NCBI GenBank assembly: GCA_032718865.1
Contig: JALUTQ010000033.1
Location: 1,178,001 to 1,242,000 of the forward strand
DNA length: 64,000 bases
Direction: 5' to 3'
Source of the DNA: Tilletia caries
Lineage: Eukaryota; Basidiomycota; Exobasidiomycetes; Tilletiales; Tilletiaceae
The notes beneath the pieces were generated by a model. The model ran no database searches. It was not told the DNA's origin and saw nothing but the letters and a program-made list of their open reading frames with translations. Positions within the stretch are counted from its first letter, which is position 1; every line of letters begins with the position of its first letter. This document shows positions 1 through 64,000 of this stretch, piece by piece. Made by a program: the position numbers and the translations under genes.

Positions 1-700
1 TCAGTGCATCAGCACGCTGCATCCGATTCACATCCATCCTTTGTTCCCTTGACTTGATTTCCTCTCCGCCCTCTTCAGGTCTCGCCCAACCAAGACAGCC
101 TTTCAAGAAAACTGATTCTGATATCGGTCTCCGTTCTCTCTTCGACTGCATGCTCTGCGCCACTGTCTCTTCGCCATTCCGAGAGACCGCTGCTCTCTCG
201 TGCGACCTGTCAACTTCGTCGACGGTGTCAACTCCGATCTTGACTTCGGCACAGATTGCCTCTGATATCAACTACCATCGAGACTTCCAGGACTAGGTCG
301 ACTCAACTTCCGGATTGAAGGGTCGCCACTTCCTCCGGTCCGGAACTCTACCTCAGCCGGATCGATGCTGTTTCTCTTCTTCTGTTTCCTCCCGATCCAT
401 CCCTCCTCTGATCTCCCGCGTTACTAGCTCAGGGACACTGAGGCGCATCGGCTGAACTCTCGCTCGCGAGGCTCTCACGGCTGAATCCTCGGTTCGTGCT
501 CCCCTTCTGTCGGACTTCGCCTTTATCCAGCTTCAGAATCTCGTCGTTGCGACTGAACGCCGCCAGCAGCAGTGAGCGTCAAAACGCATGTCCTTCCTCT
601 CTACGCGATACACGGAAGACAAGCAGGCGCGGTGTTCGGCTTCGGTGATGTTTGGCGTCCGCTGTGCGAGTGTGTCCTGATCATCCTGCCTTCTTTTCTG
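1..700 (+). other. Left edge: possible 3' end of an upstream gene and promoter region
   Basis: An open stretch runs to a TAG at 297 and could be the last exon of a gene starting outside the window: there is a plausible acceptor (ctcttcag) near 78, then a Ser/Thr-rich frame of about 70 codons. I recognise no domain. From 300 to 700 I see no gene; this stretch probably includes the upstream region of the PQ-loop gene. Inferred only from frame and splice-like signals. Confidence 0.2.
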
Positions 701-760
701 ACTCACTCTTTCCTCGATAATCGCATCTTCTGAATCGTTCCCAGGTGTATCTGTCACGCC

Positions 761-1181
761 ATGCCTACAACCAGGTCAGTCGTTAGCTGTCTCGTTGAGG
801 ACGAAAAGGGTCGGAGCCTCGTGCACAAGCGAATGAGCACGCTTGCGAGAACCGGCCTCAGTACCGACCGCATATGTCCTCGTAGACGTTTGCTCCCACC
901 GCACACATCCTGGACTACAGATCCGGGATGTTGCGTTGGGTGTCGTCGGTGTGACAGAAGCAGGGCGGCGCGCAGACTGCCACCGACCCACACCATCATT
1001 GCAACCGGTCTGCTCTCGACCCGCATCCTGCTCTCGACCACCACCTCGGAGAACATCCCCGCCTGGCGCGAGCACGCCTCCATAGTCGTCGGGTTCCTCT
1101 CCATCGCTTGCTGGGTTACCGTCTGCTCCCCGTGCGTACCTCCCTCATCGCGATCCCCGTATCGCTGACTTCCATGTCTCT

Positions 1182-1267
<86 letters not shown>

Positions 1268-2511
1268 CCTCCTCTTGGTTCTGACCACACAAACAGTTCC
1301 CGCCTTCGTACAGTCAACTGCTCGAGAACTACAGGAACAAGTCATCCGAGGGGCTCTCTAATCTCTTCATCCTCATATGGCTCGCTGGTGATGCCCTCAA
1401 CTGGCTAGGCGCACTTCTCCGAGGCCTCCTCTGGACTCAGGTCAGTCTCTCCCTCTTTCTCTCTCTCTCACACTTCCTTCTGCCCAACATGCTGACTTTA
1501 TCACTGTGCTCCATTTGCAGATCGCCCTCGCTGGATACTACGTCTTCTGCGACATCGCCCTCCTCTGGCAAGCCTACTACTACACAAAGTACTACCTCAA
1601 CGGCGTCCGCATCGAGCGACACCCCATCGCACACGGAAACATCGTGCCCTCCACCACGAACGGCACCCACGCCGCATCAGAGACCACACCCCTCCTCCAA
1701 GGCGCCACTCAGCCGGGCGCGAGCACCATCACCAACGCATCTGCTATCAGCATTTCCCGCCGCCCTACGCGCAAGTCGCAGATCATACTCTGGAGTACAG
1801 CTACAACCTTCGTCGCTGCCGTCGGAGTCATCGCCTTCTTCGTTTTCAAGCCGGCTTCTTCGCCGGGCGATTCTCCTCCTCCGCATGTGCACCCGCCGTC
1901 GCCCGATGGACCCGGCGCGGGCATTCCGAAGCATCAGTGGAGATGGGATACTCAGATCTACGGATGGGCCAGCGCACTCCTCTACCGTGAGTCCGTTCTT
2001 TATTCAATCGCGTTTCATTTCCTTTCAACTGAACTCCTATTCTTCTAAAGTGACCTCGCGCATCCCGCAAATCATGAAGAACCGCAAGACCTACTGCGAA
2101 GGCCCCTCCATGGCCCTCTTCGTCTTCGCCCTCCTCGGAAACTCAACCTACGTAACATCGATCATGCTCAAGTCAACCGACCCGGAATACCTCCTCGAGA
2201 ACGCATCCTGGCTCGTCGGCTCCCTCGGCGTCGTCTTCCTCGACTTTATCGTGCTGGCTCAGTTCGTCAAATACGCGCCGGAGAGGGAGAAGTTGAGGTT
2301 GGAGGTTGAGGCGGCTGCGGAGGCTGAGGCGGCGGCTGTTCAGGCTCTGGCCCAAACTCTTCCTCCAACTTCACTACCTGCTCGTCTCTCACCATTTGTC
2401 ACGTTCATGGCCATTCCCATCGCCCATGCTCTCTTCAACATCTGTATGTACCAATCTGAAAGACCTTCCCGAATGAACGTTTTGTGTCGCGACCTCGCAG
2501 GAAACGTGTGA
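761..2511 (+). CDS. PQ-loop repeat membrane protein, Ypq/PQLC2-like vacuolar amino-acid transporter
   Basis: Four exons can be read: 761-1131, 1314-1440, 1521-1986 and 2051-2511, about 474 codons. The first PQ motif is rebuilt exactly across intron 1 (SPQLLENY) and is followed by SSEGLSNLFILIWLAGD. The second lies in exon 4 (SRIPQIMKNRKT), followed by GPSMALFVFALLGN and a last hydrophobic stretch (LVGSLGVVFLDFIVLAQF). Two PQ motifs, each after a hydrophobic helix, with a long loop between them are typical of the Ypq1-3/PQLC2 family, which moves cationic amino acids across the vacuolar or lysosomal membrane. Intron 1 holds a CT microsatellite. The start is uncertain: ATGs lie at 761 and 833, and a further 5' intron is possible because the family usually begins shortly before the IPAWREHAS helix. 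Family assignment is strong; substrate is inferred. Confidence 0.85.
1183..1266. repeat. (CT)n microsatellite inside intron 1 of the PQ-loop gene
   Basis: About 80 bp of almost perfect CT dinucleotide repeat lies between donor and acceptor of the first intron, acting as an extreme polypyrimidine tract. It produces long artificial Glu-Arg reading frames on the minus strand, which are not genes. Confidence 0.95.
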
Positions 2512-2972
2512 CGCGTCTTCCAGAAGAGAGATTCGCCGTTCACAGTCTGGAGAGAAATTTGATTGCGTTAGCGTTGCGAGTGAGCCCAGGGGAACGGTGC
2601 TGCACTGAACATGAATGGAAGAATGTGGGAAGAAAGGAGAGTGCGGAGGGGATTTTGGAGGACGGGAAAGAGGGAAAACCCTCGTCGAGAGGGAAGGCTG
2701 TGAGATGCGAGGTTGGGTCGAAGCCTTCTAGATGCGGTGGTGGGAGTGCTCGCTGATTCTTGAAGTTGCTCGAAGGCAGTACTTGAGCCCTGATGCCTGA
2801 TGTTGGAAAAACGTCGCATATCGGTCGCAAATACGAATGAAAACGATCCAAAAAAAACGAGGAGTACATACATGAAAATGGGGGCGTCCGAAACATTCTG
2901 TATACGAGTGTAATACGAGCCAAAGGGGGCGGAGAGGCGCCGTTGCGGTTGCAGCTCCCAAGCGCGAACGAG

Positions 2973-4996
2973 CTACGAGATGGATGTTGTCTGAGACTTA
3001 ATTCCGGGCTCTTGATCGTAGTAGGTAGAAGAGCAGTCGGAAAAGTACCGGATCGCTTCGAGAGTAGCCGCTCCATCGCCTGGCGGTGTCAAATGGGGTC
3101 CTCGCGAGCACAGAAACGTTGCCTTTGGTAGCTTGGGCGGATGATCTGCAGATGACCACTCTGCTAGCGTTGTCGCGGTTGCTTGCGAGCATCTATGATC
3201 AGAACAAGGTGGGTCACCTTCGAGATTCGTCCTTGATCGTAGCGCCGCTTCGAGCCCGCCTTCGACTTCCGATGTACCGGTGCTCCTGGCGGTCACATTG
3301 CCAATACCACCGGGATGTAGCCTCGTCTTTGCCGATTTGCTTGCCTGTATCAGGGCTAAGAGTGGCTCCTCAAGGCTGGCGTATACCACGGAGGCCAGCA
3401 TGACAACTCCGAAGAGCAAGGTGATGTAGCAGGAGAAGGAGAGGGCCACGAAGAGGACCAGAGCTCTTGACTGCTTTTCTATCTCCGGATAGTGAGTTGC
3501 CGCTACGGCAACAGCAAGAATCTGTAAGGAAATCCCTCCCCCAAGGATACAGACTGTGAAGTGGACCGGAAGAAACTCAAGTCAGCTAATAAGGGGTTGT
3601 CCTAATAGCCCGGACGCTTTGGAGAACGTACTACATTGTACTGTTGGATAAGGAAGCTCCAACTTCGCGTCAGAGAGGAGAAGCGAAACACGATATCGGA
3701 TACATCTGCTACTCACCTGTGAAGTAGCTAAGCACTTTTTGAGTAGCTTGGTGGTCCATTTTCCTCACCAATCTCCCTGCACTTTCCGTCCGTCTCGTCA
3801 GGGTGGTGCCCTCATGGGTCGGATTATTCTCGGCGCTGTCTATGATGGTCTGCGGCGGAGCGGATCTGACGCCGGCGCTGTCTTTGCTGATATCGACCAT
3901 CCGGACCGTTGGAGAAGGTACTTCGTCTGCGCTTGCTGAATTGGCGCTCGTCGGCTTCTTCGTCGCCAGGAATCTCCGGAGACTTGAGATGGTGTCCCAG
4001 GTGACCCACAGGTACATGTAAGTCATCCCAGCGCAGATGATGAACCATAGGATGCAAGCGATCGACATCGTGAAGGAGGACCGAAGCAGGTGGTTCCAGA
4101 TCTGATGGGAGTGCGGATCAAACAGTGTGATGAGAAACATTGTAGCGCTTTGCCATATCAAGCCCTCCAGCCCCTGTTTACTCACCTCCTGGGCATCGAC
4201 GAGCATCTCGCGACTGAGCTCCGTCTCGTCCTGATATCGATGGTGAAAAGCTGGCCAGTCCTTCGTGACCACACGCTGCCAGTGGTAGTCGGCAATGGCT
4301 GTTGGCACCATGAGTATCGTGTATATCAGGGGAAGGTAGGAGAGGCAAACTGTATTTAGAACTCGAGCAGGTATCCCGTACGAGGTGGCTTCTCCCGTGA
4401 GCTGTTCAGGCATGTCCGCAAGGAAGATTCCCCATAGTTGTAGCCATACACCCATCGCGAGGGGTGTGAAGAGGCAAATGACCCAAAGGGGAACATGCTG
4501 TATCGGCTTCTGCTTCTGAATGCTGACAGATACGTCGCACACACACGCCAAAACGATGAGGAGGAAGATGCTGCCGGAGAACGTCCAGCCCTAGCATTGC
4601 CAGCGCAAAGAGTCAGCTTTAAGCAACGCGCTGACAACCTTCTGGGAGAGTTGCGAGGCAAAGCCGCAGGGCAAAACTCACGTTCCGGGCGTGTGGCACG
4701 ATGAGAGCGCGCTTCTCGCCTTGACCGTATCGCAGAATCCATGAGGTGCCCCGTCGTACTCTTCGCATAATGACGATTAGGCAGACGGCCAACAGGACGG
4801 AGAGCAGGACGATGGAGATGATGAAGGTGATCTTCACCCATTGCGGGCAGTCCCAATGTATCATGGCCCGAACGAAGTGTTGAAGCTCGGCGGCATCTTG
4901 GAATTCTGGGAACCTCGCTCGGGTGGCGCTGTGGTCCCGCGAAAAGAAGGTGGGAGGCGGCGGCGGTGGCAGGTCGAACCTCGAATAGAGATCCAT
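2973..4996 (-). CDS. Multi-pass membrane protein of unknown function
   Basis: The best start is the ATG at 4996 (MDLYSRFDLPPPPPPTF). Exons read downstream: a first TM segment (ITFIISIVLLSVLLAVCLIVIM); after an intron near 4680-4570 a long exon to about 3717 with four or more hydrophobic segments (WVICLFTPLAMGVWLQLWGIF, VCLSYLPLIYTILMVPTAI, SATMFLITLF, SIACILWFIICAGMTYMYLW); a short exon (SDIVFRFSSLTRSWSFLIQQYN-type); and a last exon with two more TM helices before a polar tail ending at 2973. That makes about eight to nine TM helices. I cannot place it in a named family; it resembles the many fungal serpentine proteins of unknown function. Exon joins at 3717-3575 are inferred from consensus splice sites and hydrophobic continuity. 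Confidence 0.6.
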
Positions 4997-5451
4997 GACT
5001 CGAAGCCGTTCTTGAGGAAAGGCACTGGTATATTTGGAGGACAGGATGGATCTGCAGAGTGGAGGAGGAGGAGGAGGAGGAGGAGGACAAGGAGGAAAGG
5101 TTACAAGAGAAGGGAGAAAGAGGATCCTGGCTGAGCGAAGGGAGGAATGATTGGAGAGAGTGAGCATTCCCTTCTTATACTCTCTGAACTCGAGAGACTG
5201 ATTGAATGCCGGCCTCAGGCCATGTCAAGATGTCATCGTCGCTTGCACGGAAGGCGTCTGGAACACAAGATTGCCAGGTTGATCCTGAGCACAGGCCGTC
5301 TCGCTTTACCTCAGCGCCTCAGCCTTGAGAACCAAGACCGCTCCAGCTCTGGCTCTTGCGTGGACTGCGATGTTCGGGACGCGCGGACCTTCAGCGCCTC
5401 ACGCCTCACGCCTCACGCCTCACGCACCACAGGTTCCGTCCCCGTCATCAG

Positions 5452-5459
5452 GCATCAGA
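5452..5459 (+). repeat. Target site duplication, left copy (GCATCAGA)
   Basis: Eight bases immediately before the left inverted terminus, repeated exactly at 6654-6661 after the right terminus. Confidence 0.8.
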
Positions 5460-6653
5460 CTCACGAAAATTGGAAAAGGGGTAAAACGTGGGTGATTTGG
5501 GGGTAGATTCCACCCCCGGATTGCCCTCGGATTACCTACTGTTCGCCCCGTTCGCCACCTTGGGCTACCCTCGTTTTACCCCTGCAGATGTTGTGTTTTG
5601 TGCGGATTTACCCACTTTGGTCAGACGGGCAAAACGAGGGTAAAACGAGGGTAGCATCAGGCTGGGTCTGTACCGGCCGCGAACCGCGAAAGTAAGGGAG
5701 CAAAAGACCATATCCATTCCAGTGTCTAACATACATGCATACACGACATACATAACATACATATATCTAACAGAGCAGCGAGAGGGGTTAGTGATGGAAG
5801 ATATGTCGTCGGAACGTCGAATTGTCGCTGTGTGATGTGCCCTATGAGACTGTTCTGAACGAGAGGAGAGAAAAGAGAAAAGAAGCGCAGACAGAGAGGA
5901 GAGCAGAAGAGAGACAGACGGGGAAGGCAGCAGACGGGGAGGAAGGGCAGCAGACGGGGTTGGGGTAGGGCAGCAGACGGGGTTGGCAGCAGACGGGGTT
6001 GGGGTAGGGCAGCAGACGGGGAGAGGGTATCAGACGGGGGAGGAGGGCAGCAGACGGAGAAGGAGCGCAGACGGGGAGGGATCACGGGGGGGAGGAAGCA
6101 GACAGGGGGGGTGGAGCAGAAGGAGAAGGGGGGGAGCAGAAGGAGAGGGTAGCAGACGGGGAGAAGCAGACGGAGGGTAGCAGACGGGGAGAACCGGAGA
6201 AGCAGACGGGGAGAGGTTAGGGAAGGAGGGTTAGCAGGGCAGTGGAAGGGTTAGGGCAGCACAGGGGCACAGCAAGGGGCGCCGAGGTCGGCCTCGTCGT
6301 CGAGACCGAGTGCGCCGTCGTCGAGGTCGAGCGTCGAGCCCTGTCGTGTGGTGCGTGGTGCGTGGTGCGTGGTGCGTGGTGCATGGTGTGCGTGGTGGAA
6401 GAGAAGCAGAAATTTTCACCAAGTATCGATCTTCGCTGTATTGTAATCTAGTTGTATAGGAATCTAGAGAGTTGTAAGCCAGACTGTTGGAACTACAAAT
6501 TTAGAGTGGCCGATGACGCAAGGGCAGAACTGTATCGCCGGAAGGGCAAGTTGAGGCAACCATCGTTTTACCCACAGCGAATTCCAGCACCCGCTTTTTA
6601 CCCCCAGATCACCCTCGTTTTGCCTATTCTACCCCCGTTTTGAATTTTCCTGA
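5460..6653. mobile_element. Non-autonomous DNA transposon (MITE-like) with 8-bp target duplication
   Basis: The element is flanked by GCATCAGA at 5452-5459 and again at 6654-6661. Its ends are inverted: the left reads CTCACGAAAATT, the right end read inward is TCAGGAAAATT. The similarity continues for about 60 bp, including gtaaaacgtgggtgatttgg on the left against gcaaaacgagggtgatctgg on the right strand. Further copies of a GGGTAAAACGAGGG motif occur at 5565-5580 and 5630-5655 as subterminal repeats. No transposase-like frame is present. An 8-bp duplication is usual for hAT elements, so it is probably a hAT-mobilised element, but the family is inferred. Confidence 0.8.
5880..6240 (+). repeat. 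G-rich GCAGACGGGG minisatellite inside the MITE-like element
   Basis: Degenerate tandem units built on (a)gcagacgggg, several extended by ttggggtaggg, fill the centre of the element. The plus strand carries many runs of three or more G and could form G-quadruplexes; that is inference. A shorter run of gtgcgtg units follows at about 6350-6385. Confidence 0.85.
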
Positions 6654-7092
6654 GCATCAGAGTCGTAGTGCTGGTGTACATATAGGAGGGCAAGTCACGG
6701 GTGCGGGGTGACCCAAATCTCACCCCGCACTAGCCTCATATCAGTCAGGGCAATTCACGCGTGGCACGCAAGCGGCAAGACCACTCAGAGCAAATTTAAC
6801 ACTCCCAGAATCTCTCCGAACGTTGATTAGGGGAGTTTCGCAAATCGCCGCGGCGAAAGTTTGTCCGCGAGCTCAGGCTACGGCGATAGAGCGGTTTGCA
6901 TATTGATTGCAGCGAATAAATTAATTATTTTTTGCCGATTTGGCTGAGGGGGTGGGAGTCTCAGAGGGTCTCACCAGTCATCACAGTCACTGAGCCACCA
7001 CTGAGCGACCACTCACCACTCACCACTCACTCAAATACCTGATACCAGTCAGCACTCTGCTCACGTCGAACGTCCCACATCCTGCAGCCCTC

Positions 7093-7890
7093 TTGCTGTC
7101 GCTCATACCCCTCTCCTGCTCTACACTTACTTTCCATTCCAAAGTGGTCAAACGTAGGATCTCCCCAGACAAGATGGAGCTCATTTTTCAACTCGTTGAA
7201 GCAAACGTGGTCAGCCCGACTTGGCTGCAGCGTCACGGCATAGTATCCACCGCAACATACTACAGACATCGACAACGCGACAGGCCAAATCGTAACTCCC
7301 CTGGACGACCCCGAATGCTGCCTCGCGGAGCAGCTGATTTCGCGCGCGAACTTGTCTTTCTCCCGACCTCTACCTTGCGAAGATCAGGGTTATCCTCTTC
7401 AACGTCACGGGCCACCTGCTGTCAGAGAGCACCATACATCGTTATCTCGTTCGCGGCGGCATCTCCGAAAGCGCGCACACAGGATTGCACAGGAGCAGTG
7501 TCCAATCAAGCGCGCCGAGTACGAGCTACAAATCGGACAATATGACCCCTCTCAGCTCGTCTTCATGGACGAGACCTCGTATGACGCACGCACCTCGGTC
7601 CGAATCCACGCAAGAAGCCAGCGGAACCACAACGCTCCTCTCCGTTGCCCTTTCAACCGCGGACAACGGCTCTCATGTATCGCGGGTCTCACAATCGACG
7701 GCGGCGTGGCTCCTTGAGCGGTCAAGGGCTCTTTTGACGAGCAGCGAATGCTGGCGTACCTTGAGCATGAGCTTCTCCCTCACATGCAACCTTATCCAGG
7801 TCCTCGGTCAGCTCTAGTAATGGACAACGCTTCAATTCACAAGACAGACGCCGTTCGAGAACTTGTGGTGGATCAGTTTGGTGAGCACTT
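7093..7890 (+). pseudogene. Broken IS630/Tc1-like DDE transposase
   Basis: The N-terminal part is a helix-turn-helix region (SPDKMELIFQLVEANV, then STATYYRHR). Further on, in other frames, come IRVILFNVTGHLLSESTIHR, the first catalytic-Asp context (SQLVFMDETSYDART), RGQRLSCIAGLTIDGGV, and the second catalytic-Asp context (SALVMDNASIHKTDAV). These match the order of fungal DDE_3/IS630-type transposases. The pieces lie in at least three frames, with shifts near 7340, 7465 and a stop near 7718. The third acidic residue region (usually PPYSPDLNPIE-like) is absent, because the convergent gene begins at 7906. The protein therefore cannot be functional as shown. Confidence 0.75.
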
Positions 7891-7905
7891 CATATTTTTA
7901 TGCCT

Positions 7906-8542
7906 TCATGATCTAACTTTGTAGTCCTTGTATGCAGAAGCAGTATCGACAGGAAGTCGTCCCTTCCACTCCGGACCGCCCTTCGGAACCTTTGCTTCGA
8001 TGTCCAGTGCCTCGTAGTGGAGATTGGGAATCTCGCAGCCTTCTTTTTTCAGGATATCGCCAATAGCCTGGAGTACGTTGACTTGGAACGTCTTGAAGGA
8101 ATCTCCTGGCTTGACATCGACAATGCGGCGATGCGGCTTTGACTTGCGCACGGGGGCACCAGCTCCGGTCTTCGCCTGCCTAGGCTTGTGATATCGAATG
8201 AGCGCGGTGACAGCCAATTTTGCCGGCTTTTGAGCTTCTTGAACCAGAGTTTCGTCGACGTCGACATCCTCTTCTTCTGCGCTGGGAGCACTTGGCGCAT
8301 CTCCGTTGCCCTCGACGCCAGCATGTCCAGCTACAGGTTCAAGCGGAAGCTGGCGTCAGTCTCGTTACTCGAGTCACTCCGCAATTTGCATACATTGACT
8401 TGCAAGACTCACCTTCTGTCTGCGCAGCAGTCGTGACTACGGAACCAGCAACGTCGGTCGCGCCTTTGGTCGCACGCGCACCTGAAGAAGCAGTTGCAGC
8501 AGCTTGTTTTGGTCTTGCTGGCGTTGCTCTCTTGGTCGCCAT
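7906..8542 (-). CDS. Unknown protein carried inside the IS630/Tc1-like element
   Basis: Two exons, 8542-8413 and 8330-7906, join in frame (phase-1 intron with GTGAGT donor and TAG acceptor) to give 184 codons without interruption. The N-terminal third is Ala/Thr-rich and basic (MATKRATPARPKQAAATAS); an acidic stretch follows (EEEDVDVDETLV); the C-terminal 100 residues look folded (RRIVDVKPGDSFKTFQVNVL, then AIGDILKKEGCEIPNLHYEA). I recognise no family. It starts just inside the right inverted repeat and ends 16 bp after the last readable transposase sequence, tail to tail with it. Intact while its partner is broken; a role in transposition or a captured host gene are both possible, neither shown. 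Confidence 0.65.
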
Positions 8543-9118
8543 GATGATCCCTTGCGGTGCTTTGTTGCTGAGAACCGAAGAGGGAGCCGTCTGTGGGGAT
8601 GGAGACGTGCGTCGGTGATGAAAGAGTTGGGGTGTTGTCTGTTGAGTAGGTGGTGACTGAGCATCGGTGACTGGTGAGGGGTTTCAGAGTCTGAGACAAC
8701 AGAGTTTTTTGGAGTTTCCGCGGCAAAATAATTAATTGTCATTCTCAATCAATATGCAAACCGCTCTAGACGAGGCCTGACGGCAAAATCTGCTAGTGGA
8801 CATTTAGGCACACTTTTAGATTTACCCAGCAGTTTAGCCGTCTCCGAGGGAAAGCGCTGCGAAACGGTCACGGCATTATCAAGGCAAAAGCTGAATTGCC
8901 TTGCCGTAACTGCGCTTGTTATTTCATGGGGTGAGGCTGCAGAGAGCCACCATCATCCGCGCTTTCTCTGGCTCTGGCCGCTCTCTCATCACCTCCTTTT
9001 TTAACTATCTCCTACCTAGCTCTTCACTTGACCGTACTCTACCTCCCTCTCTCTCTCAGTTCGTATCCTCGTGTCTTCTGGCTCACAGACTCCGAGATCT
9101 CGCGGTGAGTGCGAGCCA

Positions 9119-12100
9119 ATGCAGCCGCAGAGCTCAGCCTCAGCCGGGCCCTCTCCGCCGCCGCAGGCAGACGCGATTGCACCTTCTTCCCCCCCCCCCT
9201 CACAGCGCAGAAGGCATCCGGCGGAATAGGCGGTCGAGGTACGAAGAGAAGGGCAGACGGTGTCGTATACACGCCTACCAAGAAGCGATGTGCTGTCTAT
9301 TACGTTCGGCGATGCCACCATGCGGACCATCTCCGTCAAAGAGCGCGCCAAGAAGCTCGGGGTCGGTATGCCAACGATGTACGACTGGAGAAAGAGTTAC
9401 CCAGAGGCTTGGAGGTCAGTACTGGCTGCATGCTCATCTCATCGTGCTCTCAACATTGTTCTCATGCTTTTGTCTTCTTCAGTGCACTAGATAAGCTCGA
9501 TGCCAACTCGCCTGTCACTCAGGAGATGCGCGAGATCATGTCCCGCCAGGCTATGCAGAATCTAGGTTTCTTTTTGACTCCCGATGATCCCGCCACATGG
9601 TCTGCAAGCGGAGCCGTGTCGAGCAGGACCGCCAGCGCGAACGGCACCACCAGCACTTCAGCCTCCGCCCAACCTACCTCTCAGTCTCGCTCAACCACAA
9701 CTCCCAGCTTCATTCGTCCGGATGGGCTCGGACCCGAAGCCGAACCCGAGGAGACATTCGGGGGGCGAGGTCCTGGTGTGCTGCCTCCGGAGCTGGTGCA
9801 GCAGTTGGCCAAAGAAGGAGCGCTTGTTACAGAAGATGAGATAGCTGCAGTGCACGCTACTTCTCTGGACGTTGATGCTGGGCCGGGCGCTGCACCTTAC
9901 ATCAACGAAACCATTGATCTGACTCTTCACCTTAAGCAGAGCACCCTAGCACCCAAGGTGAAGGAGAACTGGGATCGGTGCAAGCGCCATTTCCTTGTGA
10001 GTAGAGACTTCCCTGCTCCTCTCTTTCCATCCGTTCTCTTGACTCTTCACTGACAATGTTATTCAACTGCAGGCATTCTGGCGCTGCCTGAACCGAATTA
10101 GATCTCAGCAGCAGCAGCCGAGCGACGTTAGCTCGGATGATGACGTTCCAATTGGGAGAAGCGATCCGGAAGAGGAGGAGATACTGGTGTCCGAGCAAAA
10201 GCTTGTGACCTATCTGAAGTAAGTGACCTTGTCCTCGATGACGTGCCTTTGCTTGTCCTTGTTGCCTGTCTTGTTGGTCCTATTGTTCTGACCAATAAAC
10301 CACACTAATTTTCTCCTGTCCCAGTTGCTATGTCCTCCACAAGAACCCTCGCATCGGCGATGAGGGTGTGGACACCCACATCAAAGCCATCGTCAACCTG
10401 TGGGAGACCCAAACCCTGCAGGGGCGCAACCATTTCCCTCATCCTCGCGAGGGTGCGCTGCTTAAGGCATTCACCAAGGCATTGAAGCAGGGGCGGAGCG
10501 CTTTGGCTGCCGCTAGACTCGATGATGCTTGGAAGCACACCCTCAAGGACGGCTACGATCCAGAGGAGCACGAGCGAATCAGTCGGTGGTACCTCAAGCA
10601 GGAGGCAGAGGGGGGTCAGGAGGATGAGGCCTCGTGGGTACGAGCGCGCTTTGACTTCTTAATGCAACATGCCATCATGGGCCGCTCAGAGGATCTTCGC
10701 CATGCGAAGCTCTCTTCGCTCTACCTTTACACCGTGAGCCCCCCCCCCCCCCCTACCTCTGTTTCTGATTCATCATTCATCTATCTTGGCTGACAATGGG
10801 TCAATACTCGCTCCCGCTCCTACATCTCTTAGGTTCCCCAATCACGCCCTCAGACGTGCAAGGCTGTTGTCGTCAGCATCCGACACAGCAAGACGAACAC
10901 CGAGGCGCGACGGGAGTTCGGCATCGCTGCACGGCACAAGAACGTCGAGACGTGCCCAATTGGCGCTCTGGCGTTGTACCTCTTCCAGCGATTTCATCTG
11001 CGCAACGAGTTTCCGGATCTGTCGTCCCGCGCTGTCTGGTACGAGCTCAATCTGCTGGTGGATGATGAAGATCGCGGTGAGATTACGTGGTCCGACCAAG
11101 CGAGTGTTCTTCGTCAAGCTTTCTCCGATCTCGGCATCTCGTCATCGAAGCTTACGCACGCAATGCGGGGAGCGGCAGCACGTCATGCATACGAGGCTGG
11201 CTGCTCAGAGGCAAGCATTCGCATACACGGCCGATGGACTGCATCTGGAGATCAGTTGATCGAAAGGTACTTAACCGGCATCGCAGTGCAGCCCGTACGT
11301 GCCCTCTCTGGTTTCAACATAGAGGGCGGAGATCACTACCTTCCTCGCACTATCCTCGATCCCCCCACCACCCTCGCCAGCAAAATCTGGCCACAGATCG
11401 AAACATCGGAGACTGCTGTCCGTGCTCGTCATGCTTCAGGCGGGCAGAAGGATGAGGCCGCCCTTGCCTTTCTCGAAGTCATGCGTTGGCTGCGAGTGGT
11501 TCTCCTTCAAGATGCTGCGTTGCTGTCAACAAGTTTTCCGTCTCTTCCGATCTGGTCAGTGGAGCCCTTCACCTCCGAGGATTTCCGAACCTTTCGCTCC
11601 GAGCTCGTATCCAAGATCCCAGACACGCCACACCCCCTCGAAGTCACGATCACCGAGCTCATACCACGCCTCGATCATGCGCTCGCCGACTTGCGAGCAA
11701 GCAGCGCAGAGACAACAGAGGCATTCAAGTAAGCGGTATCTGCGGAGCAGGTCGACATCGAGCGCCTTCATCACAGTCTGGACTCTGGAGCGCGCCGTTA
11801 CCATGCTCTCCGATTCAATTGAGCGCCGCGATCGGGCAGACGAGAGCAGAGCCAACGTTCAGCAAGTAGTCATGAGTAGCATCTGTGCTCTTGCCGGCGC
11901 GTCCTCAACTGTGAGCAGATCTGTGTGTTGTGTCTCGTGTTGTTGATCATCGTTGAGCTCGTGTGCTGACGGATGTGGTGGTGTGCGTGGTTGGTTCTCT
12001 TCTTCTGGCGTCAACTTCTTGTTTTCAGCTCCAGTCGACACACACCCTTCAGCACGAGCAGCAGCAGCAAACCTTGCAGATGCTCGTCCGGCTGCTGGCC

Positions 12101-12697
12101 ACCAACACGCTCCCAGCACTCGCAGACCCGTCTCCTCCCGTCCCTCATCTCAGCCCCTCCACGGCCGCTCCGAGTTCATCAACTCCTCTGGCCCCCTTGC
12201 CGATGCCGAGTCACGAATATGCTGCTGCTGCTTCGATCGCTTCCGACACAGAGAGACCGTCCCCGTCCTTCGTACCCCCTCCCATGCGTGCAGCTTCTTC
12301 CGTATCTGCCGTCCCATCTGCCTCTCCAGCTCCTATTTTTCTTCCTCGCACGATTTTGTGCATTGCGGCGAAGGTGAACACAGTCAGTCAACTCGCGGTG
12401 GAGTGGCATGCGGGCAAGGATGGATACATGGGTGTTTTCGCACGCTTGGAGGCCAAAGACGAAGCACTGGACGCCAAAGGAGCAGCTGCGCGCAAGCAGA
12501 TCTGCCGCTGGCGTCGTGTGGTGGGCGTGTTAGAGGAGCTGGAGAGTCAGAGCGGCTGGAGTCGCGACGCGGCGGCACGGGCAATGGACACACAGCTCAA
12601 GAAAAACAAGCACGGTCTTCGCACACTAGCCAATAACATCGCCAAGGACGATGCGCGCGCCGCGTGGATGGCCTTGCTGGTGGCTGCAACATCATAA
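9119..12697 (+). CDS. Crypton tyrosine recombinase (YR transposase) with C-terminal GCR1_C-like domain
   Basis: Exons read on from about 9260: an HTH-like start (SVKERAKKLGVGMPTMYDWR); 9484 on (SALDKLDANSPVTQEMREIMS); a low-complexity linker; a helical core-binding region (KVKENWDRCKRHF, then HIKAIVNLWETQTLQG and ISRWYLK); and the catalytic domain. There the first Arg context is GRSEDLRHAKLSSLYLY, the H-x-x-R box is LTHAMRGAAARHAYEAGC and the nucleophile Tyr context is LIERYLTGIAVQPVRA. After an acidic/coiled segment and a Pro/Ser-rich linker the last exon (about 12,030-12,697) contains VSQLAVEWHAGKDG and ICRWRRVVGVLEELE, typical of GCR1_C DNA-binding domains. Cryptons have no terminal inverted repeats, so element ends are not visible. 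The 5' end (TAG at about 9228 in the MQPQ frame) and the join at 11,730-11,780 are unresolved, so it may be slightly damaged. Confidence 0.8.
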
Positions 12698-14661
12698 TCA
12701 GGTAAATCAGAAGCCTCCTTGCGAGCTTACCCCTTCCCAATACTTTCTCATGCATTTAATCACTCAAAAAAATGTCGCCCAGTCTCCCAGTAGTCACCTT
12801 GACCGTTCCCCCTGTTCATGTCGTACATGTGTTTTGTGATTGTTTCTCTTCAACTGTAGCTGTCCTTGCATTTGCCTCTGTCACAATCGAACCAATCGAA
12901 CCGACCCTAATCACTTGTTGAACCATTGATGTGCTTTTGTAATTACCTTGGGTCGGATGGCAGCAGTGAGAGAGCAGACGATCGCGGAGACGCGGACGAA
13001 TACGGCGGTGGAGTTACTCTGGAAACGATTACAGCCTGGCGGATGGAAGGAAACGCTCTAGTCAATAGAAGTGAATCGTTGATCTGCAGGAAGGCAGTGG
13101 CAGTTGAAGAGAGAGAGAGACCAACATACCTTTCCTGTTCGATGACAACCCAGATCTTGCGTCTGCCGTCTTCAGTCCAGCCTCTGGAGCATATTCTGCA
13201 AAAGAAAACAAAATGTGTATTAGTATCTTGAGTCTCGATGATCTGGCAGCAAGGCCAGAAAAAAATGACATGCCTTCCCCTGTAAACATCTCTGAGAGAT
13301 GGCGCAGAGGATGTGCTTGATCAGGTGCAGCATCCCTGCCCCAATCTCCTCTACCCGACATCCTTCCCCACCAACATCTTCAGAGGCCACGGCTGGAGCA
13401 TAAAAGCGCACATTGATCAATGGTGCGTCCTGTCCAGCCCTTCTCCCTCCTTCAACCACAGTTCCATCGTCCCTGGTTCATTGATGCGTGCCTGAAGTGT
13501 GAAAGAACAGGTACGCGAAATTGTCAGCAACCAGCATGAAGAACTCATGACGTGTGCAAAGGGAAGGGATAGTACTCACTTGGAAACCTCACAGCTCCTT
13601 GGCTTTCCCTTTCCTCCTCACCGGTATCCGCATCACTGACGACTGACTGATGGTCTCTGCAGGTAGGAAGAAGGATAAGTGTCAGTGAGAGGATCGAATG
13701 GTGGTGGAGGGTGGGGATCAACAGAGAAGCTCACATGTCCACGATGGTGCTGATGGTCATCCGAAACGCTGTTGGATATATGCATCATCCATGACACTTG
13801 GGTCGAGACTGGTCTCACCTTTTAGTATAGTGGTAGAATGTTCACAACAAACGCGGCGTGGACATGTTCGCTGCAGACTGTGGTAGCGCAAAGGAGGGGG
13901 GAAGCAGAAAGTCAAGGAGGTCAGAAGACTGCAAGCGTGGTAATTGATGAGAGTGGTGAACCCCTCACCTTGCCTTGTTGTGTCACTTGTGAGCCTTGAC
14001 GCGTGGTTGGGTGGGTCTTGAGAGCGGTGGGAGGGGTGAGGAGGGGTTTGGGTGGGGACGGGTTGGAGTTGGGTTTGCCCGAAGCTTCCAAGGTGGGTGA
14101 CCATTCGGGCTAACCTGTGTCCAAGTCGTGACCGGCCCAGCCAGAAACTGTGACCGACGGTGTCCAGGATAGAAACACCCCATACTTATAGTGACCTGGC
14201 TTAAGGCCAGAGGTTCCCCCAGACTCGATGTAGACCTCAGACCCATATGATCTGGTGGAGAACTTCGTAGGTTTGCTCCAAAACTGACTGGGGGCGCTCA
14301 CCCCCCCATACATAACTGATAACATGACATTACATTACATATGAATGAGAACCAACTCGGCATGGCTACGCAGAGGCTCAGGGTAGCTTCGCTACCCTTC
14401 GTCTGCTTCGCCACGCAGTTGTGACCGTAGCTATCAATATCATCATCATTTTGTATGGTGATCTATCGGATTCAGGTTCTTATAGGTTTGATTTCCGGCA
14501 GCATAATACAATACACATATACAAACCTGGATCCCTGTGACCTGACCACTGACCCGCCTTCCGACAGCCGAGTCTGCAATCCGGTTCCGTACTCAGCGTC
14601 GCCGCTGGCCGCTGTGGAAGGATAGTCGATGTAAGCTCGTCGTTAATCGGTGTCCTCGTCT
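12698..14661. other. No recognisable gene; possible Crypton 3' flank and repeat fragments
   Basis: I find no domain. Short minus-strand frames around 13,060-13,460 contain splice-like borders but no recognisable protein. At 14,195-14,225 lies a motif shared with 17,554-17,585, and at 14,377-14,401 a 25-bp hairpin repeated at 17,829-17,853, suggesting degraded transposon DNA. Confidence 0.5.
14377..14401. repeat. 25-bp hairpin repeat, copy 1
   Basis: Contains the self-complementary ggtagcttcgctacc core and is identical over 25 bp to 17,829-17,853. It probably marks the ends of a repeat family. Confidence 0.7.
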
Positions 14662-14669
14662 GTCAGAAT

Positions 14670-15953
14670 TAAGGATGTCGACCATCTCCGCGGTTTTCGC
14701 GGAGCTCCGCGGAGCAAATCTCCGCGAGTTTTTCTCCGCCGTCAGCCTCGGAGACGCTCGCGGAGACGAGCCAATCTCCGCGGAGACCTCCTTTCCGCCG
14801 GTCATTCATCGCGGAGGGAGATGTTTGTTCGGCTAAGCTGCCTGGAAAACAGCGGAGGGAGACGCTTCAGCTTGCTGCCAAAATCGCGGAGTTGCGGAGA
14901 CGCTCGGCAAAAGTACCATCTCCGCGGCATCTCCGGCGTAACTCCGCGTCTCCGCTACTAAGTGATTCGTCTCCGTGGAAACCCCATGAAACTCCATGAA
15001 ACCGCATGAGACTCTGGAGTTTCAGCGGAGTTTTTGCGAGTCTCATCGATTGGAGAAGAGTCTCATGTCACGTGCGGGAGTCTCAGGTCTGGGACAGGTC
15101 GCCGATCCTGGCCCCGGGCTAATCTCCGACGCACCCTCACCGCTCACTGGTGCCGAATCTTCACCAGCTTCTCCTCCAGAACGGTCAAGGAAGGCTTCTA
15201 TTAAATCTATGATGCTCAAAAGAAAGATGCAAATGATCAGTCATCAGAGTAGTCGTTGGATCGTCGAACTTGAGGGAGATGAGTCACTTAGCAGCGGAGG
15301 AAAAGATCTGGGCGCTGGATTGTTTTCGCACCGGCTCGCACCGGCAACCTCGGTGAATGTCGAGCGGCTTTTCTCAAAGGCTCAGCACCATATGCCATAT
15401 CACACCACTTCGTCACCAACCGAAGGTGGTCAAACTGGGACGAGTAGTTTCGAGGAATCGGCGGCTATGGCAGGACCCTCAAAGCATATACGGACGGATG
15501 CTGACGAGACCACAATATGAATGAGTGGGAATTCCGATGAGGAGGTTTTCGGAACACGAGCAGTAGATGCGTTGAAGAGATTTGTGAGTTTGTGACTGTT
15601 TAAAATTCCAAATGCAAATGATTTTCGACTGATTTTGATTCGCGGAGACGAGTCACTTAGTAGCGGAGACGCGGAGTTACGCCGGAGACGCCAAAAAAAT
15701 TGCGGAGGGAGATGCTGTATGAGGAGGACAGTCTATGGCGGCCGCGGAGGGAGATGCTCAGCCCCTACAGTTTCAAACGCGGAGACGGAGATGCCGTCAG
15801 AAGCACCAAAAAATGGCGGAGATAGGCCGGAGCTCCGTGCAATCTCCGCAGCAAACACGGAGAGGAGACGGAGCTCCGGGAAAGTGGCACGGAGACGCCG
15901 CGGAGACGTGACGGCGGAGAAAATCTCCGCGGAGATCTCCGTCGACATCCTTA
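14670..15953. mobile_element. Decayed hAT element with 8-bp target duplication and CTCCGCGGAG-rich ends
   Basis: GTCAGAAT flanks the element at 14,662-14,669 and 15,954-15,961. The termini are perfect inverted repeats, TAAGGATGTCGAC on the left and its complement on the right. Both terminal regions (about 14,680-14,960 and 15,640-15,950) are saturated with ctccgcggag/cggagac motifs, resembling subterminal transposase-binding arrays. The interior carries a remnant of the hAT C-terminal dimerisation domain. The 8-bp duplication, short inverted termini and hAT remnant together make the assignment firm. Confidence 0.85.
14996..15520 (+). pseudogene. hAT transposase C-terminal remnant
   Basis: An open frame of 174 codons ends with LAPATSVNVERLFSKAQHHM, the signature region of the hAT C-terminal dimerisation domain (A/S-x-S-V-x-V/A-E-R-x-F-S). 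The rest of the frame is compositionally odd and the DDE core is missing, so this is a relic in a non-autonomous element. Confidence 0.65.
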
Positions 15954-17516
15954 GTCAGAATAGAGGCAGTCTACTCACCTTTGCGAGTACGAGAAGGAAT
16001 GCGAGAAAGTCTGAAGGCTGTGAATCACGGCCCACGGGAAGAGAAAAAAAAAAAAGAAGGCAAGAGGGAAGAAAAAGGGAAGGGAAAGGGGATCGGTGCG
16101 GTGAGAGATCGCGCAGGTCGCCGAGTAGAGATGCTTCCTCCCGAGTACCGTCTTGTGCTGCGAAAGGGGCAAAGTCTGAAAACGGTCAGAACTTAGTTGC
16201 GTGAGCGTTGACTGTGGAGCGGAACGTCAGCTCCTGAAATCAGTTATCAAGCTGACAGCTGTATGTGACAGCGCATCGAGTCCGTGGTAGGCTATATGAA
16301 CGGACAAGCGGGAGTCCAGAAGCTGCCGGGGGAGTCGTCAGTGAGGACGCTGACAAAAAAAGCAGTGTTGGAAAGAAGATCTGTTAGAAAGGAAGAAGCT
16401 GCGTGAGTCAGTCACGGAGGGAAGAGATGTCTCTGTGCTGTAGAGTGTAGAGCTAAAGGAAGCTTACTGATTGTCAGCGCAAATTTGGTGAGCTGTAGGT
16501 GAGTCGGTGAGTCGGTGAGAGTGGTCAGGATCAGCACGCGTCAGGACAAGGAGCGCGAAGCAAGCGGAACGTGAGTAGCGTCGGCGCATGTCGGCGGAAA
16601 CGAGCTGCGGGATACCGAAGAGACAGGTCACAGGGTTGAGGGAGGAAGAAAGGAAGGGGGCTGGAAAGAATCGGAAGAGAAGGAGTGGGAGTAGAGAAGA
16701 TCTGTATAAAGCAAAGACGCAGGAAACAAGGAGATAAGGAGAATCAGTGATCAGAGCACATCAGAGATTTAGAGATCGTACGGCGCGGTCAGACATCGCG
16801 GAGGAGGGCTGCTGTGAGATTAAGGAAGAAAGCGTTAGCTAGGGCGATGGTGGAGGTGCGGGCGAGGGATTATGCAGATCCTGAATCTCCTGCTCGATGG
16901 CGTTCTGCCCCTCCTAACTCCTTCAACTCAGCCTTTCGCGAGCTCATCTCAATCTGGGTACTGTAGGAAAGCAAAAGGAGCACACGCTTCAGTGAAAGTG
17001 TGAATAGGGATGTGCTGAGGAACGCATCCAGACCTATCACCTACTCGGATATCCTCACGCAGCTTGAGATCGAGTGCATCGACTTTGCGCTGGAGTAATG
17101 TGATCATACTTAGAAAGTTAGAAGCGCGGCACCTTCATTGCGAGTGCCAGCGAGCCTCATGGACGTGACCAAGGTAGATCAGTATCAGCTTTGAGCTGTA
17201 GACTGTAGTATTGGAGCCTTGGAGCTTGGAGGTAAGTCAGTGAGTGCCAGATGTGCGGCCAAGCGTACATCCGCCTAGCAACAGCGTGATCGGCAGACGG
17301 AATTAATTAAAAGTGACACTTCAGAGCGTCTCCAGCGCATGGATTATCTTTCAACTGCTCTCAGATTTGGAATGGTAACAGAGGATGGCCATAAGATCAA
17401 GATATGTTAGTGTTGCGAGGTATGTTTGCTTGGTGCGAAAAAAAAGTTTCAATCGATGTCGAGAGCAAAAGTTCGGCCGAAATTCTAACCAGGCTCAAGG
17501 AACCCCAGAACTAGAG

Positions 17517-17585
17517 TCTGGGGAAAAGTCTGGGGAACAAATGATCCCACCGGCCTGGCTTTTGAGCCAGAGTGTTCCCCAGACT
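17517..17585. repeat. Fold-back repeat, AGTCTGGGG termini
   Basis: About 70 bp starting agtctgggg and ending ccccagact, with an internal TGGCTTTTGAGCCA palindrome. The right half resembles 14,195-14,225, and a lone agtctggggaa occurs at about 18,648. Confidence 0.6.
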
Positions 17586-17828
17586 TTTTGAGGCCATGAG
17601 TTTATAGAAATTAGAATATGAACGGGAAATGAAAAGTACCAAGAAACATGCATGTCTTGACTCTTGATGACTGATGTTGCTTAATGCTTGGTCTGGATAT
17701 CTTAGACTCGAATTCTCAAAAGGCGTGCTCAATGCAGTGACCTGTCGGATGTGGATTGCATACCTAAAACAATGGCCCAGAAGCACAGTCAATCATTCAA
17801 ATCACATAGACGCCCTCCGCGCCTCGCT

Positions 17829-17853
17829 CTCAGGGTAGCTTCGCTACCCTTCG
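17829..17853. repeat. 25-bp hairpin repeat, copy 2
   Basis: Identical to 14,377-14,401, including the ggtagcttcgctacc palindrome. Confidence 0.7.
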
Positions 17854-18002
17854 AGCTCTCCGCCATGATTTTCCACACAATATAGATGATGAGCACTGAG
17901 CAGATAGAACTCCCCAAAGGTGTAATGTGATATGTGTATTGCGATTTGCGTACCTTATCGGTGACCCACAGGCCACAGTTGATGGATCAATATGGACTGA
18001 CG

Positions 18003-18126
18003 AGTAGTCAGTAGTCAGTAGTCAGTAGTCAGTAGTCAGTAGTCAGTAGTCAGTAGTCAGTAGTCAGTAGTCAGTAGTCAGTAGTCAGTAGTCAGTAGTC
18101 AGTAGTCAGTAGTCAGTAGTCAGTAG
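18003..18126 (+). repeat. Tandem 7-bp repeat (GTAGTCA)n
   Basis: Almost 18 perfect head-to-tail copies of agtagtc over 124 bp. No unit variation is visible, which points to recent expansion or slippage. Confidence 0.95.
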
Positions 18127-18864
18127 CATTCTGATTTCTGGGGCACCATCACCTGGTAGATGTAGGCGTGTATCTCAAGCAACTTACCACTGGCACGACT
18201 TGTAAGTTGTAGGCAGGTCAGAGTTGAAGGTTGGTGAACGCTGGAGTAAGTTGGGCAGTTGGTAGCTGCGTGAATCGTGATGCGTTCGTCAAAAAAAAGT
18301 TGAAGACCTTTCAACTTTCTCGGAGGGTTTTTGAGTTTTGACTATGGCTATGAACTTCCTCGGAGGGTTTTGACTTTTGACTATGGCTATCGAAGGCGTG
18401 GGAAAAAGTGGAGGTAGAAGACAGACAGAAACGGGCAACGAACGGCGCAAGGACGGCATGTGAACAGCAAATTGCTATCTTCATAAAGAAAACTGAGAGA
18501 AATCGAGAGCGTCGATGGATGCTTAGAACACGGACACCCAGGCGAAGTTTGAGAAGATTTAAAGGAGTTTTGAAGAATTTCATTCGAGGGATGTTGCAAC
18601 ACTTTTTCTCGGCCGTAAAGATCTAAGGGGCAGATATAACCCCATACTAAAGTCTGGGGAAAATGAGACTGAGACTGAGACTGAAAGAGTCTGAGATGGG
18701 AGTCTGGTTGAGTCTGGACCCTGTCTTTCGCTCACCGGGTGCATCACAGCCGGCTCCCCAGTCCCCCACACAGCACACCGAGTGAGCGAGCCAGCCATCT
18801 TCCCTTGCTTCCTTGCTTCCCTCTCTCTGTCGTTCCTCAGCGAGCGTCGATAGCGAGAGCGAGA

Positions 18865-21800
18865 ATGTCGGAGGAGCACGCAGCACCAGTGGAGACTGAG
18901 ACAGCGCCGGCCACAGCTGCACTCGGCATCGACGCAGAACAGCACCAGCAGCAAGACGCAGACGCAGACGCAGCAGGAGAAAAGCCGCAGCCGCCTGCTC
19001 CTCCGCCCGAGCCTGCTGCTGCTCCGACCCCACTGCCACTGCCAGCAGTACCGTCGACCCGCAAACGGCCGTCCAAGCACGCAGCACCCCCAAAACCAAT
19101 CCTCCGTCCGCCGGGCTCGTCCCACACTGCCTCACACAACGCACTCATCACCGGCGTCGCAGCAGCAACAGCATCGCTCCTCCCCACAAACGCAAAGCCA
19201 GCACTCGCTTCCTTCCTACAGAACATCAACACACGTCTCGCTCAGGGCGGCGTTGGGGTGCAGGTGCCCATCCCACATGGTCTCACTCCCACCCCTGGCG
19301 GCATGGGGACGATTCCAGGTCAGGGGCTCAGCTATGTCCAGCAGCAGCAGCAGTCCTCCGCCTCCTCATCAAATACAAGACAGCAACAGCAACAGTCCCA
19401 ACAGCAGCAGTACACCGGATACGGCGCCACCAGCTCATCAGGTCAAGGCCTCGGTACCTCCTCCGCCCAGCAGGGCACCAGCGCAAGCGCCCTCCTCAAC
19501 GGCGTCCTCAGACGATTCTCCGGCGCAGGGCCCAGCTCGTCCACGGCCATGGGCGGCAGCTCCAGCGGATCAGCAACTCCCACGCGCTCCGACGGCATCA
19601 GCATACGTACCAGCGGGATCAACTCCTCACTCTTCCACACAGGCAGTAACGGCGGCACCCTCTCCCCCGTCGACTTCCGCTCCCAATCTCCCTCCCTCCC
19701 CTCCGGTCCTTCGTCCCAACAGCAACAACAGCAACAGCCCTCCATTCGCCCACTCCGACGCGTCCAGTTCAGACCGACTCTCATGACAGTCACCTACCCG
19801 ATCGTGAACACCATCGCGCCCGCGGACGAAGACGCGACCCGCCGACGCGTCGAGTCCGAACATCGCGCACACCTTGCCGAGATTTATGGCTGCGACCTTC
19901 CCAAGGGCGCGTCTGCTTCTTCGCTCAGTACGGACAGTCAGAGGGGGAAAGGTAGTGGGAGGAAGAAGGTGTGGAACGTGGACGAGGTGGAGGAACTATA
20001 CACCCGCTGCTGTCGGATCCGGCAGGAGTGGCCCCTCAAGAAGATGAGGCAGGTCTTCCAGGAGGCCAGGCAAGCCGCCGGTGGGTCCGGAGGCACAACA
20101 ACTTTGCGCACCCTCGATTTATCTACCATCCCGCTCGATCAGGACGCGGTGGATCCGCTGGCTGATTTCCTTAGTGTCGACTTCGGACTTGACAAGTTGG
20201 TTCTTGAGAACTGTATGCTCACTGATGAGGTGCGTCCTGTCGTCCCTCGCGCGCATAATAGCTAAGAATGATATGCTGACTCCTTCTCTCTTACATTCGC
20301 ATATTACACCCACACAGGGCCTCAAAGCATTCCTCCACGCCCTCCTCATCTCCGGAACCCTCCCCAACCTCAGTCTAGCCTCCAATAAGAAGATCAAAGC
20401 CCAGGGTTGGAAGTACGTTGCCCTCTTCATCCGGCGCGCACAGGCCTTGCGATACCTCGACCTCTCGGAGAATGTGCTCAATAAGGCGGCGCTGGGGGAG
20501 ATTGTCGCTGCGTTGGAGCGTGCGCCGAGGGAGCTTGTTTCGCCGGCGGGGGAGAGGAGGAAGAAGAGGGAGGAGGCGGCGAAGGTGGGGGAGAAGGGGG
20601 AAGGGGAGGAGGAAGGGAAGAGGGAGGGGCTTGGACTAGGGCAGGACGAGCCGGAATTTCAGCCGCTGCTTGATGAGATCCCGCTCATGCCCGCCGCGCC
20701 CCTCCTACGGTCCTACGACAACCCCTCTCCCCCCTCCTCCTCCCTCAGCGCGTCCACACCAACAGCGCACTACAGCCAACTCTCCTCCCTCCGCCTCGAA
20801 AACTGCAGTCTGAAAACATCAACACTCGAACTCCTCGCACAGGGCGTGCGCGCTTCGGAGCTGCGCCATCTCTCGCTCCGAAGGAATAAGATCTCGAATG
20901 CGGGCGCGAGTGCGTTGGCGCTCGTGTTGAAGGATTATCCGGATGTTAGTGTTGGTGTGGCGGAGAGGTTGACGGGGGGGATGGGGTTGGGGTTGGTCGC
21001 GCCTGGATCGGAAGGTGGAGGAGCGGGAGCGGGAGGGACGGATATGCATGCACCAACCCCGTCCTACGCAGTTCGCTCCGGTTCCCTGCCACTCTCCGCC
21101 TCGGGCCGGGTGAATCAGGCGATCTCGACGGCCGCGGGCGGGGTGGCTACCGTCCGGAAAGACCCGAGACGGACGTCGTATTTGCTGTCCCCGACGGAGT
21201 CGGAGGCGCTTTCTTCGGGTTCGGAAGCTGGTACGGGAGCGGGCGCGGGCGGGATGATGATGTCGCCCGTCTTGCCCGCCGTGCCGGAGGTCATCTCGAG
21301 TCCGCAGGGCGGGGTCACTAGTAAGCGGATGAACCCCGCTGCTTTTGGCGCGACGATGGTCTCGATGAATGGCGGCGGCGGGGCTTCTGCTTCGTCCCGG
21401 TCGACTTATTATGATGAGGACCGGGCTGGAGGTGGGGGTGCAGGGACCGAGCGCGATTGGGAACGATCTTCGACGGGGCAGGCGCAGCAAGGTTACAGCG
21501 GCGGTGGTGGTGGTGCGTACTACGACCCGGCGATGGCGGCCGAGCAGGCGCTCGCGGCTGCCAAAGCGCAGCGGGCGTTCCTTGCCAATCTACCGAGGGT
21601 GGGCGCGTTGTTGACGCTTGACCTTAAGTCAAATGATATCGGGGTGAGTTCCTCTACCCACGCTTACTAAGCCTTTTTTTCGCGTCCCCATTCACCCCAT
21701 CCCTTCCTTTTATACACAGAGCGGCGTGGTCTACCTGGCCCAGGCTCTCAAGAAGAACCGCACCTTGCGGGTGCTCAACTTGAGTGACTGCAATATCGAC

Positions 21801-23924
21801 ATGGCGGGCTTGATTGCGATGGCGGATATGTTGAAGTATAATGCTACGCTGGAGACGCTTGATTTGAGCCATAATCAGTGCTGTGGGCCGAGTTTGGAAG
21901 GGGTGAGTCTTCCCTCCCCTCCTCTTTGTTTTGGAGCATCTAGCATTTTTGGCTGCTGTTACAGGAGGGCTTTGTGGCTGACAATCTTGTGTTGTGTTGG
22001 ATAGATCACCACGCTTCGGACGGCATTCACTCTCAACTCCGGTCTGAAGCGACTGTTCCTGAGCGACACAGAGCTCTCCTCCGAAGGCGCGATATGTCTA
22101 GCCGAGTTCCTCCCCGAGGCCAAGAGCCTGATCCACCTCGACCTCACCGAGAACTACGAGATTGACATCGCAGGCGTGATGGCCCTGGCCGTCTCCCTCC
22201 GGATGAACACATCCTTACGCTGTCTCGACCTAAATGTGCCCCCGAACAACCACGAATTCTCCCGATTGAGCCAGGAGATCCTCCAGTCCTGCGTGCGCAA
22301 CACCGAAGAAGCCCAACGGCGCGCCACCCAGCGCGGGCTTAAACAACCCGTCGCAGCGCCCATCTACCGCTCTGCCGTCGCGCGCGCGGCCAAAGCGGAG
22401 GATGCGCAGCGCGAGCGGGAGATGGCGCAGCGGGTCCGGGTGGAGGGGTTGCGGAGTAAGCGGGAGAAGAGGGTGAGGGATACGTTGGAGGCTGCGGGGG
22501 AGTGTGCGAAGGTGTTGATGGATCTGTTGGATGGGCCTGGGCCTCATGCTGGGAGTGGGGATGCGGCGGCGCGGGCGGAGGTGGGTGTTGCTGCTGCTGG
22601 GAATGGTGGTGCGACTGCGGCGACGACGGCGACGGGGACGGGGCAGGAGGAGTTGTTGGCTGATTTGTTGGCGCAGAGTAAGCGTTTGCGGGAACGGTTG
22701 GCGGTGATCGCTAGTAATTGGAAGGATGGCAAGTTACTTGGTGAGTGTTTCTTTACCTTGGCATTCTCTGGCGGCCTTGAGGGCGCAAAAGAAGCAGCTG
22801 GATTCTCATCTCAACCTTTGGTCTGTTCTCTCTCCACAGCTCGGACCTTGCATCTGAATGACGAGCTCGACAGATTAGCGACTCGCGCGGCGGCGCTTCA
22901 AGCCGCTCCGACGCCCTACGTTGCGCCCTCGCCCGCCTTGAGCGCGCTCGACTCGCCGTACCTGAGCGCACCGGACCAGTCCGACTCGGGTCTGAGCTCG
23001 CCTTCGTTCTCGATTGGCTCGGACGACGAGGATGACGAGCCGGCGGGTGGTGCGGGTGCAGGTGTGGGTGCGGGTGTGATTGAAGACAACTTGCGTCGGG
23101 CTTCGCAGACGCTTGCGTCCTCTTCTGATTCTGCTTCTACGCTCTCTCCTATCTCATCCCGACGAGAACGGGTGGCCGGCGGCGAAGGCGAAGGTGATGA
23201 AGACGAAGAAGAAGAGGAGGACGAAGATGATCTCGTCCCCCGTCCATCTTCGTCCTCGTCCTCCTCAGCGACCCGTCAACTGCCCTCCCTGACGATCGAC
23301 ATCGACGGCCTAGAAGCGGAGAAGATCGAACCCCCGCCGGAGGAGCTGCAGAAGGAAGTTACGCCCTCGCCTGCTGAACATCGGGCCAAGGGCCAGTTGA
23401 GCGAGGAGGGCGAGATTTTCAGGAAGGCGAAGTCGCTTATGCTTGTGGACGAGTCGGGGTTGGGACCTGATGATGAGAGTGAGAGTGATGGGACGCGGGA
23501 TGAGGAGGAGGTTGATGAGGGTGGGGTGGAGGCAGGTGGAAGTGCGAGTGGAAGTGGAGAAGCGGGCGGGTCGACCACCGCGAAGGAAGATCTTCTTCCG
23601 TCTTCATACTCACCAACCACCCCGTCCTCACCAGCCACATCCACCGAGACACCCCACCGCACACGCCAACGCCACCGAACGCCCTCGACAGACTCGGCCC
23701 TCTCCATCTCGAGCAGCGGGAGCGGAAGCACGGCCATGGGTGGTCCATCGAGCCACCATGCCGGGGACGCGGTGTTGATGATTGATCCTGAAGTGAGCGG
23801 GGAGCGGTTGAGGAAGGAGATTCTGGAGGCGGACGTTCCGAGGGTGCATCGGTATCCTGGTGGTGGTGCGGACGCGGCGGCGGCAGCTGAGACGTCTCCG
23901 AATGCGGTTGCGACGGACGCTTAG
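18865..23924 (+). CDS. Long leucine-rich-repeat (RNI-like) protein, PPP1R37-like
   Basis: Five exons (18865-20229, 20318-21643, 21720-21902, 22005-22740, 22840-23924) join in frame to 1564 codons. The ATG at 18865 opens an Ala/Pro/Gln-rich N-terminus. After about 310 residues comes a conserved block containing LRRVQFRPTLMTVTYPI, then WNVDEVEELYTRCC. LRRs follow: RTLDLSTIPLD, DKLVLENCMLTDEGL, LRYLDLSENVLN, LRHLSLRRNKISNAG, TLDLKSNDIG, LRVLNLSDCNID, TLDLSHNQC, LIHLDLTENYEID. The C-terminal 500 residues are acidic and disordered. This order matches fungal relatives of PPP1R37, a protein phosphatase 1 regulator, and RVQF fits the RVxF PP1-docking pattern. PP1 binding is therefore an inference. 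A low-complexity insertion splits the LRR block at about 20,930-21,580. Confidence 0.75.
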
Positions 23925-24774
23925 ACCGGGGGGCCGCCCGCCCTCCCTCCCTCCCTCCCAAAGGCAAAACAAGTCGCCCTTGCCTTTTCTAAGGCCGCGT
24001 ACCCCGCGGGCCGCAGACAACCAACCCCATCCGGGGCATTTCCCCTACTTTCCCCCCTCTTCTTCCCTCTCCTCCTCCCTCCTCTTGCTGTTTCTTATTT
24101 TCCCCCACCCAGTTTGGCATCGCAGACACTCTACTCTTTACCTTTCCCATCACACCGTCCCTCCTAAATCTCCTCTCTTCTTTCCCAGGCTCACTTCTTT
24201 TTACCACTTCCGTGCGACACGGACGCAAAGCATCATGTGCTCTCTCTTCATAACTTCTTCTTGTCACAGGTCGTCTTGGATCCCGCTCCTCTCTCTCTCT
24301 CTCTTTCCCCATACAATATGATGGTCTTTCCCTCTTCCCAACCTCCACGTCAATCAAACGGCCAATACAGCGTATCCCCCTTCCTTCAGGATGTTGATGT
24401 TGTTGTCTCTTCGCTTTGCAGATTGCAGAGGGAGAAGGAGAGCGGGTTTAGATGACAGGGGCGGGGACGTTATGGATGATGGTCAGGCGAGCAAGGAGAG
24501 GCGGGCGAGCGGGGTTTCGGGGAGGAAAGGAGGTATCCAGGCAAAGAGAGGAAGAGCCAGGAAGCGGGATGAGGGTTGTCGTTGAATGGGGTCGTATGAC
24601 TAGATGCAGTCTTCGCGGAGGCCCTAGGTGCGGGAGGTAGGGAGGAGAGGTGAGAGGGTAAAAGGGAGATGAAGGTGTATCGATATGACTGTGGGCTGGA
24701 GCAGGAACTGGGGGTTGGGGCTTGTGGGTTGGGGCCGTCGTTCAAGTTATGTACTGGAGCTTGAGACGGTTTAT
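23925..24774. other. Intergenic stretch between convergent LRR-protein and cofilin genes
   Basis: Pyrimidine-rich 3' untranslated sequence after 23,924; frames here are low-complexity shadows. Both neighbouring genes end into this 850-bp interval. No other gene seen. Confidence 0.6.
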
Positions 24775-25964
24775 TTAGCGCGCACCGCGGGAGACCTTCT
24801 CCTCGACTGGAGGTTGGGTTAAAGTGAAGCGCAGAGGGAGAGCAGATCATCAAGACAAGAGAGAACGCAGTAAGCAGCCATTCTTCGAATAACAAATGAA
24901 AGATCGCGTGTCGCGAATACGCGCGTCTCCATCACACGCGCATGGACCCGCGCGGCGCGCACGTACACGCGGGTTGACGCGCTCCGACCGCCTCAGCAGG
25001 GGGGCGTAGGAGGAACTCACCTGCTGCAAAGTCAATTTCGCTGAACTCGGTCGCCTGGATCTCGGCACCGATGCCGACGAGGGAGCGACGGAGGGCGTCC
25101 TTTGAGGAGGCGGCGATCATCTTGGCCTTGACGGGGGCGGTGTCGGGGGCCCTGGATGCCGGGTAATAAGATGTTTGGGGTTGGGGCGGGCCGGGAAGGG
25201 AAGGGAAGGGCGTGATGAGGAGGGTGAGAGCCGAGAAGTGGGAAGGAAGATCTTCTGTCAGTCTGCGAGTAGTGGCGTGGGAGTGCAGCGGAGAGATGAG
25301 CATGACTGACCAAGAGACAAAGAGGATCTTGTTCCGCTGACCCTCGCCCTCCTTCTGGAAAGTGAAGTCATAGACGGCCCACCGACACTCGGACTCGGGC
25401 AAGTTGGACACAAAGTTGTCCCACTCGGGGTCAGTGGAGGTCTTGTCGACGATGATCTCCTTCTTGTCGTCGCTGACACGGAAGGTGACAAACTTGTACT
25501 TCTTCCCCAGCTTGAGTTCCTGGAAGTTTGAGATGCAGTCGGGGTGGAGCGCGACGCCGGACGACTGGGGGGAGAGAGAGGAAGGTGGGTCAGCCCAGTC
25601 AGCTCACAGGAAGGCCACGGCTCGCTCACGGCTCAGCATTTCGCATTTCGCATTTCGCATTTCGCATCTCGCATTCCTCGCGCTGCCTTCTCCTCTGCTC
25701 CACCGTCCCGACCAACCAACCCATCGCGCGACTCCCCCCTCACCGCCTCAACCCCCAGAGCAGGCACGCGCCCGGTCCTGCGGCTGTCCATCCTCGACAT
25801 GAAGCGCGCCCGCAATGCCAACACGACACGGAGGGCACCGTCAATACGCAGCGCGTTCGAACCCCTCCTGCCCTCGGCCCCGCCGTTGCCGCTGAGGCTG
25901 ACCGCGTATGCCGAGACCGACGAGGCGTGGTTTGTTTCCCTGGGGTTTCGCGCAGACTTACCAT
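24775..25964 (-). CDS. COF1: Cofilin (ADF/cofilin actin-depolymerising factor)
   Basis: Four exons join to 139 codons: 25964-25962, 25564-25311, 25151-25021, 24806-24775. The first exon is the ATG alone, followed by gtaagt. The protein starts M-SSGVALHPDCISNFQELK and contains YKFVTFRVSDDKKEIIVDK, CRWAVYDFTFQKEGEGQR, ILFVSWAPDTAPVKAKMIA and SSKDALRRSLVGIGAEIQAT, the last two covering the long actin-binding helix, with the usual cofilin length. It severs and depolymerises actin filaments in the cytosol and cortical patches; essential in yeasts. The N-terminal Ser2/Ser3 is where animal cofilins are regulated by phosphorylation. An intron directly after or near the start codon is common in fungal cofilin genes. 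Assignment is very secure. Confidence 0.95.
25631..25676 (-). repeat. Short CATTTCG tandem repeat in cofilin intron 1
   Basis: Four to five near-perfect copies of a 7-bp unit (catttcg) within the 397-bp first intron. No function is evident. Confidence 0.8.
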
Positions 25965-26332
25965 ATTGGCAGTGTTAAGAGAGAGTGAGAGCGGGAGAGG
26001 CGCGGCGAGTGTGTGTGCGTTGTTGTTGCTGCTGCTGCTGTGCCCAAGTGTTGCTGTTGCTGTTGCTGTCGGAGGCGGTGAAGCGGCGGTGGACGACGCG
26101 AAGGACTGAGCACCAAGCGCCCGAACCCCCTCTTCCCTGGTAACCACAGACTCGCGAGTCTCACCAGTCTCACCCCCCTCTCATCCCCGTTCCTGGCCCT
26201 ACTACTGGCCTACTGCTCACCAGCCACCATACTAACATACACAGGGCAGAGCGCGTGTAAGATCGACTGCATACCAGCGTCCCACTACCCACTTACTTAC
26301 AGACATATTCACACACGCCGTCGCCGGGACAG

Positions 26333-26759
26333 ATGCAGTCTCGGGAAGTCGTCTACCTGCCCCCGGGCCTCGAGACCTTTCCGATCGGTGCGCGCGGGGA
26401 GAATGTGAGGCGTATGGAGCGCGAGAGTGGAGCGAAGATCTTCGTTCGTGGCCGCGGCAGTGTCAAGGAGGGCCAAGCACCCAACGGGGACGAGCGCGAA
26501 GAACAGGCGCAGTTCGTCGTTGTGGCAGAGGACGATGGCAAAGTCAAGCACTGCGTCCGTCTGATTAACGAGCTTCTGGCGGTCAGTCTCATGGAACAGC
26601 GGGTAAGGGTTTCTTGTGTGTATATGTACTGACTATCTCTCACTGACTCACTCTCTTTCTTACTTCTCTGTCTTCCTGTCTTCCCACTCACTCTCTCAGG
26701 TGGCATCTACAGCGGAGAACAACAGCGACCATGAAAGGATCGATGGCCGTCCTACTTAG
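26333..26759 (+). CDS. Short KH-domain protein resembling branchpoint-binding protein SF1/BBP
   Basis: Exon 1 starts at the ATG 26333 and runs to a donor (gtaagg) at about 26,605; exon 2 starts after ctctctcag near 26,700 and ends at TAG 26,757-26,759. The protein contains an RNA-binding KH core: IGARGENVRRMERESGAKI (GxxG loop GARG) followed by VRGRGSVKEGQAP, an acidic loop, and VVVAEDDGKVKHCVRLINEL. The RGKGSVKEG pattern is characteristic of the SF1/BBP KH-QUA2 family that recognises the intron branchpoint. At about 110 residues it lacks the N-terminal U2AF-binding part, QUA2 helix and zinc knuckles, so it is either a truncated duplicate or a small diverged KH protein. Function is not assignable from sequence alone. 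Confidence 0.55.
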
Positions 26760-28500
26760 CTTCGAGCACCAGGCGTCCAGGTCCTGACAAAAACGACGAT
26801 CCAGCCAGCCCCCAAGGATGTCCACGCGTCGACCACAGTAGATATTCTCCCTCCCATCAAGATATACCAAACCGTTGATCTCCTCTTCTCCAAGCTCCAA
26901 GACCAAGGACGAAAATTTGAGGATCACGCCCGTACAGAACCAGACCCGTGTCCTTCAATGCACCCGTTTCAAAGCATTCGTCGCAGTCGATGGCAAGCGG
27001 CGTCAATGGTGTCAAGGAAGTCGCCATTTCCATCTGCGTCGACATTGTCTTTGCTAAGCGCTTCGTCATTCGTGTTCCAAGCAGAACCCGTATCGCACCG
27101 CCCTGAGCGGCGCACCACCTCGCCCTTAGACCATCAGTCCGCTAGCTGCGACTCTGCGTCTCCACCACGACAATCCGGCAGCTTTTGCAAGGTCGTCAAG
27201 GCGGAGTCAGGACTCAGGACTCAGGAGTGGGGAATATCATGGGCTGATGAGCTGGATACGTTATGTACGCAAGTCGGCGGAAGTTCAGGCACACCAGAAA
27301 GAAACGAAGTGAGTGCAAGATGAAATGGCGACATTTCAAACCACGACCTTATCATGGATACACTTGGGCTGAACCCGACATGAGGGTGCCCTGTCGGATT
27401 CCCTCGGTTTGCTCGGGCAGTTGCCATGAGACCTAGCGCCGAGCGCCCTGACTGATGACTCGTGGGCCGTGGCCAGTCCTAATCATAGCTTCCAGCAGCT
27501 GGCAGCAGGTAATCCTCCGATCTCTTCCTTATCCCACCTTTTATGACCCCGAGGATTGTCAATGCACGCCCTTCCCCAACGTGAACAGCATGCTCGAGGT
27601 CGTCTTGCCTGAAGATATCGTCAGTCAAGTGCCCCAACGGCGACCATCGCCCAAACTAGAAGTGGTTCCATGAGGATTGAGTACTGAGGGCACCCCGAGG
27701 GAGACTGCGGTCCTGACTGTGGCCTGCTCAGCCAGAAGTCCTTATTATGGAGCATCCTACCACGCTTCTGCCTCGCCAATGAGAACCTCGCCAATCAATA
27801 AGTAACGTTAACGGTGGTGAAAGACGCAAAGGTGCCGAAGTGAGGAAATGCGCCCACATCTCTCCGAGAAGAACCTAATACTTACTCGCCAGTCGCCGAG
27901 CGTGACGCGATAGGAACGACCGACTTACCGAGGGCGATGTCCGTGTGCGAGTCCGTTCTTCTCTGATCGTTTCTACCACGAACGATGCGACAATGTGAAC
28001 GTTTTCTCTGGGTGTGTTCAGTGTTCGGAGCCAGAAATCGACGCGAGCGGGCCATCACTGCGTCGCGCTCTGACGTTCTGGCCGCTCTGACCCGGCATCA
28101 CATTTCGACGATACGAGGACAGCTGTAAAAGGGCATCAATTTCGAACGCTCGAACTGAGAAATGAGAAGGGAGCTCCCAAATCAAGTTGCGTAACGTTCA
28201 TTCCCCTCGTAAGTCGTACTCTCCGTCCTCTCATTCGACCCCCATACGCCGGCCGAGTCGACCCATCTTTAATGCTGCGCAGGAACGAGTTTGCGTTGAG
28301 ACAGGACCCCATTTTACTTATTACAGCAGGGCGGCTGTACGGCTGTCTGTAACCCTTGAAGACCAAAAACCTCATCGATCGAAGAGGCTGCTGTGTAACA
28401 TAAATAGACGGCGCTGTCCTTCTCGAATTTGCCTTGAATCCATCACTTTGTCCACATCACTTCCTTCCTCACTCAAACACACCTTACACAAACGCCCGCA
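26760..28500. other. Gene-poor stretch with a dispersed repeat
   Basis: No supported gene. 27,355-27,450 is similar to 30,140-30,245 (about 100 bp, same orientation). A TATA-like cataaata lies at about 28,400, some 130 bp upstream of the secreted-protein start. Confidence 0.5.
27355..27450. repeat. Dispersed repeat, copy 1
   Basis: Shares cttgggctgaac, gagggtgccctgtcggattc and a following gggcagtt-catg block with 30,140-30,245. On the minus strand both copies can be read as a similar peptide (RGNPTGHPHV), suggesting a fragment of a repeated coding element. Confidence 0.6.
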
Positions 28501-28533
28501 CACAAACATCCATCAAGACTCACATTTCGAAGA

Positions 28534-28965
28534 TGCAAGTCGTTCAGATCGCTTTCCCCATCCTCTTCCTGGCCCTCCTGGGCTCGGTTCAAGCTGCTGT
28601 ACGTATACCCCTTCCCTTCTCGCTCCTTCGCGAAGTCGCGGCAGGAACGTTGCCGATACTCACTTCCCTCTGCCTTCTTCTGTATTCTGTTCAGAACGAC
28701 CCTGTGACCCAACAATGCGTGGATCAAGCCAACGTCGCCTGTCGCCCGGGACAGGACATGCCCAAAACTAAGATCCGCGTCACCGACATCTGGAGTTGCC
28801 TCTGCCGTACGTGGGTTAACGGTCGAAGTGAATACCCCTGCTTCGACGCCTGCAAAGAACAACCACGAAGACGACTACTGCAACCTAGCTTGCCACTTAG
28901 GAGCGTTCAAAAGCCGGAGAGGCAAATCGACCTGCAGGGCAGAGGTCACATGCTAAACTCATCGC
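28534..28965 (+). CDS. Small cysteine-rich putatively secreted protein
   Basis: The ATG at 28534 opens a clear signal peptide (MQVVQIAFPILFLALLGSVQ), with an intron at about 28,599-28,694. Exon 2 gives a Cys-containing mature part (DPVTQQCVDQANVACRPGQD, then WSCLC). A second Cys cluster (CFDAC, then YCNLACHLGAF) lies in a frame shifted by one base near 28,855, ending at TAA about 28,965. Either a frameshift or a mis-read short intron interrupts the gene. Secretion, small size and Cys pairs fit a candidate effector, but I recognise no family and this label is inference. Confidence 0.5.
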
Positions 28966-29399
28966 ATCTCCCCGTCCCTTGTCGGCTCCCTCCAAACTCA
29001 AGTCATGCCAAAGAGATTCCGTCTCCCTGTCCCTGTCGACTCCCTCCAAAGTCAAGTTTCGTTGTACGATCGAGCTCCAACTCTATCAATCTACCTGTCA
29101 AGATTTTCTTCTTATGCTTCGCAGCGTCAAGCCCCTTGAGATTCTTGCTGAAGATCTTCTATTCACATCTCTCTGCATTCCTAGGGGTCTCTTCACGCAC
29201 ATCTTTCAGTTACTCTCTTTCGTCTCTGATGATCTTCCTTTCCATCTCTGGCGCCAGGTTCTTCGAACATCATCACTGCCGTCCCAAAGCGACATTCCGG
29301 CAACAAGGTGTGTTCAGTCGCGCTCCTGCTTCGCTTCCTGTTTATCTCTCTCACAGTCATTCTGAATACCTGCAGAGCCGTCAAAGGGACCTTCCTATG

Positions 29400-30130
29400 A
29401 AGTGTCGGCACTTCCCTGCTTCACACGTAGAAAACGTATCGACGGAACTTTCGAAATGTGCGGATGGAACTTGATCAACAAGGAGTGCATCCGCTTGTGG
29501 TCCACTATTCTACGTCAGTCCTACAATGATGAATTCTGGTCTGCTCGCCATGTCCCAGGGACACCTTGCGCAATGCTGAAGACCTTATCCCTCACTGTTC
29601 AATTTACCCGTACTGGGTCAATTTAGCGACGAGGTCATCAAGATTCCCGCTGCATCCCCAACTAACGCATCTACAAAGGGTGGTCCTGAGCTCGCCGGCA
29701 GAGCAGCAACTTTTGCCGCCTCGTGAGCGTCACTATCTTTCCCGCTACAGTGCACACCCACACGCTCAAGCAATCCCGGTCGAACATCGTCACCGACGTC
29801 TGGCGCCAGACCAAGGCTACATTTGGATTCGATGCGTGGATTGTCCGCTGGAGCGAGACAGTCGCTAGGCGCACGAAGCATCCTGTGGCTGGGCAATTCG
29901 TACCCACTTAAGGCAGTTCCGGATGAAGTGAGTGTCAGAGTCACCTCGATGTGCCCTGTCCGAGAACCCAAAGACTGACATTTCGTTTTGATCTGGACAG
30001 CGGCGAAGGCGTTGAGGAATGCTGGACGCTGGACGCTGACGAATGCCGGTATCTATGGTACCCCCTGCACCGATTCGATTCCAGAGACAATGTACATGGC
30101 CCAGAGCTACGCCAACTCGTTCGCAATTCA
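29400..30130 (+). pseudogene. Fragmented coding sequence of unknown function
   Basis: Several short stretches look coding but do not join cleanly: GTFEMCGWNLINKECIRLW near 29,450-29,505, LGQFSDEVIKIPAASPTNAS then KGGPELAGRAATFAAS near 29,605-29,720, SNIVTDVWRQTKATFGFDAW near 29,780-29,840, and TLTNAGIYGTPCTDSIPETM near 30,030-30,090. Stops and frame changes separate them. They may be exons of one gene or remnants. No family recognised. Confidence 0.3.
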
Positions 30131-30139
30131 AACGGATAC

Positions 30140-30245
30140 AGCGCTTGCCACTTGGGCTGAACTCGACGTGAGGGTGCCCTGTCGGATTCCCTCGTTTTGC
30201 TTGGGCAGTTGTCATGGCCCAGCATTGAGCGCACTGACTCGAGGA
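30140..30245. repeat. Dispersed repeat, copy 2
   Basis: Counterpart of 27,355-27,450, roughly 85 percent identical by eye over the shared part, same orientation. Confidence 0.6.
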
Positions 30246-30385
30246 GAAAAGGTCTCTCACATATACACGTCCGTACTCCTTGTCCCTTCCTTCGTTACCA
30301 AGGCTCAAAAACAGTCTTCCTTCCCAGCTCTGCATCTCCCTGCACAGATCCAGTTCTTCACTACCCAGTCTAACAGCTAGCCAAC

Positions 30386-31114
30386 ATGGTCCGTCTCCTC
30401 ACATTCACTACCATCCTCCTCGCCTCGCTGGTTGCATTCACGACGGCCGACGTTTGGCGTCTCTTTGTCTTGACGTTAAACGTTAGGATCAGTTTCGTCC
30501 AGCTGGACGAGTGGCTCAGGCCGGAGCATGATCGAGATGTGCCTTACCCAAAGCTCGACGCAAATAAAGGATACGACAAGTTTCACGATCACATCAACAA
30601 AATCTCCAACTATCTGACCCAGTGAGTCAGAGAACATCCCCTCCCTCTTTCTTGCTCGTCCGAGAGAATATTGGCTGAACTTTGATTCGCATCCTTGGCT
30701 CGCGCCGAGTACAGGGCCAGTTTCATGGCGCAGGGGTTCAAACAAGATGACGGTCTCAACGACATCTACAAGAACTTCCATGTGACGTTCGAATCAGGTG
30801 GATTTTCGGACGTGGCTTGCCAGTCTCTTTCGGACGCAGCTGGCGAGTTGAAGGTGAGTCCTAACCCGCCGTTGTTGAAGATCGGATGGTCCGTACGTTG
30901 GGCTCAATCTTGTGCTCTCCCGTTCTCTCTCCTTCTCTCTGTATCACAGAAACTCGGGAAGGCCAAAGAGACGGCGGACGCCATCAACGAGGTCATTCAG
31001 CACCATGGCAATTTGCTCTATGCGACAACCAAATTCAACGACCCTCGCTTCCCGGCTGTGATGATGCCGGCAGTCAAGTTGCTCCTTGCTGCCTACCATA
31101 GCTACACCTCTTGA
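30386..31114 (+). CDS. Small putatively secreted protein of unknown function
   Basis: Three exons (30386-30621, 30715-30853, 30950-31114) join in frame to 179 codons with consensus GTGAGT donors. The N-terminus is a signal peptide (MVRLLTFTTILLASLVAFTT, cleavage probably after TTA). The mature part is charged and mostly helical in appearance (ANKGYDKFHDHINKISNYLT, ETADAINEVIQHHGNLLY) with a single Cys and a hydrophobic C-terminal helix (AVMMPAVKLLLAAYHSY). No known family. It neighbours another signal-peptide gene at 28.5 kb, so this may be a small cluster of secreted proteins. Confidence 0.65.
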
Positions 31115-31264
31115 GTGCCCGCGAACAACGAAAGGGCTCACCACGATCGAGGGACGGGCACTCGTCCATCTCCTCCCCTCTTTTGCCCACCGGCGCTACC
31201 TCGTCCTTTTGCTTCTCTGCATCACGCCATACGCCAGAGCGTTCATATCACCGCCGTAATATCT

Positions 31265-31857
31265 TGAGGCTCAACCGAGTATCAACTCTTGAGTTCACAT
31301 GAGCCTCAAGCAGTTCAAAAAGTTGAGAGTCAATTGAGAACAGGCAACCTCATACGTGTTGATCATTTGAGAGTCAAGTTGAGGTTCATGTGATTCTCAA
31401 CTTGAGGCTCAAGTGTTTCTCAACCGCATTAGGCCAAAAAGGTTATCCGACGGTGGGCTCGAACTCACGAGGTCCGAACCGCAGACGGGCACCCTACCAC
31501 TGTGACGCACGCATCACAATGATGAAAGGACTGAAAAATTGTGTTATATATACCATTGTGTAAACTTTCAAAACACGAGTGACGGGCTGTCATAGCTTCC
31601 TACCCTGTAGACGACGTCGCTACATGGTGTCTGCAACTGTTTGCGAGGGACGTAGCCCCCTTCTCGTCCCTCAGGCTGCTGTTTCTAAATTGAATCTCAT
31701 GTGAAGGTCAGTCTGTTGCTCACTTGATTCTCAAGTTGAGGTTCACTTGAGCGACAACCTGTCCTTCATGTGAGTCTCACGGCTTTGTTTCTCATGTGAC
31801 CCACAATTCGGACGAACAAGTGACGTTCAATTTGTGGGAAACACTCGACCCTCAATG
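31265..31857. mobile_element. Small inverted-repeat element with TGAG-NN-TCAA motifs and a tRNA-like core
   Basis: Both flanks (about 31,265-31,440 and 31,690-31,857) are packed with ttgaggctcaa/gttgagaatcac-type motifs. The outer ends are approximately inverted: left TTGAGGCTCAACCGAGT, right end read inward TTGAGGGTCGAGTGT. No coding sequence. The ends and any target duplication are not certain. It looks like a non-autonomous DNA element with subterminal repeats enclosing unrelated sequence. Confidence 0.5.
31441..31512 (-). other. tRNA-like sequence (degenerate)
   Basis: On the minus strand an A-box-like stretch (acagtggtagggt) and a B-box-like stretch (gagttcgagccc) are spaced as in a tRNA, with a possible T-arm and an anticodon-like arm. 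The acceptor stem does not pair well and the anticodon loop lacks the usual U33, so I regard it as a tRNA pseudogene or SINE-like head, not a working tRNA. Confidence 0.35.
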
Positions 31858-32218
31858 TACGACGGCGGTGTACTACTTCATCGTTCCTTTTTCAGCCTAC
31901 GAGAGAAATACATTGATTCTTTCTTCTCAAATACCATTGACTGATTGATTGTTCGAGAGGATGCTTCACAAATGCGTTCTTGAAGCTTGAAGTCTGCCAT
32001 CATCAGTTCCACGGTCCACCAGACGAGTTCATTCGGCCCATCACACTGACTGCGTCTGCTTGCGTTTCTCCAGTCATAAGGCATAAGATGTGAACAAGCG
32101 GACATTGGGAAACGGCCTCTTCGGCCTCGCCAACGTGAACGTATCCGCCATGGGACGTCGGATCATCTACAGACTGAGGGCTGCACTGCTTACGACCCTC
32201 TTGCCGCTTAGTTGCCGC
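31858..32218. other. Intergenic; short unexplained minus-strand frame
   Basis: A 75-codon frame (32,105-31,878, minus) has no recognisable features. At 32,205-32,235 a gttgccgctta unit is repeated three times at the stop of the neighbouring gene. Confidence 0.3.
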
Positions 32219-34605
32219 TTAGTTGCCGCTTAGCTTCGCGCTCGCGCCGTAACTCCCAGAGCCGGAGAAGGCGCATCCACTCTTCATGAAGGTTCCGGAT
32301 CCTCGCCTCGGAACCCCCGGCGCTGTCGCATGGTGTCTTCGTAGGCATCTGGGAGACTTAGACTGTTGTGGCTGCGAGGGCGCGCGAGGCGATGCGCTGG
32401 TGCTGGTTTGATTGGTCTTTTGAGGAGGGGTACTGGACTGGTTGTCCTGCTGCAATGGCTGCCCAGTGGAAAGGTACGGTTGTGGTTGCTGGAGCAGGGC
32501 GCGGTGTTGTTGCTGAGCCGGCTCCGGAGATCGCAAGGATGAGGCTAGGGCTGGCACTGCAGCGCTGTAGCTCGAGGACGTGCCGTAGAGACCGTTGAAG
32601 AACTCGAACTGAGGATCCAACCGACGAGGTCAGTGTACCTTCACCTGCATATACGAAGGAAGCCGTGTAGCACGCACCTGAGCTTGACTTCTGGCATCAC
32701 GGAACGTTGCCCTGCCAGCATCGAGAATGTCCTTGATTTCCTTACGCTGAGAAGCAGAACTCCACCATTCCCCTTGTGCGTGCTGGTGCCGGCGAATCTT
32801 TTCGAAGATCTCGGACAAACTCCTACATATGCACATGGGTAAAAGAGAGGGAGCAAGGTGAGCAAGCAAAGGAGAGGAGGCGGCAACAAAGCGAGAGTGA
32901 CAGACAGACTCACAAGTGCAGCTCGATCATGGTAAGAGTGAAAGCGGAGTGCGCAGAGGGCACTACGTTGGCGGCGTGCATGGCGTCGACTGTCCTTACC
33001 ATCATCCTGAGCACCTTCTTCGCGAGGTCCTCCGCTCCCTCTCGGGTCTCCTCGACTTCCTTCACGCTGATATAGATATCTTTGATGCCAAGCAGCACAG
33101 GAATGAGGATGTGGCGCACGGGGGTAATAGGGCTGCTGATCGTCACGAACAGACCGAGGACGTCTGAGCTGACGTTGAGCGCGTCGGCACCATCCCACGT
33201 GATCAGCAGCGTCGGCTGGCTTTGGCTTGGAGTGACGACCGAAGTGCTTACTGCAGGACTCGCCAGCAGCGGAGGATGATGCAGCACGGACTTCAACCCC
33301 ATTGCCCTTACCAAATGTATGGTGTATCTCCTGGGCTCCCGATCAGCCATTGGCTTGATGATGGAGATTGCCTCTTCGGACGTGGCCAACGCTTCGTCCG
33401 ATCGACCGACCATGAGGAAGGACCTGCTCAAGTGCCGCAGCGTCGATGCGAGGTTGACCCAGTCCAGCGCGTTTCCGTTTGCGATCACTTTGCGCCTGCA
33501 GAACGCCGTGAGGATCTGGAGGACCATGACGTTCTCATCAAGCAGTCCGAGTTCGTCGAGGTTGTCACTGAGCTTGCGAAGACGTTTCAGAGTCTGTTCA
33601 CTGTAAGATGAGTCGATCGGGTTGCGCAGCTTGTCCAAAAGGTCCAAAGCCGACTGCGCCGGGTCGTTTTGTCCCGCAATCGGGTCACCTCCTTCTCCGC
33701 TGTCGTGAAAGATGCCTTCGGGATCTTCGGAGTCGCCCGGCAAGAAGAGACGCTGCATGACCTCCTCCAGTTCACTCAGCCGCTGCTGCTCCTCGGACGC
33801 AATTGGCCGCCCCGAGCGTGTGTTCGGCTGATCGTCCCCCAAGCTTTGCGCGTCAGCAGCAGCCTGCGTCTCCTTGCAAGCGTCTCTCCTATCGAGTTCG
33901 GACTTAAGGGCTCTCGAGACCAGTTGAAGGCCATGCTGTACGCCAGGGTTGAGCAGGTCGGGATTCCGAGCCGGCGACGGGTTCGGGATGTCCTCCTGTT
34001 CTTTGACCGTGCTGATGATCGGGCTCGACGCTGTGTTTTGGTTCGCATCAGCGGACGACCGTACCAACGCACGGTCTGCTCGAACCTCTGGCGCAAGGTC
34101 TCTACGTGCCTGTGAAGATGTGATTGTGGAAGGGCCTGGTCAGCTCAACATGTTCCCGACTTGGACCCGGAACGAGGACAAGACGGATGAGACACGCTTA
34201 CTCACGATGCTTACGAGCAGGCTCCGATCGAGATCATCGGTGCAACTCTTTACCACCTTCTCGATTTCATCGTGCCTAAGAAACTGTTTCCACCAGGGAA
34301 GCTGGGCATTTGCCTCAACACGATTCTTGACTGTCTTCATCGTCCTGCATACGGTAGGAAAATGGCAACGGTCAGCTGGAACCTGGGAATGCGGACCGAA
34401 GCTGAAAGGGGAACTTGCCATAAGACTCGCTCGAAGAGGATCGCCGAAGACGTGCCGGTCAAGATGGGACATCCCGAGCGACAAGCAGCGTCAAAGAAGG
34501 ACTCGATGATTTCCAGAGCCGTCTGGACAAACTTCGCGCATGCTTCTCTGATCTCCCTCACTTGCTCGACGATGCCGATGCTTGAGGAGAAGGATGACCA
34601 ATGAC
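32219..34605 (-). CDS. MLKL-like helical-domain protein, TPR-less paralogue with a second C-terminal helical bundle
   Basis: Exons read from about 34,600: EQVREIREACAKFVQTALEI then DAACRSGCPILTGTSSA; an exon with KNRVEANAQLPWWKQFLRHD and KSCTDDLDRSLL; a long exon from about 34,115 to 32,911 with DPAQSALDLLDKL, LQILTAFCRRKV and SRSFLMVGRSDEALATSEEA; then LSEIFEKIRRHQ and FEFFNGLYG exons, ending at 32,219. It parallels the neighbouring TPR protein through the first TPR, then switches near 33,290 to IKDIYISVKEVEETREGAED, helices that again look like the MLKL N-terminal (four-helix/HeLo-like) adaptor domain of fungal proteins, plus a Gln/Pro/Ser-rich tail. The first intron has a GC donor where the paralogue has GT. 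The N-terminal exon with a start codon is not clear, so the gene may be 5'-truncated. Function, possibly in cell-death or heterokaryon signalling, is inference. Confidence 0.6.
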
Positions 34606-35469
34606 CGCTACGGACTCTTCACGGCCACAGATCAATAGGATTGACCCGGTATGCCGCCGCTGGGTTGTCATTCGAAGGGCTGACCAAAATAGAAGAAGCG
34701 CTGCTGCTCCCCAATCCAGCCTTGAGCGCAATTCTCACCCGCGCCGTGCCTGTCGAATCCGGACTGTCGCCATCGATCAACGTCCACTGCTTCCTCCCTA
34801 TCCGCCTAGCGGACGTCCTCACCACCGCCGTTGCCAGATGCAGGACCAGTTTCCCGCCCGTTTGATCGTCAAATCGTCAAGGATGTGGACATCCTTCCCC
34901 GGTCAAAGGTCGGTACGGGGGCTTGGGACCTCGTACCTGGTCGGAGGTACCTTCGTCCGCTCGGATTTGAATGCCCCCTGCGTCGGCCGATGATGCGCAG
35001 GGATGAATCAGGCGCGATGGTCGGAAAGTAGAGCGAAGTCCCGCTGGAGTGCAGAGGCGATGGGAATTGAGCCTGCTGGTATCAAAAGAAGTGAAGGGGA
35101 CCAAGCTATATATTTTGCGAGACGGCAGAAAAAAAGACGACGGAAGGTGAGTTCGGCATGGGGGTACGAAGCAGACTTAGCAAAGGAAAAGAGAACGTGA
35201 ACAGTGGGACCTGAGTGACGCAGAAGAGGTTCAGCAGGAAGTGCAGGAGAAAACGGGGAAGGACACCCAAGTGGCAGGGAGCGGGGCTAGAAGGAGCAAA
35301 GCAGAGAGTAACGAATGCTGAGAGGGTTCAAAAATGCAACAGTAATAGACCCTTCTTCATGGCTCGTGAGGTATTGATTCGTCGATACGCCATCTGTGAG
35401 TGCTGCTCAGCCTCTGCGTCCCCCTTCTCCGGAACCCGACCAGATCGAGAAGGACCCCAAACGTCCCAT
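34606..35469. other. Intergenic between the two MLKL-like paralogues
   Basis: I see no supported gene. The missing first exon of the downstream paralogue would be expected here, but the minus strand has a stop directly upstream of the conserved segment (about 34,622) and no clear signal. Confidence 0.4.
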
Positions 35470-38400
35470 CTAAGTCTGCTTCCCAGTCAGCTCGACCAGG
35501 GACGTATACGTGTCCGACACCTTGCCCAGCTCCGCCTCGAACATCGCCGGCCGATCCTCATGCAAGGTCCGATACAACGCAAGGCTTTCTCCAGCCGCTT
35601 CCACAGCCTCCTCATTCCGCCCGACCTCGCGTAGCCGGTTCGCATAGACGTGGAGCATCCAGGCCAGCTGCACCTCGAACGCTGTCGGTTGCGCCTCGTT
35701 CATAGTTCGGAACATCGTAAGAGACTCCTCGGCAGCTTTGAGCGCGTCCTCCTGTCTGCCGTCAGCGGTGCTCAGCTCGACCGCGTAGAATCCGAGTGTG
35801 AACGCCAGCTGCCCTTCAAACGCAGCTGGTCGGGCTTGGTACAGCGACCGGCGGACCGTAAGACATTCCTCGGTCGCCGCTAGGGCCTCTGTGCTTTTTC
35901 CTGCCTCGTTTAACCTGACCGAGTGTTTCCACAATGTTCCAGCGAAGTCCACCTCGTACGCCGCCGGGTTGGCCTCGTGCAACGCTCGGTACATCGTCGC
36001 GGCTTCCTCCGTAGCGCGCAGCGATTCCTCCTTTGCGCCAGCCTCGCCCAGCCGGTCCGAATACCTGTCTAGCGTCTGGGCCAGTGGCACCTCAAACGCA
36101 GCAGGTCGCGCCGCGTGGAGGGACCGATAGATCGTGAGTGACTCCTCAGCAGCCTTGACAGCCTCGTCCCGTTTGCCCGCCTCGCTCAGTCTGATGGAGT
36201 AATTGCCGAGTGTAAGCGCCAGATCGGCCTCGAACGCCGCCGGCTGCGCCTTGTACAAGGACCGATATATCGCCACGGACTCCTCGTTCGTCTCCAGAGC
36301 TTCTTGGATTTGCCCGGACACCCTGAGCCTGATGGAGTGGCTATTGAGCGTCCGAGCGAGAGTTGCTTCGAATGCATCCGGTTGCTTCTCATGTAGGGAT
36401 CGGATAATAGAGAGCGACTCCTCGGTAGCCTTGAGAGCCTCTTCGTCCTTTCCGGCCTCCCTCAGCCGATTCGAATACGTGTTGAGCGTCAGGACCATGT
36501 CTGCCTCGACTCCGGACGGTCGCGCCTCGTACAGGGCCCGACGGATCGTGAGAGACTCTTCTGCCGCTTTCAGCGCCTCGTCGTACCTTCCGGCCTCGCT
36601 CAGCCTGTTGGAGTAGTCTCCGAGGGCACCGGACAACTTCCCTTCAAATGCAGCAGGCCGGATCTTGTATAACGATCGGAACACATTGATGCTTTCGTCG
36701 ATAGCCTTGATGGCGTCCTCCCGTCGCCCTGCCCCGCCCAGCAAGCTGGAGTACGTTTCGAGTGTCCGAGCTAGTTCCGAATCGAATATGCCTGGTTGGG
36801 ACTTGCTCAGAGACCGATAGAATGTGAGGGACTCCTCAGCAACCTGTAGCGCCTCCTCGTATTTCCCTGTCTCGTCCAGCCTCAACGCGTAGTTGCCGAG
36901 AGTGAGAGCGAGGTCCCCTTCGAAAATAGTAGGTCGAGTCTTGTGAAGGGATCGGTATATCCTAAGGGACTCCTCGACAGTCTTGAGCGCTTCTTCGTGT
37001 CGGCCCGCTTCGCTCAGCCTGATCGAATAGTTCCCGAGCGTCCGAGCCAAATCCGCTTCGGTCGCAGCTGGTTGGGTCTGGTGCAGCGCTCGACGTATTT
37101 GGACGCACTCCTCGGTGACTGCCAGACTCTCTTCGTGTCGTCCCACCTCCCTCAGTATGACCGAGTAGCTGTGGAGCGATCGCGCAACGTCCGCTTCGTA
37201 TGTTCCCGGCCGCACGTCGTGCAAAGCTCGATAGATCTTGAGACTTTCCTCGATCGCGGTGATCGCATCATCGTACCTAGCCAGATCGCTCAGTCGGTTC
37301 GAGTAGATGTAGAGCGTCGACGCCAAGTCCGAATCGAACGTAGCGGGTCGAGTTTCATGCAGCGCCCGATACATCGTCAGGGAATCCTCCGCAGCTTGCA
37401 ATGCCTTCTCATGCTGACCGGCCTCGCCCAGTCGGTTCGAATAGGTGCAGAGCGCCAACGCGAGGTGTGCTTCGAACGCAGCCGGACGAGCGTTGTACAA
37501 AGATCGATACATGGTCAGACTTTGGCCGGCTGCTCCGACGGCCTCCTCCCTTCGTCCCGCGTCGCTGAGCCCTTCCGAGTAGCCGTTGAGTGCAAGAGCC
37601 AGATCGTCTGCAAATGCGGCCGGGCGGGCTTCGTGAAGGGATCGAAACATGGTGACAGATTCCTCGGTGGCCTTCAGCGCCTCGTCGGATCTCCCTACTG
37701 CCCTCAGCATGATAGCGTAATTGTTGAGCGTACCAGCCAGGCTCCCCTCGAATGCGGCTGGTCGGTTTTCGTACAGGGATCGACGCATCGACAGGCATTC
37801 TTCGGCCGCCTCCAGTGCCTGCTGGGATCTCCCCGCCTGGCTGAGTCTGGCTGAGTAGCTGTTAAGCACCCAAGCCAGGTCGGCATCGAACACAGCAGGC
37901 CGAGCCTGGTGTAGATCTCGATACAGTGCCAGGCTTTCCTCGATTGCCTTCATGACCTCATCGGATTTGCCGGTCTCGCTCAATCGGTTCGAGTACGTAT
38001 GGAGCGTCCGTGCCAGCTCCGCGTCCAAAACGCCCGGTTGTGCTTTGTCGAGGGACCGGAACATTGCGAGGGACTCCTCTATGTTCTTCAGCGCATCTTC
38101 GTGTCTCCCAGCCTGGCTGAGTCGGTCCGAGTAGCTGTCGAGGATTCGAGCCAGGTCAGCTGCGTATTCGTCTGGCTTGGCCTTGTACAGCGACCGAATG
38201 ATGCTTAAAGCTTGGCCGTCCTTGAGGATGGCATCATCGAGCTTTCCCATTTGAGCTTCGCAGTAAGCCACGAGGGACATTGCCTTTGCCGCTTGCGCGT
38301 TGTACTGTCTCGGTTGGCGTCGAGCCATCGGCTCGATAATCGCAAGAGCCTCTTGGGATGCCGCCAGCGCTTCGTCCCAGCGACCGACGGAGAGGAAGGC

Positions 38401-39737
38401 CGCGCTGAGGTCGCACAGCGCTCCTTCGAGGTTGGCACGATCCACTGCATACCCGCCGGTGGCCACCTTGCGCCTGCAGAGCGCAGTGAGGAGCTGGTAA
38501 ACTGTAACGGCCTCTTCGAGCAGGTCGAGTTCCTTGAGGTTGCCGCCCAGCTCGCGCAGACCTTCGAAAGTGTCGTCGCCGAAAGATGAGTTGGATTCTG
38601 CACACAAGTCGGCCAAGAGCTTCAACGCCGATTGAGCCGGATCGCTTCCGTCCGAAATCGATGGGGCAATTTCCTCTTCGGGGGCTCCTGATGAGAAGAG
38701 TCGCGCCATGGCTCTGTGTAGCTCTTGGAGCTGTTCTTGCTCCTGCGATGTGAGCGGTCGCTCATCGCGTGTGACCCCTTGAGCAGTTGCTGCGCCTTCC
38801 GCTCCTTGCGTGTCCTTTGCATCGTCTCTCTTCTTGATTTCGGTGTTGAGAGTTGTCGAGAGCTGTTGAAGGCTGCTCCGCACGCCATCGTTGAGCATGG
38901 ATTGCTGGCCTGGCGATGATCCGTTGACGTCTTGGGGCTCTTCAGCCGAGGTGATGCTCGGGCTCGACGCTGTGAATGAATCCGTACTGGAGGACCGCAC
39001 CGACGCGTAGTCCGCTCGGATTCCCTGCACAAAGGTCATCTGCGCCTACAGACACGTGAGCGTTCCAAAATCAGGATTGTCAGTTACACATGTTCCGAAG
39101 GAAGAATGGAGGGCGAGTGCGCTACTCACCGTGAATCCGGCCAGGCTACGATCGAGGTCCTCGGTGCAGCCCTTGACCAATCCCTTGATTGCATCGCGCT
39201 TAAGAAGCCGTTTCCACCCGGGAAGCTGTGCATGTGCCTCGATACGATTCTTGGTTGTCTTGATCTTTCTGCGCAACGCAGGAACATGGCAACGTTCAGT
39301 TGGTACCTGGGAATGCGGGCCGAGGCTGAAAGGGGGACTTACAGCAAGACGGGCTCGATGAGAATCGCCGAAGCTGTACCTGGCAAGATGGGGCATCCCG
39401 AAAGCTGAGCCGCGACGGCAAAGCGCTGGTATATCTCCAGAGCGGTCTCGACGAACTTGGCGCAAGCCGCTCTGTTGTCCTTCACTTCCTGGATGATGCT
39501 GATGATCTCCGAGACGATGCCGAGGCCCATCTTGAGGAAGGGCCCCGCGACGCCGGTGTAGTCCGCAAGCTCGTTGAATAGGGTGACCGCGGTGGCGAAG
39601 ACTGCCATGCCGTCGCCTGTGGTGATCTTGCCGACATCATTGGGTCGAGCTGGTGCGGCCGACGAGGATATCTGAATAGGCGGCCCTGCCTGAACAGAGA
39701 TCATGCCTTGCACCGTTATGTCGGTAGATTCTGCCAT
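35470..39737 (-). CDS. MLKL-type N-terminal domain plus long TPR array protein
   Basis: Three exons (39737-39343, 39268-39130, 39045-35470) join in frame to 1369 codons from the ATG at 39737. Residues about 40-180 form a helical domain (LKMGLGIVSEIISIIQEVKD, ACAKFVETALEIYQRFA, then TTKNRIEAHAQLPGWKRLLK and KGCTEDLDRSL) that matches the MLKL N-terminal-like adaptor domain found in many basidiomycete proteins. A disordered linker follows, then LLTALCRRKV and roughly 24 TPR-type units of about 42 residues up to the C-terminus (consensus-like LARTLNTYSNRLSEAGRxEEAL, ESLTIYRSLHEARPAAFE). I see no P-loop NTPase between domain and repeats, unlike classical fungal NLR/STAND proteins. Probably a cytosolic signalling or scaffold protein; a link to regulated cell death is inference from the domain. 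Its neighbour at 32.2-34.6 kb is a paralogue. Confidence 0.8.
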
Positions 39738-40634
39738 CGTGCTGGCGTAAGAGCGACCTGTGATACTGGAGCCGGCCTGGAGAGTAGACGGGGTTGTGCA
39801 GAGTCAGTGGGTGGGATTGGGGAAAAGGTCATCGCTCGTCGCCTCGTCCTTATATGCGTGCACCGTGCATCGCGCATCGCTCGCAGCCTCGCTCGCAGTT
39901 CTTCTTGAAACTTCGGGGATAGGCGGTGGCGCGGTGGCCGCAATCGAATTTCGATCTGCTCAGCCCCGAAGCGCGACTACTACTGCAAAATGCAAGCTAG
40001 CCGCGCATATAGGCGCGACACGCTGCGGGGTGCGGGGGCGGGGGCCGTGAACGTGAAAGCGCAGGCCAAGTCTGAAGAAAACGGCAACGGCAACGTCGTA
40101 AGCAAGACACGCGTGTTGGATGGATGTCCCGTCTGGAAGGAAAGCGGGAAGCGCGAAGAGGGAAGAGGAAGTCAGCACATGTTCACCGTTCACCATGATT
40201 CAGTCTGCCGTTGGCTGTAATGTGAGAAAAGATGGCTGTGGAAGCTGTGATATCAAAGTGAGGGACGCGGTCAGCGGTGGGAAAGAGGTTCCCATAGCGG
40301 TTGAGCTGCTCTGTGGCGGTGGCTCGTGTGAGAAGATCCGGCAGATGAATGGATGATGCGTGCTGTCTATTGAGCAGGACGAGGATGAGGATGCGCTGGA
40401 TGAGGCCGGGACCATCAACGACGAGGTTCTCGGTCAAAGTGTCAGTATGTCAGTGCGCAGCAGGATCGCCACGTCCTCCACGTCGTCCACGTCAACACTG
40501 ACTTCACTTTATTGACAGGGTTCTCAGCGTCGCGAGCATCACTTCTCCTTAACCACCACCATCCTTTTTTTCCCTTCTTTTCTCTCATCCCTCCCGCAGG
40601 CGCGCAGGCTTGGTGGCAACAACTCGCGATCAAG
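39738..40634. promoter_or_regulatory. Divergent promoter region between TPR protein and SARAF genes
   Basis: About 900 bp between two divergent start codons. CT-rich tracts lie just before the SARAF ATG (about 40,545-40,600). No TATA box stands out and no gene is seen. Confidence 0.4.
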
Positions 40635-41800
40635 ATGAATCTCATTCGCGCACGGACCCGAGCTCGTCGGACCTCTCCTTTCTTCCTCCTCCTCCCCGTC
40701 CTGCTCTCCCTCCTCCTCCTCACAACATCAACAACCGCCTCGCGCTCCTCCTCCTCCCTCAAGCGAATCCGCCTCGACTCCATCCGCACCCTCACCTTCT
40801 ACGCCCACGAACCAACCACGGCCCGCCGCACCTCCCCGATCCCACAGCTCCGATGCCGCGGTAAGGCCTGTCGGCGGTACGAGCCGGACGTGGTGCAGTG
40901 CACGAGCATGGGCGATTGGCAGTGGAAGTGCGAGGCGGACCTGCCGGAGGCGTTGAGGATGGGGAAAGTTGAGGTTTCGTGTGAGGGGTGGGAGAATGCG
41001 GATGATCCTTATGTTCTGAGTGGTCAGTTCTATTTTCCTTCCCTTGCCTCCCGCTTCTTCTTCTTGAGAACGCCACTAATCTTTGATTCCACATCCAGGC
41101 TCCTGCGGCTTGACGTACAACCTCATTGAAGACGCCCGCTTCCGGACAAGCAGTACGTCTCTTTTCCCCCTTTCTCTCTTGATCCTCTCTGCGCGTGCTG
41201 AATCTCATTCTTCTCTAACTTACAGAACCACAAGGCAAAGGCACCGACTGGGGCGCCCTCATCTTCTGGTTCTTCTTCCTCGGCATCCTCTTCATCATCA
41301 TCAAAGGCTGGTATACCTCCCTCCGTGGCCCCTCAACACCCGGTGCCCCCGGCAGCGGACCTCGTGGCGGTGGCGGTGGCGGGTGGTGGCCCTGGGGCGG
41401 CGGATTTGGAGGCGGAGGCTGGGGGACCGGCAACACACAGCCTCCTCCGCCATACAGCAAGGACGAACCGGGCTCCTCTTCCTCTTCTACCAATGCAGGC
41501 GGCTGGCGGCCCGGCTTCTGGACTGGTATCGCAGCAGGTGTCATCGGGGACCGTCTCTTCCAGCCTCGACAACGACAGCAGTACCAACAACAACAACAGG
41601 GAGGCGGCTTCTTCGGCCGACAGAACTATGGCAGGCAGGGTGGCGGGTTCATGGAACGCGACGACGATGATGGACATCCCTTCGGTGGGTTCCGGGGAGC
41701 AGGAGCAGGCAGGGCTGGGCCCAGTCGGACCGGCTCTTCTGGAAGTGGGATGGGATCCATGCGGCGGTCAACGGGCTTCGGAGGGACCAGCAATCGGTAG
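40635..41800 (+). CDS. SARAF: SARAF/TMEM66-like store-operated calcium entry regulator
   Basis: Three exons (40635-41022, 41099-41152, 41226-41800) join in frame to 338 codons. A signal peptide or anchor (FFLLLPVLLSLLLLTTSTTA) is followed by the conserved lumenal domain: LTFYAHEPTTARRTSPIPQL, CRGKACRRYEPDVVQCTSMG, WQWKCEADLPEALRMGKVEV, SCEGWENADDPYVLSGSCGL. A TM helix (WGALIFWFFFLGILFIIIKG) then leads into a Gly/Gln/Arg-rich cytosolic tail. This is the SARAF (DUF1183) pattern; in animals the protein sits in the ER membrane and limits STIM-Orai calcium entry. Fungi lack clear Orai/STIM, so its fungal partner is unknown. Length and domain order are normal. Confidence 0.92.
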
Positions 41801-42921
41801 ATATAACCCCGCTTGTACTGCACGCCTCCGACAAATCCCACCTCTGATCAGGGCTGACATCACGCGCGCGCGCAACGATATAGAGAGAAAAATGATAGTG
41901 TTCGGTGTGAACTTCTTTGCAAATGTGTGTAGAGTCAAGAGAAAGAGAGCGAAGAGCGAGAGCGAAAGGAAGAGAACCAAGCACGATACCTCTTCTCCAT
42001 AGCAGATTAGGGAGGGAAAAATGAGGATTGGGTCCGGGCACAACCAGGAGACAGATCCAAATAAGAGCAGAGGGGGGGAAAGGGGTGGGAAAAGGGGCAG
42101 GAAAAGAAGGAGAGACCCCCAAGCCGGGTAAAGAGAGCGAGGCCGGCGAATGGAGGAGGAAGGATGGAAGTCGGAGAAAGTCGAAGGCGAGGACCGCCCA
42201 AAATGTGCGTGGAGAGGAAAGTGGGGCAAGCGCGCCGGAAGCCGAAGTCGAAGGCCCAGGTCGGGCGAACCGGACCGTCTTGTGTGTACCAACTCTACTC
42301 TGTCGATGAAGAGTGGGCCCGACGGGAGGCGGAGCAAAGGAGCGAAGAATGATACATGTCTCGAAAAGGAAAGTGTGTGTGTGTGTGTCCTCGAAAGGCG
42401 TCTTCTTGAATGAACGAATGTGAACGAAGGGAGTGTGTGTGTGTGTTTGTGTGCTCGATGGTTGTTGTTGTTGTTTGGGACGAGAAGGTCGAGAAATGGG
42501 GCAAGGACGATGACGATGTGGGAGGGTTGCCGTGTAAATAAGTGTAAAAGGGTACTGGTACTCGTGTATGTTGGTTCTTTGTACGGGTTCTTGTGTTCGT
42601 CTGTTGAATCGGTGGAAGAGGTGGGGGTGTACGCAAGACGCGCGGGAAGAAGCCGAAACGAAGTGGTGTTGTGACGTGTTCGAAAGCGCTAAGGAAATCC
42701 GGTGGGGGACCCGAGGCCAGAGGCTAGAACGGGTCCCGTCCGTAGACACCGCCACCGCCGCCCAGCCAGCCCGAGGGGTATATCATCGAGAAAAAAGGAA
42801 ACGAAAAAGCTCGGCCGGGGGGCGGAGGGGTGTCCCTTCTTGTGTGTGTGTGTGTGTGTATGTGCAGAGAACGAATCCGAATCGAGATGGTGAAAGTCGA
42901 GGGAAAAGACACCCCATCTTC
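41801..42921. other. Convergent 3' intergenic region
   Basis: Between the SARAF stop and the 7TM-protein stop. It contains two short (GT)n runs (about 42,372-42,391 and 42,841-42,859) and purine-rich sequence. A long minus-strand frame (42,755-41,649) overlaps the SARAF coding tail antisense and looks spurious. Confidence 0.5.
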
Positions 42922-45900
42922 TCAACCCCGCCCCGCCGTCCCAGGCCGCGCACCAACCCACCCCCCACTCGACCCAGGCCTCATCCCAACCCCACCAGAC
43001 CCAATCCTCCGCCTCCCACCAAACGAGCCAACCCGCTCTCTCGAAACTTGGGCCTGCGCCTGGACCTGGGGATCGGGCTCCAACGCCATCGCACCCGCCG
43101 AACCGGGTACCTCCGTCGACCCGAATACATGCACGGGTCCACCGCGACTCGTGCGTGGGCGGCCGTCATCTGCAGCTGCAGCTGCAGCAGCTGCGGCGGC
43201 GGAGGCAGAGGCAGAGGCAGAGGCAGAGGCGGAGGCGGAGGCAGAGGCGGAGAAGGAGGTGGCTGTACCGGGCCGGCGAGCATCGATAGCAGCGGCAGCG
43301 GCGGCGGCGGAGGAGGAGGAGGACGAACCCGCCACCGTAGCCGCCGTAGTCGTTCCCGGGTTCATATCCACATTGAAAGCAAAGACATCATCAGCCTCCA
43401 CACCCGCCGCCGCCGCCGCCGATGAGGACGATTCGAACGCCGAGAAAGCAAAGCTGACTTCCTCCGTCAGTTCGACGCTCTGTCGTTGATGATCCCCTTG
43501 CTGCTGCTGCGCCGCCGCTGTGGTTGTTGTCGTTGATAACGAAGTACTGGACAGCCTGGCATCCGCATCCTGATCGACGACCTGTCTAAACGCAGACTGC
43601 GCATCCAACTCGAGCTCGAGCTCGAGCTCCTTCCCCTCCCCGCCTTCTACGAATACCGCCTGGTTCTTCCCGCGTCCTCGGTCCCGCTCCGTCTCCTTCC
43701 GCCGAGAGGACGACGAGGGTGATGACGAGTCGACAGGTCGTTTGGCGGTAGGGGGATCATGCGACGAGCTCCTGACATCCGCACCAACCGACTCCGAATC
43801 AATCGAATGTCCACTCGAAAGCACCGTCGGCAGTACCTCCCCTCCACCCGCCCCAGCAGAACCAGTATGTGGACCCGAACCCCTCGACGGGTACGGCTGA
43901 TAATGCTGCGGCCCCACGGCCACACGCCTCATCGTCCGACTAGCAGCCATAGGCGCCGTCTTCGGCCTTACAGACCTCCCCCGTCCCATCCCCGGTCCTC
44001 CTCGGCCCCTCGCAGGTGCTGAAGCGCCAGGCGACCTCCTACCCCCCTCCTCTTCCTCCTCGAAGAAGGGAACTGCGTGCCCATCTTCCCCTTCCTCGGT
44101 GCCACAACACCCATCCACATGCCTCATCTCACTCGCCTCCTTCAGCGCCTGGAAGTCATACACCATCCTCCAGCGCGACGCGGGGATGGGCGACGCAGAG
44201 AGCGGGGGGCTGGTGAGGAAGAACGACCTTCTGTTCTCGTTATCCTTCGTCGGACCAGGGCCAGGGCCAGGACCAGGGGTTGGGGCCGAGGAGGTCGACT
44301 GTTGTGCCTGTTGGAGGGCTGGTTGATGTGATGACGACGAGCAAGACGACGCCGGCCGGTAGGAAGTGTACCCACCCTGCCCCTGCCCGACGATCCGATT
44401 CGGCGTCCCGAGCCGACTCTCGCAACTCCCGCCAAAGGGTAAGAGGGGCGCCTGTGTGCCCGTCGACGTCGACGGCCGGGACGGCGCCGTAGCGGCCGTG
44501 CTAGGCCTCGAGAAACTCGAGGGATCGGCCCCTCCTACGTAGGACCGGGTGCGCGGCACCGTACTGCTCCCGCCACCGGCGTACAGCTGCTGTTGTCCAT
44601 TAGACACGAAGAAGGCCGGAGCAGTAGGCAATGCACCCCTCTCCCTCTCCCGCTCGGACATCTCCATCTCCATCTCGTCGCCGTCCCAGGAAGTCGAAGG
44701 CTGATGCTCGTGCTGCTGCTGCTGTTGTTGGTCGTGTCTGGCCGCTTCGGCCCAGAGCGTAGGGAACGTCCGTCGTCGACCTAGATCAATCTTGAGCAGA
44801 CTGGCCGATTCGGCCCCTGTGCCTATCCCTACCGCACCTCCGGCTCCGGCTCCGGCCCCTGAACCACTCCCACTGGCGCCCGCCCCACCGCCGCCGCCGC
44901 CGCCGCCGCCGCTGCTAGAAGCCAAGGAGTAATTCCCAAAAGGCACCGCACGCTCAGCATTGACAGAAGCGAGTGTATGCAGACTCCGCACTTCGACCAT
45001 CTCAGAAGTATTCCCCGCGCGCGCACCATCATGCCCGTCCGCACACTGAAGAATCTCATCAATCTCATCGAGGCCGGCGGCGCCGGCCTCGATCAGGGAG
45101 AGAGCCTCGATATCGGTCGGTGCTGGTCTGCTACTGCTGCCGCCTCCCTCCCTGTCCGCCGAGCGGTCGCGATGGGCGCGGGTCCGGGAGGAGTGTTCGG
45201 CCGCATATCGTTCTGCGGGTGTACATGCCGCTTCCCCCGTAGGAGCCATGCTGGTACTACCACCACCAGCAGCAGCGCCTCCATCCTCGCCCGCCTCCAT
45301 CCCGCTGCCACCCGCGCCCCCAGTGAGAGAAGCCCCCAGTGCGCCGAGCCCGACTCCGGTGAGTAAGAACGGCTTCACGAACTTGAACTCGCCCTCGACG
45401 TAGGACTCGTTCAGGTCGTACTCGTCCGCCGCGCCGCCGGACATGGGCGACTTGCGGACCGTGGGCATCTTGGCGACCATGGGTACGGGTGAGGTGCCTG
45501 TGGCTCGTGTACCTGCACCCCCAACTCCGCGTGCGCTCTCCGCCCCTGCGCCCACGGCCGCACCGGACCCTGCACCAGAGGAGGGTCCTGAATGCTCATC
45601 GGCCCATCCGGGATGATAACTCGGGGGCCGATTGACGTTGGCGGGTGAATGTTCTCTGGTCAGTCTCCAACTCTGCCGGAAGATGCGACCGGCCATGGAG
45701 ACTCCGATTGTTGTTGTTGCTACGACCTGCATGGAGCGGTAGGGTGCGAGGGAGGGGATGACTTGGAGGATGACGAACATGAGGAGGAGGACGAATTGGA
45801 CGATGCAGAAGAGGGTTGTGCGGTGGACGAGCATGGCTGCCCACTGTTTGAAGACAGAGAGAGAGGGTGGAAGAGGTGAGGAAGGGAAGAGGATAGGAGA

Positions 45901-46859
45901 GGGAGAGAGGGGATATGGACTCACGTCTTCGGCGTCGTAGTGGGAGCGATGCCTAGGAATGAACCCCTTAATAATCCCCCTCCATCCCAACTTGTTCAAC
46001 TTGGCCACAGTAAGCGCCAAACAAAGCAGATCAAAAAGGACCAGGGCAACAACGACGAAGACCTCGGACACCTGGAAACCCTTGTTGTTGGAGCCCGTGC
46101 AGAAGTAGGAGCCGGGGATGTGTTCTGTCTGTGCGACGAAGCCGAGGACGAGGGAGCCTGCGAGGATGATGAGCCAGAGGAGGAGGAGGGGGGCGATGAC
46201 TCTGTGGTTGAGGTGCCAGATGGAGATGGTGCGCATCATGAAGATGAGGTGCACTTGAGAAGAGGGGGAGAGAGCGAGTGTCAGCAGGGAAGCATTCATC
46301 ACGGCGAGAAAGAGAGAAGAAATACTCACTGCTCGATATAGACAGCGCAAAGGCAAAGCCCGCCGCCCTCGTCTTGGGCCCACAGTCGACGGAGGGCGCG
46401 ACGAGACTGGCAATGGTGATGGTAAGCCAGATAAGAGTCGAGTACCGGGAGCAGAGGTATCCGACGGAATGTACTGTAGAGGGGAAGGAGCGCCATCGTG
46501 TCTGTCGGATGAGACGCAGGTCGAAGCTGATGGTAGAGAGGATGTCCCACCCGATCGCACCGAGCCAGACCGTCGCGTAGATGAGCCTGTGTCAAAAGAG
46601 AGAGAGAGAAGAGTTCAGCGCGCACCACTGCCATCGCAAGAGTGTGAGAGAGAGAATTGACTGACCCAATCTGCAGGGCATAGGCCTCCGGTGGGTTCAG
46701 ATACCAGAACACATTCTGGTACTTCCCACTCACCCGGGGCACGTCCGGGGTGTCGTACCCTGCTGCCTTGGCCTGGGTGGCCCACCAGTCTGCGTAGGTG
46801 AACGCGAGGACCGCGTGGATGTTGGACTCGGTCAGGTTGCTGTACACGAACGTCGACAT
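42922..46859 (-). CDS. Seven-transmembrane protein with very long disordered C-terminal tail
   Basis: The start is taken at the ATG 46859 (MSTFVYSNLTESNIHAVLAF). Exons join at consensus sites near 46,668/46,585, 46,332/46,256 and 45,925/45,848. Seven hydrophobic helices are readable: LIYATVWLGAIGWDILSTI, YSTLIWLTITIASLVA, GFALALSI/VHLIFMMRT, VIAPLLLLWLIILAGSLVLG, VVVALVLFDLLCLALTVAKL, TLFCIVQFVLLLMFVILQVI, VVATTTIGVSMAG. The remaining roughly 930 codons are Gly/Ser/Ala/Gln-rich, low-complexity and probably cytosolic and disordered. It resembles orphan fungal 7TM/receptor-like proteins; I cannot name the family, and G-protein coupling is not shown. Predicted N-glycosylation near the N-terminus (NLT) fits an outside N-terminus. 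Confidence 0.65.
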
Positions 46860-47936
46860 CGTTCTCTCCCCGCCTTTCGACCTGGGGCTGTGCCGATGCT
46901 TCACTACTGTATGCTGGACGGCGCGGAAGGGGACGGGGACGGGGGCGGGATGGGGAGGTGATGGTGAGGGCCGTCGAGCACGAGGACGGGGTGCACAAGA
47001 GGCAGAGGTCGAGGGCAGGCCTATTACCTATACCTATACCTATACCTTAGCGACGACGACTTTGCGAGGCGAGCACTTGCGACCAGCGACCAGCGAGCGA
47101 GCCAGCCAGTAGCCAGTAGCAGCCCAAATAAATCCATGGACAAAAGGACAAGCCCATAAAGCATAAAGTGAAGTCAAGTTCAGCGCTAACGACACAAGTG
47201 GGAACTTGATTTAAGTGGCACAGCTGCGAATCTGCGATCTCCGACTTCCGGGCGCTCCGCCAGTTCCATATTTCCAAGCAGGCTTCCATTTAATTCATTC
47301 TCATCTCAGCATTCTCATCTCCCATCTCCCATCTCCCATCTCCCAGCGCCCGTTCTTTCTTCTGTTTCCCACCCACGCCCACCGCCCAATTGAATGAATG
47401 AGATGCTGGGCCTTGCTTCTCCCTTCTGCCTTCTCCTTCCTTCCACCGACCCTTTCTCATCATCAACCCATCAACCATGCATGCGCAGATCCCCGATATG
47501 GACACGCGCCTCTCCCATATTTTTCTCAGTCTCAAATTATTCTCAAACAGTCACAGCAAAACCTTGAGCACCTGCTATGTGCACACCGCCCGGTTGGTCT
47601 GAACTCTGAACGGGAAAGTAGAAAGAAACAGTGGGGGGACCCATGCTGTTAGATTTCGACCCGGCGTCGGCTCCCGCTGACCCGGTCTGGCTCTAAGCTT
47701 GCCAAAGGAACTTGCGCTTGACCGCACTCGGTGCTCTCGTTCGAGATCAGACCTGCTTGATGGCTAGGGATGATACGTAGAACGACTTGACTGAATGAAT
47801 TACTAGAAAGGAAGTCAGGAAGAAGGAAGTACATCGCGAATGCCTCTTTAAGGGGTGAGTATGGTCCATCACCGCCTGATCGGATTCGCGCCTCTGTCCG
47901 ACTTCGATCTCGGGTAAGGTGCCGAGATTATTACTA
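46860..47936. other. Upstream region of the 7TM gene and repeat-bearing spacer
   Basis: Short tandem repeats at about 47,020-47,046 (acctat units) and 47,300-47,345 (catctcc units). No gene supported. Ends at the target duplication of the KDZ element. Confidence 0.5.
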
Positions 47937-47940
47937 TCAA

Positions 47941-48060
47941 TAACCAGGACAGGAGATGTCCGAGAGGTGGACAGCAGAGAGCTGAGAGCGGGGCAGGTGG
48001 TGGTTCTTGTAACAAAAACCGCAAGGAAGAATTCAATCAGATACCATCATTCCTACCACA
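47941..48060 (+). repeat. KDZ element left terminal inverted repeat
   Basis: Matches, inverted, about 52,965-53,088 with few mismatches. It probably also contains the promoter of the transposase gene, since the first ATG follows within about 60 bp. Confidence 0.85.
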
Positions 48061-48117
48061 TCACCGCCACTTATCTCCTTCCACAATCCCCTTCACACCC
48101 TCCGCTTCTCTCTCAGA

Positions 48118-51100
48118 TGCATACTTCCATCAAAACGGCAGCGCGCCGCGGACGGGAGAGAGCTATTGCTCAGCTGCAGCGCATTTCATCGACCTTACCT
48201 GTCCCTACTCAGCAGCGCGAAAGTTTACCGCTTTACCACTCATCTTCCTCCCCTGCTGATCCCCTACCTCTGTCCTCTCTTCCTTCTCAACTCTTTGATC
48301 CTCTTCCGATTCCATCCACTACCTTTGCTTTGTTTTCAGAAGAGGACGTCATGCTTCCGAACCCGAAGCGACCGCGAAAACGGCAGGCAACATCCAAACG
48401 TTCTGCGCGCAGCGAAAGCTCCGCTGCCCCCCATCAAGCTCCTCTACCGTCATCAAGCTCTGGTCCGTTCAATGATGACATTAATCCCGCGCCAATATAC
48501 CAAGACTTTTCTGCGTTCGATTTTGGGGGTTCGGATGATTGGTCGTATCAGAATCAGGATCAAGACATCGTTGGTGGCGAGGAAACGGGCGACGGGACGG
48601 CTGGCCTGAACGAAGCTCAAGTCTATGCAGAGATACTGTTCTCTCAGCAGTCTGCATATGTGGCTCGCATCGATCATCGCACTTGGGTTCTGGAAGGCAA
48701 TGCCAATGGAATTTGTCAGGTGAGCTACCTTTCTCGCGCAAATGCGCAGCCATGTCTCATACTTGCTGACATTTAATTCATGTCTTCACCGTCTTGTCTT
48801 TTTAGGAAGGCCAGTTCTACCACGTTACTCTGTACGAAGGGACGAATATGACAGGAGCGGATGAACAACTCGCGTCCTGCGATTGCCCAGCTGGAAGGAA
48901 CGGGGTACATTGTCCACACAAAGGTGTGCTGCTCGAACATTGCCTGCTATTCAAGAAAGAGATCGTTCTCTCGCAAAAAAGTGAGTGTAGTAAACCGTAG
49001 AAGCAAAGATAAATCGGAACTGATCGCGGTTGGTTTCTTTTTCAGTCAATCCCATCGCCATTCAGATCGCGGCCCATTTACGTGGACGACGCGCCTGGTT
49101 TTCTGTTCTCTCAACAAGAAGCACGATCGCAACGAGCAGTCAGGATGGAAAGAGATGCATCGTTTCGATGAGCGACGCACAGCTGTGGACATGCTCAGCA
49201 TCGCACTGTTCTTCTGGAGGACAAGGCTTCAAGGCATGTCTTCATCGTCAACGTGCGCATCAGGTCTGGAGTGATACTGGTGGAGATGGTGCAGGCGATG
49301 CCGGAGGGCATGAAGATATAAATGATGAAGATGATGGTGAGCCTCCGCTCTTTGAAATCCAGGTTGACAAATGACAACTCTTGAGCAGCGCTGAATAATA
49401 TGAAGTTGTTCTACAGTTGAAGAAGCCGTTGCCAATGACGATGAGATCGCACTGGAGTCGGCTTATCGTCAGGTTCAAGCTTGCTCACATCTCCCAATTC
49501 CACCACCTCCATTTGTCCGCCTGCCCTTTGAATCTGTCGGTGTTCCTGCCACAGGAGGTCCCCAACTGCCAGCAACACTCCCATTGGGATCGCATGCTCG
49601 CTGCGATTGCGGTCAGCGGAGCAGCTTTGCAGCACCAGTTCGCCTTCGGAACTGTACTATCTATTACAGCAATGGACCGGTATCACGGCTCATCCAAACC
49701 CAGGAGTGTGATTGCCGATCTCGTCAAGAACGAAGAAGCATCGGTCCCGACCTGTCAGAGTACGGACTTTTCCAATTGGAACAACTCCATCGTCGTAGCG
49801 CATGAAGTTTTCAATGCGTACACCTCTCAGCTTTCCGCATCGCCTACACCCTTTACAGCTTTTTGCCTCACCATCCAGCACGCCTACGAACAGCACGCTC
49901 CTGGTACCAGACTCAAGTTCCTGCATCGTTCGACATTCGTGAAGTTGTACTTTGCGTACATCTCTCTACAACAACTCGACGTCGACTTTTTCCTGCCAGC
50001 TTTGCGGTCCCACACCTTCTATCGTCATTGCAGATGGCGTAGTGCTCGCGTACAATGCTTCGTTCCGCTTGGCCGAGCTCTCTCCCCCAACTACAACAGG
50101 ATCCGACATCAACGACTCGGTCCGTAGCGGATCCATCACTCCTTTTTCTGCCCATCCCTGCTGCCCGAGCAGCTTTGAAGCAGCTAGCAGAGGTCCTGGT
50201 TTCTGATCCGGATCAATGCCTTCAGCCGCTACAGCAGCTCAAGATCGCTGTAGATGATGCAAAGGCTATGGCTCCTATTCTGCGTCTGTGGGTGGGTCGG
50301 CTTCAGCAACTGTTGGTCGACATCTGCCTGGCTGCGTCGCTCGGTTCACTCAGTCCTTCCCTCAAGAGCGCGCTTCAGCAGCTGGTCGCTCAGTTTGCCG
50401 CCAATGAGGGTGTTCTACAGCTCTGTCGTCCTCTATGCTGCCCCATCCTCGTGAACCTCAGCACCATCAAGCTCGAAGAAGCCCCCAAGGAACTCCTCGT
50501 GCGACTGTCAACCACCCTGTCCCGCCATTGTCCGTTTCTGGGAAACGTGTTCGTCTGCCTTGCGCACGACGACTTAAACGCAGCAGAGAAGAGCATGCGA
50601 ACGAGCTTGCAAGCTCTGATGGCATCAACAGCACAAGTGGTCGATCATCAGATGACCTTGCTCAATGCCCGAACACCTCCCTCATCCGCTTCAGCCAGTC
50701 CTCCTATCAGCTACACCAAGTCAGGCACTCTGTACGGCGCGAGTCAATGTCGAACACGGCCTACGTATCCGCATCTGAACGAGGGGCAGGACATGAGGAA
50801 TAGTGAGAAGCAGGCGAGGCTGGAGGGAGCAGATAAAGGGCACCAGTGTCGCAAGTTCTACGATGAGTACGTCAAGCGCCAGCGTACTGGGGGAATCATG
50901 GCTTTGTGGTGCACGCATTGCATATGCGTCGGATTCCATGTCATTCCTCACGCAGAGGGCAGGAACGACGTGTTCTCTGCTATCTTCTCATACTGGCCGC
51001 GTCCCCCTTCTGTGATCGTATACGACTTTGCGTGCCAGCTGGGTCCGTACTCTCTTAGGAGAGAAGCAGGCTTTTTCAAGGACACGCTCTTTGTGGTGGA

Positions 51101-51332
51101 TCAGATGCATGAGAAAGGACATTCAGATTGCTCGGCAGCTAGCCGACTCTCCACATACATGCGCAACGATCCGGCGCTTCAGCACCTCTACTCTTCTGCG
51201 GCCGAGTGCGGAAACTCGGGCTTGTCGCGGATCAAGAAGACGGTCTCGTTCTGCAATCAGGAGCACGCGGTTGCGCTCGTGAGGGTGTTCTTGTGCGTCT
51301 GGAATCGGCGGAAGAAATTGAGGATGGGCTAG
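48118..51332 (+). pseudogene. KDZ (Kyakuja-Dileera-Zisupton) transposase with SWIM and CxC cysteine-cluster domains
   Basis: From the ATG at 48118: a Ser/Pro-rich N-terminus; a SWIM-type zinc finger across 48,800-48,990 (CDCPAGRNGVHCPH); a CxC cluster near 49,600-49,790 (CDCG, RLRNCTIYYSNGPVSRLIQT, ECDCR, RSIGPDLSEYGLF); YTSQLSASPTPFTAF; FCQLCGPTPSIVIADGVVL; and the C-terminal catalytic part (GGIMALWCTHCICVGFHVIP, SVIVYDFACQLGPYSLRRE, LFVVDQMHEKGH, SSAAECGNSGLSRIKKTVSF). Invariant Asp, Asp and Glu candidates are present. Three single-base frame changes are visible, near 49,765, 49,990 and 50,150, all at runs of T (or T then C), so the copy is broken as printed or the assembly has homopolymer errors. 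Stop at 51,330-51,332. Confidence 0.8.
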
Positions 51333-52778
51333 AGGGTGTTGGCTGAGCTGGAGGCGAGACGGTTTTCGAGGTCGACAATTCGTGCTTCGAGCTCTTTGTT
51401 CTTTCCCGCAAGAGCTGTCTTCTGCGCAATCAATTTTTTGTTCGCTTCCAGGGTCTTCGCCGTGCCCGCTCGTCCCGCCTCTCTATACGTGTGCATTGTC
51501 GTTTTGAAATCTTTCGCAGCTTTCTCCGTCATGCTGCGCAATGTCGGTCGAGCGGCATCGCAGAGATTAGGACTGGCGTAGAAATGATCTTGGGCTTCAC
51601 GCTTCGCAGTCTCATCTAAAGGGCCAAATGCGACGATGACAGCGAGTCCGGTTCTGGCAGAGAGCTTGGCACCCTACACTTGAAAGCATGGAGAAGGGTT
51701 GTCAATTGCTCATGCTTTCATACTTGTCTGACAGCTGACATTGACTCAAATCGAAAACTGACCTGCTCTACTAGCCTCCACGCTCCTCGCTTTGCTACAC
51801 GCAACCGCGTTTCTGGGTTCGACTCGTAGCTGTAGTGTTTCATTGCGTAGTTGTGCGACTTTGGCAGGTTCACTGTCATTCAATCATGAAGAAGAAATTT
51901 GCAGATCAGCATCCAGAAACTTGGACTTTTAAAGTGCTGCTCAAGCACTCGCAGTCTGCAGATGATACTCTATACTCACGCCATATCTCGCGATGCTTGC
52001 TCTCCGTGAGGGTGGGTTCGGCTCGAGGATTCACATTCATGCGTTGCCTCTTCTTGCCTTTGTCGACAGCATCCTTGTTGAGATCATTGTCATCTGCAGA
52101 GACACACAAATAGGTTAACTATCACCTTCCCGAGTTGAGCGTCTGCTCTCTTTCACAAATACTCACTAGTATCAGCATTGCGTTCCACTTCTGAGCCTGA
52201 GTCCGATTCGCTGTTGCGACGCGTGACGATCCGTGGGTCTGAGGCATCATGATCATGCTGAGGCCTGGACATAACCGAGTCGAGGAAACGCGGCAGCCCA
52301 GGTGTGTGCGTGCTGAGACCAGTTGTAGCATGCGAAGCAGTATCCGGGACAGGTGCAGGAACAGGTGGGACGTGCGCAGCAGCAGCAAGGGAGGTTGAAG
52401 CTGCATCGAGATCTCCAGTGGACATGCGAGCCGCCGAAATGGCGGCAAGAAGCGCCGTTGATTCATGAAGCCTGCCGGCGGCGGCATCGTCTTGCTGCAC
52501 GTCGACACGAGCTGGCGCGGGAATTGCTGTGTCCGGTGCTGAACCCGTAGGCGTAGGCGTAGGGACAGATGCAGGGGCAGGGCCAGGGCCAGGGCCAGGG
52601 TCAGACAAAGTCTGGTCTTCGCTCGCCGTTGAGGAAAGGATTGGCGCTGAGGAATGAAAGAAGGTCATCAACGAGGACAGCATCATTGTATGTGAATGCG
52701 CTACACAGTACTCACCTTTCCCCCGAGATGCTTGAGCTCCTTTATAGTGCGCACAGGGCAACAGTTGACGCGATCCAT
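51329..52778 (-). CDS. Accessory coiled-coil protein encoded by the KDZ element
   Basis: Starts at ATG 52778 (MDRVNCCPVRTIKELKHLGG). Five to six exons with consensus donors follow. A Pro/Ala/Thr-rich segment (SEDQTLSDPGPGPGPAPAS, then ALLAAISAARMSTGD) leads to a basic exon (NKDAVDKGKKRQRMNVNPRA), an exon with LPKSHNYAMKHYSYESNP and LRVAKRGAWRLVEQ, and a last exon with LSARTGLAVIVAFGPLDETA ending in a coiled coil (KLIAQKTALAGKNKELEARI, VDLENRLASS). I see no break in frame. No known family; KDZ elements of fungi are known for extra domains, but I cannot match this gene. Its stop shares CTAG with the transposase stop. Nuclear, DNA- or transposase-associated action is only inferred from the basic segment and the context. 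Confidence 0.65.
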
Positions 52779-52964
52779 CTTGATTGAAGCAGCCGCGACC
52801 GCATCGACGACCTGGCTCTGTACAGCAGCAGATCGAGGTTAGAACAGCGCGCGCAATGCTTTTCTACTCTGCGCTACTCACTAGACATGGCGCTGGCTCT
52901 TTCTGTGTGTTGGATAGGCAATCCTGGGAGCCTGGATGCCTGCTGGTGGTGCTGATGAGGTGGT

Positions 52965-53088
52965 ATCTGACTGAATTCTTCCTTGCGGTTTTTGTTACAA
53001 GAACCACCACCTGCCCCGCTCTCAGCTCCCTGTTGTCCACCTCTCGGACATCTCCTGTCCTGCTACCAGCCATCTCCTGTCCTGGTTA
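52965..53088 (-). repeat. KDZ element right terminal inverted repeat
   Basis: Inverted counterpart of the left terminus, with an internal duplication of gacaggagatg that adds about 24 bp. It lies upstream of the accessory gene. Confidence 0.85.
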
Positions 53089-53170
53089 TCAACAAGGTTT
53101 GATCAAACACCTTACCGTCGATCTCAGCCCTAGCGTGCTGATATCCTAAGGTTTCCCCTCGCATCGAGAG

Positions 53171-53178
53171 TCCTTAGC
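53171..53178 (+). repeat. Target site duplication of the 8.5-kb hAT element, left (TCCTTAGC)
   Basis: Exact copy at 61,658-61,665 after the right terminus. This shows that everything from 53,179 to 61,657 derives from one insertion and its later changes. Confidence 0.9.
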
Positions 53179-53568
53179 CAGTGGTCGGCATGGATGAGAA
53201 ATCGGATGAGAGGGGGTCCTCATCCACATCCACATCCACATCCGATCAGAAATTTTCCCCTCATCCACATCCACATCCACCAGATCCGATGTCACTCGGA
53301 TGTCATTTGCTTATGTAATCCATTTTTCGGCGCGTGGCTGCCACTCACGTGGCAGCCCTCCGCACCCGACTTTCATCGGACCTCATCGGATGTGAACGGG
53401 TGATGACCAGATGGCATCCGATGTTACTGCAGCTGACATCCGTTTACCATCGGATACTCCTTCGGCACTTCATTTGTGCCATCCTGCTCCTCACTTCCGC
53501 GTCTTCTCATCACCAACGTACGGTTCCATACACCCTGTCAGTATCATGACATCCCAGACCGAACAGAA
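53179..53568 (+). repeat. hAT kinase-side terminal region (directly repeated at 60,495-60,884)
   Basis: 390 bp nearly identical to 60,495-60,884. It includes the terminus, catcc-rich repeats, the presumed kinase promoter and the first codons of the kinase (MTSQTEQK). Confidence 0.95.
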
Positions 53569-56241
53569 GGCCATTCTCAACAGAGGCCTCACAGAATATT
53601 GGCCTTCTCCTAGTGTCGTGCAGCAACTCGACCTTCACAAGCTTCTCTTTGGTCGACCAGACGCTCCCGGCTCGACCCTCGTGCCGCTCTTGGCGAAATA
53701 TGGACCAAAGCCTGAGAAGCTCTTCGTCAGTGGCGACACGATCACATGGACGGACACCCGCGGAGCCGGCCCTCTCGGTCCTGCGATGGAGTTACGGCTG
53801 CTCCTTCTCTCTTTCCAGCAGCTCGAGGGACAAGCACCGGATCTTGACATCCCACATGTCGCGCAGCAGCTGGTGCCCTGTTTGGCCTCTCATGTCCTCA
53901 CTCATCTGACCGGCGCAGCCTTGGAGCAGAGCGAGGCGCTGCTTCAGGATCCTCAGGCGAACGAATATGGCCGGATGGTTTTTCCAATGAGCCCAGCGTT
54001 GTTGCACCTTCAGGTTCAGCAAGCAATTTCGACCAAAGAGGTTCACATGCTAAGGCAGTTTGTGGAGACTCAGACATCGGATGCATCCAACAGTCAACAG
54101 CAGAAGGACGAGCTCGACGAGATACGGGCAGAGCTGCGGAAAGCAGAGCAGGCGATTACAGCGGCGGAGGAACTGGAAATGCTGCTCGAGAAGGCTTGTT
54201 CTGACGTCAAAGAACTGGAGGCGCAGGCGGTGCGAAAAGAGACGGAGATCGTCCACGCGAAGGATCAACTTCGGGCCTCTGCAGAGCAAAGCAGCCAGGA
54301 GATCGCCAATCTACAAGACCGCCTTCGAGAGGCCGTACGAAAGGGCGAGAATGCATCCGCTGACAGCCATCTGCGCCTCACCACAGCTGAGGACCATCTC
54401 AAGGCCTCCGTCCTCCGAAGACCGTCTCAAAGTCTCCGAAGACCAACTGAAGGCCGCCCTGAAACAGGAAAAATCCCTCAAAACTCTTCTTCGCGAGGCT
54501 GATGCACGCAAGGCCTCGGACGACGACCGCTTGCAAGCAGCGCGCAACTATGGCAAAGCTTTGGAAGAACGACTGCAACAGGCGGAAGACCGGGTGAATC
54601 CACTGGAGGCTCAGCTCAATACCTTCGAGCAGCGGAGCCGAACAGCGCAGGTTAACACGGAGAAGCTTTCCAAACAGAAGCAAGATCTGGAGGATAACGT
54701 GCGGAGCTTGACGTCCAAGTGCGACGAAGCGACGGAGAAGCTGCACTCTTCCGAGATCGAATGCGCCAAGCTCAGGGAGGAGCTGCGGACAAAGATCGAA
54801 GCAGAGAAACGGTCGGAGAACACGAGGACATCAAACCGACACGCCGGGAGCGACACTGCGTTTGCTACGACGATCGCGCTGGATGCCTTGAAAAAGAACG
54901 TGAGTAGGCCGGCACGATGTTCTTCCCACAGATGCCGGCTCGCTGAATCCTGACCTTCTCTCTGAACTATGGCTCTTCCAGTTGAAATCGGCAGACCAAA
55001 AGGCGCAGCGTTTGCAAGCTGAGCTGGACGGCATGGTACGTTTGTTCGTCGTTCATCGTTATCCCTCCAGTGCAGAGATACTGACGTCCTCGTTTGACCG
55101 TCGGCTGTAGCGAGCGCAGATTACGGAGACCAATCGTACAGCCGAGGCTTCTCTGCAAGCTCCTCAAGAAGTACGTCTCCTTCCCACGAACCCCATTTGG
55201 CGCGACGCAGCCCGTTATTCGATCGACCCTCAAACTCGTACCGTGGGTGCCGGTGCGCACGGGAGGGTGCGTGTGGTCCGCGATGACCTTACTCGCAATC
55301 GTGTGGTGGTGAAGGTGAACGAGATTCCTCCTCCTGGGGTTCTTCCGCAACATATAGGGCGCGAGATCGACTTTCTCGCAGAATCGAGCTGCGACTACGT
55401 CGTTCCACTCCTGGACGTGGTTCAGTTCATGGAGGGACAGCATCACTTTCTTGGACTGGTCATGCCGTTCTATCCTCGCGATCTGGAAGGGGTTATCTAC
55501 GACTTCGCAAGGAACCTCAACGTCAAAGACATCACCCACTACGCCAGTCAATTCTTGTCCGGACTCTCTTTCCTGGCGTCGCGCGACATCATCCATTGCG
55601 ACTTGAAGCCTGCTAATTTGCTGGTCGGAAAGAATCACCAACTGGTCCTCGCCGACTTCGGCCTGGCGGAGATCAGAGTCCGCCCGCAGCAGAGACGGGT
55701 TATCGCATCGATGAATTACCGCTCGCCCGAGTGCTTCTTCCGGACTGAACAACGCGGGCAGTCGCTGGACATTTGGGCGTTTGGGGTTATTTTGGCGGAG
55801 ATGATCGGTCGAGCCTTGCCCTGGGATGGATCCACGCCCCTGGACATTTTTGAACAGATCCTTCGTCACACCGGTGTTCCTTATCAAGCGGAGCTGTTCC
55901 CGGGTGAAGGCAAACTCCCCGGTGTGTTCCACGGACAAGACATGCACAGCGAAAGGTCAATCCCACCGACTGGGCAAGTCAAGTTCGATCCACGCCCTCG
56001 GCTTCTGCCCATGTCGATCGACACCTGTGGAACCTCTCGAGATCATTTCCGTGATCTCCTTGCGCTTGTGGACCGGACACTGGTCCTCGATCCGGCACGC
56101 CGACCGTCGGCATCGCGACTGCTGGAGTCGACCGCCTTTCGGGATTCAGATCCACGGGGCGATAGGAAGATGCAGCCTTTTGGATCCGAATTGAGAGCAT
56201 CGGATGTTGCTGAAATCAGACGTTCCCGGCGGCGGTTGTAG
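53546..56241 (+). CDS. Transposon-borne coiled-coil serine/threonine protein kinase
   Basis: Exons 53546-54899, 54982-55035 and 55111-56241 give about 846 codons. Residues 1-170 are a globular region (YWPSPSVVQQLDLHKLLFG; MELRLLLLSFQQLEGQ). Residues about 190-470 form a long coiled coil (DEIRAELRKAEQAITAAEEL; LHSSEIECAKLREELRTK). The kinase domain follows: Gly-loop VGAGAHGRVRVV, catalytic Lys RVVVKVN, catalytic loop IIHCDLKPANLL, DFG in VLADFGLAE, YRSPE in the activation segment, and SLDIWAFGVILAEMIG. All key residues are present; YRSPE and the overall order resemble CMGC/CDK-like kinases. One extra base near 54,413 shifts the frame in the coiled coil, so the printed copy is interrupted. An aataaa lies near 56,504. 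Promoter and start lie in the element's terminal region. Role in transposition or as cargo is unknown. Confidence 0.8.
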
Positions 56242-56339
56242 TTACATAGGCACGACCTTTCTCTGTCAATGCAATAGAGTCTATGTTGGCCTCTCCTGTT
56301 CGTCGCTCCCCGGAAAACTTCTGATATATAGCGCTGGAT

Positions 56340-56480
56340 CAATTATCCAGCGATCATCCGCGATTACCCAGTCTCCATCCAAAGGTCATCCGTAGTCATC
56401 CAGTGCCCATCCGTTTGTCATCCGTAGGCATCCACTATTCACCCGTGTATCATCCACCTTCACTCTTTGTACATCCAGTC
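56340..56480 (+). repeat. CATCC-motif array in the kinase 3' region
   Basis: Ten or so catcc/catccg motifs at irregular spacing of roughly 10-20 bp, downstream of the kinase stop. They are of the same type as those in the element's ends, although this place was internal in the inferred ancestral element. Confidence 0.6.
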
Positions 56481-56636
56481 ACATCGGGATTTCTAAGTGA
56501 CACAATAAAGCAAGTGCAGGATGATGCCATTCTAATTCGAGCAAAGCTACAAGGTCCGCTGAGCCTCCTGCGCCGAGTTAGGAGTCGCCATTGCTGTTGA
56601 AGGGTTGCCAACTTCGGATTGTTCAGATGCCACTGA

Positions 56637-56644
56637 CTTGGGCG
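56637..56644 (+). repeat. Internal target duplication CTTGGGCG (complement CGCCCAAG at 60,487-60,494)
   Basis: Lies immediately before the terminus at 56,645. The complementary copy lies immediately before the terminus at 60,495. Opposite orientation of the two copies is what an inversion after insertion predicts. Confidence 0.8.
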
Positions 56645-57424
56645 CAGTGGTCGGCATGGGTGTGGATGACCGGTGGATGTGGATGTCATATCATCCGACC
56701 AATCGGATGTGGATGTGGATGAGGCGGCTGATTTTGGTTTCAGCTCGGATGTGGATGAGGCGGATGAGATACATCCGGATGTCTTCCGAATCCGACCCTC
56801 ATCCGACCGTGATCAGCTGATGCATGGATGACATCCGGCTGAAGTACGTGAAAGCCAATTTTTCCGCCATTAAACTGATTCTTGATTTTTGAAATTGCAA
56901 ATTTTGGTGTCATCGGCTTAGATCCCGGTCAGATCGGATGATTGTCTGCTCTTGGTTAGAATGATCATCGGTCCATCACCTGATCTCATCCATGCGCAGC
57001 ACGCTGAAAAGACTTTTGTCACCGGTCAGCTCCATCACCACCACCACATCCATTCACCATTGCCTTCAGCAAGTTTCCCGACCATGCCATCATACGCGCA
57101 GGAACTCAAACTCTTGGATATCACCGGGCAATGGTTTTGCCATGGCCTTGAGACCGAGGAAATGGGCCAGGCGCTTTCTTCGCTCTCTCTGTTCCCTCAG
57201 GCCACCGCAAGCTGGAAGGCCTTCCTGGAATGCAACGGCGAGTTCATCGACAAGAAGGAGCCCGAGGAATACGACTTCTCTAAACGAGTGAGTAGCTAGA
57301 TGACTCATGCGCTGCGACGGATAGGGTCTCGATGCTGACATCCGCTGTCTCTTCTTGTTCCTGCCTTCAGCCTCGCATCGACAACTCCATCGTGGAGGCA
57401 GCGTTTAAGCAGTTTGAGAGCGAT
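56645..57424 (+). repeat. hAT transposase-side terminal region (inverted at 60,885-61,657)
   Basis: About 780 bp, present as a close inverted copy at 60,885-61,657 with small differences. It contains the terminus, ggatg repeats, the presumed promoter, and exon 1, intron 1 and the start of exon 2 of the transposase. Confidence 0.95.
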
Positions 57425-60400
57425 CCCACCCCGGGGAACTTTGACAAGATACTCATGGACATCAAGAAAAAAGGTCAGCCTTCCTCTCGGCAGCCCACCT
57501 CTACCGCCGGAACGTCATCGTCGCTCGGAGTCGGTTCAAAGCTCCATGTCCCGACTCGAAAAGGATCGGTCTCCCCCGTACGCGCAAGCACACGAGCGCG
57601 TACGCAGAACCGCAGATACAGCGGCAACTTTGAACTCTCGGGTGACGAAGGATCTCGCGGACGCCAAGGGAAGGCCGCTTCTCCGTCGGACCGATCAGAT
57701 CCTGCCGATGACGATGGCGATATCACGGTTGTCGGTCGTAAACACCGCAAGACCATCCTTGACGACAGCGACGACGAAGATGAAGACGCTCTTCCGGCCT
57801 CCCCCGTGAGAAAGAAGCGTAAGAAGGGCACGGATCGATCCAGCGCAGAAACTGCTCCAAAGAAGAAGTTTCGCCCGACGCAACAGGAACAAGAAGTCTA
57901 CACCAATACCAGAGCATCTTCTGCGGTGCAATCCCATCATCGAGGATCTGCACCTCGATTGTCGGGTCAGGCTTTGAATGACGCGCGGATCGAACAGGAC
58001 GGCGATGGGCCCGACAATGACCAGGCAGCACAAGACGAATGCGAGCGCCGAGGGTTTGGGGCTGAAGAAACGCGCAAAGCGCGAGCCGAAGCCAAGGATC
58101 GACAGAAGGACGTCGTTAGGGCAAAGAACGGGCAAATCCAAGACTGGCGATACCCTGCTCTCAACGAAGTCCAGAGCATCACAGTCCTGAAATACTTCGA
58201 CCCGGTTTCCAAGCTCGAACCGAGTCCTGGATTCATCAAGTCCATCACTTGGAAATGTCGTTGCTGCCACCGCACGTTTACTGCGGCTCCAGGGATTACC
58301 ACAAACCTCCTCGGACACCTGAACGCGAAACCAGGCAGAGGGCCATGCCCCGACCGGGACAATCCTTTGACAAAAGGTGTCGAACCCTGGATCCCGTCAT
58401 GGGCAAAGGACGACGAGTCTGCGCGTGTGCCCGAACCAGCGAAGGGACTTGATCTAGATGCAATGTCGCAGCGGTCCTTCATGTCGAAGTGGACGAAGCA
58501 GGTCCGTCGCTCCGCCCTCGAGACGCAAACCGCCAATCAACGGCGAGCGACCCTCGTTTGGATCGTGATGACCAGTCAGCCTTTCACAGCGGCTCGGAAT
58601 CAGCATTTTCGGAGGATGATGGCCAGAGCCAACACAGCTGTTGGGGAGTCAGCACTCAAGTCGGCACGCACGATCGGACGAGATCTCGACAAGATGCATT
58701 CTTCGCTGTTCACCCAGGCTATTGAAGCGATCAAGACGGCAAACACCAAGTTTTCCATCCAACACGATGGCTGGACGACACGTAACAGACGTGCGGCATT
58801 TCTCGCAGTGCACGCTAGCTGGATCGACGGCAACTTCGTTCGACGGGAGGCATGCATCGCGTTCAATCAGCTCGGCGCCGACCATACCGGAGCTACTTTT
58901 GCTGCGCACATCGTCTCCATTCTCAAAGAGAACAAGCTGTGGGACCATTGGTCGGGAGTCATTGTCTCCGACGCTGCCGAGTCCAACATCCGCGCATCGC
59001 GCTTTATTCAACTGGAAGTCGACAGCGAAATCGGCTCCGTCGTCCCAATGCGGCACAAGATCGTCGACTCCCTTGTCCTTTGCTTTGCTCACGGACTCAA
59101 CCGCGCGGTTCTGGACGGTACGGCTGCAGCAGGAGCCGAGCTTGCTATGGTCGAGAAGGACAACGACAAAGTTCTTGCCCCTACGATTATGATCGACGAG
59201 ACCGAGGTCGGGGGCGGGCTGCGTCGATACACTGGGCTGGCTGCCGAGCAGGAGCTCAGCGTCGAGGAGAAGGAACTACAACAGGAAGAGGAGCAGATGC
59301 GCGCGGAGATGGCCGAGCTGATGGAAGAGCCTGTTCCGGATGGCGACGGCGAAGAAGGGGACGGAGAAGATGCAGATGCACTTAGTCCCGATGATGCCGA
59401 AATCGTCCAAGAATACGAGGCCTCGGACGTGGACGAAACTTCCTCAGCACTTACCCGAATTCACCAATGCTTGGTGAAGATTCGATCCTCCCCGAAATCA
59501 CTGACGCAGTTCACCGAACTCATCAAGAGCTCATACCCAGGAGAGAAGAAGAAGGTGGTTCCGATGCTTCGCAATGCGACGCGATGGAACTCAGCTCTGG
59601 TCGAGATGCGAGGCTGCGTTAACGTCCAACGGGCTTTTACAGCGCTGGTCAATTCGGACGAAACTGGCAAGTGGGGACCTTTCTCAATTTCGAGACCGGA
59701 ATGGTTGGCGATGGAGAAGCTCGTCGACGTTCTCGAGTGCGCTGAAGTGCTCAGTCTCGATGCCCAGTCGCGGGAAGCTTCGATCGGCGACGTCCTGTTC
59801 TTCCATCACGTCCTTCGAACAAATCTACAGCTTCAGCTCGACTCTCTCAAGGAGATCAGAGAAGGCACAGCTGCATACGGCGTGAAGAAGGCGATCATTG
59901 CGATGCAAAAAGCACGACAAGTACTTGAAGAGGACCAAGAAGAACGAGTTGATCATCGTAGCCACGCTCATGCATCCCGGATACCGGCTCGAATGGCTCG
60001 AAGCGCACTTTCCGTCACAGGCTCACGGTGCGCACGATCTGCTACGCGAATACCTCGACACATTCGTTGGCCGGGAATCAAGAGCCGAGGAGAATACCAT
60101 TCAGACGAAGTACGACCGCTTCATCGGAAGCCAGCGTTGCGCTCCAACATCTTCCAGCTCGCAGGCCGACGAAGTCGAGAAATACCTGTCGAAGCTATAC
60201 AGCTGGGGCGCAAACGACTTGCAGACAACGGACGGAGCAGTCGCGTGGTGGAAAAGACATGCGATGCTGCTTCCGCGACTCTCCATTCTCGCAAGAGTGG
60301 TGTTGTCGACCCCTGCAAGTACAGCGGTAGCGGAACGCGGTTTCAGTCACGCCGGGATCTTTTGCTCTCCTCGTCGAAACTTGGGCCCTTCCAGCATTCA

Positions 60401-60494
60401 GAAGCTGACGATGTCAAAGCTCCTGATGCTGAGCGGTTTCGATGGCTACGGTGAACCCGACATCGTCGATGAGCTTCCGCAGCTCACGCCCAAG
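57084..60494 (+). CDS. hAT transposase with BED-type zinc finger
   Basis: Exon 1 57084-57287 (MPSYAQELKLLDITGQWFCH) joins at 57371 (PRIDNSIVEAAFKQFES). A basic/acidic disordered part is followed by a BED-like finger (WKCRCCHRTF, then LLGHLNAKPGRGPC). The catalytic core has the first Asp in SIQHDGWTTRNRRAAFLAVH, the second in SGVIVSDAAESN, and CFAHGLNRAVL. After an acidic insertion come NATRWNSALVEMRG and the C-terminal Glu and dimerisation region (STPASTAVAERGFSHAGIF, then RNLGPSSIQKLTMSKLLML). The frame shifts once in a run of A near 59,912; removing one A restores continuity with the next frame. The natural C-terminus has been moved: past 60,494 the frame runs into the inserted terminus, while the expected continuation is found on the minus strand from 56,636 down to a stop at 56,547. 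Confidence 0.85.
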
Positions 60495-61657
60495 CAGTGG
60501 TCGGCATGGATGAGAAATCGGATGAGAGGGGGTCCTCATCCACATCCACATCCACATCCGATCAGAAATTTTCCCCTCATCCACATTCACATCCACCAGA
60601 TCCGATGTCACTCGGATGTCATTTGCTTATGTAATCCATTTTTCGGCGCGTGGCTGCCACTCACGTGGCAGCCCTCCGCACCCGACTTTCATCGGACCTC
60701 ATCGGATGTGAACGGGTGATGACCAGATGGCATCCGATGTTACTGCAGCTGACATCCGTTTACCATCGGATACTCCTTCGGCACTTCATTTGTGCCATCC
60801 TGCTCCTTACTTCCGCGTCTTCTCGTCACCAACGTACGGTTCCATACACCCTGTCAGCATCATGACATCCCAGACCGAACAGAAATCGCTCTCAAACTGC
60901 TTAAACGCTGCCTCCACGACGGAGTTGTCGATGCGAGGCTGAAGGCAGGAACAAGAAGAGACAGCGGATGTCAGCATCGAGACCCTATCCGTCGCAGCGC
61001 ATGAGTCATCTAGCTACTCACTCGTTTAGAGAAGTCGTATTCCTCGGGCTCCTTCTTGTCGATGAACTCGCCGTTGCATTCCAGGAAGGCCTTCCAGCTT
61101 GCGGTGGCCTGAGGGAACAGAGAGAGCGAAGAAAGCGCCTCGCCCATGGCCTCGGTCTCAAGGCCATGGCAAAACCATTGCCCGGTGATATCCAAGAGTT
61201 TGAGTTCCTGCGCGTATGATGGCATGGTCGGGAAACTTGCTGAAGGCAATGGATGTGGTGGTGGTGATGGAGCTGACCGGTGACAAAAAGTCCTTTTCAG
61301 CGTGCTGCGCATGGATGAGATCAGGTGATGGACCGATGCATTCTAACCAAAAGCAGACAATCATCCGATCTGACCGGGATCTAAGCCGATGACACCAAAA
61401 TTTGCAATTTCAAAAATCAAGAATCAGTTTAATGGCGGAAAAATTGGCTTTCACGTGCCTCAGCCGGATGTCATCCATGCATCAGCTGATGACGGTCGGA
61501 TGAGGGTCGGATTCGGAAGACATCCGGATGTATCTCATCCGCCTCATCCACATCCGAGCTGAAACCAAAATCAGCCGCCTCATCCACATCCACATCCGAT
61601 TGGTCGGATGATATGACATCCACATCCACCGGTCATCCACACCCATGCCGACCACTG
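60495..61657. mobile_element. 1.16-kb deletion-derivative portion of the hAT element
   Basis: Starts with the kinase-side terminus (390 bp) and switches at 60,884/60,885 to the inverted transposase-side terminus (about 773 bp). It is thus an internally deleted copy lacking most of both genes, with both termini intact. Its left end is preceded by CGCCCAAG and its right end by the outer target duplication, so it is not an independent later insertion. Confidence 0.85.
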
Positions 61658-61665
61658 TCCTTAGC
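61658..61665 (+). repeat. Target site duplication of the hAT element, right (TCCTTAGC)
   Basis: Matches 53,171-53,178 exactly. Confidence 0.9.
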
Positions 61666-64000
61666 CATCCCTTGTCCGCGCCATCCTTGTCCTCCCCTGA
61701 TCGCTTTGATCCATGAACCTTCGAGTCTGATCCGGACTGCTCGGGCCGGGGCAAAAGTCCAACACTCCCTCCTGCACCGTACCGAGAGGCGAGAGGCGAT
61801 GCTTGGCAGTCGCGGCCCGCAGACGAGATACGAGAAGCCGCAGTGGATGTCGATGCGCCGGCTCGATGGCGTGACGCACGCGTCGACGGGTTGCGGGCGG
61901 TCTTGGAGCTGGGACTCCCAGTGGCAGGTGACTGGTTCGTGGTCGCACAGCCGGGCTGGAAGATGGCCGTGGGGCATCGGAGGCAACGCAAGAATGCGCT
62001 GGTGCGTTGTCCTTGCCTGCGTCAGCGAGCGGTCGTGTGTCGCATGCCAGCCGGGTATCCAGCGACTCGTGGGGGCTTGGTCCGATGAAAAACCTTGGTC
62101 GTATTCGGGAGCTGTCAATCCGACGCTGTGCTGGCCGTATTCGTCGTTGCCGTGAGAGGCAAAGCACCAAGACTTGAAGCTCTGCAGCAATTGCCCCCCT
62201 CTGAGATCGCAGTAAGGAAAATGAGTGATCTGCTGGTCGTGGAGACAAGGAGCGCGCAATGCTGAGCGAGGTTCCCTCGCAATGGACCGGTGTTCACAGC
62301 TGCTTGCCGCTCTGCCGAGTGCCGAATGCTCGGTGTGAGATGGCGGTGGACCATCGAAGAAACAAGCCGTCGACGTTGTTGCGGCGTGTGTCCGAGACAG
62401 CAGCTGGTGATTTGCTGTTGTGTGCTCGATCGTGAACTGGGTTTGGCCAAAGGTGTGCTTCGTGATAGATGGCATAATTGGACCAATTTCACCCGTACCA
62501 CGAACCATCTCCACATCGTTCGCACATGACACCCCATTGTGAACATGCTTCTGCCGATCTGAGTTCACCCAAACATGCCACACTGCGGGCGCGGTTTGAC
62601 CGTGCGTGTCTGCGTGTTGCTTGGGATACAACCCAGCGGGCAACTGACCCATGCATCCTTGTGCACATATTTCTCCGAACATCTGCATGCCGTGTGCGCT
62701 CGGCGCGGGGCTGATGCGCGTGTCGTCCGCGAGAACTGCTTCGCCGAAGCCAGCGGAATGGACGCTATGAGCGTAGCCGGTCCTGGTGCTGATTGTAGAA
62801 ACCATGGTCGAGTTGCAGGGGTGCTGCGCCGCATTGCTCTTGGCGTGTGCAGGGATTGCAACATGCCCAAGGTGAGACTCTTGGAAGTCCCGACAAGCAG
62901 TGTCTTTGGCCGATAGAGACGTGATTGCCACTATCGCTGAGACAGACGAGCACGAGAGGGCTGCAGCGGCGGGGTCCTCGTCAACGTTGAGATCGCCATA
63001 GACGCAAGGGGATGTCGGTATCCGCATCGCTGCTATCGGTCCCGGGATCATGCTGCATCCGGGTGATGAGCTGGCGGACGGTGGTGACGATACTGTCTCG
63101 TGTCGGAACGCAGAGCAGGTGACCGTTGTCCTTGCGCACGCTGTTGATTCCTGCACGCGCGCTATCTGGACCGGCCGCTTGCTGTATGATGTCACACTCC
63201 GTGTGACAGTCCCAATTGCGTGCGCGACTACATCCGCCGTTCCGGCTCCCTCCTGCTGTGCTCCCTCCTGGACCGTTCGCACCTGTTGAGCTCCCTCCTT
63301 TTTCCATCTCTCCATCTGATGAGCTCCCTCCGGTCCCGTTCTCCGCTGCGTCCCATTCCCCTGACTCCCTGCTTCCAGAACTGCATGACCCGGTCGCCAC
63401 TGCAGTAGCTGAGCTGTGCTGAAGGAGAACCCGCAGCTCTTGGCATCGCCGTGGCTGTGATAAGCGGCGCCGTGACGGAAGGCTTGTGAGGTGTCCGCTG
63501 CTCCCGCGGGACTGATGATGAGCTCGCAGTCCTCGGTATCGCTGTGGCTGTGACCGATAGCACCGAGGCAGGAAACTGTGGCATGCTGGCGACTCCTTCA
63601 GCAGCTTCTGCAGCAGCTCGAGGTCGCCTTCGCGACTCCGTGGGCTGCACCTCGCGGGAGTCGAGGCCGATGCCGGGACAGAAAACTCGCTGCGCGTCGT
63701 TTGCTGCTGCTGCTGGGGATGCTGAAACGGCGGATCTTGTTGCAGCAGTCGATGCCGCAACTCGCGATGCCGCGCCTCGTGAGTGACACTGGAACGGGGT
63801 GGCACGGTAAGGTACCCGCGTTACGAGTGCTGGTGGTGGAGGAGGTCGAGACCACGTCTCCGATTGCATCGTTGTTCGCACAATCACCCCCGTAAGAGAA
63901 CCCAACCGCTTCGCTTCCTTCACCGCCGGCTCCACATGATCACCCCTTCCAGTCACAACTCCCCCCTTCACAACTCTCTCCGTCATCGCTCCCTTCACCA
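61666..64000 (-). other. Unrecognised region with long minus-strand open frames
   Basis: A minus-strand frame of 560 codons (63,315-61,633) and another of 274 codons (63,805-62,981) overlap here. The first has an unusual composition (rich in His, Ser, Thr, Ala), no domain I know, and its end lies within the hAT terminus. The second contains Gly/Ser-rich repeats (gagctccctcc units at about 63,230-63,345 on the plus strand) and a plausible C-terminus (IVTTVRQLITRMQHDPGTDS). A gene cut by the right window edge is possible. Function unknown. Confidence 0.25.

What the first reader, a model, noticed from the sequence alone, without database searches (positions are those of the whole stretch)
53179..61657. 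A hAT transposon that carries a protein kinase gene
Seen directly: one pair of 8-bp target duplications encloses both a BED/hAT transposase and a gene for a coiled-coil protein with a complete kinase motif set (Gly-loop, Lys, HCD catalytic loop, DFG, SPE). The kinase promoter and start codon lie within the terminal region of the element; the same terminus-plus-first-codons unit recurs at 60,495, so the gene's 5' end is part of the mobile unit rather than captured flank. Established: hAT elements normally encode a transposase alone. Inference: the kinase could modify the transposase or a host repair or cell-cycle factor, or be selfish cargo. Its CMGC-like activation segment suggests cell-cycle-type signalling.
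Basis: partly seen in the sequence, partly recalled or inferred. Interest (0 to 1): 0.93.

Follow-up and report, generated by a model that had tools for sequence, protein, structure and literature searches.

The report
Jumping-gene lineage with built-in kinase
In a bunt fungus of the genus Tilletia, many hAT cut-and-paste transposons carry a protein-kinase gene beside their transposase gene, so these elements bring along an enzyme that could change how the cell treats them.

Summary
Window 53179-61657 is one insertion: hAT-type ends (CAGTGGTCGGCATGG), an 8-bp TCCTTAGC duplication, and uninterrupted paralogous empty sites elsewhere in the genome. Two other full copies (C3, C25) give the normal layout: left end, kinase>, <transposase, right end, about 7.3 kb, genes convergent. 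The window copy also holds a nested 1,163-bp deletion derivative (60495-61657) and an inversion, which explains the repeated terminus. Both genes of the window copy are frameshifted. The full-length kinase was found only inside this element (3 of 3 places).

It is not a one-off capture. In T. indica a 70%-identical kinase and a 70%-identical transposase are neighbours by locus tag and contig length. In this genome 40 of 77 hAT dimerisation-domain loci have a kinase match within 6 kb, 37 of the 40 convergent. Two distant families also have perfect ends around both genes. Kinase and transposase trees disagree strongly, so kinases were probably exchanged between hAT backbones.

Best reading: a hAT lineage with a long-kept, exchangeable kinase, most likely aimed at a host process. 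The target is unknown. I saw no kinase-bearing hAT in my literature searches; rust IS3EU transposons with an alpha-kinase are the nearest parallel.

The parts
53171..53178 (.). left 8-bp target-site duplication TCCTTAGC
   Evidence: empty-site alignment runs through it once
53179..53193 (+). left terminal inverted repeat CAGTGGTCGGCATGG
   Evidence: same ends in the other fetched copies
53179..53568 (+). left terminus (390 bp) with CATCCACATCC sub-terminal repeats and the kinase promoter/start region
   Evidence: repeats counted on the C3 copy; the fetched two-ended derivatives keep 371 bp or more of it
53546..56241 (+). kinase gene, 3 exons (53546-54899, 54982-55035, 55111-56241): N-terminal DTRG-type region, coiled coil, kinase domain 55234-56133; frameshifted in the coiled-coil exon in this copy
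56637..56644 (.). duplication CTTGGGCG of the nested insertion (one side)
   Evidence: single in the C3 and C25 copies
56645..60494 (+). transposase half of the full element, inverted relative to the C3 and C25 copies; begins with a right-type terminus
57084..60494 (+). BED/hAT transposase gene (exon 1 57084-57287, exon 2 from 57371; BED about 58184-58324, dimerisation domain 60174-60416); frameshifted, and its last codons are cut off by the nested insertion
   Evidence: related protein P0122 continues beyond the insertion point
60487..60494 (.). second side of the nested duplication, inverted (CGCCCAAG)
60495..61657 (.). nested 1163-bp deletion derivative (left 390 bp plus right 773 bp); same deletion junction in 4 other insertions. 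Its right end may have been exchanged with that of the full element by the inversion
61643..61657 (-). right terminal inverted repeat
61658..61665 (.). right 8-bp target-site duplication TCCTTAGC

Best explanation
This is a member of a hAT transposon lineage of Tilletia whose autonomous form has two convergent genes, a BED/hAT transposase and a protein kinase. Shown: boundaries, multi-copy mobility of the ends, and recurrence of the gene pair at many hAT loci of this genome. Well indicated: the same pair in T. indica, and exchange of kinases between transposase backbones. Inferred: the kinase works in trans. Because it changes partners between transposases only about 26% identical, and a second kinase type stands alone in one family (C4) and beside the first in another (C40), it most likely acts on a host factor met by all these elements (cell-cycle, DNA-repair or silencing machinery) rather than on a matched transposase. 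The lack of the HRD arginine suggests, from general kinase knowledge, activity without activation-loop phosphorylation; the coiled coil probably serves assembly or targeting.
For: Ends and duplications: 19 different perfect 8-bp duplications, one from the window and 18 from 18 of the 20 loci; empty sites. Full kinase found only inside the element, 3 of 3 places. T. indica kinase CF326_g2646 (70%) and transposase CF326_g2647 (70%), both on a 20,823-bp contig; kinase CF319_g7152 (29%) and transposase CF319_g7150 (45%), both on a 13,971-bp contig (identities over the compared regions). 40 of 77 hAT loci with a kinase match within 6 kb (37 by Pfam, where density predicts about 3.6; 3 more by similarity to P0007), 37 of 40 convergent; 27 of 36 loci of the P0123-type transposases. 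Two further families with perfect ends around both genes. 10 of 10 kinase domains read keep HxDxKPxN and DFG. Tree conflict: kinase AU p 1.4e-12 (three rows in the 22-row tree), 1.4e-6 and 5.3e-4 (with P0006 added); transposase AU p 9.4e-62 and 6.6e-6.
Against: Every full copy of this family here has damage in both genes, and dN/dS between copies was 0.55-0.59 for the whole kinase gene and above 1 in the kinase exon on 1 silent difference, so present selection is not shown. 37 of 77 hAT loci, and 9 of 36 P0123-type loci, have no kinase match. The 40 paired loci are not independent: some are copies or duplications, and two neighbouring loci share one kinase. A transposase-only relative has good ends and duplication (L033). 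The T. indica pairs rest on locus tags and contig lengths, not on termini. C36 and C9, on which the tree conflict leans, showed no termini. The transposase groups tested were named after the kinase tree was seen. No target, activity or expression was seen. The glycine loop of C40b ends in Ala. 39 of 114 non-Tilletia hits also have HCD, in a list biased that way by word matching.
Confidence: 0.6

Rival explanations
1. The kinase phosphorylates its own transposase and so regulates transposition, as a built-in switch.
For: The two genes travel together at many loci. Precedent for a kinase acting on a transposase: PKA phosphorylation of MOS1 lowers its activity and nuclear entry (abstract of PMC3902898).
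Against: Kinase and transposase trees conflict, so kinases were probably exchanged between transposases about 26% identical. Type B stands alone in C4 and beside type A in C40. In MOS1 a host kinase suffices.
Confidence: 0.25
2. The kinase is selfish or neutral cargo captured from the host; it hitch-hikes without helping transposition.
For: Kinase-less derivatives and a transposase-only relative have moved. Damaged kinases occur in all three full copies, and stops lie inside some other matches.
Against: A neutral passenger should not keep HxDxKPxN and DFG in 10 of 10 domains read, a shared N-terminal region, the convergent position and 70% identity to T. indica, equal to the transposase.
Confidence: 0.12
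3. The kinase is a host gene beside which hAT elements happened to land, or the layout is an assembly artefact.
For: The window copy is rearranged, and nested repeats can mislead assembly.
Against: Three places with the same gene between the same ends and different duplications; empty sites without the kinase; recurrence at many hAT loci and in T. indica. The inversion in the window could still be an artefact.
Confidence: 0.02

Closest known systems
Classical hAT elements (Ac/Tam3/hobo type; features recalled)
   Same: 8-bp duplications, CAGxG-type ends, BED finger, hAT dimerisation domain, sub-terminal repeats, internally deleted derivatives
   Different: a second, convergent gene for a protein kinase
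IS3EU transposons of rust fungi with an alpha-kinase gene (PMC12730594, passages seen)
   Same: DNA transposon with transposase and kinase genes in opposite orientation, several families
   Different: another transposase superfamily; alpha-kinase, whereas here it is an ordinary Pkinase domain (PF00069)
TET/JBP-carrying transposons of fungi, including hAT7 (PMC12730594, passages seen)
   Same: an enzyme gene that passes between transposon lineages in fungi, including hAT
   Different: dioxygenase, 7-bp duplications in hAT7; here kinase and 8 bp
Styx of Zymoseptoria (PMC10853768, passages seen)
   Same: fungal DNA transposon with extra genes
   Different: IS3EU-related; the passages seen name no kinase gene inside the element

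Membership tests
hAT transposon superfamily | 8-bp target-site duplication | tested here: met
   19 different perfect 8-bp duplications, window plus 18 of the 20 loci; empty sites
hAT transposon superfamily | short terminal inverted repeats beginning CA and ending TG | tested here: met
   CAGTGGTCGGCATGG at both ends
hAT transposon superfamily | BED zinc finger and C-terminal hAT dimerisation domain | tested here: met
   PF02892 and PF05699 above cut-off
hAT transposon superfamily | DDE catalytic residues | tested here: inconclusive
   two invariant Asp in the alignment of 8 transposases; the motifs and the third residue were placed from memory (Hermes), and the third is changed in the C36 protein
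eukaryotic-type protein kinases | Pkinase domain with glycine loop, HxD, DFG and APE | tested here: met
   E 3.7e-38 for this family; of 10 domains read, HxDxKPxN 10, DFG 10, GxGxxG 9 (GxGxxA in C40b) by script; an APE-like triplet by eye in 9, with SPDSE in P0004
CMGC kinase group | placement with CDK/MAPK by tree | tested here: inconclusive
   best solved-structure matches are CDK2 and p38 (best 60 of 2028 shown); deep branches of the tree unresolved
RD kinases | Arg before the catalytic Asp | tested here: not met
   in the 10 domains the letter is F in 4, L in 3, C in 2, G in 1
IS3EU with alpha-kinase | alpha-kinase domain and IS3EU transposase | tested here: not met
   Pfam finds PF00069 and hAT domains
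hAT7 with TET/JBP | 7-bp duplications | tested here: not met
   8-bp

The most novel reading that the evidence does not exclude
A transposon lineage keeps a swappable, constitutively active-like kinase that reprogrammes a host process (repair choice, cell-cycle timing or silencing) to favour transposition, and families trade kinases as modules, a eukaryotic parallel to accessory genes traded among mobile elements of bacteria.
Probability: 0.35. Interest if true: 0.88.

Novelty: new variant of a known kind. Interest (0 to 1): 0.76.

Why it matters
hAT elements usually have one gene (recalled). A lineage with an old, exchangeable kinase gives a natural system for asking what a eukaryotic DNA transposon gains by signalling to its host. 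It also warns that part of the 'kinome' predicted in these fungi belongs to transposons. Together with the alpha-kinases of rust IS3EU elements it suggests that kinases were recruited more than once by fungal DNA transposons.

Tried and rejected
Fold: AlphaFold of the T. indica kinase P0007 gave mean pLDDT 45.5, so it was not used and no fold search was made. Selection: three near-identical copies give too few changes; a 191-codon piece of a 90% copy gave 0.28 but holds 3 stops. Wider distribution: the two transposase searches found Tilletia proteins, two unnamed proteins (P0125, P0129) and one Caenorhabditis remanei protein over 4% of the query, but both scored only the roughly 8,000 candidates sharing most words, so absence outside Tilletia is not shown. 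Termini for C36, C9 and C40: none found with the stretches held. A non-RD control from the database hits was biased by the word match. Where the inversion exchanged the two right ends could not be located. Rfam found nothing at gathering scores in 52500-62500. Literature: six searches aimed at kinase-bearing hAT or kinase-encoding transposons listed no paper whose title or abstract start names one; of those listed I opened only PMC12730594. Preprints and most subscription papers are not held.
Full report
What was checked. The window is C28:1178001-1242000 of an unnamed 38.1-Mb genome in 40 contigs. The best named protein matches of the kinase are 98-99% identical proteins of Tilletia controversa, so the host is a bunt fungus of the genus Tilletia; the species was not established.

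The insertion. The ends at 53179 and 61657 are inverted CAGTGGTCGGCATGG, flanked by TCCTTAGC on both sides. The joined flanks match C28:1247221-1247355 without interruption at 100% over 135 of 153 bp, two places on C39 at 97% and one on C25 at 87%. These paralogous sites have no insert and fix the boundaries exactly.

The true layout. The two halves of the window element recur in full at C3:971632-978959 and C25:1018301-1025659 at 97-99% identity. There the kinase is on one strand and the transposase on the other, tail to tail. Each has its own 8-bp duplication (ACAGTATC, CCTCCGCA). In the window a deletion derivative of 1,163 bp sits between the genes, at the site CTTGGGCG that is single in the other two copies. 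The stretch from 56645 to 61657, which lies between two inverted right ends, is reversed. Recombination between these ends, or an assembly error, would both give this. Four other insertions share the derivative's exact deletion junction, so this derivative probably multiplied in trans.

Mobility of the ends. Of the 20 loci fetched, 18 hold a copy with both ends and a perfect 8-bp duplication; with the window that makes 19 different duplications. L011 is a rearranged cluster, and L013 has one recognisable end only. L012 holds three copies with one shared duplication, which I count once. In the C3 copy CATCCACATCC occurs 9 times in 1,170 bp of the ends and not in the 6,158 bp between, as expected of transposase-binding sites (inference).

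The genes. The kinase gene has three exons. The C3 copy reads 821 codons to a stop about 20 codons before the usual end. The window and C25 copies are frameshifted in the coiled-coil exon. The transposase carries a frameshift in the window and nonsense codons in C3 and C25. So no intact autonomous copy of this family was found in this assembly. Deposited T. controversa proteins (P0001, P0002, both N-terminally short models) run to the usual C terminus. The kinase part beyond position 945 of the kinase half was found only at the three full copies (32 of 32 candidates scored): no separate host gene was found at DNA level.

Conservation in other species. In T. indica the closest kinase, CF326_g2646 (70% over the kinase region), and the closest transposase, CF326_g2647 (70% over the compared part), are consecutive locus tags on contigs of the same length, 20,823 bp. 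A more distant pair, CF319_g7152 (29%) and CF319_g7150 (45%), shares a contig length of 13,971 bp. Termini of these could not be read. The T. horrida kinase P0006 (35%) was not linked to a transposase.

A lineage in this genome. Pfam finds 77 hAT dimerisation-domain loci and 154 Pkinase matches, of which the 150 listed were used. 37 of the 77 hAT loci have one of these within 6 kb, 34 convergent; uniform density predicts about 3.6. Three more, all convergent, have a kinase match by similarity to P0007, which makes 40 of 77 paired and 37 of 40 convergent. The three exceptions are the inverted window copy, one hAT next to a paired element (it shares that element's kinase), and one divergent pair. 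The paired loci are not independent: three belong to the window's family, and three on C21 look duplicated. Of 36 loci resembling the P0123 transposase, 27 have a kinase within 6 kb; counted on the 77 loci, 27 of 32 in that lineage and 13 of 45 others are paired. Two distant families show perfect ends around both genes: C4:1036310-1042676 (6,367 bp, ACCATGCA) and C3:618558-626952 (8,395 bp, GCCACGAC). A related element on C1 (L033, 4,477 bp, GCCTTTAC) has the transposase and no kinase match.

Kinase types. Of ten domains read, eight (type A) group together (support 90/95) and two (type B, in C4 and the second kinase of C40) stand apart; one origin for all ten was not rejected (AU p 0.26). Type A proteins share an N-terminal stretch around 'DTRGxGPxGP' where it could be compared (P0004, P0006, P0007, and matches in the window, C3, C36, C3b and C9). 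All ten keep HxDxKPxN and DFG, nine of ten GxGxxG, and none has HRD. Of twelve comparison kinases that I picked from the 114 non-Tilletia hits, eight have HRD and four HCD. Four of the ten domains (C3b, C40a, C4, C9) were put together from two pieces taken as exons.

Exchange. By transposase the window family belongs with P0123 and apart from C36 and C9 (99/99). By kinase it groups with C36 (98/96), and P0007, the partner of P0123, groups with C9 and P0006 (99/97). Holding the window-family kinase, P0004 and P0007 together is rejected in the 22-row tree (AU p 1.4e-12); with P0006 added the values are 1.4e-6 there and 5.3e-4 among the eight type A rows. Holding the window-family transposase and P0121 with C36, or P0123 and the C1 transposase with C9, is rejected too (p 9.4e-62, 6.6e-6). 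C9 and C36 are long branches in the transposase tree, their pairs rest on proximity, and the groups were named after the kinase tree was seen, so exchange is well supported but not proven.

Mechanism. Shown: a two-gene mobile unit. Inferred: trans mobilisation of kinase-less derivatives, and a kinase that acts in trans. Since it changes partners, a host target shared by all these elements is likelier than a matched transposase. PKA acting on MOS1 (abstract of PMC3902898) shows that transposase phosphorylation is nonetheless plausible. The step from non-RD to unregulated activity is general knowledge, not tested.

Known relatives. Rust IS3EU elements have an alpha-kinase opposite the transposase, and TET/JBP genes move among fungal transposons including hAT7 (PMC12730594, passages). 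Alpha-kinases are reported as highly expanded in rusts (PMC4469406, passage). Two Tilletia genome papers have no occurrence of 'kinase' in their main text; one lists hAT among its transposon classes and in the other 'transpos' occurs only in a reference (PMC9172201, PMC7184893, passages). No kinase-bearing hAT was seen in the listings; the 18 papers listed were not opened.

Noticed in passing
L031 (C40:615980-625838) and, by coordinates only, C22:1177307-1179321 and C4:1628198-1630365: Some elements carry two kinase domains in tandem, a type A and a type B (types read in L031 only), before the convergent transposase.
   Followed up: partly
C21:1095131-1144790 of the own genome: Three hAT-kinase units about 19.85 kb apart, with further hAT fragments between, look like a tandem segmental duplication.
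   Followed up: no
L011 (C4:1780500-1790000): A cluster of five same-direction ends with the flank CGTGTGAC or its reverse complement: local multiplication of derivative copies other than by simple insertion.
   Followed up: no
L012 (C3:1865500-1873500): Three derivative copies with one shared duplication in both orientations: segmental duplication of one insertion.
   Followed up: no
L042 4806-8255 (C36): A transposase frame open for 1,150 codons in which the residue I recall as the catalytic Glu is Met: a dead or possibly adapted protein.
   Followed up: no
C28:807998-808807 and C19:1132198-1133790: Pieces 77-88% identical to the front part of T. indica kinase P0007 (up to residue 571 of 837) without most of its kinase domain; relics or a reused coiled coil.
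   Followed up: no
window 52800-53117: The left flank recurs at 99-100% on C7 and C4: the element sits beside another repeat.
   Followed up: no
P0006 (T. horrida): Kinase with a histone-fold match at its C terminus, perhaps a gene-model fusion.
   Followed up: no
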